Notes under the pieces: generated by a model
What the model was told of the DNA's origin: nothing
Seen by the model: only the letters and a program-made list of their open reading frames with translations
Database searches by the model: none
Made by a program: the position numbers and the translations under genes
NCBI RefSeq assembly: GCF_030445035.2
Contig: NC_080701.1
Span: 11,002,739 to 11,066,738 of the forward strand
DNA length: 64,000 bases
Reading direction: 5' to 3'
Origin: Dasypus novemcinctus
Taxonomy: Eukaryota; Chordata; Mammalia; Cingulata; Dasypodidae
In this document: piece after piece, positions 1-64,000 of the stretch
Layout: each line of letters starts with the position of its first letter
How positions within the stretch are numbered: position 1 is the stretch's first letter

Positions 1-440
1 CTTTGTCCCTTCCTCCCCGCCTCCCCTTGCCGTGGACTCCCCCTGCAGCCACCCGGGAAATGGAACCGGCGGAGTTCGGGGGGATGGTTCCACTTAAGGG
101 GTCACAACGAGAGTGCGACTAAACAAAAGGGGCAAAGCAGACACCCCTTCACCCGTTTGGTAAATATTCACGGAGACCCTTTGTGCGCAAGCCTGGGCCC
201 TTCTCGGCTCCCCTGGGGAAGGCTAGAGCAGGCACCTCGCGGCCTGCTGGGGGACGGGAGGTCTGCCAGGTATGCCACCCGGTTAGCCCAGGTGTCCTCA
301 CGACCCGTGAAACAGGTAAGGTGGCCCCCCTTGTACCTGGCACGCGGGGGGTGCAGGAAAATGGCAGCCGCTTCAGGTGAACTCATAGTCCAGTGCTCAG
401 CCCTGAAGGTTAATTTTTCCGCTGTGAGGAGAAGACCCGT
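1..440. other. GC-elevated left edge, no gene assigned
   Basis: This stretch is GC-rich and has more CpG than the next several kilobases (CCACCCGGG, ACCGGCGG and CACGCGGGG are visible). Short open frames on both strands overlap one another and share no recognisable family. It may be the shore of a promoter or first intron lying to the left, but I see no clear TATA box, initiator or splice pair that would decide it. Confidence 0.3.
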
Positions 441-2465
441 CTAACCTGGTTTCTTTGAGATCACTCCATATAAGTACATCATTTCTGCAGAGTTTAGCAA
501 AGCTTCGACACCTAGAGACGCCAACTCTCTCCTCTATTCTGGCCTGCTGTTGGTTAGTAATGAAAGTGAGTCGTTTTCAGGGACACAAATTAATTTAGTT
601 GGTTGAATGTACCCCTTAACACACTGGCTCTGCTTGTGACATTGCTGTCGTTTTGAAACCCATTTTCGGTACAGATATTTGAGTAATAACTCTGCCCTCG
701 GAGAGAGTGACTCAACAACCTCAGGCTGGAGATCTGCCCCAGTGATGGTTATCAGGCCAGCGTCCATCCTGTAATTACAGGCTGCTCCCCAGGTGGGTGG
801 GGTCCCCGAAACTGCAACCCACAGGTGAATTCTGAAGGACTTTTTGGGAGATCAGATTGCTCTAGGGTTGAACACACCAAAGATGGTCCCATTTTACAAA
901 AAAAAATTCCAAGATAGCTAGGCTGACCCGTGTATTGAAAGAGGTGGAAGCATGGACCAAAGGCACGAGGTGGCTTCCCCAAGCAGCTGGCAAGGTGAGC
1001 AGGGAGCCAGGTATGCTAACCCCCCATGTGGGTACGTCGCCCTGAAGGGCTCCTTGAGCCCGACCCCAGATCCTCCACCCTCCAGGCTCCTTACACAGCC
1101 TTGAACTCGGCCACCTGTAGGAGAGCAGAGAAGCACCCAGCCCTTGTCCTGCTCACTTTGGGCCCGGAAGTGGTCCAGATTAGATCTAAGTAGCATGTGC
1201 TACATCGGTCCCCTTTCGAAGCCATCCGAAAATTATACTTCCATTTTACATGTCCTTTGTAAACTGTCCTCTTCCTCAGCCGGGAGGAAATCTGTAATCT
1301 GCTTTATTCCGTAAAGAGAACAGGGCCGGACTGGGTAGCGTCTCCAGCTCTGGCTTCTCAGCCCTTACGGAGCGCCAAAGCCTGATGTGAATGCGTTTTT
1401 TGCTCTTTCTGAGCCCCTTGGCTTGGTGGTCTAAGAAGCCTTGACCGTGTGGTCGGTATAAGGAAAGCTGGAAAAGTCAAATCCAGAGGCAAAATGATAA
1501 GCTAAAGCTCCAGGAAAAGAAACTGGCCAGTATGGCCCTTAAGTCCAGGCTAGAAGGACCCCCGCCCCAGGCCCTGTATCTGGCCCTCTTCTGAGGGGCC
1601 TTCTAGAACACCTGCAGGTACTGCACATGGCCTCCAGCTTGCTCAGGGGCCTAGAGGCAGCCTTCCCAGGCCAGAGGGAGGTGCTGGGTGCCCGTTCCGG
1701 GCTTGGGGGGTGGAGATGGTGCAGGACCGTCCCTGGAGGCCCACCGAGCTCCTCACTGTCCTGGATGAAGAAGGGGAGTGGGTGTGCCACCTTTAAATGT
1801 TTAGGCATCTGGTCTGGGGTCTTCCGTTTGTCCTCTTGTCCCAGGCCCAGCAAATGTGAGTGTTTTTCTAGAAGCAAAACCCATCATCTCAGTTTGGGGA
1901 AAGGGACTCTGGTCATTCGAAGTTTTCTCGCCTTGGATGCTTGTTTGATGTCATGAACCTAATTGCTCCACTTTTCCAAACCTTTTCCACTTAGGCCTGT
2001 TCATTTCTCCTGTTTTTCTTATTCTCGGACTCCTTACCTTCTAGCCGCTCCCACAGGGTTGCAGTAACCTTCCAAGGACGCTGGCCATACCCGGACTCCC
2101 ACCCTCTGCTCGGGCGCTAAGTCCTTTTGGAAGTGGGAGAGGGGGTGTGAAGACACTGAATCGTGAGCCAGGCGAGGACCCTGGGCGTGCGGGACAGCAG
2201 TCTTCCGTTTGGGCGTCTGTGGCTGGCCCTCGGAGTGGCAGAGGGTGTGGGGTGCTGCGCTCTTAGCCCTGGTGAGCCTGGAAGTGATATGGGCTATGTA
2301 GGGGGCTGTGCATCTCTTCATGAATCACCAGGGCTGTGTGTGTCAAACAGTAAGAACTGCAGCCCCGCCCTTTGTAACCATGCCAACCGCCCAGTCCCAG
2401 AAAGCCAAGTAAATGATACAGGCTCTATAGACTTTGGATATTCAGGGAGGATGCAAACTAAATAT
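441..2465. other. Unique sequence, no gene or repeat recognised
   Basis: About 2 kb of mixed-composition single-copy-looking DNA. Open frames here (for example around 1539-1956 on both strands) overlap on opposite strands, lack family resemblance and have no supporting splice context. I treat them as chance. Confidence 0.5.
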
Positions 2466-2769
2466 GTTAATTCCAGCTTACCTGGAATGTGGGGGGTATG
2501 TGTTAATTCCAGTTTACCTGGAATGTGGGGGTATGTGTTAATTCAGGCTTACCTGGAATGTGGGGGATATGTGTTAATTCAGACTTACCTGGAATGTGGG
2601 GGTATGTGTTAATTCCAATTTACCTGGAATGTGGGGGTATGTGTTAATTCAGGCTTACCTAGAATGTGGGGGATATGTGTTAATTCAGGCTTACCTGGAA
2701 TGTGGGGGGTATGTGTTAATTCCAGTTTACCTGGAATGTGGGGGTATATGTTAATTCAAGCCTACCTGG
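2466..2769 (+). repeat. 35-36 bp minisatellite, 8 full units plus a partial
   Basis: Units begin GTTAATTC at 2466, 2502, 2537, 2573, 2608, 2643, 2679, 2715 and 2750 (the last is partial). Each contains TTACCTGGAATGTGGGGG. Some units carry TTCCAG..CTGGAA, a 6-bp inverted repeat with a 5-nt loop; others have TTCAGG or TTCCAA in the first arm. Units differ by a few substitutions and one G in the G-run, so the array is moderately old. The long frame across it, with repeated NSSLPGMWG, comes from the periodicity and is not a gene. Confidence 0.95.
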
Positions 2770-3612
2770 TACTCAAAGCACCATTTGACTCCACACTTGT
2801 ACATACTCTGTATAAAAGGGACCCAAAAATCCTATTCGGGGCTTGGATTTTTGAACAGGAGTCCCGGAGCCTGGCCGCTCATTAATATATTGTCCTTCCC
2901 AAGACTATTCCTGAGTGCCGGCCTTCTGTATGCGACATTGAATCTCTCGGCTTCCACAGCAGAAGCCCCGAGCAAGCTTTCACGCTGGGTTCCTTGCTCT
3001 GTCTTCAGCATGCTGGCCTTTCCCCCAGCCTAACGACTGCTTTCTCTGGCCCTCGCTGACCGCCTAACTGCTGTCTCAGCGCTTTACTCCTCTCCCCGTC
3101 TAATGCCTCCCCCCCGGGTGATCCTCAGCCCCGCTCCCTCCTCCAAGTCTGGCTTCTCCCACCACGCGCCCGCGTTGCTTTCTAAAGGGGCACCTCACCC
3201 TCTCTCCTCCCTCGGGCCCCCCGAGTTGAAAATGCACAACAACTTATTTTGGAGATTTTCTCCTTTCTTGGCCCATGAGAAGTCTGTTGTCACTTCAAGA
3301 TTTGAATTTTCAAAAACAGACCCATAAAAGTTAATTATATCCTGCTAGGGATCAAGTTTGCAATTAGAATAAGTGCTACCAAATAAACCCTCTAACTACC
3401 TGGGCACACTGGCCAGGATTTGCCCGGACAGCTTCTTCTATTTATATGCATGTTATTAAGTTTATATTAAAAGATGCATACTCTGTAAGCTCATAAAGTG
3501 CCCCTTCCAACCCAATTTTAGTGTTATCAGTTCCCACTTATTCAAGGATTTATTTTAGGGTGAGCTTAAAACCAGGGCAGTCCTGGGAAACAGCGACAGT
3601 TGGTTACTCGAC
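2770..3612. other. Unique sequence, no gene recognised
   Basis: Pyrimidine-rich tracts around 3060-3210 are followed by AT-rich sequence from 3240. Short frames show no recognisable domain and I see no repeat family. Confidence 0.45.
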
Positions 3613-3729
3613 TTACATTTATATTGACATGGTATTATTTCAAGGAATCTCAGTGTTTCATAGGACATTCCAAAGGAGGTAGGGGGAAGCAGATGTGGCT
3701 CAAGCAGTTGGGTGCCTGCCTACCACATT
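3613..3729 (+). repeat. Inverted-duplicate arm A: 70-bp flank plus truncated SINE head
   Basis: The first ~70 bp (CATTTATATTGACATGG onward) match the reverse complement of 6603-6681 with only a few mismatches. They are followed by the head of a DAS-type SINE (GGGGGAAGCAGATGTGGCTC) that breaks off after TACCACA near 3729. The element at 6251-6602 continues as a full SINE. Sharing both non-SINE flank and SINE head points to a copied junction rather than two independent insertions. Confidence 0.75.
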
Positions 3730-4972
3730 GTTCTTTAAAAAGAGCCCTTTATCTTGTCCTCCCTTTCACCCTTCAGGAGTTCAAAAGACATGGTTTCCCA
3801 GCTGCTCTACATGTTCAAAATAATTCTGATTGTGAATACATTGACTGAGCTGCTAACTAATTTATCAGGGGGTGTACTCATGGGCCTGTGGTTCCAACTA
3901 ACTTTGGAGCCCAGAAACCACCTGTCTGGTCCTTCTGAGGGGAACTTAATTTTTAACCCCTCAGTACAAAGGAGACCCAAAGCTGGGCTACAGCATTTCA
4001 TGAGTAAATGAACTTGTTCTCTCCTCGAAGTCTGGATTCGCTGAGTATCCACTGCCGTCATCACGAAAACAGGAAAGGGCTTCCCGCAATTCTCCCTTCT
4101 TGTCAGTTTGGACCCAGCTAACATTTTGCCTCCAATACACAAGAAAACCCTCCCTCCTACCTTGCCCAAGGTAACGAAAAGAAAACCTCACCACCTGGTT
4201 GCTAACCGGGCCTGCACCCATCTTGGCTTTGTTTTGGATGAGAGAGACGTGCAGGAAATCAAGGGAAAGCAGAGAAAGAGAAAGGTCTTAGCCCGATTGA
4301 TTCGACGTAAAGCCTTAAAAACAGTCGTGGAACCCCTTAGCCAAATGGGGTTTGTTGAGGTCGTGAGGTCTAAACTGCTGACACTGCAGGTGATTAACTG
4401 AAGGATCTGAACACAGCGCCAGGAGAACCACAGTCCTGCATTGCAGACTTTGTAGGTACCCGTTTAATTTTCACAACAGCCCTGAATGACAGGTTTCCTT
4501 AAGGTCCTCATTTGACAGAACAACTGAAGGCAGCGCTGTTGAATAGGAGATGCCAGACATCAGGCAGAGGCCAAACCTCACGTCCTTAACCTGTGCTCCT
4601 TCTTGGAGGCTGCAGAGGGTGGAGGGGAAGGGTTCTCTGCATGCTGGGTGTTTCGAGCTGTGGAGAAGTGGTACCAGCTGGAGAACGGGGGCTGATACTC
4701 GTCTTCGGCAGGAACTGAACTTGGCTCTTAAAATACAGAGGAATGTCATGTTGGGAAACCCAAAGCTCGAAACAGTGTTCCCAAACTGCAGGCATTGGGT
4801 TTCACATCTGTTATTAACCAACAGAATTTCTATACCTCTCACTGATAACATTGGGTTTGTTCGATTTTTTTCTGTCTTAGAAGGAATGGAGTTAATACCG
4901 GTACCCATGATTAGAGGGCATTTCAGACTCTGTCTTTTGAGGATTCAAGATAAAGATGGAAGACTAAATTAG
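3730..4972. other. Unique sequence with no gene recognised
   Basis: Several 80-140 codon frames occur on both strands (for example 4108-4401 plus, with a basic KRKVLARLIRRKALK stretch, and 4550-4972 plus). None has family resemblance or splice context that I can support. A weak MIR-like fragment lies near 4440-4545. Confidence 0.4.
4440..4545 (-). mobile_element. Possible MIR fragment
   Basis: The order 'TTTTCACAACAGCCCTGA ... GGTCCTCATTTGACAGA' resembles the reverse complement of the MIR core (Cs of 'cctcatctgtaaaatgg'). It is short and diverged, so the call is weak. Confidence 0.3.
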
Positions 4973-5344
4973 CAGCTGCGATTAGAGCAAAAGAACCTGG
5001 CATGTTTTGTTTCATTACAAAAAAATGTAAGCATATCCCAACCTTCTTTTCCAAAATTTAATAAGTCTGCTTTGGACCCGCCATCTCTTCTAAATACAAG
5101 CCAGTTGGAACAGCAGTGGAAAAAGGAACTGGAGAAGCAGCGCATCAGCCACAAAGAGGAGGCAGAAAAAATGCGTTCACGGCGCCCACCCTTGCAGACA
5201 GCAATGGCAAATCATACCAGTGTGTGTTGTCTCCTTTCCCTTGCTCTCCTGCAAACAGGTTCATCTTGGAATGGGCAGCAGTACACTTCACACGGATCTC
5301 TTTGTGTTTCTAGGTCAAGTGGGAAGACACATGCTCCCTGCTGA
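4973..5344 (+). pseudogene. Coding-like fragment with coiled-coil-like segment (unassigned)
   Basis: A frame open for about 124 codons runs from just after a TAG at 4970 to a TGA at 5342. Its centre (about 5060-5190) has protein-like composition: a Pro/Ser stretch, then a charged heptad-like run containing QLEQQWKKELEKQR and KEEAEKMRSRR. There is no ATG before the interesting part. Possible splice edges exist (AG near 5030, GT near 5220) but neither is decisive. I do not recognise the family. It could be a real exon, an exon relic, a processed-pseudogene fragment or chance. The downstream half (LLSLALLQTG...) looks non-coding. Confidence 0.25.
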
Positions 5345-6250
5345 GGAAAATAAAGTGCAGTGTATTTTTAGCATCTGCTGAAAGTACTTTCAGCTGAAGA
5401 TATTCCGCCCGATCCAGGCTCTTCCACTAGAGGCCAGAAAATGTGCCGCAATATCATCGAGAATTCCAGAAAGGCCCCCAGAGATCTGTAGGTAGCAGCC
5501 CTTGCCGTCATCCTTAGCCCCAATCCAGGGGCAAAGATCCTCATTTTGGGGAAAAAAAAAAAGAAGGAAAAAAGGAAAATCATTCCAGAGAAAGATCAAT
5601 GGAAAACATCTGTGAAATAGCTATGACAAATGAAGCTAACTATAGCACACTTGGCACGCTGAGCTAATGCAATTGCAGGAGGAGGAGATAGAGGGGCTGG
5701 GGAGCAGAGAATGCCCCCCACCCCATGCCTGAAAGTAACCCGCATGCAGGGAGCCACTGGCCTCGCTGGTGCCTTTTTGAAAGGTAGGGCAGCGTACCTC
5801 TCTCAGCAGACATAGCCACACCCCATGGCAGGTGCACTTCAGCTGCCACTCACTCTCCCAAAGGGCAGTTTGCACGGTGTATAAACTACAACCATACAAG
5901 GCAGCCCTGGTAGTGGAGTTTTAGTGACTAGACTGAAGTTTAAATGTTGCCCCTGAGATTTAGTGACAGACAAATGGTTTAAGATCTTTATTCTGTCTGC
6001 ACAGTTTTGAAAAATGTTTCCTATTTTTCAAAACAAATTTACTTAACTGCTAGCTTTTAAATAAATGCAAAAAGGGATATTGGGCTTTCCTTTATGAAAA
6101 TTGTCGTTATTCTAATAAAGCTATACATGTATTAAAAGGCAGGGAGGCAAAAGTTTCTAGCTAGATCCTTTCTGAAACCTATTACTCTTATAGCAAAAAT
6201 TTTCTATTTACGTTCTGTAAATAAGAATAAAACCCGCTTCTCTGCCTACT
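5345..6250. other. Unique sequence; one CTCF-like motif, A-rich tract
   Basis: No gene recognised. CCACTAGAGGCCAG at 5424-5437 is one base off the CTCF core. An A/G-rich tract lies at 5550-5580. From 5940 the sequence is AT-rich with no recognised repeat. Confidence 0.4.
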
Positions 6251-6602
6251 TTTTAAAAAAAGATTTATTTATTTCTCCTCCCCCAACCCTCCTTGTTTGT
6301 GCTCACTGTCTGCTCTCTGTCCATTCGTTGTGTGCTCATCTTCTTTTTAGGAACCGAACCCTGGACCTCCCATGTGGGAGGGAGGCACCCAGTTGCTTAA
6401 GCCACCTTCACTCCCTGCTTGTTGTGTCTCTCATTGTGTTTCCTTGTTGTGTCTCTTCATTGCATCATCTTGCCATGCCAGCCCATTACTTCAGCTCGCT
6501 GTCTTGCTTGTCTTCTTTAGGAGGCACCGGAAACAGAACCCAGGACCTCCCGCGTGGTAGGCAGGTGCCCAACTGCTTAAACCACATCTGCTTCCCCCTA
6601 CC
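6251..6602 (-). mobile_element. DAS-type SINE, two-headed subtype
   Basis: Read on the minus strand it starts GGGAAGCAGATGTGG with a tRNA-like head (B-box-like GGTTCTGTTTCC). An ACAACAAGG/GAGAC-rich spacer follows, then a second head (GGTGGCTTAAGCAACTGGG ... GGTTCGGTTCC), and it ends AAATAAATAAATCTTTTTTT. The same two-head order is seen at 19119-19605 and 48581-48892. Such SINEs are non-autonomous, transcribed by RNA polymerase III from A/B boxes and mobilised by L1. Confidence 0.85.
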
Positions 6603-6681
6603 TCCTTTTGAATGTCCTATGGAATACTGAGATTCCTTGAAATAATACCATGTCAATATAAATGCAAGACAGACTATGGTC
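6603..6681 (-). repeat. Inverted-duplicate arm B (flank of the SINE)
   Basis: On the minus strand this is the 5' flank of the SINE at 6251-6602, and it matches 3613-3682 on the plus strand at roughly 95% by eye. The match starts at CTTRCATTTATATTG and continues into the SINE head. Confidence 0.75.
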
Positions 6682-6910
6682 TGCCACCATATAAACATCA
6701 CAGTAGACTGTGCCTTCATCATCAATCCAACAAGTATTTGTGGAAGGCACTATGGAGGGAAAACTTGAGATATTTTAGGAGGTGGCTTGAGACGGCTTCT
6801 GTTTCTGTTCTCTTCCTCACGGTGTAAAAATAGAGCATTTGTCTCCCGTTGATTAAGATGAGTTATTCTTCAAAAGCTGTGGTCCACTGATAAGTTAACA
6901 AGATGCTGTC
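6682..6910. other. Unique spacer
   Basis: No feature recognised between the SINE flank and the next SINE head. Confidence 0.4.
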
Positions 6911-7000
6911 GGGGAGCAGATGCAGCTCAAGTGGTGGAGCACCTGCTTCCCATGTGCAAGGTCCTGGGTTCAATCTCCTGTACCTCCTAAGAAAAAGAGC
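6911..7000 (+). mobile_element. Single-head tRNA-like SINE
   Basis: GGGGAGCAGATGCAGCTCAAG, then GGTCCTGGGTTCAATCTCC (B-box-like) and CCTCCTAAGAAAAAGAGC as a short A-rich end. It matches one half of the dimeric SINEs at 22824-23025, 38418-38630 and 61472-61676, but here only one head is present. Confidence 0.8.
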
Positions 7001-7464
7001 AGATAGGATGGAAGTCTAGATAAAGGAGCTAGCAGACACCTGTTTTGTTCCTTTAACAAAACTGTTGTGCAAGGTAGCAAAGGACAATTGGAGGAAGCCC
7101 TTCCCTTTCTCCATAAGGTAATATTCTATTGTCTTCGTGGTTTCTGAATAGAATTATATTAACTTTTAATTTACATTTTCAAAACTGTACTTAGAGTATT
7201 AAGTCTATGTGTTAAAGGTTTGGGTTTTCTAGCATGGAGTATTATTTTTTTTTCTTTTTGTTTTTGTGTTTGTTTTTACAAATTTAACAGGATGTACAAA
7301 TGAAAAATATGCCACAAGATTAATGGGGAAAAAATTATAGGCACTTTATTCCAGCAGTTTAGGTTTGATACTGCATTTGGCATAATCATATAGACCTACT
7401 GCTTGTCATTATTATGTCATCTGCTGTGTTGCTGCAGAAAAACTATATCAAACTGGAACCAAAC
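7001..7464. other. AT-rich unique sequence
   Basis: A T-rich run with TTTTTG repeats lies at 7240-7275. No gene or repeat family is recognised apart from that. Confidence 0.4.
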
Positions 7465-7930
7465 TGTGGCAGTTTGATATGGTAATGAATTCCAAAAATA
7501 GATATTGGATTATATTTGTAATCTGATCTGTACCTGGGCATGATTGAGTTATGATTAGGGGTGGAGACTCAAAGATAAGGCATGGCAAAGAACAGAGTTG
7601 AGGGTTTCTGATGTTGGAGTTTGATGCTGAAGACTTAAGCTGAGCTCCAAGAAGTAAGCTCACAGAGGAAAGAGAAGCAAGCCCTGGAAAGAAAAGAACC
7701 TTGAATCCAGAGAGAAGCAAGACCCTGGAAGAGAGGAACCCAGGAAGCCTGAACCCTCACAGACATTGGCAGCCATCTTGCTCCAACATGTGAAAACAGA
7801 CTTTGGTGGTGGAAGTAACTTATGCTTTATGGCCTGGTAACTGTAAGTTCCTACCCCAAATACATACCCTTTATAAACACCAACCAATTTCCGGTATTTT
7901 GCATCAGCACCCCTTTGGCTGACTAATACA
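7465..7930 (+). mobile_element. Solo LTR with 5-bp target duplication CAAAC
   Basis: The element starts TGTGGCAGTTTGATATGG and ends GGCTGACTAATACA, the TG...CA ends of a retroviral LTR. It is flanked by CAAAC at 7460-7464 and 7931-7935, a perfect 5-bp target duplication as expected of class III (ERVL/MaLR-like) elements. Length is 466 bp and no internal retroviral sequence is present, so it is a solo LTR. A partial copy in the opposite orientation lies at 32661-32946. No viral protein is encoded. Confidence 0.85.
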
Positions 7931-8719
7931 CAAACTTTCAGGTTTCCTCCTAGATTTTAGTATTCACTTTCTTACATATGCAATTCTTCAAATGGATAGT
8001 TTTACTTTACTTTTCAGTCTTTTTTTACTTAACATTAATCTGTGACAGAAGGTTATGGGACTTGCTTTTAAAAACAGTTGATGTGTAGTACCTGTGTACA
8101 GTGATCCCTTCAAATGCCCCCTCCCACCCCAGCATTGGGCTCCCAGCAGCCATTTGTCCCACTGACTCCATGCCCTGTCCCCAGCTCGTATCATCAAAGG
8201 TAAGCAGCTAACGGACGCTGGCCAGAGTCCCTTTCCTGATACTTGGACTTGGGATCGAGAGAAGGAAAGTCAGTATTTCTGTGAGTCTGAATGTCCAGTT
8301 GGGAACCACACGCAGCTATCTCCACACTATCAGCGAGACTTAGGAGCCAAGAAAAGTCCACCAAGAAAGAAAAAGGCAGAGAACCAGTCCACTGAGAGAG
8401 AAAAATGGCAGACTGAACATGAGCAGCAGGTGTGAGCCATAGAACTTATTTCTTGGGTTCCCAGCAACATTTTGGTTTCTTCAGCTCCAGGTACATTCTC
8501 TGCCCTGTGTCCCATAAGACGCCCCTGTAGACATCATAAATCCCCTTCATCTGCTATGTGCCCTTGCTTGTTTTTCTCTTCTTTGAAATCAAATTTTTTA
8601 TAGGGAGGCAAATTTGCAAGTTACAGACCAAAAAAGAAAAGAGTTGTATCAACGCAAACAGGGTAAGAAGTGGGCAGTCCTAGAAGCAAGCACCTGCCAA
8701 GGGAGAGCTGATGGGTTCT
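7931..8719. other. Unique sequence, no gene recognised
   Basis: Mixed composition. Short frames at 7988-8515 on the minus strand have no recognisable domain. The right border with the L1 is diffuse. Confidence 0.4.
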
Positions 8720-11700
8720 TGCAGCAAATCCTAATAGGATTTCTCTTCAAAAACCACAAGGGCAAGAAGACAGTAGGACAAAATACTTAACGTATTGAAA
8801 GAAAAAAATTCTCCACCAAGCATTTTCTATCTGGTAAGGCTGTCTTTAAAAATTAGAGGAAAGATTAAGACATTCCCAGATAAAGAAAAGCTGGGGGATT
8901 TCCTCACTAGTAGATCCACCCTACAAGCAATGCTAAGGGAGTTCTTCAATTCGAAAAGAAAGGACACGAGGCAGTGGATTGAAATGGCATGAGGAAATAA
9001 AGGTAGCCATATGGGTCATTATAAATGCTGGTACTAATGTACCAGATATTTTTATATGTAATTCCATTTTCTACTCCTGCAGGTTCTAAAGTTCAAATGC
9101 ACAAAAGTTATGATAATTCTATGGTTGGTCATACGATGTATAAAGATATAATTTGTAATAAGTACAACAAAAAGATAGGGGAAAGAGAGGTATTGGACTA
9201 GTGTATGTGTATGCTATTGAAGTTAAGGTGGTATCAAATCAAATGTGATTGCTATACATTTAGATATCAGATTTAAGCCCTGTAGTAACCAAAAAGGAAA
9301 TATATGAAAAAAATGTCCAGAAGTAAATGAGATTCAAAGTGGTACAGTACAAGAAAAAGTCTAATGAATATGAAAGTAGGCATTAATATAAGAATTGCGG
9401 GACAAAAAAAGCATAAGACTTACATGGAACAAATAGCAAATTGGCCAAAGAAAGTCCTGCATTATCGGTAGCTACTTTATTAAACTCTCCAGTCTAAAGG
9501 CAGAGATTGGCAGGATGGATTAAAAAAAAAAAATGACCCCGCTATATTTGTTTAGAAAAGACCCACCTTAAATTCAAAGACACAGAGGTAGAAAGAAAAA
9601 GGATGGAAAATACATAACCAAAAAAATGCTGAGGTAACTGTAATACATCAGATGATGTAGACTTTCATTCAAAAACGGTTTATACTATATAAACAGCATA
9701 TAGGACTCTATATACTGATGATGGGTCAATTGAACATGAAGACATAATTAAAAATACATATGCATCTACTAGCAGTGCCTCAAAATGTATGAAGTAAATA
9801 TTGGCAGGATTAGAAGGGAGAAATAGACTTCTGTGTTACTATTAGGAGACTTCAATACACTAATTTCAATAATGGATAGAACATCTACACAGAATATCAA
9901 TAAGGAAATAGAAGACCTGAGCAATACTATAAAACAACTAGACCTAATAGGAATCTATAGAAAGTTTTACTCAACTGCAGCAGAATACACATTCTTCTCT
10001 ACTGCACACAGGCCATTCTCCAGTATAGATCATATGTTAGGTCACAAAACAAGGGAAAACTGGGAAATTGACAAATATATGGAAATCAAACACATTCTTA
10101 AACAAACAGTAAGTCAAAAAAATCACAACTGAAATTGGGAATTAGCTTGAGGTGAATGAAAACAAAAACATTATAAACCTAAGGGGATATAGTAGAGGCA
10201 GTGCTGAGAGGGAAGCTCTAAATGCTTACATTTAAAAAATAAAAAGATCTCTTAAATCAGAGACCTCAGCTGAGACCTGGAGGAAGTGGAAAAGAAGAGC
10301 AAATGAAAGCCAAAGCAAGAAGAACAAAGATTAGTGTGGAGATAAATGAAATAGAAAAATAAAAACCCAGAGAGAGAATCGACGAAACCAGAAGTTGGTT
10401 CTTTAAAAAAGTTCAATAAAATCAACAAACCTTTGACAAAGCAAAAAAGGGAGAGGAAACAAATAACTAACTCAGAAACAAACTGGGGCAGGGAGGGGCA
10501 TTTCAACGACTTCACAGAAAAAAGTTATAAGAAGATATTATGAAGAATTGTATGCCAACAGATTACATAGCCTTGATGAAATGTACAAATTCCTAGAAGC
10601 ACACAAACTACCTACACTGACTCAAGAAGAAAGAGAAGATCACAACAGACGAATAACAAGTAAAAAGATTGAATCGGTCATCAAAAACCTCCCAACAAAG
10701 ATAAGCACAGGACCAGATAGCTTCACCAGTGAATTTGATAAAATTCTGAGAAAAAATTTTTTTGCTCAAACTATTCCAAAAAATTGAAGAGGAGGGGACA
10801 CTTCCTGACTCATTGTATGAAGCCAATATCACTCGAATACCAAAGCTAGTTAAATATATCATAAGAAAAGGAATTTACAGACCAACATCCCTTATGAATA
10901 TACATAGAAAAGTAGGAGTAGAAGTCCTCAACATGATAAAGAGCATTTATGAAAAACCCATAGCTGACATCATACTTAATATGGAAAGAATGAAATCTTT
11001 GCCTCTAAGATCAGGAATAATACAAGGGTGCCCATTCACCTTGTTACTCAGCATTATACAGGAACTCCTAGCTGGAGAAATTAGGCAAGAAAAATACATA
11101 AATGTCCTTTAAATTGGAAATGAAGAAATATATAACTTTCTCTATTTGTATGATCTATATAGAGACAATCCCTAAAATCCCACCACAAAACTGCTAGAGC
11201 TAATAAACAATTCAGTAAGGTGGTAGAGTACAAAATAAATTAAAATTAGTAGTGCTTCTTGACAAATAGTGAACAATATGTAGAGAAAATCAAGAAAGTA
11301 TTCCATTTACAATAGCATCTAAAAGAATCAGATATCTAGGAGTAAATTTAACTGAGGATATAAAGGACTTATACATGGGAAACAAAAAAGCAATGCTAAA
11401 AGAAATCAGAAAAAGCCTAAATAAATGGAAGAATTCACATGTTCATGGGTTGGAAGACCAAGTATTTTTACGATGTCAATTCTACCAAAAGCAATTTCAA
11501 AATTCAAACAATCAAAGAATCCAACAGAGAGAGTTTAAACTATAATGTAAACTATAATCCATACTTAGTGGCAATGCTCCAATATATATTCATCAATTGA
11601 CATAAATATACAGGAATCCCCTATATTTTTATGTGGCATTTATGTAATCTAAAGTTTCTTTAAAATAATAAAAAATTCCAACAGCCTTGTTTGCGGAAAT

Positions 11701-12218
11701 GGAAAAGCCAATTATCAAATTTATATGGAAGGGTAATTTCCAAATCTGTCTTGAAAAAAGTAGATTACTGAAGTTGGCAGACTCACATGTTCTGATTTCA
11801 AAACTTACTACAAATTCACAATAATCAGAACAGTATGGCACTGGCACAAGGACAGATGTATAGACCAACGGAATAGAATTAAGAGTTCAGAAATAGACCC
11901 TCACATCTATCGCCATTTGATTTTTGACAAGAGTGCCAAGTTTACTCAATAGGGAAAGAAGAGTCTCTTCAACAAACTGGAGGTCCATGTGCAAAAGAAT
12001 TAAGTTGGACTCCTACCTTATACCATATACAAAATTAACTCAAAACGGATCAAAGACCTAAGGATAAGCACCAAAACTTGAAAACTCCTAGGAAAAACAA
12101 AGGGAAACTTTTTCAGTGCTTCAGGCTAGACAATGGTTTCTCAGATTTTATGCCAAAATCACAAGCAACAAAAGAAAAAACATAGATAAGTGGGACTTCA
12201 TCAAAATTAACGACTTCT
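8720..12218 (+). mobile_element. Old L1 (LINE-1), plus strand, decayed
   Basis: The region before 9800 matches ancient L1M/HAL1-type sequence (CATTCCCAGATAAAGAAAAG). Endonuclease-like coding follows at 9833-10132 (LLGDFNTLISIMDRTS, then a segment ending FSSIDHMLGHKT). An RT-upstream remnant at 10548-10787 includes NRRITSKKIESVIKNLPT. A later RT block near 10980-11080 reads RSGIIQGCP. The C-terminal part of ORF2 runs to about 12218 (GATAAGTGGGACTTCATCAA). Stops and frameshifts break every frame, so it cannot encode a working protein. There is no poly(A) end: it stops inside ORF2 where an L2 begins. Confidence 0.85.
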
Positions 12219-12575
12219 CTGCATGCTCCTTCCCGCTGTGGTCCCTTTTGTTGGGAGGCTCTCTCTGGAATGTTCACGTGACCCTCCTTCACCCCATTTT
12301 TCTTCAGATTTAGAGAAATCTAGCTCTCTCTAACCATTCCAACTAAATTGGATCCCCACTCCCACCTGTTAACTCCCCATCTCTTTACCCACCTCCTCCC
12401 CACATCCTCTCTAAAGCACTTATCACTCTCTGGTATATGCTTGTTTATAATGTTTCCCCCACAAGATTTTAATGCATGACGCCTTGGACTTGGCTATTTT
12501 ATGCACCAGTTAATAATGTAGGCCTTGGCATATGTTAGGTCACAAATGAATGTTTGTTGAATCATTGAATGGGTA
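12219..12575 (+). mobile_element. L2 LINE 3' end
   Basis: The order matches the L2 3' end: TGTTCACGTGACCCTCC, 'AAAGCACTTATCACTCTCTG', 'CTTGTTTATAATG..TCCCCCACAAG', then 'CTTGGCATATGTTAGGTCAC' and 'GAATGTTTGTTGAATCATTG'. It is diverged and lies directly downstream of the L1 relic. Confidence 0.8.
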
Positions 12576-12699
12576 AAGAGTTGAGATGGATGTACGAGTA
12601 AAGAAATTCTAAATTCCAGTTGGAACAATGAACTTCAGTCATAGCTTCAGTGACTTTGTGAGAGGTCTTACGGAATTTAATTGCATGTATGGAGAGTAC

Positions 12700-12875
12700 T
12701 TTTCAAAATGTTGTTATAAATAATTCTTTTAATACCTCCTTGAAACAGATGATAATACCCTGTTTTACCAGATGGGAAAACTAAAAACACAGATAGACTA
12801 AATCCCCAAGGATCAATGAATGAATCAATGGCAGCGCTAGACTTGGAGGAGAATTTTGGATTGAGCAAAAACTGA
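12700..12875 (-). mobile_element. MIR SINE
   Basis: 'CCTGTTTTACCAGATGGGAAAACTAAAAAC' is in the position of the reverse-complemented MIR core (gaggaaactgag), followed by 'GGCAGCGCTAGACTTGG' in the position of 'ggcagagctggga'. Diverged, ancient mammalian SINE. Confidence 0.7.
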
Positions 12876-14267
12876 CTCCCTAGTCAAAGGCTTTGGCTGT
12901 ATCCTGTGCTTAGTATAACTTTTAAAAACATGTACTCACCCTGAATTTGAAAGCCTCTCAGGTGAGAAATAGGTTTGTTGTGCCAGCAGATGACTCAGTT
13001 GCATAAATGCTCTTGCAAGCACTCTTTCCTCAATCTGTAACCAGTAATTCACAATGCAAGTGCTAGCTTAGCAGAAATAGATACAGTTTATAAGTAATTT
13101 ACCAATTAGTAGTTTCATTAATCTTCATCCCTCATTTAGTTTATCATACCCCACATCTACTGCAAAAATGGAGGAAATCCTTTATATACTGTCAAAGATG
13201 TTCTCAAACTTTAATTTTACTTTTGCTTCTTTCAAGTTTACAAGTGATAGGACCCCAAGATGCAGTGTGCCAGAAGGATCACTGAATTCTATTTTTCATC
13301 AAGAATTCCCTTTTGATGTAAAACCTACATTTTGAAACCACCTGGGAACTTTGCTGATGCCAGGTTCCCAGGCCCAGAAGCATTCTGGGATTGCATGTTG
13401 TGTTAAAGGGTTTCTAAAGTGCGGCCAAGAGGGAGACTTAGTAGGAGACGCTCACCTAATGGAGCTCAGGGACACGAGCCTGAAAACAGAGCAGGGAGGT
13501 GAAGCCAGAGGGCAGGGGACGTAATGGTTTCTCAACGTCTCCGTGATGCTTTAAAATATGTCATTGTTATCTCTAACGCTATCTTACAGTATTCTTCAAC
13601 TTGGGGTTTTAGAAAGATCCAGTTTTAGGAATCTAAGATTTAAGTTAAATTGGCCTAAGATGAAAAAGATGTCGAGGTGATAGAAACCGGTTTAAAGTGC
13701 ATAAAACCCTTAAAATGAGTAACGAGTTGGAAAATATAAGATGAATTATGAAGAATCAAAACTTTGAAATCATACGTGAGTTATTCAGGACCAAAGTGGT
13801 AATTTTAAAAATGCAAACTGCCTAAAAACTAATCCTTAATCATAACCAGAATACACTCAAAATATGCCTGTTTTTATTTTGGAAATGTTGCACCTTCATA
13901 ATCACTTTAACTTTCAGCAGAAAAGAATTTTTTCTCCTTTACTACTGGGAAGTTCAATCCGTCCTAATATCTACAGCTTAAGGTAAAACAGAACCCTGTT
14001 ATAACACCCTTGTCATTGCAGTCCTCAAACTGGACCCTCCAAAACGAAGGCAATCTGAAGGGTCCATCCGGACCGTATATAATTTCCATTTGTTTTCTCT
14101 CAGGTGCTACACCTGAGTAAGGTATATGACTTGCTTGCTCGCTTATTTGTGGATAGTAACTGAAGCAACATAAAAAATGTAGGCTGGGGAAAGATTACTG
14201 GAAAAGAAATGCTTCTTTTTTTTTTTAATTTGTTTTTTTAAATAATAAATTGCCTCCAGCTTATCTT
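12876..14267. other. Unique sequence with a hAT-like fragment
   Basis: No gene recognised. A fragment at about 13325-13410 ('GAAACCACCTGGGAACTTTGCTGATGCC..GGTTCCCAGGCCC') resembles MER5/MER20-type hAT-Charlie relics ('aaccacctgggagctttt...cctgggccc'). The remainder is AT-rich single-copy-looking sequence. Confidence 0.4.
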
Positions 14268-14652
14268 CTTTTTTTTTGTCTTTATTCATTTTTTTAATAT
14301 TACATTCAAAAAATATGCGGTACCCATATACCCCCCACCCCTCTCACCCCACTCCTCCCCTCATAACAAACAACCTCCTCCATCATCATGAGACATTCAC
14401 TGCATTTGGTGAATACATCTCTGAGCATCGCTGCACCTCGTGGTCAATGGTCCACATCATAGCCCACACTCTCCTATATTCCACCCAGTGGGCCATGGGA
14501 GGACATACAATGTCCAGTGACTGACCCCACAGTACCACCCAGGACAGCTCCAAGTCCCAAAAACGCCTCCACATCTCATCTCTTCCTCCCATTCCCCACA
14601 CCCAGCAGCCACCATGGCCACTTTCTCCACACCAATGCCACATTTTCTTAAA
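14268..14652 (-). mobile_element. Polyadenylated retroposon 3' end (window family R, copy 1)
   Basis: On the minus strand: GTGGAGAAAGTGGCCATGG, 'GTCCTGGGTGGTACTGTGG', 'GGTGCAGCGATGCTCAGAG', then GGGGGTATATGGG, a GAATAAAGAC polyadenylation signal and an A-run. Related copies lie at 23560-24350 (plus), 26310-26700 (minus) and 46990-48560 (plus). It is 5'-truncated. The frames here are chance openings. The 3' portion recalls L1 3' UTR sequence, but I cannot assign the family with certainty. Confidence 0.75.
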
Positions 14653-15352
14653 GCATCTACATGAGAAAGGAAGTAAGAAGAGCTGGGAGAAGGAGCCCTG
14701 CCTCTCTCGAGCCAGTCCTTTGCATCTTGTCGGGTGCTTCTGGAACCCTGAGCTCCCGAGCCCCTCCCACGCCTGCTGGGACCCTTGGGGTCTTTTGGCT
14801 CGACTCTCTCAGCTCTTTTAAAGCGTCGTTTTCCCTGCCTTGCTCCAGACTGTTAGGCTTGCATTCGGCATAAGTCCTCAGAAATGAGAGGGCTGCTCCC
14901 ATCAGCCTGCACGCCTGTTTAAACGCGCCCCTAATGCCCCGTTTAGTCTGGCTCATTGGGTGTAGCCTATAAAAACAGTCTGACTTTGTAATCACAAGTA
15001 GAGCAGGGTGCTGTGACTAATCAGTCACTTTGCTGCGTCTCTGTTATCTTCTGCGAAGTGAGTCAGTTTCAACTTTGGCTTCATGCTAACATGTCACTCC
15101 CTAGAGTCTGATCTTCAAGTCTTTATTTGTTCCAGACTCTAGACGTTAAAAAAAAGTCTGTTTTCTTTTTTTAAAAAAATTCCGTACTCCTACTCAGGGC
15201 TGGAACTAACTCCACAGGCATTTGGGGGAATTTCCATAACACTGGCCCACAACACAGAATTCCCAGGGCAGGGAGGCCATTTGTCGCTTCCATTCAGGGA
15301 ATTTTACCAGTAATACAACTAGCCCAGGCCAATACACATATACTGGGAGTTT
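14653..15352. other. Unique sequence, GC-richer first half
   Basis: From 14650 to about 14950 the sequence is GC-richer, with opposed frames (14657-14995 minus, 14661-14873 plus) that have no recognised family. After 15000 nothing is recognised. Confidence 0.4.
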
Positions 15353-15364
15353 AGAATGTGCCAG

Positions 15365-15766
15365 GTTAGGAAGTGGATGTGGCTCAACTGATATAGCATC
15401 CACCTACCACATAGGCGGTCCAGGGTTCGAACCCAGGGCCTCCTGGCCCATGCAGTGAGCTGGCCCACGTGCAGTGCTGATGCGTGCAAGGAGTGCTGTG
15501 CCACACAGGGGTGTCCCCCATGTAGGGGTGTCCCATGCACAAGGAGTGCACCCTGCAAGGAGAGCTGCCCCCCACAAAAAAAGCACAGCCCACCCAGGAG
15601 TGGTGCCGCACACATGGAGAGCTGACTCAGCAAGATGATGCAACAAAAAGAAACACAGATTCCCGGTGCCACCTGACAAGAATGCAAGCAGACACAGAAG
15701 AACACACAGCAAGTGGACACAAGAAAGCAGACAATGGGGGGAAGGGGAGAGAAACAAAATAAAAAA
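15365..15766 (+). mobile_element. DAS SINE, full length
   Basis: GGAAGTGGATGTGGCTC head with B-box-like GGTTCGAACCC, long body with CAAGGAGTG phrases, CAGCAAGATGATGCAAC, tail GAGAGAAACAAAATAAAAAAA. A 12-bp target duplication AGAATGTGCCAG flanks it at 15353-15364 and 15767-15778 (with TTAGG just inside). The head retains tRNA-like A and B boxes. Confidence 0.95.
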
Positions 15767-15799
15767 AGAATGTGCCAGATATTCATCATATATCACTTA

Positions 15800-17250
15800 A
15801 AAAAAAAAACTATTTTAAAGCAGTTTTAAATTCACAGAAAAATTCCAAAACAGATTCCCATATATCCCTTTTATTGACATTTTATCTTCGCAAGATACAT
15901 TTGTTACAGTTAAAGTCATGAGACAATACTGTATCCACAGTGATGCATTGTTATTAACTGAAGGCCTTTTTTGTACTTCCTCAGTTTTTAGCTCTTGTCC
16001 TTTTTTGTTCCTGGGATCACCTCCCTTATACACCTTACATTTAATCGTCGTGTCTCCTTGACGCTCCTTCAGCTGTGACAATTCCTCAGACTTTCCTTGT
16101 TGTTGATGAACCTGACGGTCTTGAGAAGCACTGGGAAGGTGTTTTGCAGCGTGAACTTGGGTGGGGGTTTGTTGACTGTCTTTCTCGTGTTTACTGGGTT
16201 TCTGTGGCATGCCCCGTTCTTCACCTCACGTCCAGGGCGCGCCCTCTCAGCGTGACTTGCCGCTGTTGATCTTAGCCTTGCTCACCTGCTCCAGGTAGCG
16301 TTTGTCAGGTTTTTCCACTCTAAAGGGACTCTTCCCCGCCACCCTTTCCACACTGTACTCCTTGAAAGGAGGTCATTAGTCCAAACCACACTAGAAGAGT
16401 GTAGAGTTATGCTCTATCTCTTTGAGGGCAGAATATCTACAAAAATTACTTGAAATTCTTATTTATTTATGTCATTATAGACACATGGATTCTTTAATAT
16501 ACTTTGGGTTATAATCCAATACTTCTTTATTTCGTTGCTCAAACCGTTCCAGCTTTGACCACCGTGAGCTCTCTCACCAGGGGTTTGACATACCCCTTCA
16601 CTGTGATTTTTGTTTTACACGTCCTTAGTTTCAAGCACGGCAGGATGCTCCAGGCTCTTCTTGGCTATTGCCTGCCCCTCTCCTAGAATCAGCCATTTCT
16701 TCAGGGAGTCCTGGTAACTTTCACTGGATAATGGCATTAGAAAAAAAGATGTGCGTGCCGGGTGTGCATTGCTACTGGATGCTTTTGCCTCCGGACCAGG
16801 GGCTCTTATCCTTTTTTGTTCTGGGACCCCTCGGCCAGCCAGGTGAAAACCACAGGCCCCTTACTGAGTCCACTTAGTTTTATTTAATAAATAGATCGCA
16901 CCCACACCAACATGTCCCCACAAGAATGTTTTTCTGGATTCCAATTCAAGCTCATGGACCCCTTGTTAAGAACCCCTGTTCAAATGACAGCAAAGAAACA
17001 TATGTGTATATGTGTCTATACTGACCCATGACTAGGCACATACTTACAAATATTTTTATATGTAACTACCTGGATCTATGTTAAGTTAAACATGAGTTCA
17101 TACCAATTTCTCCAGCTCTAATCCTTCCACATGGCTCCTTCTACCTCCTCCCCCTTCTAACCTGTAACCTCCCACTCCAACTGTGAGCAACCTGGCCAGT
17201 CTTCCTTCAAGGCCACCAGCCTGGCATCATTCAGGGGTGTTGTTCCCAAG
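15800..17250 (-). mobile_element. Old L1 3' UTR, minus strand, interrupted
   Basis: Sequence matches the recognisable L1M/L1ME 3' UTR in antisense: 'AAATTCACAGAAAAATTCC', 'ATTCCTCAGACTTTCCTTG', and far to the right 'ACCTGGATCTATGTTAAG' and 'AACATGAGTTCATACC'. A hAT-type element at 16797-16978 lies inside it. No coding capacity remains. Confidence 0.6.
16797..16978. mobile_element. hAT-type MITE with terminal inverted repeats
   Basis: It begins CAGGGGCTCTTATCC and ends TTAAGAACCCCTG, so the two ends are near-perfect inverted repeats. The interior has 'GGGACCCCTCGGCCAGCCAGG' and 'CATGGACCCCTTG', matching the copy at 60948-61183. Length 182 bp, non-autonomous. An 8-bp target duplication is no longer clear. 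Confidence 0.8.
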
Positions 17251-17437
17251 GAAAAGGGGAGAATTGATAAGGGGAGATGGCTAAGGTCTCCACCGCAGAT
17301 ACCCTGGAGTAGCAGGTCAGGAAACAGGAAGATACAATGGCTTTATTTTGATTTTGGGCCGAATTCCTAAGAAAAGATCCTTTGTTTTTCTCCCCAAGAC
17401 TGCCACCTTTGGACGCAGTGCTCATTTCCATTTTCTT

Positions 17438-17843
17438 TTTTTTTAAGATTTATTTATTTCTCTCCCCTCCTCTCCACCCCAGTTGTCTGTTCTCTGTGTC
17501 TATTTGCTGCGGGTTCTCTCTTTGTCCGTTTCTGTTGTCAGCGGCATAGGAACCTGTGTTTCTTTTTGCTGCGTCATCTTGCTGTGTCAGCTCTCCGTGT
17601 GGGCGGCGCCATTCCTGGGCAGGCTGCACTTTTTTCATGTGGGGCAGCTCTCCCTACGGGGCGCACTCCTTGTGCGTGGGGCTCCCCTATGCGGGGGACA
17701 CCCCTGTGTGGCAGGGCACTCCTTGCGCGCATCAGCACTGCACATGGGCCAGCCCCACACGGGTCAGGGAGGCCCAGGGTTTGAACCGCGGACCTCCCAC
17801 GTGGTAGACGGATGCCCTAACCACGGGGCCAAGTCCGCCGCTG
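17438..17843 (-). mobile_element. DAS SINE, full length
   Basis: The poly(T) side is at the left (AAGATTTATTTATTTCTCTCC) and the tRNA-like head at the right (GTTTGAACCGCGGACCTCC ... GGGGCCAAGTCCGCCGC). An 11-bp target duplication TCCATTTTCTT lies at 17427-17437 and 17844-17854. Long minus-sense and plus-sense frames here are SINE artefacts. Confidence 0.95.
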
Positions 17844-17854
17844 TCCATTTTCTT

Positions 17855-18324
17855 CTTTTGCTGCTGCACCAGCTCCACGGTCTCTCAGCCTCCCCATCCG
17901 TCTACCATCACTAACGGAAGGCAGACCCCTTAGTGTGTCATAAACCACAAGGTGCGAGTGCACAGCAGGGTAATTTAGTAGCTACAGTGGATGGATTTGT
18001 ATGGACAGTCATCCACCAAGGGGCACGGGCATGGGTGAGGGGCCAACTTTGACGGTGAACTCTTCCTGAGACTCCATCCACACCTTGATGGTGCTCATTC
18101 ATTGATCTATTATCAAATCAATAGTCAACGTGCTATTTTTATCCAAAGGCAGTTGGTGTTTCTAATAAAGAACCCTCCCAGGCCCACTTACCAAATTTGA
18201 CTGGATGTCTGGAAAGTCATAATGCCAAGTTATGGGAAAAAGCAAGTAACCCTACCCGGAGAAATCTAAGTTCTCCCTATCATAGGATAAGATTAAAAAA
18301 ATTGTCTTGAATAGAGAAAACAGC
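17855..18324. other. Unique sequence
   Basis: No gene or repeat recognised between two SINEs. Confidence 0.4.
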
Positions 18325-18880
18325 ATTGTGGATGGAAAGTGAGCTTTTTTTTTTTTTAAGATTTATTTATTTATTTATTTCTCTCCCCCCCCCTGCCCTC
18401 CCCCCCGGTTGTCTGTTCTCTGTGTCTACTTGCTGCGTGTTCTTTGTCTGCTTCTGTTGTTATCAGCGGCATGGGGATCTGTGTTTCGGGGATCTGTGTT
18501 TCTTTTTGCTGCGTCATCTTGCTGTGTCAGCTCTCCGTGTGTGCGACACCATTCCTGGGCAGGCTGCACTTTCTTTCACACTGGGTGGCTCTCCTTATGG
18601 GGCTCACTCCTTGCGCGTGGGGCTCCCCTATGCAGGAACACCTCTGCGTGGCACGGCACTTCTTGCGCGCATCAGCACTGTGCATGGGCCAGCTCCACAC
18701 GGGTCAAGGAGGCCCGGGGCTTGAACCGCGGACCTCCCATGTGGTAGACGGACGCCCTAACCACTGGGCCAAGTCCGCCACCCGAAAGTGAGCTTTAGAG
18801 ACACACTCACCTAGGTTAGAATCCTAACTCTGCCACTTAACAGCTATGCCATCCTGAGCAAATTATTGTGAATATTTAAA
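18325..18880 (+). mobile_element. MIR fragment split by a SINE
   Basis: Removing the SINE (18348-18783) and one copy of its target duplication joins 'GTGGATGGAAAGTGAGCTT' to 'TAGAGACACACTCACC', then 'GAATCCTAACTCTGCCACTT', in MIR order. The MIR was present before the SINE arrived. Confidence 0.6.
18348..18783 (-). mobile_element. DAS SINE, full length, inserted in MIR
   Basis: Poly(T) at left, head at right (CTTGAACCGCGGACCTCCC ... CCAAGTCCGCCACCC). Perfect 13-bp target duplication GAAAGTGAGCTTT at 18335-18347 and 18784-18796. It has a small internal duplication of GGGATCTGTGTTTC near 18475-18505. Confidence 0.95.
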
Positions 18881-19101
18881 AAATGATCTATGACAAAACC
18901 CATAGAACTTTATGGCACAAAAAGTGAGCCTTAATGGATGCAATTTGAAAAAAATTCATTTAGGAAGTCAGGAGAATCCCAAGATGGAATGCAGAATGTG
19001 ACAAAACAGCCTAACTGTATTACAAATATATGGAATATCATCTTTGCCGGGGTAGGGGAAAGATGCTGATGTATGTAACTTGGCAAATGAGTGGAAGCTG
19101 T
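18881..19101. other. Unique spacer
   Basis: AT-rich, nothing recognised. Confidence 0.4.
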
Positions 19102-19118
19102 AAGAGTAAAGGCAATAG

Positions 19119-19605
19119 AGAAGTGGATGTGACTCAAGCAATTGAGCACCCACCTAGCACACGGGAGGTCCCTGGTTCAGATCCCTGTCCCTCCTACAGA
19201 AGACAGTGAGCTGGCATGATGAGCCAGCATGGGCAAGCTGACACACCAAGATGGCGCAACAAGAGACACTAGAAGAAAAACAATGAGAGACACAACAAAA
19301 CAAGGAGCAAAGGTTCCCGGTGTCTCCTAAAGAACACGAGCAAGATAGTGAGCTGGCGCGATGGGCAGGTGCAGCAAGCTGACGCAACAAGCTGACACGA
19401 CAAGAGACACAAGAAGAAAAGCATAACAAGAGGCACAACAAAGCAGGGAACAGAGATGGCTCAAGTGACTAGGCGCCTCCCTCCCACACTGGAGGTCCCA
19501 GGTTCAGTGCCTCCTAAAGGAACAAGGAAGACGAACAGACACAGAAAGTACAAACAACAAGGGGGTGGAGAGAAATAAATAAATAAAATAGATCTTAAAA
19601 CAAAA
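19119..19605 (+). mobile_element. DAS-type SINE, two-headed subtype, longest copy
   Basis: First head AGAAGTGGATGTGACTCAAG, then two rounds of a GAGCTGGC/ACAAGAGACAC spacer, a second head (GATGGCTCAAGTGACTAGG ... GGTTCAGTGCC) and tail AAATAAATAAATAAAATAG. A 17-bp target duplication (AAGAGTAAAGGCAATAG at 19102-19118, AAGAGTACAGGCAATAG at 19606-19622) has one mismatch. Confidence 0.9.
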
Positions 19606-19622
19606 AAGAGTACAGGCAATAG

Positions 19623-20583
19623 AAAGTTGTTATAAGCACTGTATTCTAGTTGCAAGTGGAAGTAGAATGTGAAACTTCCAGAAAACGCCCTTGAAGGTAG
19701 GGGCGTGCCCTCCCCTCACTTTTCTTCCTTCCTGGTAGATAGAGTGAGGACATGATGCCCAGAGCAGAACGGCCATCGTGGCCCAAGAAGTGACAGACGA
19801 GGGCAGAGGCTGACGGCGCTAGAAGGTGGAAGGAGGCAATCTTCTGAAGACTGTGGAGGTAGATTCACCTGGAGTGAAAATAAACTTGTACCTGTGTAAG
19901 CTGCCCTTACTTTGGGGTCTCTGTCTCTCACACATGAATATAGAACTTACTTATATCTAATTAATATAGAATTTACTCATATCTTTGCCTTCTTACCTGC
20001 TACCCCTCCACCCTTTCCTGCATCCCTAAAAAGAAATGAAGTTCCTAACTTTTCATGATTTAATTCTCATGGAGGCAGCCCGGCATGCTATTAATTCTTG
20101 TCAGTGAAAGGGTGCATAATGTGTACTCTGGCACAATATGCCACGTCCTGGAATGGAATAAAAACTGAACATGAGAAGCATAATTTGTATTAACTCATCA
20201 TCCTCACAAAATACTTTACAAAACAAACCGAACGACAATATAAATTTAGCTTTTCTCTCTTTTATATCAAAATTACACATCGCTGAGTTTTGGGAGAAAT
20301 AGCAAGCTTTTGCAAATGCAAAACAACACAAAATAAAAACACTAACATGTTGGTTTAGGAGGTGGTGAGTTTTTGGTCTAAAACAATGAATATATTAAGA
20401 AAATAGTCAATCAAGAACAGCGTTTGTTTTCCTTTAAATATTCCCATCAACAGTCACTAAAGCATCAGATTTCTCCTCTCTCTTTTTCTCATCCCTCCTG
20501 GACTTTTGATGTTACACGGGATTCAGGAATTAAGATGTGTGTTTGTAGAATGATAGGGCAGAGAAGGAAGATGACAGTTGCTA
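19623..20583. other. Unique sequence
   Basis: No gene or repeat family recognised. AT-rich apart from 19690-19870. Confidence 0.4.
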
Positions 20584-20622
20584 GTTGCTAGGTGTCCATT
20601 TTCAAAATGGTTACCTAGCAAC
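20584..20622. promoter_or_regulatory. 39-bp palindrome containing an RFX X-box
   Basis: Arms GTTGCTAGGT (20584-20593) and ACCTAGCAAC (20613-20622) are perfect inverses. Inside them CCATTTT and AAAATGG also pair around a central C at 20603, and only the GT/TT pair at 20594-20595/20611-20612 fails to pair. GTTACCTAGCAAC (20610-20622) fits the RFX X-box consensus GTNRCC(N1)RGYAAC. RFX factors act at ciliary and MHC class II genes. Regulatory function here is inference; a relic of a palindromic DNA element is the alternative. Confidence 0.55.
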
Positions 20623-21361
20623 CATTGTAGCCAGTAGCTGTAAGGAGAAGTGCCAGTGGGTGCCGGCTACAAAGCTTGCTCTAGCTGCACGCTGGCTCTG
20701 TTAGACATCTCATCTGTGTGGTTTTCAAACGAGATTCCCTTTTGGGGCTATGTGCGCTGATGCTCCACTAACCCTGTTTGATTTGTCCTGTCTCACCCTT
20801 TGACGGGAGAAATGTGCTAGTTGTGTTTACAGAAAACCTCTCAGGCCGTGGAAAGGATCTGACAGTATTAGGAGCCAAAACAAAATCTCTCTCAAAATTC
20901 CTAAATGCCAGGTGATAGCAGCTATGAGAATTCATACATACATTTTTTTTTTTTAGGGAAAAAAGTATACTTTTAAGTAAGAAAACAAACCCTTTACTTA
21001 GACCCACAGAATAAGCATGAAGAGTGTAAGGCAGTGTTAAATAATTTCACACGTGTTAGGTATCATTCTAAGAGCAATCTAAACCCAGAGTCCCAAGTTT
21101 TATCTTACATTCAGTTCCAGGAAACAAGGATGAATATCTATTAAAGGAGAAAAGCAGGATATCTTACAGTGCTGGTGGTGTTTGATATTTATACCCTGTC
21201 ATTAAACTGCACCTTATTTGCTTTGTGTTAAGCGTCTCTCCTAGTTTACATCTATTTTCTATGTGTATTTCAAAATCATACAGAATATTCATATACATGA
21301 CTTTTTTTTTTTTTGTATAGGCTTTCGAGCAGCCCAAAAGGAAAGCTTCTCCACAAGGTTT
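20623..21361. other. Unique sequence
   Basis: No gene recognised. T-run at 20943-20954. Otherwise single-copy-looking. Confidence 0.4.
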
Positions 21362-21374
21362 AAAGACACATTGT

Positions 21375-21798
21375 GGGAAGCGGGCTTGACCCAGTGGTTA
21401 GGATGTCCGTCTACCACATGGGAGATCCACGGTTCAAACCCTGGGCCTCCTTGACCCGTGTGCAGCTGGCCCACGCGCAGTGCTGATGCGTGCAAGGAGT
21501 GCAGTGCCATGCAGGGGTGTCCCCTGTGTAGGGGAGCCCCACGCACAAGGAGTGCGCCCCATAAGGAGAGCCGCCCAGCGCAAAAGAAAGTGCAGCCTGC
21601 CCAGGAATGGCGCCGCACACACAGAGAGCTGACACAGCAAGATGACGCAACAAAAAGAAACATAGATTCCTGTGCCGCTGACAACAACAGAAGCGGACAA
21701 AGAAACAAGACACAGCAAATAGACACAGAGAACAGACAAACGGGGGAGGGGGGGCGGGGAGGGGAGGGGGAGAAATAAATAAATAAATCTTTAAAAAA
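21375..21798 (+). mobile_element. DAS SINE, full length
   Basis: GGGAAGCGGGCTTGACCCAG head, B-box-like GGTTCAAACCC, full CAAGGAGTG body, tail AAATAAATAAATAAATC. Perfect 13-bp target duplication AAAGACACATTGT at 21362-21374 and 21799-21811, so it is among the younger copies. Confidence 0.95.
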
Positions 21799-21811
21799 AA
21801 AGACACATTGT

Positions 21812-22711
21812 ACATGCTGTATGTGTTAGAAATGATTATCTATGAAAACTCAAACGCACTTATTTGTTCCAGGCCAAAGAGTAGCAAGAGTTGATGCTCC
21901 CTTATGCTTCAGAGTCCGGCTGCATACCTAATAAGAAATCGTTTCAATGGAGAGAAAAATCTGCTGTAGGTGTGTGAATGAATGAAATGGACTAAAAAGC
22001 AACATTTTGCCTGATTCTTTTCAATAATTCTGACATTAGTCGAATCAAAAAAAATTTTTAAAGGAAAGTATGCATCTTTTTAGGGGAAAGGGGGCTGGCA
22101 ATATGTATTCTAACAAATCTTCATTGTATTGTTTTTTATGTCCCTTTTCTTCTACGGCCAGGCATTTTTTGTCTGCTCTGAAGAACTAAGGTGAAACCTA
22201 TTTAAGAGTGGGCCAGCCCGGAAATCATATTTTATTCTTGCTTCGCCAAAGCAGAACTTGCCTGGACCAGGCATGGCTTTTTTCATGATCCTGTTCAGCA
22301 GAGTGGTTCAAACAGGTTGAATGAGGATCTCTGAGATGGGAAGGGAGAAGCTGCGTTAGATCGTGGTCCCCAAGTCATCTCAGAGCACCTAAACTTACTA
22401 CTGCAAGTGCCGTCCCCAGGACAGGAGCTCCGGCTTCCTGTCGGAGCTTGAAAAAAGTGCAAACCCCAGCCCACTGAGTTATTTGAACACACTCTCCAAG
22501 TCATTGTCATGCCCTTTTGTCTGCTGCTCATTAGTGTTTGAGAAATACACCCTGCGTATGCGTACCACAGATCATAAAAGTAGGAGCCACTGACGGGTTT
22601 ACCGAGCCAGCCCGGACTTGGCCTTAGGAAGGGGTGAAGAGCCCCACGGAGCAGGTCCTCTAGGCTTGATGCACGCCCAAGTGTGAGAGCCACTGCTCCA
22701 GAGCGGTGATG
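21812..22711. other. Unique sequence
   Basis: The minus-strand frame at 22295-22693 (132 codons) has no recognisable family and no splice support. No repeat recognised. Confidence 0.4.
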
Positions 22712-23095
22712 GTCAACACTGTCTATGTTTTAGATCAAGCTTGAAAATGCATTGATGCCGGGTTCTTGTCCTAAACCAGTTGGCTCTAATCCCTCGAGGT
22801 GGGGTGGTCCAGCCATCTGTGTTTGTTTTTTTTTTAGGTACCAAGGTTGGAGATTGAACCCAGGTTCTCAAATACGGGAAGCCAGTGCTCAACCGCCGAG
22901 TCACATCAGCCCCACTGAGTTGGGTTTTTCGTTTGTTGGCTTGTTTTTCGGAGGCACCAGGAATGGAACCGGGATTTCCCGTGTGGGAGGCAGGCACGCT
23001 ACCACTTGAGCCACCTCTGCTCTCTGCATTTTTAAAAAGATCTCCCAGAGATTGTGATAACTCAGCCAGGTTTACAAACTACTGCTCTGTAGGAA
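22712..23095. mobile_element. MER20/MER58-like hAT relic split by a dimeric SINE
   Basis: Left part 'GCATTGATGCCGGGTTC..CTAAACCAGTTGGCTCTAAT' and right part 'CTGCATTTTTAAAAAGATC..CCAGGTTTACAAACTACTG' fit the usual order of a non-autonomous hAT-Charlie relic. The SINE at 22824-23025 sits between them. Family assignment is by memory and tentative. Confidence 0.45.
22824..23025 (-). mobile_element. Dimeric tRNA-like SINE (copy 1)
   Basis: On the minus strand: head 1 (GCAGAGGTGGCTCAAGTGG ... GGTTCCATTCC ... GCCTCC), linker GAAAAACCCAACTCAGTGGG, head 2 (GCTGATGTGACTCGGCGG ... GGGTTCAATCTCC), then a poly(A). The linker matches those in the copies at 38418-38630 and 61472-61676, showing these are true dimers rather than chance neighbours. 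Confidence 0.8.
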
Positions 23096-23559
23096 GAAGG
23101 AGGTCTGGTAGGATGGTGTGGATTCCACACTAGTGCGTGGGCATTAGGGGGGTTCCCTAGTTCCAGGGAAGGCACCACAGCTGATGCTCCATTCTATGTC
23201 TGCTTCGCTACCCTGGCATGAGTGCTACGGGGAGCTAAAATATATATATATATATTTTAAAAACCATGTTCGTGAAAAGACAGAGCTAGCTTATTATTTA
23301 ATAATGAGCCTTTTGGATGCAGATCATTCAAACCACCCCCTCTGCCGTTGCCTGTCATTGTATCCTGCCACAGCCCTCTATTTTCTTAACAGCATTTACT
23401 ACAATCAGCAATTTTGCTTATTCTCTGCCTGTCTCATCTCAGGAGGCTCTCACTCACTGCCACTGTGAACACAACCTCCAACAGGGGTGCTCTAGAGGGC
23501 TCTAGAGCCATCCAGACACTAGAGGCAGGGCAGACAATCCCTTGAAATCAGTACCTTGC
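23096..23559. other. Unique sequence with short (TA)n
   Basis: A short alternating AT tract lies at about 23238-23256. No gene recognised; frames at 23184-23505 overlap and have no family. Confidence 0.4.
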
Positions 23560-24350
23560 TGGTGGGCCTTACCTTGGAATCAATGACAACCTATTTCCTC
23601 AGTGTAACAGAGTTTGACTCATTTATTATTTCTCTGCACAAGAGTCTATTACCCCTTTTATTTGAGCCAATAATTAGCACTATATCCATTACATATATGT
23701 CTCAGAAACTTAAATCTTCAGTCTGTTCATATATTGGTTGAGCCGTGAATCTCAGAAGAGTTGCATCCAACACCTACTCTCCAGTTCATCAGACTCGCCC
23801 AGGACAACTAACAAAATTATGGTAATGGACACCCCCCATCCCCAAAAACCAGGGAATATCTACAACTGCAAGCTAAGCAGTTCCTTCCCTCTGCCCATAA
23901 GATCTAAGCTCCCCTCTCAACCTGGGGCAGAGCCGGCATCACCATCCCCGAATCCTCAAGGTTGAGGAAGGAACAAACATACGGGGGAATGCAACCCTGA
24001 ACAAAGTAAACTTACTAATGTTGTAGTAATGGAAGAATGGGTAACATTGATATAAAGATGGTGGTGACCAGAGGTTCTGAAGGGAGAGGGAAGAAGTAAT
24101 ACATGGAACATGGGGCATTTTTAGGACATTGGAATTAAGTATAAATGACAATGTAAACTATAGACCTTGGTTAGTAGCAAAGCTTCAATATTTATCCATC
24201 AGTTGTAACAAATGTACCACACAATTCTAAGATGCTATTAATAGGGGGAGATGTGGGAGAGGGAGGGGTGGGATATATGGGAATCCCTTATACTTTCTAT
24301 GTAACTTTTCAGTCATTTAAAATCTCTTTAAAGTTTATGAGACATATATT
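23560..24350 (+). mobile_element. Polyadenylated retroposon (window family R, copy 2)
   Basis: It aligns in order with 47600-48150 of the longest copy: GAGCCGTGAATCTCAG/GGGCCGTGAGCCTCAG, 'CTCTCCAGTTCATCAGACTC', 'ACCAGGGAATATC', 'GGACATCACCATCCC'-like, 'GTAAACTTACTAATGTTGTA'. Its 3' end differs ('GTAACAAATGTACCACAC', 'GGATATATGGGAATCCC', 'CTTTAAAGTTTATGAG') and resembles L1M 3' UTR ends. So there is a subfamily difference at the 3' end. Confidence 0.7.
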
Positions 24351-24479
24351 TTCTAAAAGACTAACAAAAACTACAAATATCTTCTCCATATCCAGCGTCC
24401 CCTTTTTCTTTAGTAGCACATTCCCAATTTTTAGTTAGTGCATTGCAGACCAGTTAGAGGACTTTTGCGAGTATCTTTT

Positions 24480-24800
24480 GCAGTTGGTGTGGTCAAGTGA
24501 CTAGGCACTTGTCACAGAGATGTAAGTGACAATACTGTGTAGGACTTCTAGGAAGTCCCCTTAGAAACAACATGTTAAATATTTCTTTTTCTCTTCTTCC
24601 TCTTGCCAGCTGGAACATGGGTGAGATGGGTGGAGCACCAGTTGCCTTCTCAGATCCTGAGTACAAGTGCCATACCCCAGGCATTGCCTTGCCAACAGCC
24701 AGAGGGAGGCTGAGTCCTTGGTGCCTTGGTGAATTTGGAGCATTTGAATTTGCCACACCAACCCCAAATTGCCTCCTTTCAAAATCCCTTTGCAAGAAAA
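24480..24800 (+). mobile_element. Ancient mammalian repeat, family not assigned (copy 1)
   Basis: 'AGTTGGTGTGGTCAAGTGAC', 'GAGATGTAAGTGACAATACT', 'GACTTCTAGGAAGTCCCC' and 'CTTGCCAGCTGGAACATGG' follow the order of a well-known but old mammalian element. A second copy lies at 40480-40700. Frames here are non-coding. Confidence 0.5.
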
Positions 24801-24837
24801 GGCAGATAATTGTTCTATGCAGCCGAACCTAACCTGA

Positions 24838-25040
24838 ACTGATACAAGGCATAATTATAATTAAATCATGCTGCTTTAGTATTCAATTCGTATAAATGGG
24901 GCTTAACCACAGGTAATTAATGTGCAGATAACTAATGATTCCACGATGACTGAATATTTTATAGTCTATTAATCGTTCTGAAGTGCTAAATGAATGGAAC
25001 ATTTTGATTTATAATGCAAAATAAAAAATGGTAAGATGCT
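24838..25040. other. Candidate conserved non-coding element, homeodomain-site rich
   Basis: AT-rich sequence with clustered TAAT cores: ATAATTATAATTAAATC, GGTAATTAATGTGC, 'AACTAATGATTCCACG', 'CTATTAATCGTTC'. It has no repeat hallmark and no coding frame, the look of a vertebrate developmental enhancer. Conservation cannot be seen from one sequence, so this is inference. Confidence 0.3.
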
Positions 25041-25542
25041 TAAAAAATTGTAGTTGATCCAAGAAACCAATCTGGAACAGCGGTAAGTAACCCTAAGCTT
25101 CTCTGGGCACTAAGGAGTACTCCTTAAGAAAAACACATGCTTTTATAAAGCCCCATAATCTGGTTAAAGTAAAAGCATTGCCTTTGGTTTTATGGATTTT
25201 TTTTTTTTACCATTTTTTCTTTTTCTTAACTTTTAAATAGATTTTAGGCACCTTCATTGTGCTAGAGAACTTTCTTTACTGGTAAGAAATTAAAGTCCTT
25301 ATTCTAGAAAGACATGCATGTAATTTTTTGTCTTTCTTTTTGTTGGAAAATGAATAAAGGTAGAGAGAGAAACAGAGATGGACAGCATAGAGAGTTAGGA
25401 CACAGAGCTTAAAGGAAATGGGGGAGTGGATGATCATGATACTGGTCGGTAGGAAAACGGGGGAGACAAGGATGATAGAAGATGCCCAATGGGCATGCTT
25501 TTGACTCCCTGTTCTAAATTCTAACTTCCTAACAATATATTC
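25041..25542. other. AT-rich unique sequence
   Basis: T-run at 25198-25208. No gene or repeat recognised; the 107-codon minus-strand frame at 25276-25599 runs into the SINE tail and is not credible. Confidence 0.4.
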
Positions 25543-25553
25543 AGCGCTAGTTT

Positions 25554-25974
25554 CTTTCTTTTCTTTTTTTAAAGATTTATTTTTTGTTTCTCTCCCCATC
25601 CCCCCACTCCGGTTGTCTGTTCTCTGTGTCTATTTGCTGTGTCTTCTTCATCTGCTTCTGTTGTTGTCAGCGGCACGGGAATCTGTGTGGCTTTTTGTTG
25701 CATCATCTTGCTGTGTCAGCTCTCCGTGTGTACGGTGCCATTCCTGGGCAGGCTGCTCTTTCTTTCGCACTGGGAGGCTCTCTTTGCGGGGCACACTCCT
25801 TGCTCGTGGGGCTCCCCTACGTGGGGGACACCCCTTTGTGGCAGGGCACTCCTTGCGCTCATCAGCACTGCGCATGGGCCAGCTCCACATGGGTCAAGGA
25901 GGCCCAGGGTTTGAACCGTGGACCTCCCATGTGGTAGACGGACGCCCTAACCACTTGGCCAAGTCTGCTTCCCT
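25554..25974 (-). mobile_element. DAS SINE, full length
   Basis: Poly(T) at left, head at right (GGTTTGAACCGTGGACCTCC ... GGCCAAGTCTGCTTCCC). An 11-bp imperfect target duplication AGCGCTAGTTT (25543-25553) / AGAGCTACTTT (25975-25985), 9 of 11 matching. The 217-codon plus-strand frame at 25613-26266 is a SINE body read-through. Confidence 0.9.
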
Positions 25975-25985
25975 AGAGCTACTTT

Positions 25986-26309
25986 TCAGCTCACTAATCT
26001 TCTGCTCCACCCAGTCTGCTGCCGAAGACATCCACCCAGAGGGGCATCTGTATGCATGCGGAAGTCTGTTCATCCCCTTCACTGACCTAAGCTATAGTTA
26101 TAGTTTCTTGTTTTCTGCAAAAACTCCAAGTGTTTCATCTATTATTCATTGTCCGAGCCTGAGAATGCTAAGACCTGAAGCCTGTGCGGTCATTTTCTAC
26201 GGTCCATCATTTCTGCAGGTTCTCTCTCGTGTTGCCTTGCCTTCTTGGGAGCCTGATTATCTTTAACTGCATGCTTGCCACTGCCTTTTTTTTTTGGGAG
26301 AATTAATGT
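25986..26309. other. Unique spacer
   Basis: No gene or repeat recognised. Confidence 0.4.
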
Positions 26310-26700
26310 TTTTTTTTAAACATTTTTTTAATTAAAGTTAATAGATCACAAAGAACGTTACATTAAAAAACATAAAAAAATAAACGTAAGAGGTTCCCGT
26401 ATACCCACTCCCCACCCCCCTACCCCATCATTTTTGTACATTGTATGTTTTTGAAGACATATACATCACACCAAAAAAATGTTACATTAAAAAATATAAG
26501 AGGTTCCCGTATAACAGCCCCCCCCACTCCTCCCACACCAACAACCTCCCCCATCATTGCGGCACACTCATCGCACTCGGTGAATATGTTTTGGGGCACT
26601 GCTGCACCACACAGATAACAGCCTACCCTGTAGTTCACACGCTCCCCCAGTCCATTCAGGGGATTATGGCAGAATATGTAAAGTCCAGCATCTGCCTTTT
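26310..26700 (-). mobile_element. Polyadenylated retroposon 3' end (window family R, copy 3)
   Basis: On the minus strand: 'GGTGCAGCAGTGCCCCAAAA', 'GAGTGTGCCGCAATGATGG', GGGGGGGCTGTTATACGGG, then two rounds of 'AGGAACCTC...TTTTTTAATGTAAC' ending in TTTGTGATCTATTAACTTT. It matches 48280-48560 closely, including the duplicated 3' block. Confidence 0.8.
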
Positions 26701-27306
26701 AAAATTCCTTTGTGAGGGCTTCCTGAGCCTGGGACGAATATGCCTCTTCTCGAGAGGCTTTGCATTTGTTGGTGGCAGGAGCTTAGAGACTCCACTACTT
26801 GGGAACCACCTCAAACCAAACTTAAGGCTTGGGCTCCTCTAATCCCCTCGGGTGATAGGATCTAGAATGCAGATACTGGGGCGGACCAGTCTGTGGCCAG
26901 TGTCTTCACGGGGATTTCCCCCTTCCCTTTACTCCGTCCCTTGGGCTCAGCTCGCAGGTAGCGTAGTCTAGCCTCTCGGGTTGTGAGGCAGAGGGCATGT
27001 TTAGCTCTGTTTCATGCCTATGCTCTGGGGTTAAGGACTATAGTGACAGGCTTCTGGAATGGTCCCCCAGGGCTGGACTTCCACTTTTCTCCCCCTCTCC
27101 CCCCAGGGCTAGCAACCTCGGCCAACTGGACATTGGGCTGCCAGTCTGCAGGCAACGTTGATGTCCTCCTGCTCCATATGTTATCCTGAGAACAAGGGTT
27201 CATCCAAAAGCTGATCACGCAGTCCCTACTTGCCAATTGTTTCAACTCGCCAATTTTTTTTTTTAAGGTGATACAAAGAAGCTAGCCCTCCATTTCTGAT
27301 AACAAG
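26701..27306. other. Unique sequence
   Basis: No gene recognised; overlapping frames at 26983-27245 lie on opposite strands without family resemblance. Confidence 0.4.
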
Positions 27307-27314
27307 AAGTCTTT

Positions 27315-27683
27315 GGGGTAGCGGACTTGGCTCAACAGATAGAGCATCCGCCTACCACATGGAGGTCCAGGGTTCAAACCCCAGGCCTCCTGACCTGTGT
27401 GGAGCTGGCCCACATGCAGTGCTGATGCACGAAAGGAGTGCCCTGCCACGCGGGGTGTCCCACGTGCAAGGAGTGCTCCCCGCAAGGAGTCCTGCACAGC
27501 GCGAAAGAAAGTGCAGCCTGCCCAGGAGTGGCGCCACACACACACAGAGCTGACACAACAAGATGATGCAACAAAAAGAGACACAGATTCCCGGTGCTGC
27601 TGACAAGAATAGAAAGCGGACACAGAAGAACACACAGCGAATGGACACAGAGATAAATAAAAATAAATCTTGAAAAAAAAAAA
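27315..27683 (+). mobile_element. DAS SINE
   Basis: GGGGTAGCGGACTTGGCTC head, GGTTCAAACCCCAGGCCTCC, shortened body, tail GATAAATAAAAATAAATC. Short target duplication AAGTCTT at 27307-27313 and just after the poly(A) near 27684-27690. Confidence 0.9.
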
Positions 27684-27690
27684 AAGTCTT

Positions 27691-29804
27691 CAGTTAGGAA
27701 TTCTTAACTTTGTAATTAACAGAAATAGAATAGCGCAGAGTGTTTTGCTTCGGGAATCTAAAATTTTTAGAACCAAAGTGACAAAGTAAAGGTCAGTGGC
27801 TGCTTGATTTTACTAAAGGATAAAATATTTATTATTAACGCCATCAACAACATAAGTCCTTTCGATGTGCCTCATTATCTGTAATACCGTATGAAATTAC
27901 AGCTATCGCCGCCTCCCTGTCCTGGGGGACTGATACCCTATTGGCAAAAGCGTGTTGAATAGTCGGGGACACAGATGGTCACGTCTACTATCTAATCAGA
28001 TAACCTTAGGTGTCCACTTTCTTTGCTCTGAAACAAGAAGGCTGAACTTGATCTCTGAAAGTCATTTTGGTTCAAAAAGTGATCTGGCTTCTTTCAGAGT
28101 TTATAATCTGGGCTAATACTATTTTGGCTCTTTACCATGCCAGAGCAGTGAAGAGGGCGGGAAGGGCAGGTTTGTCCAGCCACTGCTCTTTTTCCCTCTC
28201 CTCGGTCCAAAACAAAATTCCCAAAAGAGGTTGAGACAGCATTTAAGAATTATCAACATCATAACGCAGAAAATTATTTGAGATTTTTAAAATCAGGGAG
28301 AAAAAAGGTGAGCACATACAAACGTACACTGTAACGTCTCAAACGGATCCCTGAGTCTATGCAGAAGTTTCTGGTGGCCCAAACAAGAAAACTTGGTTAG
28401 GTGCTGAACTTACATTGCTTGTAAAATAATGGCAAACCAAAGGAAAGCTTTTCCTAGAACCTCATTCTGAGAAAATGTTCTTCCACGGGTCTTTACAAAG
28501 GAAAGCCCGAGTGGTGTCAGAGAGCGTTGAGTCTCCCTCCAGCTGCTCTGGTCTTGGGGTGTCCCACGTGCCACTCCTCTGTACCCCACCATCCCTGCCT
28601 GCCTGTGTGTCAGCCACGTGCTGACAGATTGTCTGGACTGCCCAGGGGAACCGATCAATAATAGTCACGAGATGAACCAGGTTTTTGTTGTTGTTTTGAA
28701 GAGAAAAATGCTCTCAGCACTTCCTTCAAGCCGAAGCTCTCTGGAAGAATGTTTCATTTTAAGATGGTGACCAGGTCACCTGGCAGGCTCTAAGCACGGT
28801 TTTGGCACAAGGACCCAGCAATCTCCACCCTCCACCCAGGTTTCTAGTCCAAAAAAACTGTCATGTGTGCTTCTTTGTTGGTTATAGCTAAAGTAAGCAG
28901 TTAGGAAGAGGGCTCTGAGCCCAGCCTGGGGAGGAAGTTGCACAGTGGAGGGCTGGCCCCCTGTGGTCCTGTCCCAGTCCTTGGCCCGCTTTCGAGCCTC
29001 TGGAGTGAAAGGGGCTGGTCTATGGGCACATTGGGCAGCTTCAGGGCGCAGGGGACGTACAGGGGCACCGAACGCTGGGGAGAGGTGTGCTTTCGCCGTG
29101 TATCCATGGACACAGCCTGGCCGTGGAGCGGGGATGATGGAGGGACCCGGGCATTCTGGATGTGAGAGGAGCTGCAGCTCGGATGCTTAGCAGGAGAACA
29201 GCCCTTTTCTGCGGGAAGCAGTGCTCCCAGGGGCCAGGGACACCTGCTCCCTGCCTCAAAGGCTTCTGGGCAGAGGGTGAACATGATGCTTTCATCCCTG
29301 AATATGTGGGAGACAGTTCTGGGGTGGCCCAGAAACAACTGGAGCTTTCAACGTGGAGCCTGAGATCTCACAGCTATCGAGTGGTCCGAGGTCAGACGCC
29401 AACATGAATTTACCTGCACCCGTAGACTTCTCACACCTGCAGAGGCTCAGGGTCATGAACTCTCATTTTTTTCCCCACCTGGCGAGGATCTTAGTTTGCA
29501 GCTGAGGTAGTGAAACCCAGGAAATGGGTGTCGTGGGCCTCCGGTCTTGCCCATCCCCTGACAAGTGGCAATGGGCTCTGAGGCTGCCGAGGGTAAATGG
29601 GGACCCCTTTCCCTACACCTCACGGGAATATGGTCCCAGCACCTCCTGGGGGGGTCACCCCACCCAGTCAGGAAGACACTGAAATGAACCTGTCCCTGCA
29701 TAGACGGCTGAGAGGCCAATGGCAAGAAACAAGCTTGCTCTGTGTTGGAATTCTTCCGTCCTTGCATAAAAGTAAATCCTAATCCAGAGGGAACCCAACT
29801 GACT
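27691..29804. other. Unique sequence, GC-richer from 28900
   Basis: No gene assigned. 28900-29450 is GC-richer and has frames of 75-145 codons on both strands (the longest is 28901-29338 minus), but their compositions look random and no domain is recognised. No repeat family recognised. Confidence 0.4.
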
Positions 29805-30130
29805 TCTTCCTAGTCTATTACTAAGGACACGGAATTCGTGAATACATTACTGCCATATTTGGCCCATCTGAATGATGAGCGAAGACTGGGAGGATATGAT
29901 TTATGGGCGCAGGGTGACGCAGCTGGAGGGCTATTTGGCTGTAATTACTTAGGCTTTTATTACTCTCCTGGTAAATGGAAAGTATGGAACTGTGAAAGCT
30001 CCAGTTGTTCCCAATTACTTGAGATGTTTTCTGTTAATATCTAACCCCTTTCTGCATGTTTATTAGCCAAATCTGAAAGGTTAATTACCAGATTAAAAGA
30101 GAAAAATTTAAAGTGAAAAAATGAGCCTTT
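29805..30130. other. Candidate conserved non-coding element
   Basis: Unique, repeat-free sequence with enhancer-like features: GGCTGTAATTACTTAGGC, 'GGTTAATTACCAGATTAAAAG', 'CCTAACCCC'-free AT-rich flanks and a GC-balanced core ('GGCGCAGGGTGACGCAGCTGG', with an E-box CAGCTG). The 68-codon plus-strand frame (29838-30044) has no family. Conservation is not testable here. Confidence 0.35.
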
Positions 30131-30234
30131 AAAATTCCTTAATAAAACAAGTGATTAAATATGCCGATCAGACATGCTACCTGAATTTGATTAGGATGGG
30201 ATGTGCCACACCTCTGGTGTTCAAAAGAAGGTTA

Positions 30235-30661
30235 GGGAAGCAGATGTGGCTCAATTGATAGAGCATCCTCCTACCACATGGGAGGTCCACGGTTCAAACC
30301 CACGGCCTCCTGACCCGTGTGATGAGCTGGCCCACGCTCAGTGCTGATGTGCACGAGGAGTGCCCTGCCACGCACAGGTGTCCCCCAAGTAGAGGAGCCC
30401 CACACACAAGGAGTGTGCCCTGTAAGGAGAGCCGCCTAGTGTGAAAGAAAGTGCAGCCTGCCCAGGAGTAGCACAGCACCCACAGAGAGCCGACACAGCA
30501 AGATGACGCAACAAAAAAAGAGACACAGATTCCCAGTGCCACTGACAAGGATATAAGCAGACACAGAAGAACACACAGCGAATGGACACAAAGAGCAGAC
30601 AAATGGGGGAGGGGGGAGTGGAGAGAAAGAAATAAAAATAAGTAAATAAATCTTAAAAAAA
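30235..30661 (+). mobile_element. DAS SINE, full length
   Basis: GGGAAGCAGATGTGGCTC head, GGTTCAAACCC, full body, tail AAATAAAAATAAGTAAATAAATC. Imperfect target duplication AAAGAAGGTTA (30224-30234) / AAAAGAGGTTA (30662-30672). Confidence 0.92.
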
Positions 30662-30710
30662 AAAAGAGGTTAAATAACAAAATTAATAAATAGCCATATG
30701 AGGAAATATA

Positions 30711-30801
30711 ATTTTTAGGAGTTGCAGTTTATTTTTATAACTAGATATGTAACGTCTACTTGACAGACATAAATATCAAATGAAAAACCACAGAATTTTA
30801 A
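30711..30801 (+). repeat. Inverted repeat arm 1
   Basis: The stretch from AATTTTTAGG to CACAGAATTTT matches the reverse complement of 31914-31986 and its flank. The core (ATAACTAGATATGTAA ... ATCAAATGAAAAACCACAG) has about 6 mismatches in 72 bp. Confidence 0.75.
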
Positions 30802-31439
30802 CCAATTTTCTCTCTTGACAAAAAAAGATAAGAAGTCAAATTAAAAATTGGAATATTTTCTACCTACTAACTTATGCCCTTCCAATGGGCGCGCAAAAAT
30901 TAAACATTGTCTGGTGCCACACATGCATTTGGTTTTAACAGCCTGTTGCCCTGTTTAATTAAGAAGAGGAGTTTAATCTTGTTTTTAGGACCCTGTGGGC
31001 ATGCAGGAGTGCTAGACTTCTTGAATCTGAAGATATTTGAAAATAAGAAGTAGCAACAAATCTTCGGGTTGCTCACACTTGTTAGATTGAATTGCTGTGG
31101 TACTCTGAGCCAATATCTTATTCGAGGAAAAGATATTTCAATTGTAGTTTATCATGACCAGAGCAACAGTTTGTGAGAGGGAGTGACTCGGGGAACAGGC
31201 CTTCTATAGGAAAACCGTGAGCATGTGCTTAGCTTTTAAATCTCTACCGCAGATGTTATTTCCCCTAGTTTGGGGAGTTGTATTATTTTGTAATCCCATT
31301 TCTCCCCAAATTGCAGGTATCCTTGCCAGGACAGAATTTGAGGTAAGTACCTAGGCTTTTTTCAAAAAGGCAAAATATGGGCTTTATTCTACTAGTACAT
31401 ATAAACATTAAAGGGTACCCAAAACAACAGTTTATTCAG
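30802..31439. other. Unique AT-rich sequence
   Basis: No gene or repeat recognised. Confidence 0.4.
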
Positions 31440-31904
31440 CTAGAAAGATGTGAGAAACTTTTTTCAAAACAAATCGATTTTATTGAAACGTGTTAATAAA
31501 GCATACAATTCATCCCAAGTGTACAATCAATGGTATTTGGTATATTCACATAATTGTGCATTCATCACCTCAATCATCGTTAGAGCACTTTCATTATTTC
31601 AATAATAATAATCATGATAATAATGAACAAACTAACAAGAAAATTCTTCACCTTTCCATCTCTCTATACTTCCCCTGCTGTACATAGCTTCTATTTCTGT
31701 TCTTGCACAATCATTTATTTATTAAGCAGTTTTACTGAGATATATTTATATGCCATACAACCTTTCCAAAGTATATTATCAATGGTTTTTAGTATAATCA
31801 CAATGTTGTGCATTCATCACCACAAAAAATTTTAAAACAATTTCTTTACTCCAAAAAGACAAACTCCACACCATTTAGCAGTCCTTCCTCAGCCCTACAT
31901 TTCT

Positions 31905-32040
31905 ACATAGGTAGAAAAATTCTGTGGTTTTTCATTTGATTTTCATATCTGTCAAGGAGACTTTACATATCTAGTTATAAGAAGCAAATTGGTAATTGCT
32001 TTTTCTAAAAATTTTACATCTTTATAAATTGATTTCTATT
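31905..32040 (-). repeat. Inverted repeat arm 2, inserted in the L1 3' UTR
   Basis: The L1 3' UTR order is broken between 'CCCTACATTTCTACAT' and 'TTTTATATAAATGGAATCAT'. The inserted ~135 bp contains a 72-bp core that is the reverse complement of 30727-30801. Best explained as a locally templated insertion. Confidence 0.6.
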
Positions 32041-32660
32041 TACATTTTATATAAATGGAATCATACGATATGTAGTACTTTGTGTCTGGTTTCTTTCACA
32101 TAGCATGATGTGGTTTTTTGTTTGTTTGAAATGAACACCTTGTAGTATTAACATACGTTTGTTCAATTTCAAAGAAAAATTATCTTATATATGCTGTTTT
32201 TCCCATGTTCTTATTTCACATGGGTTTTACTGTGCTCTACAGTTCCAGGTTACATTTTTTAGCTTTCCTTTTAGTAATACACATGACCTTGGACTTTCCC
32301 TTTAAATCCCTTCCATACCCACATAATAGGACTGCTAGTTATAGACATTATGTTGGGCTTTCCCCTTTTCTGTTCATTTCGATAGATCTACACATCCTTT
32401 CCACCAATTCTGCACAAGTTAACCCTCAGCTTTCCATTCTCCAACCTCATTCTTTTTTCTGAGGACCCACATTCAAGTTAGTAACGCCACAAAGTTACAC
32501 TACATTTAGTTCATTATTTCACATGTAGTTCAGAGTAGCACAGTCATACAGTATTGTCCTTTTGTGCCTGGCTGGCTTCACTCAACATACTGTCCTCCAG
32601 GTTCATCCATGTTGTCATATGCTTCTCAACTTCATTTCTTCTTCAGCTGCATAGTACCAA

Positions 32661-32946
32661 ATACCGTATTAGTCAGCCAAATGGGTGCTGATGCAAAATA
32701 TCAGAAATTGGTTGGTTTTTATAAAGGGTATTTATTTGGGGTGGGAGCTTACAGATACCAAGTCATAAGCTTAAGTTACTTCCCTCACCAAAGTCTATTT
32801 TCACGTGTTGGAGCAAGATGGCTGCCAATGTCTGCGAAGGTTCAGGCTTCCTGGGTTCCTCCCTTCCAGGGTCTTGTGCCTCTGGGTTCAAATTTCCTTT
32901 CTTCCTGGGACTGGCTTCTCTTTCCTCTGTCTGCTTACTTCCCAGG
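32661..32946 (-). mobile_element. LTR fragment, same family as 7465-7930
   Basis: Reads GTATTAGTCAGCCAAATGGG, 'TTGGTTGGTTTTTATAAAGG' and 'GTTGGAGCAAGATGGCTGCC', the reverse complement of the LTR at 7465-7930, but its far end is missing. The L1 3' UTR resumes at 32950. It replaces the expected L1 stretch around 'attccattgtatg'. No viral protein is encoded. Confidence 0.8.
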
Positions 32947-35900
32947 GCACCAGTTCATCAGTTGATGGACACCTGGGTTGTTTCCAACTTTCGGCAATCA
33001 TGAATAATGCCACTCTGAACATCGGTGTGCTGATGTCTGTTTTTGTCACTGCTCTCTGTTCTCCTGGGTATATACCAAGAAGTGGTAATGCTGGGTCACG
33101 TGGCAAGTCTATACTCAACTTCTTCAGGAACTGACAAACAGTCCTCCACAGTGGCTGTGCCATTCTACCTTCCCACCAACAGTGAATAAATGTTCCTGTC
33201 TCTCCACATACTCTCCAACAGCTGTGGCTTTCTGTCTTCTAAATAGTGGCTCTAATAGGTGTGAATCATTGTAGCTTTGATTTGCATTTCTCTAATTGGT
33301 AGTGATGGTGAACATTTTTTCATCTGTTTTTTTCACCATTTGTATTTCTTCTTTGGACAAATGTTTATTCAAGTCTTTTGTTCAGCTTTTAATTGAGTCA
33401 TTTGTCTTTTTACTGTTGAGTTGTAGCATCTCCCTGTATATCATGGATATTAACCCCTTATTGAATATGTGATTTCCAAATATTTTCTCCCATTGAGTTG
33501 GCTGCCTTTTCACCATTTGACAAAGTCCTTTGAGGTGCAAAAGTGTTTAATTTTGAGGAAGTCCCATTTATCTATATTTTCTTTTGTTGCTCCTGCTTTG
33601 TATGTAAAGTCTAAGAAACTACCACCTACCACAAGGTCTTTAAGATATTTCCCTACACATTTTCTTCTAGTATTTCTATGGTCCTGACTTTTACATATAG
33701 GTCTTTCACCCATTTTGAGTTGATTCTTGTATAGGGAGTGAGATAGGTGTCCTCCTTCATTCTTTTGGTTCTGGATATCCAATTTTCTCAGCACCATTTG
33801 TTGAAGAGATGTTTTGTCCATTAACATGTCTTTGACAGGTTTGTCGAAAACTAGTTGGCCATAGTGGTGAGAGTTTATTTCTGATTTTCAATTCTATTCC
33901 ATTGATCAATGTGTCTATCTTTATGCCAATACCATGCTGTTTTGATCACTGTAGCTTTGTAATATGTTTCAAGACCAGGCAGTGAAATTCCTCCCACATT
34001 GCTCTTCTTTTTTAGAATGTGTTTGGTTATTCAGGTGCACTTTCCCTTCCAAATGAGTTTGATAATTGCTTTTTCTATTTCTGTAAAGTAGATTGTTGGA
34101 ATTTTGATTGATATTGCTTTGAATCTATAAATCAGTTTGGGTAGGATTGACATCTTAATGATATTTAGTCTTCCAATCTGTGAACATGGAATGTCTTTTC
34201 ATTTGTTTAGGTCTTTTAAAATTTCTTTTAGCACTGTTTTATAGTTTTCTGCATATAGGTCCTGTACTTCTTTGGTTAAATTTATTCCTAGTAATTTGAG
34301 ACTTTTAGTTGCTATTGTAAATGGAATTTCCCCCCTGATTTTCTCCTCAGATTGTTCGATACTAGTGTACAGAAACACTCTGATTTTTGTGTCTTGATCT
34401 TGTATCCTGCCACTTTACTGAACTTGTTTACTAGCTCAAGTAGTTTTGTCATAGACATTTCACAATTTTCTAAATATAGGATCACGTCATCCACAAATAG
34501 TGAGAGTAGTACTTCTTCTTTTCCTATTTGGATGCCTTTTATTTTGTTTTATTTTTCCTTGTCTTGTTGATCTAGCTAGACCTTGTAGCACAATTTTGAA
34601 TAACAATGGGGACAGCGGGCATCCTTGTCTTGTTCCCGATTCTAGAGGGAAAACTTTCAATCTTTCCCCATTAAGTAAGATGGTGGCTGTGGGTTTTTCA
34701 TACATGCCTGTATCATATTAAGGAATTTTCCTTCTAGTCTTATTTTCAAAGTGTTTTTATCAAGAAAGGATGCTGGAATTTGTCAAATGCCTTTTCTGTA
34801 TTGATTGAGATGATCATGTGGGTTTTTTTCCCTTCAATTTGTTAATGTGGTATATTAGGTTAATTGATTTTCATATGTTGAAATTTATACCAGGTATAAA
34901 TCCCACATGGTTGTGATGTATAAGTCTTTTGATATGCTGTTGGATTTGATTCTTAAGTATTTTGTTGAGAATATTTGCATCTATGTTCATTAGAGATAGT
35001 GGTCTGTAATTTTCTTTTCTTCTAGTGTTTTTTTCTTTTTTAAATATTTGTGTGATGTTGGCTTCATAAAATGTACTGGGTAATTTTTTGGAAGAATTTA
35101 AATGGGATTGATGTTAATTCTTCTTGAAATGCTTGGTAGAATTCACCTGTGAAGTCCGGTCCCAGACTTTTCTTGTTTGAGAGATTTTTGATGACAATTC
35201 ACTCTTTTTAAATATGATTGGTTTATAGCATCAGTATAGGTTGTTTGTGCATTTCTAGGAATTTGTCCATTTCATCTAAATTGTCTAGATCATGGGTACA
35301 CAGTTTCTCATAATATCCTCTTATGATCCTTTTTATTTCTATGGGACCAGTCATAAATTCACTCCTTTCATTTCTGATTTTACTTATTTGCATCTTCTCT
35401 CTTTCTTTCTTAGTTAGTCTAGCTAAGGGTTTGCCAATTTTATTGATCTTCTCAAAGAACCAGCTTCTGGTTTTGTTGATTTTTTTCTGTAACATCTCTT
35501 CATATGAAGTCTCCAGCTATTATTGTGGAGATGTCTATTTCTCCCTTCAGTTTTGCCAGAGTTTGCCTCATATATTTTGGGGCACCCTGGTTAGGTGCAT
35601 AGATAGTTGTGACTGTTATTTCTTCTTGGTGGATTGTCCCTTTTATTAGTATACAATGGCCTCCATATCTCATAACTTTTTTGCGCTTAAAGTCTGTTTT
35701 GTCTGATATTAGTATAGCTACTCCTGCTCTTTTTCGGCTACTGTTTGCCAGGAATATCTTTTTCCAACCTTTCACTTTCACCGCTTTGTATTCCTGAGTC
35801 CAAGGTGAGTTTCTTGTAGGCAGCATAAGGATGGCTCATGTTTTTTTAATCCATTCTGTTAGCCTACATCTTTCAATTGGTGTTTAATCCATTCACTTTC

Positions 35901-37210
35901 CATGGTATTACTATAAAATCATTATTTACTCCCACCATTTTATTCTTTGATTTTCATGTCATATCTTATTTTCATCTTTTTTTTTTTTTACTCTTTTGGT
36001 TATCCTTTCTGTTATTCTTTCTTCTATACTCTCCCTTCAAGCCTCTTTCCTCTGTCTTTTTCTTTCAGACTCTAAGGCTTTTGAAAATATTTCTTGCAAA
36101 GGTGGATTCTTTTTTATGAACTCTCTTAGTTTCTGTTTATTTATGAATATTTTAAACTCACCTTCATATTTGGAGGACTGTTTTGCTGGATAAAGAATTC
36201 TCGGCTGGTAGTTTTTCTCTTTTAGTATGCTAATTGCACCGTACCACTGTCTGTCTTCTTACCTCCATTGTTTCTGATGTGAAATCCACACTAAGTCTCA
36301 CTGGACTTCCTCGTATGTGATGGTGTGCTTCTCCCTTGCTGCTCTCAGAATTTTCTCTTTATCTTTGATATTTGACATTCTGGCTAATGTGTGTCTTGGA
36401 GTAGATCTATTCACATTTATTCTAATTGGGGTATGCTGCGCATCTTGGACATGTAAATTCATTTATCTCATGATTTCCTCAAATACTCTTTCTGCCCCCT
36501 TTCCCTTCTCTTCTCCCTCTGAAACTCCCATGACATGTATGTTGTTACATTTGATGTTATCATTCAACTCTCTGAGTCCCTGCTCATTTTTTTCCATTTT
36601 TTTCTCTGTTCTTTTTTCTATTCAATTTTAGCTATTCTGTCTTTGGTATCACTTATTCTTTCTTCTAATATTTTGAATCAACTGTGGTATGCCTCTAATG
36701 TGTTTTTTATCTCACCTATAGTGTCTTTCATTCCCATGAGCTCTGTTACTTTTCTATTTCACGTTTTCAAACTCTTCTTTGTGCTTGCTCAATATCTTCT
36801 TGATATCATTTATTTCCTTAGCTATATTGTCTTTCAACTCATTAATTTGATTTTGGAAATTTGTGTGTATCTTGTTAATTAGTTGTCTCAAATTCTGCAT
36901 CTCTTCTGGGGTTTTGATATATTCCTGTTTTTGGGCCATGCCTTCTGTTTTTTTTAGTATGACCCATAATTTTTTGGTGATGTCCAGGCATCTGATTTGA
37001 ATAGTGAGTTTACTCAGATGCTCAATTTCTCTCTCTCTCACAGGGATTTAGTGGCAGGAGGCTGTGTCACTGCTGTTCTTTGATTCTTAGTTCAGCTTGT
37101 TCTGGGTCTTTAGGATTATCCCTGTTAGTTGCTCACAACTGGGCTCTGGACCCAGTAATGGGTGACAGACCCACTTCCTAGGGTTTTGGGGAGGGAGGCT
37201 ATAAATGTCA

Positions 37211-38410
37211 GAAAAAGTTTCTCTTTTTACTAAGAGTTGTTTAACATTTCAGAAAATCCCATCCTCCATTTGGGATCTTTTTGTTGTCACTTTCATGACA
37301 AGTCTACATATAAGGACAACCATAGGTCTGCTTCATTATATCTTCTCTTGTCATGCCTCTGTGTTACATTATTATTAATTACTTTCCTTTAATTTTTCCC
37401 TTATATTTTAGTTAGAACACTATATTGAATTTTTTTAAAGAATGTTGTAGGTAAATTATTACATTTCAGCATAGTTTAGGAGTTGTTACAAGATATTGGT
37501 CTGATAGCGTTGCGGACCTTTCTTTAGAAGAAAATGAAGCCTGACTTTTTAGGCTGAGTCCAGAGGAATCTTGAACCTCAACTTGGTATTGAATATAAGA
37601 ACTGAAAATAAACTTCAAAACACAGTTAAAGGATGCATGTGTTTTCCAAGCAATCTCTGCTTTTTAAGTATGAAGTATCAAAAGAAAAGGAATATTTTTA
37701 TTACACCGTTATATATAATAGCGTGTATATATATGTACGAATGTATGCATGTATGCACACACATAATATCGAGGCTAATACAATTATATGAACGTGAGCT
37801 GAGCTGAGATGGAACATTTTCCCCTTCCATGTAACTGCTGGGAAAAAGCATTTGAAAACCTGAATAGGAAAGTAACAGAGCTCTGTTACTCTATAGACCA
37901 AGGAAGCATTGGGTTCTTGGTTTAGAGAATGATAAAGAGGGTGTTTGGTTTGTTTTTCTTATACAAATGCCTGATGGGAAATTCAAAGGTTGTGCAATGA
38001 TGCTACCCAAATATTGTGACAACTAACCCTTTTCTCACACAGATTTTCAAAACCTCCTCTAGGGGCAATTCCATTTTGTAACTGCAGCTAGCCTCAAAGC
38101 CAGCTGATGGCCAAGGAGCTCTGTCATGGGGAATCATACATGACCAGTGTTGAGCTGAAATGAAATGGGAAATGAGATGCAATGTTCTCAGCCTCTCCAT
38201 TTCCAAACAGCTGTCCATCTGTTGAAGCCATGTCATGCTGGCTTGAACACAGCATCCTTTCTGCAGGGCCAAGTACCATTTGTTGTCCAGAAATGCCTTA
38301 AATCACAGGCAGATCATATTGGCCATTGACCCAATACAGAAGAGGTGGTGTGCAGAGTAGGAAGAGTGGATGAAAAGGATGGATTGGATGCACACTGAGC
38401 TCTCTTGGGA
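37211..38410. other. Unique sequence; short TATG-type simple repeat
   Basis: Alternating purine-pyrimidine tract GTGTATATATATGTACG and GTATGCATGTATGCAC at 37720-37760. No gene recognised. Confidence 0.4.
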
Positions 38411-38417
38411 AGCCTTC

Positions 38418-38630
38418 AGGGAGTGGATATAATTTGGGTGATTGAGTACCTGCTTTCCACGTATGAGGTCCCAGGGATCGAACCCCAGGATCGAACCTGG
38501 GACCTCCTAAAAACAAAACTAGCAATTGAAAAAACCAGTTCTCATTGGGGAGCAAATGTGGCTCAGTGGTTGAGTGCCTGCTTCCCATGTGCGAAGTCCT
38601 GGGTTCAATCCCCTGTACCTCCTAAAAGAA
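38418..38630 (+). mobile_element. Dimeric tRNA-like SINE (copy 2)
   Basis: Head 1 (GGGAGTGGATATAATTTGGG) carries a duplicated B-box region (GGGATCGAACCCC, then GGATCGAACCTGG) that forms an inverted repeat AGGTCCCAGG..CCTGGGACCT. Linker CAATTGAAAAAACCAGTTC, then head 2 from 38547 (GGGGAGCAAATGTGGCTC ... GGGTTCAATCCCC ... CCTCCTAAAAG). Confidence 0.85.
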
Positions 38631-38765
38631 GTTTGATACCTGGGTCCATCCCTATAGTATTCTGACTGAATTGGTCAAGGGTAGGACCTTGGCATCAGTA
38701 ATTCTTAAAAGCTCATCAGATAATTCTAATACACAGGGTAAAATATACTAATTTAGGGACTGAAA
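38631..38765. mobile_element. hAT-Charlie-like relic (MER58/MER20 type)
   Basis: 'ACCTGGGTCCATCCCTATAG', 'TCTGACTGAATTGGTCAAGG', 'CTTGGCATCAGTAATTC' and 'CATCAGATAATTCTAATAC' follow the order of non-autonomous hAT-Charlie elements. Short and diverged. Confidence 0.55.
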
Positions 38766-38869
38766 ACCAAAGAAGAGTGAAAAATTTTCCTGTTTGCGAG
38801 TCTAGTACTTTTACAAGGTAATTAAATATATATGGATACTCACTAAAAGTACATTGAGGTCACAGTCTT

Positions 38870-39058
38870 ATATAAATCCTGAAACACTGATTAATCGTGT
38901 GATCTTGGGCTGGTCCTCATTTGTCCTCAGTCTCCTTCTTTGTACTAGGAGGCTAATTACAGCACTTGCTTTATGCAGGGCTATTGAGCTACACGTAAAT
39001 CACTTAGCATGGTGTTTGTTAGGAAGTGCTCAATAAATAACTGCTATTTCATCATCAT
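38870..39058 (+). mobile_element. MIR SINE
   Basis: 'CGTGTGATCTTGGGC', 'TGTCCTCAGTCTCC', 'CACTTAGCATGGTGTTTG', 'AGTGCTCAATAAATAACTGC' match the second half and 3' end of MIR. Confidence 0.7.
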
Positions 39059-40479
39059 TATTTAGTGGAACAAAAACATTGGATTTAAGATTCATCTGCT
39101 GCATACTTGTCTCTGTGAAAAACATGAAGAAAAAGTTTTTAAATCATTTCACGCATTTTGAGGGGTTTTCCCCCTGTAAACACATGGTTTTTCATAATTT
39201 AAATAGATTTCCAGTGTTCCTCCTTGAATCCATGCCCTGCCTTTTTTTGGCATTCCCACCCTGGACCCCTTACCTTGTTAATCCTCTTCCACGAAAGCCC
39301 CAACTAGTGTTTATTTACTTTCTCTCGGAATATCCCATGTCTGTGGTTTTTGTCCATTTATACTTCACGCATGCTAATTCCAGTCTTGCTCAGCACTTTC
39401 TGGCCCACAGGGCTCCACAAAACAGAGCAGGTCCTGGGAATCCTTTTCTGCCCACTTGTGCAGGCGTGTGTACTGTATAGTCTTTCGCTTGGTGTGGTGA
39501 TAAGGTATTTGTGGTACTGAGATGGAAAGAGCAGGCTGGAAGCTAGGCTCCTAATCACTTCAATCCTTTCCTACCACAAACACTCCCCCAGGAAGAGAGA
39601 AGAGAGAGTGAGCCCGAGGAGGGCAGAGCCGGCTGTCAGTACAGGAACAGGCCTGGGCTCTGAGCCTCGAGGGAGCTGGGAGCTGTGTGCTGGACCCCGG
39701 CCAGGGTATAGACAGGCTGCGCCTCTGGCAGTGGGACCAGCAGCCTCTGGGGCTCTCTTTTCTGGAAGCCTCTCTCCCCTGAGCAGCCTGGTGCGATGAA
39801 AGGTAAATCCAAGGGAAAAGAGGAGGGAGCTCCTTCCGGAGAGCTGGATCTGTCCGCCATCTTACTTGCAAGCAAGAGACTCCAACTTCAATCGTTGAAG
39901 AAGACATTTATTAGACGGTTATTAAGGAGCCCCACGTGGAGAAGGCTTAGAGACAGAGTCAAGGGAGGCTGAGACCGTGGAGCCCCAGGCAGGACCCACT
40001 GATGCTGGCGCTACTGCCAGTCCTTTGGGAACTTGACGTTGCTGCGCCAGCTGCCCCTGCCCAGCTAGAGAATGGGTTCTCCACCATTCTGCCTCTTAAG
40101 GGGCCGCAGCCCCCAAGCAGAAGCAGCTTAGGCTCACCGTGCCAGGCCAGACAGTGGAGGAGAACGCAAAGCCCCCAGCTGACAGACTCTCTAAAGCAGA
40201 AGGGGTAAGGGTGGAGAAGAGGAGCACAGAAGAGCCTGGTGCACCCCTAGTGTCATCACTGGCACCAACGTGGCTACCAAGGGCTCCAGGCTCTCTTGTT
40301 TGGGTTAAGGCAATAATGCTGATCCACTTATAAATGATCTCCAGTTTGAGAGCCTTTGAGGCTGTACCAACAGAGCACATGGGGCAATTAGTGATCAGAG
40401 GAAACTGCTAATGACCCAGGCCCTCCATCGAGTTAGCATTAGCTGGGCACGTTGAACCCACATGCTCTTTCTCATCCCA
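39059..40479. other. Mostly unique sequence; GC-rich part from 39590
   Basis: No gene assigned. 39590-40340 is GC-rich with opposed frames. Around 39840-39925 the minus strand reads AAGTAAGATGGCGGACAG and CTAATAAATGTCTTC, which could be an old LTR end with a polyadenylation signal; I could not place it in a family. Confidence 0.35.
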
Positions 40480-40700
40480 CACAATATGGCAGGCTGCTGG
40501 TTGTGCCTCCAAATCCATTTTCCCTTCCAGGGAAAATGCCAAGCCAGCTATTACAAAAACTTTCTTTCCCAGCCTACCTTATAGCCAGGTGTGTCCACGG
40601 AACCAAGTTTTCACCAATGGAACATGGGAGGAAATGATGCATGGAATTTCTATCTTCCTTAAAAGGAAATTGTGGCGCTGGGTTTCCACTTCTCCTTTCC
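40480..40700 (+). mobile_element. Ancient mammalian repeat, family not assigned (copy 2)
   Basis: 'CCCAGCCTACCTTATAGCC', 'AGGTGTGTCCACGGAACC', 'CACCAATGGAACATGGGAGG' and 'CCTTAAAAGGAAATTGTGG' are collinear with the first part of the repeat at 24480-24800. Confidence 0.45.
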
Positions 40701-41894
40701 TAGGGTTACAACTTGGCAGGGTCTGCAGTTCTGCCTTGACCGTGCAGATTAATTCGTAGTCCCAGCGAAGGAGTTCTTTATTTTGTTTTTAATTTACTTT
40801 TTATTACTTTGCAGGAGTTCTTAATCAGAGTTTTTTGAATAATCAAGGAACTTGGGGATATAATCCGGGTGGATCCATAAATTTAAGTGGGAAAAAAATG
40901 AATTGTATTGTTTGTATAGAAGACCCTGTATGTAGAATCTTGAAATATTCCCTCAATACGTCATTTAGAAACAAAATATGGGAATTATAATAAATGAATT
41001 TCCTTTTTAGTGTGTTAAAGGCAAGAATTTCCAATATTAGGTCATTAAATCTGTAGCATACAATTTTAAATGCTAATCCAGATTTTAATACATCACATAT
41101 ATATTCTTCTCGAAGACTATATATGTGTGTGTCTATAAACCATGTTTTTTCTTCCATAATTAATTTAAATCAATGCCATGTATTGTCAAATGAGAAGAAT
41201 CTGAATGTGTCTGTTGTTTAAATAGCATTAAAGATGCTATTAAAATGAACTGATATTTAATGTACATTTTATATTTGAAATGACTACTTTATGGCATGCT
41301 TTGAAAAAACAGGATTATTTCTAAGAGTCTCTTTGTACATCGGACAGTTATACTGTAAAAGGACTTTGAAGATCGGATCAGGAGCTCTAGAACACCAAGT
41401 AGAAGGCGCATCAAGGGGGAGGGAGAAGACCCGCCTTCTAGTACTGCCCGCCACTAATGCAGGTGGTCACCAAATCTCAGCGTCCGTGCCTGTCAGCGCC
41501 TGTTGATTCTCCACCTCACTTCCACCCCTCTCTGCTTTCCTTGGTGCCATTTCCCAAACTCTCACAGGGCTCTGCCCATGGGAGACACCAGGGGAGAGAA
41601 GTGGGAGAAGGGGAGAAGTCATTCTATTTGGGGCTCCAATGGTTGCAGTAGCAGGTGACTGCCTACAGCCGGGGCCCGTGCAGCATCCTTGGCTCCCGCA
41701 GTTGCTAGAGCAAGCGTCTGCTCCCACGCAGCGGGGGCATAGCCAGTGCTCAGTGGCTTCCTCATCTCTGGGTAATTTCTCTCTTCTCTTTTGTTCTTCC
41801 AACCCTTCCAACACCTTTGTAAGCATTCCCTGAATTAAATCTCTCTCTCCTTGAAATATCTACTTTCAGTTTTCCTGAAATGATAATGACTGAT
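40701..41894. other. Unique sequence, AT-rich block 40990-41290
   Basis: The AT-rich block (ATAATTAATTTAAATC, GATATTTAATGTACATTTT) is repeat-free by eye and could be conserved. From about 41640 to 41890 an LTR-like tail order is possible ('AATTAAATCTCTCTC', 'TTCCTGAAATGATAATGACTGATAG'), but I cannot assign it. Confidence 0.35.
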
Positions 41895-42400
41895 AGTTTT
41901 CCCACCTGTAAAATGGGAATAATATTGTCATAATAATATTTGTCTCTTTACCTTACGGAACTATTCTGAGCATCCATTATCTAAAGGTTGCTAAATTCCT
42001 TTGATAAAGAACTATCTACTTTCAAAGAAGGGTGTTCCCATAAGGAAACAAGAGTAGAATAGCAAAAGAACTTCTCTGGAACAAAGAACAAAGACTGAAG
42101 ATAAAAAAAGGTATGCTTACTGTGTCATGTTGCATTTTACCAGGCCACATTGTCCAGTCTTGACAAATATTTACACTCTGTTGTCACCATGAAGAAGAAT
42201 GGGAATGGTTATTAAGAACTCAAGTTTGTAACTGAATCCCAGCTCTACTGTTTATCGACTGGGTGACATTTGGCAAGTTGTTTAACATCTCCATGCCTCA
42301 ATTTCCTCGTCTGTAAAATTAAAATGGGAAAAACCATAGACTTATCTTTTGGGGTTGCTATGAGGATTAAAGGTAACAATTCATACGTAGCCAAGATGTT
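41895..42400 (+). mobile_element. Two MIR fragments
   Basis: 41895-41995 has 'TCCCACCTGTAAAATGGGAATAAT'-type MIR core sequence. 42195-42400 is a longer MIR: 'ACTGAATCCCAGCTCTACTG', 'GGGTGACATTTGGCAAGTTG', 'TCAATTTCCTCGTCTGTAAA', 'GGGTTGCTATGAGGATTAAA'. The interval 42000-42190 is unique. Confidence 0.75.
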
Positions 42401-42985
42401 GTGGAAACAAAATTCATGGGACATAATAAAAAAAATACCTTTAATTTATCTCATTGCCCATTTTAAATGTATTCAGTGGGAGGTCTTTCCCTGCCCAAGA
42501 ATGAAAATTCAGGCAGGCCCCTAATGTTTCTCGTTCTGATACTTTAGAGGTCAAGTTCCATATAATAGCGAAAGCTCCCAGTTTCATCCAAACTTGCACC
42601 TTATTCAGTTTTTTTTTCCCGGCATTTAATTCACAGAGCATACAATTCACTTATCTAAAGTATACAATTCAATGTATTTTAGTATAGTCACAGATATGTG
42701 CAACTATCAGCATGATCAATTTTAGAACATTTTCATCATCTTCAGAAGAAACCCTGAGTCTTTTACCTATTTCTCTGTTCTCCCCACCAGCTATAAGCAA
42801 CCACCAATCTACTTTCTGTTTCTTTAGATTTCCCTATTCTGGACTTTCATATGAGGAATCATATACTAAGTGGTCTTTCATGACTGGTTTCTTTCACTTA
42901 GCATAATGTTTTCCAGGTCCATCCATTTTGAAGCAAGTATCAGCATTTCATCCTTTATATGGCCAAATAGTATTCCATTGCATGA

Positions 42986-43426
42986 TGTTAGGAATTTTGT
43001 GCCCCCAAAAGAAATGTTGACATCCTAACCTCCAGTGGCTCAGAATGTGACTTTATTTGGTATAACAGGGTCATGGTGTATGTAATTAGTTAAGATGAGG
43101 TCATACTGAATTAGGGTGGGTTCTTAGTCCAAGATGACTGGTGTCCTTGGATGAAGAGAAGAGACACAGAAGCAATGACACACAGGGGAGAAGGCCATGG
43201 GAAGACGGAGGCAGAGATGGAGCAATGCCCATGAGCCAGGGAACTCCAGGATGGTCAGCTACCCCCAGAGGCGAGGGAGAGGCAAGGGAGGATTCTTCCT
43301 AGAGTGAGGGCCCAGTGATACTTTGATTTCCCAGGCTCCAGAAGGGTGAGAGAATAAATTTCTGTTGTTTTAAGTCATCCAGCTTGTGGTAATTTGTCAT
43401 AGCAGCCTTAGGAAACTAATATATAT
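42986..43426 (+). mobile_element. MLT1-type LTR (ERVL-MaLR)
   Basis: 'TGTTAGGAATTTTGTGCCCC', 'GTGACTTTATTTGGTATAAC', 'GAAGGCCATGGGAAGACGG', 'GGATTCTTCCTAGAGTG', 'GAGAATAAATTTCTGTTG' (polyadenylation signal), 'AGCAGCCTTAGGAAACTAAT'. Complete order, solo, nested in the L1 3' UTR. Confidence 0.85.
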
Positions 43427-43779
43427 TCACGGTTTGCTTATCCATGTATCCATTGATGGGAATCTGGGTTGTTTCCACCTTTGGGCTATTATGAATACTG
43501 TTGGCATAAATATGTCCTTAACTTTTTATTTAGAAATAACTCCAAATTTGCAGGACAGTTGCAAAAATAATACTAATAGAGAACTCCAAACTGCCCCCAT
43601 TCTACTGGGGTGAGAGCAGATTGTACACATCACAATCCTTGAACACAATACGTTCCTGCACAGTTCCTGTGAACAACAATATTCACTTATGTAATCAACT
43701 TAAATGCAGTTATCAAATTCAATAAATTTAAGGTTAATATAAGACTTATTTCCAATATTCTAATTTTTTCATATGTCCC

Positions 43780-44224
43780 TGTGATGGTTAGGTTAATGTG
43801 TCAACTCGGTCAGATAATGGTGCCCAGTTGTTTGGTCAAGCAAGCATTGGGCTAATTGTAATAAAAGGGCATCCTCATAGACTTTAATTATCAGGGAGTT
43901 GATTGCATAGATGGCTGATAACATCTACAATCACCTAAGGAGACTGCCATCAGCAATGAGTGGCATCTCATGCAGTCAATTGAAGGTCCAAAAAGGGGAA
44001 GTGATTTCAGCATTCAGAGAGAGAATTCTCAGCTCTACTTCAGACAGCCAGCGTCTCCCAGGAACTCACCAAGGACCTTCATCAGAGCTCCTGGTTTGCA
44101 GTCTGCCCTGAGGAATTAGGATTTGTGCATCCCCACAATCACGTAAGAGAATTTTATAAAATCTCCCACTATTTATAGATATCTCCTTTCGGTTGTGTTT
44201 CCCTAGAGAACCCTGACTAATACA
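43780..44224 (+). mobile_element. Solo LTR with 5-bp target duplication GTCCC
   Basis: Begins TGTGATGGTTAGGTTAATG and ends GAACCCTGACTAATACA. GTCCC flanks it at 43775-43779 and 44225-44229. Removing it restores 'TTTTTCATATGTCCCAATAATG', collinear with an L1 3' UTR. 445 bp, no internal sequence. Confidence 0.88.
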
Positions 44225-45022
44225 GTCCCAATAATGTCTTTTTGAGCTTTTTCTCCTCTATTCTTAGATCCCATCCAGGATCATGTATTGCATTTAATTG
44301 TCCTTGCCTCTTTAGTCTCTCTTTCTTTTTTTGAATTGTGGAAAGATATACACAACATAAATCTCTCCATCCGAACCCCTCCCAAGCATAATACTCAGCA
44401 GTATTAATTACATTTACAATGTTGCAGTACCCTCACCACCTTCCATTACTAGAACTTTCCCTTCACCCTAAACAGAAACACTATGCTTATTTTGCTTTCA
44501 CTTCCCATTGCCCCTGCCTCCAATCCCTGGTAACCGGTACTCTACTTTCTGTCTCTATGAGTTTGCATGTTCTCTGGTATTTTCTTTGTGGCTACCATGG
44601 GGCTTTTTAACAACCTAAATCTATAACAACATCATTTGCTTTGAAACCAACTTAACACAGGTTCACTTTTCTTCATTCTTTCCACTTTCTCTTTCTTGGA
44701 CTGGATGATTTCAATTATCTTGTCTTCAACTTCACTGATTCTTTTTTCTGCCAACTTTTGTTGTTTAGATTCTAGTCATCCTAGCAGATGTGAAGTGGTA
44801 TCTCATTGAGATTTTGATTTGCATTGTCTTGAAAACTAATGATGTCAAAAACTTTTTATATGCTTATTGTCCATTTGTATATCTTCTTTGTAGAAATGTC
44901 TATTCAGATCCTTCTTCTATTTTTTAAATGGCTTGTCTTTTTATTATTGAGTTGCATCAAAACCTAACGATAGTAATGGGATACAACCCATTGAATTAAT
45001 GGGAAGCCAGTGGTTGATCTGA

Positions 45023-45175
45023 TAGAAAGAAAAAGAGAGAGGGAGGGAGGGAGGAAAGAAGGAAGGAGGGAAGGAGGGAAGGAGGGAAGGAGGGAAGGAA
45101 GGAAGGAAGGAAGGAAGGAAGGAAGGAAGGAAGGAAGGAAGGAAGGAAGGAAGGAAGGAAGGAGAAGGAAAGTTT
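45023..45175 (+). repeat. GGAA-type microsatellite (GGGAGGAA/GGAA)n
   Basis: A purine-only tract: GAGAGGGAGGGAGGG, then GGAAGGAGGGAAGGAGGG, then about 18 perfect GGAA units. Because the period is 4, it gives Lys/Glu/Gly/Arg repeats on one strand and Phe/Leu/Pro/Ser on the other; none is coding. Confidence 0.97.
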
Positions 45176-45286
45176 ATCTTTACAGTAGAATGCCAATATA
45201 AAAGGCATGATGAAAATTTTTAAAAAATCATTGTTTGGCAATTATTATAATGATGATCAATTCAGGTAGGAATCATTAATGGATGC

Positions 45287-46010
45287 TGTAGTGGGTTGAA
45301 TGGTGCCCCCCACAAAAAAATATTGTGGGAGTCCAGGACTGGGACTTCCCCTCCTTAAATGAGATACAACCCAAAGCATGCAGCTGCTGGCACAACCTGG
45401 ACACCCACTAGTTAAAGAGTAACAAGCCTCCCAGGAGGAAAGAATGTAGTGGTACTGCAAGGCTGTATTCTCCCTTCCCAGTTGTAACATCACCAACATC
45501 ACCATAACATTCTGCAACTCTTGCAGAAACTCTGTTTTCATACTACATGGAATGGCTTTGTTCTGAGACCTTATATTACTTATATTACCCTAATTTTCCT
45601 GTATCTTTGCAGAGTGCTATCTTCATTGTTTCACCAGCCACCATTGAAGAGTCTCCTTGTCCCTAAGTTCCAATAAAGCTCGTGTCTAACCATTTGCCTT
45701 GTGGGTTCTTTGATCTTACAGCTGCCCCAACTCATGCCCTTCAAAGTTGGCTTGGAACAGATAGGTCCAGGTCCTAATGCCCAGCATCTGTGAATCTGAC
45801 ATTATGAGGAAAAAAAGTCTTCACAAATATAATTAAATTAATAATCCCAAGATGAGATAATTATGAATATCCAGAGGGAACCTGAATCCAATAGCAGGTG
45901 TGATTATGAGAGAAAGCCCTGGAAAGATTTAAGACACAAAGGAGAAAATGGTCATGGGAGACGAAGGCAGAGATTGAAGTTAAGCAGCCACAGCTAAAGA
46001 ACAAATGGCT
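45287..46010 (+). mobile_element. MLT1-type LTR split by a younger LTR
   Basis: Left piece TGTAGTGGGTTGAATGGTGC to 45323; right piece from 45760 ('ATAGGTCCAGGTCCTAATGC', 'AATAATCCCAAGATGAGATA', 'GGAGACGAAGGCAGAGATTG') to about 46010, where it stops short of its 3' end. The 436-bp insert is the LTR at 45324-45759. Confidence 0.8.
45324..45759 (+). mobile_element. Solo LTR, gammaretrovirus-like, nested in MLT1
   Basis: Begins TGTGGGAGTCCAGGACTGGG and contains 'CCAATAAAGCTCGTGTCTAA' (AATAAA at 45674) followed by 'TTGCCTTGTGGGTTCTTTG', the R-U5 style of class I elements. The right end is taken as TTGGAACA at 45759. Target duplication is degraded (AATAT/GATAG). No internal genes, no coding capacity. 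If the end is instead at TTACA (45720), the extra 39 bp would need another explanation. Confidence 0.65.
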
Positions 46011-46011
46011 T

Positions 46012-46428
46012 CAGTAACAAATTACCATGAACTGTTTGGCTTAGAACAACAGGACGTGATTCTCTCACAGTTCTAGGGGATAGAGGTTGGAAAGCAAAGT
46101 GTTGTCAGAGCCATGCTCTCTCTGGAGGCTCTAGGGAAGAGTCCTATCTTCTCGTGGTTTCTGGAAATCCTTGTCTTTCTTTGGCTTGTAGATGCATGAC
46201 TCCAGTCACTGCTTGAGCCTTCACATGGTTTCTTCCCTGTGTGTCTTTCTGGGTCTCTTTTCTCCTAGTCAAAGGATTTGAGGGTCACCCTAATGAACTA
46301 TGACTCATCTTAACAGTTTTCATCTTCATGTGTCCTATTTCCAAAGAAGCTCACAGTAATGGGTATAGGGGATTAGGGCTTGAATTCATCTGTTTGGAGG
46401 GCACAATTCAGTCCATTACAGTCTACCC
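46012..46428 (-). mobile_element. MLT1-type LTR, opposite orientation
   Basis: 'GTAACAAATTACCATGAAC', 'GATTCTCTCACAGTTCTAGG', 'GGCTTGTAGATGCATGAC', 'CACTCCAG'-type order and 'TTCAGTCCATTACAG' are the reverse complement of an MLT1 LTR from 3' to 5' end. It abuts the plus-strand MLT1 at 46010, giving a head-opposed pair. Confidence 0.8.
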
Positions 46429-46989
46429 TTAGGCTCCCCAAAAGTTGTGTCCTTCCCATGTGGAAATGCATTTACCCCATTCCAACATCCCCAAAAGCCT
46501 TAACCCATTCCAGGGTCAACCCTTAGCCCCAAATCTCATATAAATATTATTAACTTAAAAAGTCCCAAATCTGATCATCTAAATCTGGTATGGGTGAGAC
46601 TCTGGGACAAAATTCCTGTCCATCTGTACAACTCTAAAACTAGAAAACAAGTCGTCTGGTTCCCAAATACAATAGAGGGATAGGCATAGGATAGTAATTC
46701 CCCTTCTGAATGAGAAAAATGGAGGGACTAAAGGAGTCACTTTTCCTATGCAAGCTCAAAATTCAACAGGTAGAATTCCCCTGTGGCTCTATGATCCATT
46801 CCTCTGGGGCCAAAGAGGAAGCCGGAGAAGGTGGTCCCATTCCCTGAGGCAGAGGAGGCAGAAGCAGCCCCACAAATCTCTGAGTCACCCTCAGACTCAT
46901 TCTTCTTTCATTTAATTCTGTCTCTGTCCCTTTGGGCCATGCTGGCAGAATTTCTGCTCATATAAAATTCTTGGCAGCAAAGGTGACTT
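46429..46989 (-). mobile_element. MaLR internal sequence (antisense relic)
   Basis: 'TAGGCTCCCCAAAAGTTGTG', 'CCATTCCAACATCCCCAAAA', 'TCTGGTATGGGTGAGACTC' and 'GGGATAGGCATAGGATAG' follow the order of non-coding MaLR internal DNA next to an MLT1 LTR. No open frame. Confidence 0.6.
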
Positions 46990-48560
46990 TAAGTGATTGT
47001 TCCTACCCAGTGGAGCTTGGTCACATCCCCCAATGGAACAATAATAATCCCCCAAGTGCAATGACAAAGACCAACAAGGAAGGATAGTCCAATAATGAAC
47101 CTTTGATACTGATACATGCTTATGAGCCTGTGTGCCTGAAATATAAACTAGGCCTAGAGTTGCAGGGTGCCTAAGAGTTACCTCCTGAGAGCCTCCATAT
47201 AGCTCACATATGGCAACTCTCTAAGCCAAACTCAGAATGTAAATGCATTACCTTCCCCCCAGCATGGGACATGACTCTTGGGGATGAGCCTCCCAGGCGC
47301 CAAGGGATTACTACCAATCAATAACTGGTGATGCAACTATTAAGAGACCTTGAATAAAAGGGTCAACTAGACCAGCAGAATATCTTAGCCTATATGTTGA
47401 ATAAAGTGTTAAAAACTGCTTTTGACCTTGAATAAAAGGGGAAAATGGCAAAGACAAATGAGTTTATATGGCGTAGAATCTTCCAAAAAGAGTCAGGAGG
47501 TCATCAGAGGGGTCACACTTATGCACACCTCAGTAGGACCCCTGAGAGAGACAAAGTAGATACAACTCTACGTGTTGGTTCTCCTGAAGTCTATGGAGAT
47601 CACAGGGTATGTGGTCATGGCAGATGGATTTGGAGTTCTGTGCCATGTCAGAGGGCCCTCCTTTGGAATTTGTGCTCCTGAGTGTGATATAGCTGCACTC
47701 AGATGTGACGTTCCTACACATGCCTCTTCTGTCACTTTTACTGAACCTGTGGTTGGCACTAGGGATGGTGCATACTCAGGAGACTTGAATCTCTGGACTA
47801 CCCATGTGCCAGCTGGGCCGTGAGCCTCAGCAGAGTTGCGATTCCTACTCTCTAGTTCATTGGACTCACCCAGGTCAGCTAACAGGGAGGTGAAGATGGT
47901 CAACCACCACACCAGGGAATCAAGGGTGCCCAACAGCTGCAAGCTGTGGAATCTAAGCCCCCTCTTAATCCAGAGGTGGAAATGGACATCACCATCCCAG
48001 GGTCCACAGAATGGAGAAATAAAATAGAGTGGACTTACTGATATTCTACTATAAAACTTTTGTGAATAGTAATAAGAAAAATTGTAGCATTGAGGTGGAG
48101 AAAGTGGCCACGGTAGTTGCTGAGGGCAGGGAGAGGGAAGTAGAGATGTGATGTGGGGGCATTTTTGGGACTTTTGAGTTGTTCTGAGTGATATTGCAGG
48201 ATCAGATCCTCAACTTTATATATCCCGCCATAACCCACTGAATGTACTGAGGGAGAGTGTGAACTACAGAGTAAACTATTATCTATGTGGTGCAGCAGTG
48301 CCCCAAAATGTGTTCACCAAGTGCGATGAGTGTTCCACAATGATGGAGGAGGTTGTTGGTGTGGAAGTAGTGGGTTGGGGGTTATATAGGAACCTCTTAT
48401 ATTTTTTAATGTAACATTTTTTGTGTGATGTATATATCTTCAAAAAATTCAAATTACAAAAATGATAGGGTGGGAGGTGGGGAGTGGGTATATGGGAACC
48501 TCATATTTTTTAATGTTTTTTAATGTAAAGTTCTTTGTGATCTATTAACTGTAATAAAAA
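46990..48560 (+). mobile_element. Polyadenylated retroposon, longest copy (window family R, copy 4)
   Basis: About 1.57 kb without long open frames. Landmarks: 'GCATGGGACATGACTCTTGG', 'GGATGAGCCTCCCAGGCGCC', 'GTGGTCATGGCAGATGG', 'GTGGAGAAAGTGGCCACGG', GGGGGCATTTTTGGG. The 3' block 'GGAACCTC...TTTTTTAATGTAA' occurs twice and the end is TTTGTGATCTATTAACTG. It serves as the reference for the three shorter copies. It may be the 3' part of a xenarthran L1 or an ERV-derived unit; I cannot decide. Confidence 0.7.
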
Positions 48561-48580
48561 AAGTATTAAAAAATTCTTGG

Positions 48581-48892
48581 GAAGTGGATTTGGCTCTAAT
48601 TGTTGAGTTCCTGTCTATTACACAGGAGGTCCTGGGTTCAGTTCCTGATGCCTCTTAAAGAAGGCAAGCTGGCACAGTGAGCTGGTACAACAAAGAGACA
48701 CAAGGAAGACAGCAAAGGTGGCTCTAAACGATTGGGCACCTCCCTCCCACCTGGGAGGTCCTGGGTTCAGTTCCAGTGCCTCCTAAAAAGAAGATGAGCA
48801 CACAACAAATAGACACAACGAGCGCAAAACAACGGGGGGAGGAGAGGTGGGCGGGCATAAATAAATAAATAAATAAATCTTAAAAATAAATT
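48581..48892 (+). mobile_element. DAS-type SINE, two-headed subtype
   Basis: GGGAAGTGGATTTGGCTC head with GGTTCAGTTCC, spacer with ACAAAGAGACACAAGG, second head (GGTGGCTCTAAACGATTGG ... GGTTCAGTTCC), tail CATAAATAAATAAATAAATAAATC. Located directly behind retroposon copy 4. Confidence 0.88.
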
Positions 48893-48919
48893 TTTGAAAA
48901 CCTTGTTGGTATTCTTTGC

Positions 48920-49215
48920 AATCCACAGATGTTCACACCATTGGTTGATATGGCTCTCCATCACTGCCTTCACCTGATCTTCCTCTCTCCCTGTGTGTGT
49001 CTTCTGCTGCCCTTTGTGTACTCTCCGTTATAAAGACAATGGTTGTCAGATTTAGTTTGGTATGATGTCATCTTTGCTTGATTTCATCTGCACAGACCCT
49101 ACCTCCAAATAAGGTCAATGCATCGGCATAGCTTGAGCATATGTTTTGGGGGGACACAATTTAACTCACTACAGGAGGATTCTCCCCTAGAGCCTTCAGA
49201 GGAATGGGAACTGCC
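48920..49215. mobile_element. MLT1 fragments, minus then plus orientation
   Basis: 48920-49165 reads antisense MLT1 ('CTCCCTGTGTGTGTCTTC', 'CCTACCTCCAAATAAGGTC', 'GGGGGGACACAATTTAACTC'). It is followed directly by sense-type 'GGAGGATTCTCCCCTAGAGC' at 49167-49215. The abrupt change of orientation indicates a rearrangement. Confidence 0.6.
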
Positions 49216-49341
49216 AGCGCCTAATTGCTAACACTATCCATTATTTCACCATTCAGAGAGATAACCACTGTTAACATTCTCATGTACTTTCTACTATTAT
49301 GTATGTGTGTATTTTAATATTCATATATAATTGTTTGTGCT

Positions 49342-49678
49342 TTTTTTAAAGATTTATTTATTTATTTAATTCCCTCCCTCTCCCCCGGTTGTCTGCTCTC
49401 TGTGTCTATTTGCTGCGCCTTGTTTCTTTGTCCGCTTCTGTTGTCGTCAGCGGCATGGGAAGTGCGGGCGGCGCCATTCCTGGGCAGGCGCTCTCCTTGT
49501 GCTTGGGGCTTCCCTCCGCAGGGACACCCCTGCGTGGCAGGCACTCCTTGCGCGCATCAGCACTGCGCATGGGCCAGCTCCACACGGGTCAAGGAGGCCC
49601 GGGGTTTGAACCGCGGACCTCCCATGTGGTAGACGGACGCCCTAACCACTGGGCCAAGTCCATTTCCCCATATATAAT
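49342..49678 (-). mobile_element. DAS SINE with internal deletions
   Basis: Poly(T) left, head right (GGGTTTGAACCGCGGACC ... GGGCCAAGTCCATTTCCC). Body is shortened by loss of blocks in the CAAGGAGTG section and of the segment between CGGCATGGGAA and GTGCGGGCG. About 19-bp target duplication CATATATAATTGTT(T)GTGCT at 49322-49341 and 49679-49697. Confidence 0.92.
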
Positions 49679-49739
49679 TGTTGTGCTCAAAAAAAATATG
49701 GGATCATTCCCTGTGTAGATTCTTAGTTAGCATTTTATC

Positions 49740-51120
49740 ATCATTTATCATGCAAGTTAAATATGCCCATTATTCAAATTTGGGGGAAAAACTCTCCCTA
49801 AATTCATTACTTGGGAAATTTTCTTAAATTATTTCTTTGATTATTTTCTTTCTTCCTTCTTCTCTTTCTGGACCTCTTATTACTTAATCATTTGATCTCC
49901 TGGATGGTTCTCTAGTTATCTCATCATTTCCAACTCTCTTCTACTTACTGAGCAAATTCCTCAAATTCATCTTTTAAAGTGCTCTCCAAAAGAAATTTTA
50001 GCAATGATGGAAATATTCTATATCTATTCTGCCTAACATTTTAGCTACTAGCCTTATGTGACCTTTGAGCATTTGAAATGTGACTAGTGCACATGAAGAA
50101 ATAAATTTTTTATTTTATTAGTTTTCAGTAACTTGACTTTAAATATATTGGCCAGTGGCTACCCTACTGGACAGCACTAGCATTTGTTTTCTGTCACATG
50201 TTTTTAATTTCCAAGAGCTCTTTAGCGTTTTTTTTCCCTAAATATTTTATTTTTATAGCCTTGGTTCTTATTTCATGGACTAAATAGCCTCTTTTAACTT
50301 TCTGAGGATAGGATCAATGCTGTTGCTTTTAAGTCTTGCGCAGTTTTTCTTTCCTCCAAGATCTTCTTTGTGCTTGTCTGTTTTGGTCTCTAGCTTGTAT
50401 ATAACAAGCTTTCATCAAATGTCTGATAATTTTGAATGATCTGCTCAAAATTAAGAGTAGGAAATTTAAAAACTGATTGGAAACTCTGAGCGTGTTTCAG
50501 GTGATAGTGGGGGAAAATTGATGACAGTATTTTCAAGTATTTTCTTTTAGGATGGCGGATTCCCCCAAGGAAGGGTCTTCCAATGTCACACCTAAAGGGT
50601 AAGGGTCTAACTGCTGCATTCTGGAGGTCAAGTTGGGGGAGAGGATTGGAGGCTGATCTCTTAATCCCCCTCAATGAGAATAAGCTTCCAGACTTCTGAC
50701 AACGCTGTGGAGGGCAGTCACCTGGCAGCAAGGTCTAGGGCTTCAATTTTTCCTCAGTCAGCTTTCACCTTGGTCCTGCTTATATTAGCTTCCCTCTCTC
50801 TCTATCTCCTGTCTTAAGTTTGCACTGTATAATCCTCAAAGGGCCCAGGATTCGTGCCCTTCATAAATTTTGTTGTATAAATATGATTAGTTCTCAACAC
50901 TTCCCAGTGATCTTGGAATTTTGTTTTTTCAGGTCTGTTAAATTAGTTAGCACTAATCCATTGGATTTTCAGCTTTTACAATTTTGTTGCTGTTGTTTTC
51001 TCTTCTATTCTCCTAATTCTTGTGGGTTGGTTTAGGTCTTATAACACTTCCTATTTTGATAATGTTTGTGAGGGAGGAAAATTAAATGTCTAGTTCCATC
51101 CACCATTCTGATCTTGAAGT
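49740..51120 (-). mobile_element. Probable ancient L1-derived sequence, minus strand
   Basis: Pieces such as 'TTTAATTTCCAAGAGCTC', 'TTGTTTTGGTCTCTAGC'-type T-rich sequence and 'TCCATCCACCATTCTGATC' (antisense of an L1 5' end) suggest an old L1 5' region, interrupted by a hAT relic at 50010-50185. No frame is intact; assignment is tentative. Confidence 0.4.
50010..50185. mobile_element. MER5A-like hAT-Charlie MITE
   Basis: 'GGAAATATTCTATATCTATT', 'TAGCTACTAGCCTTATGTG', 'GAGCATTTGAAATGTGACTAG', 'GGCCAGTGGCTACCCTACTG', 'GGACAGCA' give the full order of MER5A-type elements. Non-autonomous. Confidence 0.8.
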
Positions 51121-51169
51121 TAAAGAAAAAAACAACCGATCTCCTTCTGTAAGGTCCAGTTCCTCTGTG

Positions 51170-51404
51170 ACTCTTTCTTCTGACTCCTCTGCCATTAGCA
51201 GAATTAATCCCACCTTTTACTGCCTTCAGAGATTTTGCTGCATGTCTTTTAGTGTGATGCACAAATTGGATCCTAATTTATTTATGTAAGCTTTTCTCCT
51301 CAGAGAAAATATAAGTGGCAGGGCCAAGTTTCGTTGTAGTTTTATCAACCACATTTATCACAATACAAAATAAGCACCCAATAAATGTTGGCTAAATGCA
51401 AGAA
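51170..51404 (+). mobile_element. L2/MIR-type 3' end
   Basis: 'AATCCCACCTTTTACTGCC' and, at the end, 'AAGCACCCAATAAATGTTGG' resemble the shared L2/MIR 3' end. Diverged. Confidence 0.45.
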
Positions 51405-52899
51405 TTTATAATTAGGTTCCAAAAAGGGCAGAGGTGAACCTTTACAAAAATTGGACTTATTCAGATACATTTTCTTCTGACTAAAAAATTCTGATTTCTT
51501 TTTAACAATTCCTGCCTTCCCAGACTAAAATTGAAAACCTGTCAGTTCCTCTACAGCAGAGAAGCCTGTTTAACACATTATCAGTAATATTTTATAGATC
51601 GCCCTCTAGTGGCATTTCAAGAAATTAACTTACTGTGCCCATTACGGGATGATGTCACCAGAGGTATGAGCGCTGCTGCATTTAAAACCCCAATGACATG
51701 CATCTCTGTATTTCATTAATTTTCCCAATTGGACAAGTATGGATTTTGTAGTCATAGAAAAACTATATTTTTCAAAATAATCTGATGGGTTTTGAAACAA
51801 TATAAAGAGATTAGGAAGTTGAATTAAAATAAAAACATAAATTATATGGTTTTGAAATGTGATCTATATTTAATGTCTGCTTTGCTTTTATTATTTTGCA
51901 ATCTGTCCACAGTTGAATTATGATAAACCCAAAATAAATTATTTACAATCATTCATAATTCAAATGGTTAAATAGCTAAAGTTATCACAGAAAATCCACT
52001 TTATTTTATATACTAAAAACTCAAATTGAATTTCTTCCACCAATTTTGAAATAAATCTGAAATCATTAACATGCAGGTTTAATCATACAACATTGGAGGA
52101 AAGAAAACAGTGGAGCAGTTCTCTATTCTTATTTTCCTTCCCCTCTTCCTACTGAATTTTTTGTTTTTGATTTTTGCTTATTTCTTTTTAGTTTTTTTCT
52201 TTTATTTTTTTCCTTCCCCCCCCCCCCTCTTTTTCCCTATTGGATTTAAACATGTGAAGATATTTGGTGACCTCAGTGGAGATGTGTCAGTGGACTGTGG
52301 GGTTGAAATCCAAATTAGGGTAGGTTATATAGTAAGGTGAAAGGGTAGCAAAAGAAAATTCTTTCAAGAAGTTGTTAAATAAAAATTAAATGGCCACCTG
52401 CATTGACAGTTGCCAGGAGAGGTCTTCTTTTTGAGACAGGGCAAGGACTTTGCTAAAGATGAAAATTGACCAAAGATGGGACTTTCTAAGAGAATAGAGT
52501 AGGTAAGTGACTAGTTGGTCTCAGTGCAGTAGGGATAGCCTATGAAAATTGGACAAATATTCTGTATAACCAATGTATAATCTGTTTTCCATTTTGTTAG
52601 ACCCTCATCCGTAATGAAAAACTTGTGCCAACCAATTATTATAACTCTTCACTTGGAAATTTCCTAAATGCTTTTATGAGCTGCTGCAACCTGATCACCA
52701 TCTTGAGACTCTTACTCCAACTCCCCCAGTTTAGGATCCTCCTGCTTGAGCAGTTTTCTTCAATAAACTGACAGTTTTGATTACACTGGTGATCTGCTTT
52801 CTTTTGACAAGATTAGCTCTGAGGGTGAGGAAAGAGATGGTGCAGCAGCTGTACAGGGTTCCAAGGTTGAGAAAGGTGTTTTGGTTGGTTGGTTGATTT
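51405..52899. other. Unique sequence; poly(C) tract
   Basis: No gene recognised. A run of 12 C at 52216-52227 lies in a polypyrimidine tract. 51520-51730 looks single-copy and contains the CTCF-like core described separately. Confidence 0.4.
51601..51612 (-). promoter_or_regulatory. CTCF core-motif match
   Basis: On the minus strand CCACTAGAGGGC, a full match to the CTCF core CCASYAGRKGGC, followed by GAT. CTCF binds such sites to anchor chromatin loops. Occupancy cannot be inferred from sequence alone. Confidence 0.5.
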
Positions 52900-53103
52900 T
52901 GGTGTTTTTGCTGCTGCTGTTGTTGTTTTATCCATTCTATCAGTTTATGTGTTTTGACTGGGGAGTTCAAGTCATTAACGTTCAATATTATTACTGTAAA
53001 GGCATTACTTCATCCATTTTGTCCTTTGGTTTTCTGTAGGCATATCTTAGTATTGTTTGTCTTTTTACCCCTTAATTTACCCTTCCTAATAATCTTCATT
53101 TCT

Positions 53104-53885
53104 GGGAAATGGATGTAGCTCAACCAATTGGACTCCTGTCTACCATATAGGAGGTCCAGGGTTCGATGCCCAGGGCCTCCTGGTGAGGTGAGCTGGTCCA
53201 TGCAGAGTGCTGCCCAGCATGGAAAAGCTGCCCTATGCAGGAGTGCTGCCCAGCATGGAAAAGCTGCCCTATGCAGGAGTGCTGCCCAGCATGGAAAAGC
53301 TGCCCTATGCAGGAGTGCTGCCCAGCATGGAAAAGCTGCCCTATGCAGGAGTGCTGCCCAGCATGGAAAAGCTGCCCTATGCAGGAGTGCTGGCCAGCAT
53401 GGAAAAGCTGCCCTATGCAGGAGTGCTGGCCAGCATGGAAAAGCTGCCCTATGCAGGAGTGCTGGCCAGCATGGAAAAGCTGCCCTATGCAGGAGTGCTG
53501 GCCAGCATGGAAAAGCTGCCCTATGCAGGAGTGCTGCCCAGCATGGAAAAGCTGCCCTATGCAGGAGTGCTGCCCAGCATGGAAAAGCTGCCCTATGCAG
53601 GAGTGCTGGCCAACACGGAGAGCTGGTGCAGCAATATGATGCAACAAGAGACAAAGAGGAGAGAAAATAAAAACACATAGCAGAATAGGGAGATGAGATG
53701 GCGCAAGAGAGTAATCACCTCTCTCCCAGTCTGGAAGATCCTAGGATCAGTTCCTGGACTGTCTAATGAGAATACAAGCAGACACAGAAGAACACAGAGC
53801 AAATGGATACAGAGAGCAGACAATGGGGAGAATGGGGGAGGGGGGAAGAGGGGGGGAGAAATAAATAAACCTTTAAAAATAATAA
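53104..53885 (+). mobile_element. DAS SINE whose body is an internal VNTR
   Basis: Head GGGAAATGGATGTAGCTC with B-box GGTTCGATGCCC and GGCCTCCTGG, then 11 full copies of a 36-bp unit (53207-53602). SINE sequence then resumes: GGAGAGCTGGTGCAGC, GATGCAACAAGAGAC, a second head-like part near 53690-53770 and tail GAGAAATAAATAAACC. A perfect 17-bp target duplication TAATAATCTTCATTTCT flanks it at 53087-53103 and 53886-53902, so head, VNTR and tail are one inserted element. It lies in the L1 at 52900-56045. Confidence 0.95.
53207..53620 (+). repeat. 36-bp VNTR, 11 full units plus a partial
   Basis: Units start GTGCTG at 53207 and every 36 bp to 53567, with a partial at 53603. Each contains CAGCATGGAAAAGCTGCCC and CTATGCAGGA. 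The only variation I see is CC or GG after GCTG: units 1-5 read GCTGCCCAGC, 6-9 GCTGGCCAGC, 10-11 GCTGCCCAGC, and the partial reads GGCC. Since 36 is divisible by 3 and no unit contains a stop in several frames, up to five long frames (134-222 codons) appear; they are artefacts. Confidence 0.97.
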
Positions 53886-53987
53886 TAATAATCTTCATTT
53901 CTACACTAGTCTCCAAATGTCTTGCCCTTGTTTATTCCTTTCAGGCTGCAGCATTCCCTTCAATATCTTTTGTAATTCTGGTCTTTT

Positions 53988-54441
53988 TTTTGGGGGGGGG
54001 TTTCCTTTTTTTTTTTTTTAAGATTTATTTATTTACTTCTCTCCCCTCCCCCCGCCCCAGTTGTCTGTTCTCTGTGTCTATTTGCTGTGTCTTCTTCTTT
54101 GTCCGCTTCTGTTGTTGTCAGTGGCACGGGAATCTGTGTTTCTTTTTTTGCTGTTGTTGTTGCATCATCTTGTTGTGTCAACTTTCTGTGTGGGCGGTGC
54201 CATTCTTAGGCAGGCTGCACTTTGTTTCGTGCTGGGCAGGTCTCCTTACGGGGTGCACTCCTTGCACGTGGGGCTCCCCTATGCAGGAGACACCCCTGCG
54301 TGGCATGGCACTCCTTGCACGCATCAGCACTGAGCATGGGTCAGCTCCACAGGGGTCAAGGAGGCCCGGGGTTTGAGCCGTGGACCTCCCATGTGGTAGA
54401 CGGATGCTCTAACCACTGGGCCAAGTCTGCTTCCCACAGTG
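53988..54441 (-). mobile_element. DAS SINE, full length
   Basis: Poly(T) with an interrupting run of G at left (53988-54020), head at right (GGTTTGAGCCGTGGACCTCC ... CCAAGTCTGCTTCCC). Target duplication TTCTGGTCTTTT at 53976-53987 and 54442-54453. Six extra bases (ACAGTG) lie between head and duplication. Confidence 0.9.
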
Positions 54442-55549
54442 TTCTGGTCTTTTGATAACATGTTCTACCAGTATTTGTTTGTCTGTGGAGACTTTGAACT
54501 CATCATCATTTTTGAAGAAAAGTTTTGCTAGATACAGAGTTCTTGATTGGCAGTTTCTCTCTTTCAGTACCTTAAATACATCATACCACTTTCTTCTCTC
54601 CTCCATGGTTTCTGATAAGAGGTCGGCACTTAATCTTATTGAGGTTCCCTTTTATGTGATGCTTTTCTCTTGCTGCTTTCAGAATCCTCTCTTTATCTCT
54701 GATATTTGTCATTCCGTATAGTAGGTGTCTCGGGGTATGTCTATTTGGATTTATTCTGTTTGGGGTGCCTTGTCCTTTTTGATATTGATATTTATCTCTT
54801 ATAAAGGTTGGGAAATTGTCAGTCATTGTTTTCTCAAATATTCTTTCTGCCCCCTTTTCATTCTCTTCTCTTTCTGGGGCACCCACAATGCATATGTTTG
54901 TGTATTTCACATTATCATTCAGTTCGCTAAGACCCTTTTTTTTTTTTTCCATTCTCTTCTCTTTTTGTTCTCCCCTATTTTCCAGTTCAGATATTCTGTC
55001 TTTGACATTACTAATTCTGTCCTCGAGCAAGTCAAATCTGCTCTTATATGCCTTTAATGTATTTTTAGTCTCATCCCATAAGATCTGTTACTTCTTTTTG
55101 CAGACTTTCAAATTGTTCTTTATGCTCATTCAGTATCTTCTTAATATCTTTTATCTCTTTTGTCACATTTTTTTCAATTATTTAAATTGATTCAGGAGAG
55201 TTGTGTGATTATCATTGATCAATTATCTTAAATCCTGTATCTCTTTTGGTTTGTTCCTTTCGCTGGACCATCTCTTCCTGTTTCCTAGTATGGCTTACAA
55301 TTCTTTGCTGATGTCTAGCATCTGAATGTGGTTAATTTATTCTGATGGCCAATTTCTCTCTCTTGCCTATTGCTTTTTTTCATAGCTCTTCTTTGATATT
55401 TGTTTCAACTTATTCTAAGTCTTTAAAATTGCCCAGCTTAAGTTATCAATATCATGCCAGAAACTCATGAATGGGGCACAGATTTTCTACCAGGGTTAGA
55501 GTACAGGGAGAACCAAAAGCAGTTTTTGTCCATGCAATTTCGAGACCGG

Positions 55550-55563
55550 CCAGCAGATGGTGC
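55550..55563 (+). promoter_or_regulatory. CTCF-like motif in L1 5' UTR
   Basis: CCAGCAGATGGTGC matches the CTCF core CCASYAGRKGGCRS except T for C. It lies in the L1 5' UTR. Confidence 0.4.
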
Positions 55564-55799
55564 TGGTCATGCACCTTTCCAGGGACGTGTTTCTTTCAAT
55601 CTCCATTTTCCTGTGTTTTGCTCTAGCCAGAGGGAGATTCAAAGCAGACTCTGCTAGCCAAATTCACTGAAGAACCACCCTTCACCCCCCAGACTCTCCC
55701 TCCCTTTTCCCTTGTAACAGGTGATGGGGAGGAAGATATCTATTCTCCTCTCAGACTGCTGCAGTGAGCCAGGGGTTTTACCCCAGCTTACTATCTTGT

Positions 55800-55833
55800 G
55801 GGGGGTGGGGGGTGGGGGTGGGGGTGGTAGGGG
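55800..55833 (+). other. G-quadruplex-forming G-run array
   Basis: Runs G6-T-G6-T-G5-T-G5 followed by TGGTAGGGG meet the G4 rule (four or more G3 tracts with short loops). It lies on the strand opposite the L1 sense strand, in its 5' UTR. Confidence 0.85.
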
Positions 55834-56045
55834 AGCCCTTCCCAGCAGCTGCAGGGATTTGGTAACTCACGTTTGTTGTTTTGGGTTCTTCATCTCTCTT
55901 CCCTCACACTCCTGGGAGTTGTGCAGCACTGTCTGGTCTGCTGACCCCAAAGAAGGACCCCATTCAGTTTTTGCCTCTTTCTCCATTGTTTTTGTGAGGG
56001 AGCTGAGCCCTGCCTGCCTACTCTGATACCATCTTCCCACAATTC

Positions 56046-56667
56046 CCTCATTTGGTTTTTTAAATTGGAAAAATTTGAGTGAGCCTATTTAAATACTGCA
56101 GGGAAAGATCCATTTGCAAAGAAGAGATTGAAGATACAGAAGAGAGGGTGGATAACACAAAATTCAGGATTTCTGAGAAGGCAGGAGAGAGGAGGGGAAT
56201 TCAGAGAACAGGTGGTGGTATTCATCTCAGAAACTGGAGGAAAAAGGGATGGATGGATGGAGCAGGGTCAGAACGAGAGTAAGGCAAGTGAGGCACTCAC
56301 TGCAGATGCAAAATTTAAGGAAGCACACTCAAAAAACTCTTAGTAAATAAGATAAACATTATTTTAATTCAATATTTTAATAAATCAAAATTAGTGCAAA
56401 AAAACCTATGATGAACCAAATACCAAATTTTAAATCAAGGCAGGATCAGATGTGCAGAGATAGATTTGGTGACGGAAAGTAAAACTTTTTCTTTAGAGGG
56501 TTTCTACTTTCTTTGTGAAGCAGGAAGTGAGTTCCAATGAGAGTAAGTGGGGAAGGAGATTGAGGGGTGGAGCTCAGAGCAGAGAAGTTTGGCATTAGAA
56601 GTTGTGGAGAGAGAGGAGGCAAGAGGAAGAGAGGAACATGGTAGGGTTTCCAGGCAAAGACTGTGGA
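56046..56667. other. Unique sequence, purine-rich
   Basis: Purine-rich, no gene or repeat recognised. Overlapping frames at 56079-56343 have no family. Confidence 0.4.
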
Positions 56668-56912
56668 AGGCACGAGCAAAATGGGGATCTCTCCCCCAGG
56701 GTTGTGACCAGTAACAGCAGATTCAACATTTTAGAGCATTTAGGTCTCCCATATGCTGATTGCACACAAAGAAACATACCAGAGATGGTGATATTTCTTG
56801 AACATTCCAGAAGCATTCCCACCTCAAGGCCTCATGTGCTGTTTGCTCTACCTGAAATTCTCTTCCTCCAGATATTCTCACAGTTGGCTCCCTCATCTCC
56901 TTCAGGTCTTTG
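56668..56912 (+). repeat. Local direct duplication, copy 1
   Basis: From AGCAAAATGGGGATCTCTCC through 'AACATTTTAGAGCATTTAGG' to 'CTTCCTCCAGATATTCTCAC' and 'TCAGGTCTTTGCTCAT', this aligns with 58771-59008 at roughly 80% by eye. The second part (from about 56785) is L2-like; the first ~110 bp are not recognised as L2. Confidence 0.7.
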
Positions 56913-56944
56913 CTCATAAAGAGCAGAAGTAAATTGGAGAGGAG

Positions 56945-58600
56945 CATACATTTAAAGAAATAATGAAGATACATTTCTCCCAATTAAAGAAAAATGAAAG
57001 ACCTAAGATAGATGTGAGTCCCAGAAAACCAAACAGGAACACAAAAAAGGGAAATCCCTACCTCGCTCCGTTATAGTGACATTTACGTATGTCAGTGACA
57101 ACGAGAACATCTGCAAAGTTTACAGAGAGAAAGAGATAATCTACAAAGGAGCAAGAATCAGCTTGACATCAGAATTTCCAAAACAACCACTGGATACAAG
57201 AAGAAAATAGAGTAAAATTTTAACGTATTGAAGGAAAAGACCTCAGAACCTGCAGAAACTATTGTATTAAATGGAGAAGCCATATATGTATTTTCTGTAA
57301 GATCAGCATTAGTGCCATCACCAATGACATATTACTATTATAGTTTCCTAGGCTGCTAAAAGAAGATTTAATTAAATGCATTGGTTAAAACAATGGGGAT
57401 TTATTAACTTATAACTGGAGGCTGTGAAGATGTCACATGGAGTCCTCATCAAGGTGATGCTTTCTTCCTGAAAACCAACTGCTGGCGATCCTTGGCTCCT
57501 CTGCCACATGACAGGGCACATGGTGGCATCTGCTGGTCTCTCCCTTCTCTTCTGAGTTCTGTTGAATTTCAGCTTCTGAATGCTCCCTCTGCCTTTTTCT
57601 CTCTCTCTGTCTAAATTTCATTTATCTCATAAAAGGCTCCAATAGGAGGCTTTAGACCCATCCTGAATGAGGTGGGCCACATCTTAACAGAAGTGGCCTC
57701 ATCAAAAGGTCCTACTTACAATGGGTCCACACCCACAGGAATGGATTAAACTTAAGTACATGCTTTTCCGGGGTACATCCAGCTTCAAACGACCACACTA
57801 AGGTTCCTGGCCAATACAATAAGAAAAGAAAAAGTTATAAGAGGCATGAAGGCAATAAGGGCAGAACTACAACTGTGATTATTTGCTGATAATATGATCA
57901 CCCAACTTTTTAAAGAAAGAATCAAAAACTATTGAAATTAATAAGAAAATTTAGCAATGATAAAAATCAATAGTATTTCTCTCACCACAATAACCAGCCA
58001 AGAATTTAATAAAAATAATATTCGCAGTGGTATAAAATAATACACTAATCATAATGACAGCAAAAATTATAATGTGTCTAGGAATTAACTTAACCATGAA
58101 TGCACACAACCTCTATGGAGAAAATGATAACATTTTTGTTAAAGACTTATAAAAAAGTATCTGAATAAATTTATACTTTTCAATAGGATGATAATGATAC
58201 ATTGGTTCTCAAATTAATCTATTGAATTCAACCTTAATCAAAAATGTTACTGAATTTTTTGAGGACCAATATTTAAAGACAACTTTGTTCTAAAATTTAT
58301 GGGAGAGACCAAATACCCACGAATAGCTAAGTAAATCTTGAAACAGAAGAGAAGGAATTCATAATAAAACTGTGTGGAATGGGTGTAAGGACAGAAACCA
58401 CAGACCAATGGAACAGAGCAGAGTGCTCAGTTACAACGCTCAGCATACGGAGCTAAACATACGACACGTAGCAGCAGGCAGCACCAGGGGAAGGACTTAT
58501 AGATACAAATGGCACTCTACTCTGCAAAGATCACATTGTGCAGCCTAGAGAGATTTACAAACTCTGGCATTCAATAATGCACAGATGGGTCACTGACAAC
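56945..58600 (+). mobile_element. Old L1 relic, plus strand, split by an LTR
   Basis: 56945-57340 matches ancient L1 ('CAAAGGAGCAAGAATCAGC', 'TTGACATCAGAATTTCC'). 57800-58600 holds ORF2 3' pieces ('CCAATACAATAAGAAAAG', 'TTTGCTGATAATATGATC', 'CTAGGAATTAACTTAACC', 'CAGACCAATGGAACAGAGC'). Central ORF2 is missing and no frame is open. Confidence 0.7.
57345..57795 (-). mobile_element. LTR-type element, minus strand
   Basis: On the minus strand it starts near TGTGGTCGTTTGAAGCTGG, has 'CCCCGGAAAAGCATG', 'GGACCTTTTGATGAGGCC', 'GACAGAGAGAGAGAAAAAGG', a polyadenylation-like TTAATAAATCCCC and ends 'CAGCCTAGGAAACTATA', the order of MaLR-like solo LTRs. It splits the L1 relic. The target duplication is not clear. 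Confidence 0.65.
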
Positions 58601-58770
58601 AAACCGACCCAGGGACATTATAGCTAAAAGAAAGGCAGGGACATTTTCCCACTGGGATGACTCAGAGAATAACCAATTCTAAGACCTTTCTTTTAGGCTT
58701 GTGCCATACCTGAAACATCTAGGGAAGCTTTCCCTTTTAGCTGCCCAACTATGGCACATATTTTCTTAGG

Positions 58771-59008
58771 CAGAAGGCCCCAGCAAAATGGGGATTTCTC
58801 CCTCGGTGTTGTGAGAAGTGACAGCAGAGTCAACATTTTAGAACATTTAGGCCCCCTGCATGCTGACATCACACAGTCACTGTGATATTTCTTGAACATT
58901 TCCGGCACATTCCCAACTCAGGGCCTTTTCACGTGTTGCTCGCTCTATCTGAAATTCTCTTCCTCCAGATATTCTCAGCGTTTGCTCCCTCTCCTCCTCA
59001 GGTCTTTG
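58771..59008 (+). repeat. Local direct duplication, copy 2
   Basis: From AGCAAAATGGGGATTTCTCC to 'CTCAGGTCTTTGCCC'; pairs with 56668-56912. The right-hand part continues into a more complete L2 end (to 59285), which copy 1 lacks. Confidence 0.7.
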
Positions 59009-59285
59009 CCCAAGTGGCTCATCATCAGAGAGAGCCTCCATGACCACCCATTTAAAATTGCACGTTCCCTCCACATACGGGTACCCCATTCCTCTTCCCT
59101 GCTTTTTTTTTCTTCATAGCACTTTTCACCGTTTGACATACTACAAACGTTTTTCGTCTTCCTTTTGTTTGTTGTCTGTATTCCACCTGCTAAATGTGAG
59201 CTCCACTAGGGTGAAGAGTTTTTGTTTTGTTCACTGTTCTATTCCTGGGACAAGAAGCACTCAATATTTGTTGAGTGAATGGATG
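58895..59285 (+). mobile_element. L2 LINE 3' end
   Basis: 'CTCCTCAGGTCTTTGCCC', 'CTCCATGACCACCCATTT', 'TCATAGCACTTTTCACC', 'TGAGCTCCACTAGGGTGAAG', 'TTGTTTTGTTCACTG', 'GCACTCAATATTTGTTGAG' match L2 in order. Confidence 0.85.
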
Positions 59286-60002
59286 GTTATTGTATTTTTG
59301 CATTCCCATAGATACAAGGCAATAGTCCTAAGGCACACGCCCATCGTTTTCAGGGAAGATTAACTTGGTAGTGAATCTTCTTTACCTAAGAGTTGTACCC
59401 ATGCCGAACCATAAATTTCAGGTGGAATAGTTTGTAAGTAAAGCTCATTAAAGTGCTTGCCATGTGATCCTGGTATTGTTTGCTGGAGCATTTTTACTTC
59501 TTTGAGGGAGAAAATTTTATCTTCCAGGGGAGAGAGAGATGAGAGGCTTAATTTCTCTGCAGTCATGAGCCAGAACTCAGTTTTTTTGATCTGTAGAGAA
59601 AGTGAATACATCTAGGAACAGGTTATAAGCTCAGTAGTTTTGCCTCAGATATCTTTCTAATTTCTGAGCCTGTAAAGTTTGGCTTATAAACACAAAGATA
59701 AATCTGTACTTAAGAAGGAGTAAACACAGTTTACCTGGGAACACACAAGTGAGATCAGACGGAGAGCATCTATGGTAGATTTCCAATTGTTTCCCCTTCT
59801 CTATTAGGCAATTATGTCCTCACCCATTGCCATGTGACTTGAAGTAATTATGTATTACTTAACTACTTTTACAATAATGCCAAGTAACAAACCACCCCAG
59901 TGGCTTACAACAAAAAACATTTAATTTTTTTCCTCAAAGATCTATGAGTCAGCTCTACTTCAAGCTGTGGATTTTCTGGGCTTGTTTATAAAAAAAAATT
60001 TT
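59286..60002. other. Unique sequence; short old repeat near 59880-59970
   Basis: Mostly unique. 'AACAAACCACCCCAGTGGC' and 'TCTATGAGTCAGCTC' at 59880-59970 resemble a short mammalian-wide repeat that I cannot name. No gene. Confidence 0.35.
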
Positions 60003-60408
60003 TTTCAAGATTTATTTTATTTATTTCTCTCCCTTACTCCCCATTGTCTGCTCTCTGTGTCCATTTGCTGTGTGTTCTTCTGTGTCCATTTGCATTCTTG
60101 TCACGCGGCACTGGGAAACTGTCGCCTTTGTTGTTGTTGTTGTTGTGTCATCTTGCTGCGTCAGCTCTCCATGTGTGCCACTCCTGGGCAGGCTGTGCTT
60201 TTTTTCATGTGGGGTGGCTCTCCTTGTGGGGCACACTCCTTGCACGTGGGGCACCCCTACACAGGGACACCCCTGCGTGGCACGGCACTCCTTGTGCGCA
60301 TCAGCACTGCCCATGGGCCAGCTCCACACGGGTCAGGGAGGCCCTGGGAATTGAACGCTGGACCCTCCATATGGTAGGTGGATGTTCAATCAGTTGAGCC
60401 GCTTCCCT
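60003..60408 (-). mobile_element. DAS SINE, full length
   Basis: Poly(T) left (AAGATTTATTTTATTTATTTC), head right (GAATTGAACGCTGGACCC ... CAGTTGAGCCGCTTCCC). Contains a (TTG)n expansion at about 60129-60147. Target duplication not clear. Confidence 0.9.
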
Positions 60409-60947
60409 AAAAGTCTTTATTGAATCCTCCTGAATATAGAATTCTAAGTTGACAGGGGTTTTGTTTTGTTTTGCATTTTGAAGCTCTCATTTCATTTTCT
60501 TTTGGCTTGCATAGTTTCTAAAGAGAAGTCTGTATAATTCTTATTATTCCTCTGTATATAACGTGCCTTTTTCTCTGGCTGCTTTTAAAATTTCCTCTTT
60601 ATCACTGTTTTTCAGCAATGTGATCATTATATTCCTTGTTTAGTTTTCTTGGCTAGTTTTCTTTCTTGTTTGACTTTTTTGATCTTCTTTGATGTGGGGT
60701 CAATAGTTTTCACTAAATTGGAACCTTTTTTCACTATTTTTTTCAAACTTTTTGTCCACCTCCCCACCCTGCTTTCTGGGATTGCGATTACATATATGCT
60801 AGGCCTCTTTATGTTGCCCCATAGGTCACTGCAGCCCTGTTTTTTTTTAATTTTTGATTTTTTTTTTTTCTCTGTGTGTGGCATTTTGGACTGTTTCCAC
60901 TCCTACATCTTCGAATTCATTCATCTTTTTTTCAGCAGTGTCTAATG

Positions 60948-61183
60948 CAGGGGTTCTTAACCAGGGTCCATGGACCCCCAAGGAGACCGTGGAAAGATTT
61001 CAGGGAGTCCGTGAGTTTCAATTAAGATTTTTTTAAAAACCATTATTCTTGTGGGGATGTCTTGGTGGGGGTGTGATAGATTTATTAAATAATACACCAC
61101 AGAGTGTGGACTTTGTAAGGGGTCCACGGTTTTGACCTGACTGACAAAGGGATCGATGGAACAAAAAAATTTAAGAGCCCCTG
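60948..61183. mobile_element. hAT-type MITE with TIRs and 8-bp target duplication
   Basis: Begins CAGGGGTTCTTAACCAGG and ends TTTAAGAGCCCCTG, giving inverted ends. Flanks GTCTAATG (60940-60947) and GTTTAGTG (61184-61191) match 6 of 8, the target length of hAT elements. It shares TIRs and 'CATGGACCCC' with 16797-16978. Confidence 0.85.
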
Positions 61184-61471
61184 GTTTAGTGAGTTATCAG
61201 TTCCATCCAGAGGAATTTTTATTTCAGATATTACATATTTTGTTTCTCCAGAAATTCTATTTGGTTCATTCTTTCTTTCTTTTTTTCTTTTTTCTTCTAA
61301 TTTTTTTAAATATCTTCAGTTTCTCTCCTGTCATGTTTTCTTCTAAGTCTTGAGCATATTGAGAACATTTATAATAGGTGTTTAAAGACCTTATCTGTTA
61401 ATTCCATCTTTTTGTCTTTTCTAGGTATTGACTATTGACTCTGATACATGACCCTTGGTGTGTCTATTAAC

Positions 61472-61676
61472 TTTTTCTTTTTTTAGGAGGTACAGGGGAT
61501 GAATCCAGGACCTCGGAGGTGGGAAACAGGTGCTCAGCCACTGAGCTACATCCGCTCCTCAATGAGAGTTGGTTTTTTCATTTGTTTGTTTGTTTTTAGG
61601 AGGTACTGGGGATTGAACCCAGGACCTCATACGTGGGAAGCAGGAGCTCATCCACTTGAGCTACATCTGCTCCCCA
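61472..61676 (-). mobile_element. Dimeric tRNA-like SINE (copy 3)
   Basis: On the minus strand: head 1 (GGGGAGCAGATGTAGCTC ... GGGTTCAATCCCC ... CCTCCTAAAAAC), linker AAATGAAAAAACCAACTC, head 2 (GAGGAGCGGATGTAGCTCAG ... CCTGTACCTCCTAAAAAAAG). Linker agrees with copy 2 almost base for base. Confidence 0.85.
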
Positions 61677-62064
61677 ACTTTTAATTAGATACCTACATTT
61701 TGAATTTAAGGTTGTTGAATCCTGGATTTTATGGTAGTCTTTTAGAATATTAGACTTGGTTCTAGCACTCTGTTAGTTTACTTGCTGAGCAGTTGGGTCC
61801 TCTCAGGGCTCGTTTTTAAGCTTGAAAAGGGTGAGTCTAAGATGGCTTTTCCTCTAGGCTCTAGAGTCCAGGTCTAGTTTATCCTACTACTAAGGGGTGA
61901 CACTTCTGCGGTATCTACTGCATGTTGACAATGTCCCTCCACTCTGGTGGGTGAGAACTCAAATGATTCCTGGGCTGTGTGAGCTCTGGGAATTGTAGGG
62001 CTTCCCACTCCAGAAATTGTTCTGTTGGCTTGGGGAATCTCACACAACATATGCACGGATTTTT

Positions 62065-62438
62065 TTTTTTTTTTAAGATTTTTTTATTTTTATTTATTTA
62101 ATTCCCCTCCCTCGGTTGTTTGTTTTCTGTGTCTTTTTGCTGCGTCTTGTTTCTTTTGTCCGCTTCTGTTGCCTTCAGCGGCACGGGAAGTGTGGGCGGC
62201 GCCATTCCTGGGCAGGCTGCACTTTCTTTTGCGCTGGGCGGCTCTCCTTATGGGGCGCACTCCTTGTGCGTGGGGCTCCCCTACGCGGGGGACACCCCTG
62301 TGTGGCAGGGCACTCCTTGCACACATCAGCACTGCGCATGGGCCAGCTCCACATGGGTCAAAGAGGCCCGGGGCTTGAACCGCGGACCTCCCTTGTGGTA
62401 GACGGACGCCCTAACCACTGGGCCAAAGTCCGTTTCCC
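62065..62438 (-). mobile_element. DAS SINE
   Basis: Poly(T) left, head right (GGCTTGAACCGCGGACC ... GGCCAAAGTCCGTTTCCC). Target duplication ATGCACGGATTTTT (from 62051) / ATGCATGGATTTTT (from 62439), one mismatch. The 168-codon plus-strand frame at 62116-62622 is a SINE body read-through. Confidence 0.93.
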
Positions 62439-62720
62439 ATGCATGGATTTTTATTCAGCTCAAGATTCAAAGGTATTCCCACACGGATTTTTGCAGCTCT
62501 TTCTCCATGGTACTGCCTTCTCTCCAGAACTCTGCCCCACATATTCTAGCCAATTTGACCTCCCAGGATGTCCCAAACTACAATCTCTGCCTTCTCAATT
62601 CAGTGAGATCTTAGGTCTCTAAGCTTCCCTTCCCTGCACTCTGGAAATTGCCTTCAAGCAGAAAGCCAGGGTAATCTTGGGCTCCTTTGGTTTCTATTCT
62701 CTCAGGGATAACTATTAATA

Positions 62721-63654
62721 CTGAGCAAAAGGTGGGTTCTTTGCTTTCGGATGCCTATAAAGACCAATTTCTGAGACACCAAGATTTCAAAGAGAGAGTT
62801 TGTGCAAGCAAAGGTCAGTCCACCTTAGACTGCCCCAAAACTGCCTCCCCAGTATGCAGAAATTCTAATATTTTGTGCTATTAGGATGCTAATGAGCAAC
62901 TAGGGTGGAATTGAGACATGCTTTCAGTAATTAACATTAAGTGGTTGAACAGGATGGGGTTGGGTACTGAACTGGGGTGAGTCTCAAAGTTACAATCACC
63001 AGAGATCAAGGCACCCAGGTGAAGGGGATACCAAAATAAGGTCAGTAACAAGATTTTTCTTATGGATATCAAACAGAGGAAGGTGCAGTGGTTACCCTTT
63101 CAATAGAATTGTTCACATGCAAAGGTAACATGTCTGGAATAATCATAACAGCAGGTACAAGTAACCACATAGGAGGATAAAATGCGTCTAGAATAATATC
63201 ACAATGGGAGGTTTTTAGTTAGGAATGGCCATATATAAAGTGTGAAGTCTGCCTAGCCAGTTTCAGTTAATTTCAGGTATTAACCTTTTTGGCTATTATT
63301 TTTAAAAAACTATATAATGTTTCAGCAGTAATTCTTTTTTGTTTTTTGTTTAGTGTTTTCGTTTTTTTGTTTGTTCTTTTTAAAAAATCTTCGTCTTTTT
63401 AAAAAATCTTTATTTTTTATTTAATTGTTAATTCTTAACCTTCCCTTACACAGTCTAGACTTGGCTGTTGTCCAATGTCTTTAGAATCATTGCATTTATT
63501 TTGTTCAGTTTTCAAAGAGTTTACTCCGGGACACTAGATCCCGAACCGCGTCCCCTTTTTGTCCAGAAATAGAGATCTTAAACTCCCTAGGAGAATGGAA
63601 ATTGCTTTATAAACGCTATTTGTTATGGTTAAAAATTGTCTTTCATTGTACTCG
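62721..63654. other. Unique sequence upstream of the CpG island
   Basis: AT-rich with T-runs at 63335-63420. No gene recognised. Base composition changes sharply near 63655. Confidence 0.45.
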
Positions 63655-64000
63655 TTTTTCTTCTCAGGAAATGACGACGGGCTCGTGGGCCCCGGTGACG
63701 TCTTCCAGAGGCCGGCGCCCAGGGCCTCGCGGACCTTCCACAGGGAACGCCCCGCGCCCCCTCGCGCCCCGCGCCCTGCCCCGTCCCTCCCGCGGGGGGC
63801 CGCCGCGCGCGCGCGGGCTCACTGCGCCTGCGCGGCGTGTGGACGCCACGCGCTCCCGGAAGTGGGCGGTGTTCGCTGCAGTTTGTGTGGCCGCGGCCGC
63901 GGGAAGGCGGGCGCGGAGAGTTTTCCGCGGGGAAAGGCGGAGGCGTTCGGCCGGCGGGGAGTGAGCGCGCGGCCCGCGCCGACACCTGTCTTCTCTCGGG
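63655..64000 (+). promoter_or_regulatory. CpG-island promoter, truncated by the window edge
   Basis: Very GC- and CpG-rich, in contrast with everything to its left. Visible sites: CRE-like TGACGTC (63696-63702), NRF1-type TGCGCCTGCGC (63823-63833), ETS CCGGAAGTG (63856-63864) overlapping GGGCGG (63863-63868). There is no TATA box. This is the usual make-up of a housekeeping promoter. The ETS and NRF1 spacing suggests initiation about 63870-64000 with transcription to the right, but such promoters are often bidirectional. The gene itself is outside the window. Open frames here come from GC-rich sequence. Confidence 0.75.

Follow-up and report, generated by a model that had tools for sequence, protein, structure and literature searches.

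The window, by which we mean the whole stretch of 64,000 nucleotides of Dasypus novemcinctus analysed here, holds a SINE with an internal array of near-identical 36-bp units. This locus raises the question of whether the array belongs to a mobile composite, comparable with the SVA retroposons of hominoids as the initial annotation suggested, or grew at the site where it is found. Very probably, a SINE with a built-in row of short repeats inserted in its short form into an L1 copy and aged there, and the sixth and seventh of its repeats were amplified in place to 11 units.

The SINE (782 bp, positions 53104-53885) is enclosed exactly by a perfect 17-bp target duplication, TAATAATCTTCATTTCT, which was found nowhere else in the window on the same strand. 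A query of 171 bases, in which the two flanks meet around a single copy of the duplication, was searched against the window's own assembly (3.61 Gb, 546 contigs, the window lying at C44:11002739-11066738), which was the genome used throughout. All of the 40 places scored, the best of 2870 first-look candidates, matched across the empty junction with 86-89% identity. The duplication and these matches indicate that the SINE and the array within it form a single insertion in an older repeat, which we read from its own sequence, and not from a library match, as an L1. The claim that head, 11 units and tail all lie inside a single perfect duplication was confirmed both by the coordinates and by the empty site. 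The head differs from the consensus of its profile at 4 of 86 bases. The tail contains a B-box-like motif, GATCAGTTCC at 53745, and probably holds a second tRNA-like domain. No A box was found in the head with a simple pattern, ARAGORN called no tRNA at the SINE, and TTTT is absent from it. We take the element to be of the DAS type, in agreement with its B-box-like head, its A-rich 3' end and its 17-bp duplication. Its copy number is high: the whole element gave 8075 first-look candidates, the best 40 of which yielded 65 match rows once scored, and a part of the tail gave 2964, the best 40 yielding 40 match rows. The DAS-SINEs of the nine-banded armadillo, those of Churakov et al. 2005, reportedly possess a tRNA-derived head, a dimeric or chimeric body and a high copy number, and the present element resembles them in all three respects.

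Features of the SINE insertion and of its host site (positions within the window)
Feature	Positions	Strand	Remarks
Host repeat interrupted by the SINE	53013-53982		outer limits of the flanks in the empty-site search
Left copy of target site duplication, 17 bp, TAATAATCTTCATTTCT	53087-53103	+	perfect
SINE head	53104-53189	+	tRNA-derived, as judged by B-box-like GGTTCGATGCC at 53160
Remnant of native linker repeat 2, GAGCTGGTCCATGCAGAG	53190-53207	+	by-eye comparison with native linker classes
Array of 11 full 36-bp units	53208-53603	+	396 bp; native repeats 6 and 7, amplified
Units 6-9, G variant	53388-53531	+	all other units have C at that base
Native linker repeat 8, at the tail junction	53604-53618	+	first three bases, GAG, common to the end of unit 11
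SINE tail	53610-53825	+	tail profile
3' end, G-rich then A-rich (AAATAAATAAACC...AATAATAA)	53826-53885	+	sequence
Right copy of target site duplication, 17 bp, TAATAATCTTCATTTCT	53886-53902	+	perfect

The array was reported by TRF with a period of 36, 11.7 copies, 98% matches and a score of 784, the highest of the 10 rows returned for the window. A single base per 36 varies, being C in units 1-5 and 10-11 and G in units 6-9. The 5-4-2 block pattern initially described was recovered, and the accompanying CC/GG switch was not, since only one base (C or G) varies. Rfam gave one match, at 17 bits, below the cut-off of 40. A hairpin as driver of the array was rejected, the DNA fold calculated for three units being no more stable than those of shuffled sequences (z = +1.0; 169 of 200 shuffles at least as stable).

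When the whole element was searched, the window was the only place among the best 40 of the 8075 candidates to match at high identity along the array. At a second place (C28, L002/L009) the array aligned at 75%, the array of that place being made of 18-bp units. Likewise, among the best 40 of the 240 candidates retrieved with a 216-bp array query, high identity over the whole length was restricted to the window locus; elsewhere the best match was 76% over 198 bases, in the 18-bp array of C28, and short matches reached at most 93% over 59 bases. The first-look search skips very common words, by which some places may escape it. All 11 array windows of the window element were closest to its own array. 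Exact words from the unit or the tail gave 0 matches in viral and genome contig sets, which may omit records of the window's genome or of genomes near it. By the test set out in the initial annotation, a single 36-bp-array locus among the candidates scored, 40 per search, speaks against the array being part of a mobile composite.

The origin of the unit was sought in the body of the SINE. Direct comparison of the unit with the head and the tail gave a weak result, equalled or bettered by 74 of 500 shuffles for the head and 29 for the tail, and the relation became clear only once the native linkers, i.e. the stretches between head and tail in related copies, were compared. The initial annotation had derived the unit from the CAAGGAGTG section of the other DAS copies of the window, which was near but wrong. 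These copies (11, plus 4 dimer-like or partial ones, were aligned) were rejected as a source, their linker being of another make, and only the genome search yielded the right relatives. Thirty-nine related places were fetched, 37 of them with a head match, and head and tail profiles were built from 82 and 78 sequences, respectively. The 104 head-linker-tail pairings were reduced to 93 distinct ones by removing duplicates, and 88 were kept after 5 mis-pairings had been dropped, with tail scores of 45-71 bits and linkers of 21 (L068), 16 (L070), 66 (L119), 143 (L110) and 160 (L112). L043 was kept in this set of 88 despite a head score of 21 bits, and L124, with a long array and a short tail match, stands outside it.

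In these relatives the linker is a row of 17/18-bp repeats. Its length clusters near 78, 97, 115 and 132 bp, with a few linkers at 44, 62 and about 150 bp. The best period of this ladder was 17.5 bp (R = 0.83, calculated on 71 linkers of 40-170 bp), and none of 2000 smoothed controls scored as high. Across the 24 elements of the 128-136-bp class the repeats are consistent in identity and order, with a mean column agreement of 0.83, and the consensus, by a cutting that is our own, consists of eight ordered repeats: GCAAGCTGGCCCACGTG, GCGAGCTGGCCCACACG, GAGTGCCGGCCCATGCGG, GAATGCTGCCCCATGCAG, GAGTGCCGCCCTGTGTGG, GAATGCCGCCCAGCGTGG, GAAAGCTGCCCTGCGCAG and GAGTGCCAGCCAACGCGG. When 63 linkers of 94-165 bp were compared by stretches of 36 bases, 340 of 342 stretches were closest to another locus, which indicates that the order of the repeats is inherited. 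Throughout the related copies examined, the layout is head-repeats-tail. We regard this built-in row as more interesting than the single window locus, which is itself ordinary; a literature search for it, with the founding DAS paper outside its reach, returned no paper.

Judged by sequence similarity, the 36-mer is repeats 6 and 7 of the native linker of the element's closer relatives. In three ordinary copies (L074, L078 and L083) it occurs with 2 mismatches and begins 42 bases ahead of the linker end. Of the 71 elements with linkers below 187 bp, 36 match the 36-mer with at most 9 mismatches at one place, 6 at two and 29 at none, and in 33 of these places the start lies exactly 42 bases from the linker end. 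Decay or loss of the pair accounts for the 29 copies where no such place was detected. The linker of the window element measures 420 bp; subtracting ten units leaves 60 bp, the size of a short form, with repeat 2 before the pair and repeat 8 after it.

The head and tail together show 22 differences from the profile consensus over 302 sites, or 10 over the 190 outside CpG/TG/CA contexts. The first figure (7.3%) is rough and includes subfamily differences, the consensus having been drawn from copies chosen for their likeness to the window. By divergence, the window element ranks 23rd of the 88, counted from the least diverged. An array of the same age as its flanks would be expected to show 21-29 changes private to one unit in 396 bp, and 0 were seen. 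The array expanded after insertion or was recently homogenised, near-identity fitting both. The recent local copying initially put forward is supported in either form by this lack of private changes against the divergence of the flanks. In addition, the 36-mer contains no CpG, versus a mean of 3.25 per native linker of the 128-136-bp class, and the flanks of the array have lost 6 of 9 consensus CpGs and kept 3, so that the founder unit looks aged before copying. Shared CpG losses taken alone are weak evidence, since every class aligned shows variation at the CpG columns of its linker.

Linkers of 187 bp or more were found in 17 of the 88 elements, the window included; the others, at least 16 in number, range from 187 to 1065 bp, the longest being those of L068 (1065 bp), L123 (965 bp) and L079 (810 bp). 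Long-array copies include L009, L068, L079, L123, L126, L127 and L130, and 11 were obtained via one array query, so that their number is a lower bound. A query made from L009, for which the best 40 of 2852 candidates were scored, retrieved many more places with 18-bp arrays.

These loci bear on the reading in which the window array is a mobile composite of the SVA kind, long arrays being made in source elements, copied by L1 and changed in length later. We consider it improbable. It would suit the presence of long head-array-tail elements at so many loci, and also a tree of heads and tails in which 15 of the 17 long elements fall in one branch (99/98) with only L075 (147 bp) besides; the tree was midpoint-rooted, its bootstrap had not settled, and the 20 copies sharing the L123 tail are outside it. 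However, this branch was sampled mostly by the array query, which makes its excess of long arrays partly a matter of choice, and the window element, like L069, lies outside it. Candidate target duplications, 12-13 bases long with 0-2 mismatches and counted without a chance control, were seen in 6 of the 16 other long elements (L123, L009, L126, L130, L133 and L069; L079 was outside the test); they are all different, which suggests that the six are likely separate insertions and is also in keeping with mobility. The same holds for the 6 of 17 long elements (L069, L072, L122, L127, L131 and L133) that are closest to another locus more often than to their own array. Against mobility, in 8 of the 17 the own array is closest for more than half of the windows (L079 21/22, L009 15/20, L123 20/26). 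Also against it, all 20 copies with the tail of L123, whose own linker has 965 bp, are short: from the end of the head to the end of the matched stretch they measure 62-206 bp, including about 30-40 of tail (matches 2-21 of the best 40). Copies with the tail of the window element are also short: 29 other loci were fetched with it, and the 28 measured all have linkers of 44-146 bp. The 30 loci with this tail comprise the window, 20 separate rows of the set of 88 (44-146 bp) and 9 loci already present among L011-L046; in 8 of these the linker is 96-132 bp long, and the ninth, L046, is without a head match.

The order of units also counts against mobility of long arrays. Among arrays of at least 300 bp, at most 2 of 100 register-keeping shuffles were as good in 4 of 78 pairs, about what chance gives. 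In the native linkers, as a positive control, a test of this kind did recover order, but not for each pair: the median z was 2.2, with at most 1 of 50 shuffles as good in 71 of 208 pairs (68 of 276 pairs were unused, too few units being cuttable). A block-shuffle test, by which many pairs had a high z, was rejected and replaced by these unit shuffles because 36-base blocks break the 17/18-bp register. As no unit order is common beyond chance, the other long linkers look like independent expansions; a shared order would, however, be erased by turnover, which is a point against the reading of local growth. In a wider view, which we find rather unlikely, the SINE family would be an independent non-primate VNTR retroposon whose unit number varies between sources and at the DNA level, one branch sometimes retrotransposing long arrays and later turnover erasing their unit order. 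Little credence is given to the idea that the insertion at the window brought several 36-bp units, homogenised later, with growth only partly local: near-identity and blocks suit homogenisation equally well, and the 6 short elements with two places are looser counterparts (the weaker place has 7-9 mismatches), but a single place is the state of the 36 elements counted above, and two places with 4 mismatches or fewer to the 36-mer occur in no other element of the 88, a biased sample. Near-identical tandem units are also the usual place for assembly errors. That the array is such an artefact, by collapse or by an expansion error, is nevertheless very hard to believe, given the orderly C/G blocks, the intact flanks inside the target duplication and contigs of up to 209 Mb, which point to long reads far exceeding the 396 bp of the array.

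For the window we retain amplification in place after the insertion of a short form. In this abundant DAS-type group, the linker between the head and the second tRNA-like domain consists of degenerate 17/18-bp repeats, at most eight of them, whose order is fixed, and this native row leaves every copy liable to gains and losses of units. Mispairing between neighbouring 17/18-mers, through replication slippage or unequal exchange, would add or remove whole units, in line with the length ladder. At the window, a short linker form, presumably repeats 2-6-7-8, would have inserted into an L1 copy and then aged, after which the pair of repeats 6 and 7 would have been amplified in place into 11 near-identical 36-bp units, the size of the unit corresponding to a mispairing register of two repeats. 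The C/G variant may have spread as a block of four during amplification, in which case the block pattern records one or few multi-unit copying steps. Occasionally a site would run away to tens of units. The window array is then a SINE-born minisatellite, and nothing indicates a function beyond that. With probably thousands of copies, as estimated from the first-look candidates (40 scored per search), the SINE constitutes a natural replicate experiment on the birth of minisatellites, one seed having been placed at many sites with outcomes of about two to about sixty units. The linker arrays are also a possible source of length markers in armadillos.

The head and tail of the window SINE follow the profiles of its own relatives, and the Alu-like 5' region and hominoid 3' domains of the SVA kind would not be expected in an armadillo SINE. 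SVA, LAVA, PVA and FVA are described as hominoid VNTR-composite retrotransposons, and the repeat domains of SVA and LAVA are said to change at the DNA level via short homologies (PMC4432496). Compared with that description, the armadillo SINE likewise has a repeat domain between 5' and 3' domains, at the window within one target duplication, is non-autonomous and, as its target duplication and A-rich end suggest, L1-mobilised, and changes its unit number at the DNA level after insertion (PMC4432496). In contrast with that kind, its units are of 17/18 bp instead of 30-50 bp, its typical copies carry few units, and the mobility of long arrays is here only a candidate (PMC4432496). The SVA comparison of the initial annotation is consequently kept for the head-repeats-tail layout native to these copies and abandoned for the window array, a local minisatellite.

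In Alu-derived and other transposon-derived minisatellites, a short internal part of the element is amplified in place by gradual, local growth, those derived from Alu arising via short direct repeats that flank the arrays, according to the account of Jurka and Gentles 2006 given in PMC3389668. The window array behaves similarly: its unit is single-copy in ordinary copies, and its units are closest to each other, most like their own neighbours and grown in place. Unlike the cases described there, the body of the armadillo SINE already holds the 17/18-bp row, so that the starting duplication is built in, and variation in row length runs through the armadillo copies examined instead of being exceptional (PMC3389668).

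The squamate SINE-derived satellites are arrays of SINE parts with SINE sequence at their ends, most variants being independent in origin, and their authors state that mammals were not specifically checked (PMC10702118). The armadillo arrays, also tandem arrays born from SINE parts, provide a mammalian counterpart to them (PMC10702118). Most squamate arrays bear an extended SINE end on one side, whereas the armadillo element has a complete head and tail in one insertion (PMC10702118). A subtelomeric preference is reported for the squamate satellites (PMC10702118) and is suggestive for the long armadillo arrays, whose contigs may not be chromosomes. The 17 long elements were nearer to contig ends than tail-picked copies, with a median of 12.5 Mb versus 33.2 and 23.2 (one-sided p of 0.007 and 0.021 for distance and of 0.039 and 0.044 for relative position, 4 control rows having been dropped because the length of their contig was unknown).

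Three further observations concern the rest of the window. A separate 35-bp tandem array at 2465-2769 (8.6 copies, with a 71-bp double period) lies just upstream of a TATA-like TATAAAAGGGACC and may be the repeated promoter part of an LTR. ARAGORN made four tRNA-Gly calls on the - strand, at 18707-18779, 25896-25969, 61597-61671 and 62360-62434, which overlap SINE heads and are most likely not tRNA genes. Finally, SINE copies whose linker is longer and differently built, likewise containing quasi-repeats (CAAGGAGTGC), are found at 15360-15800, 17400-17850, 18330-18800, 21380-21830, 25540-25990, 27310-27720, 30230-30700, 53980-54450 and 59960-60420, and their linkers are possibly another source of arrays.
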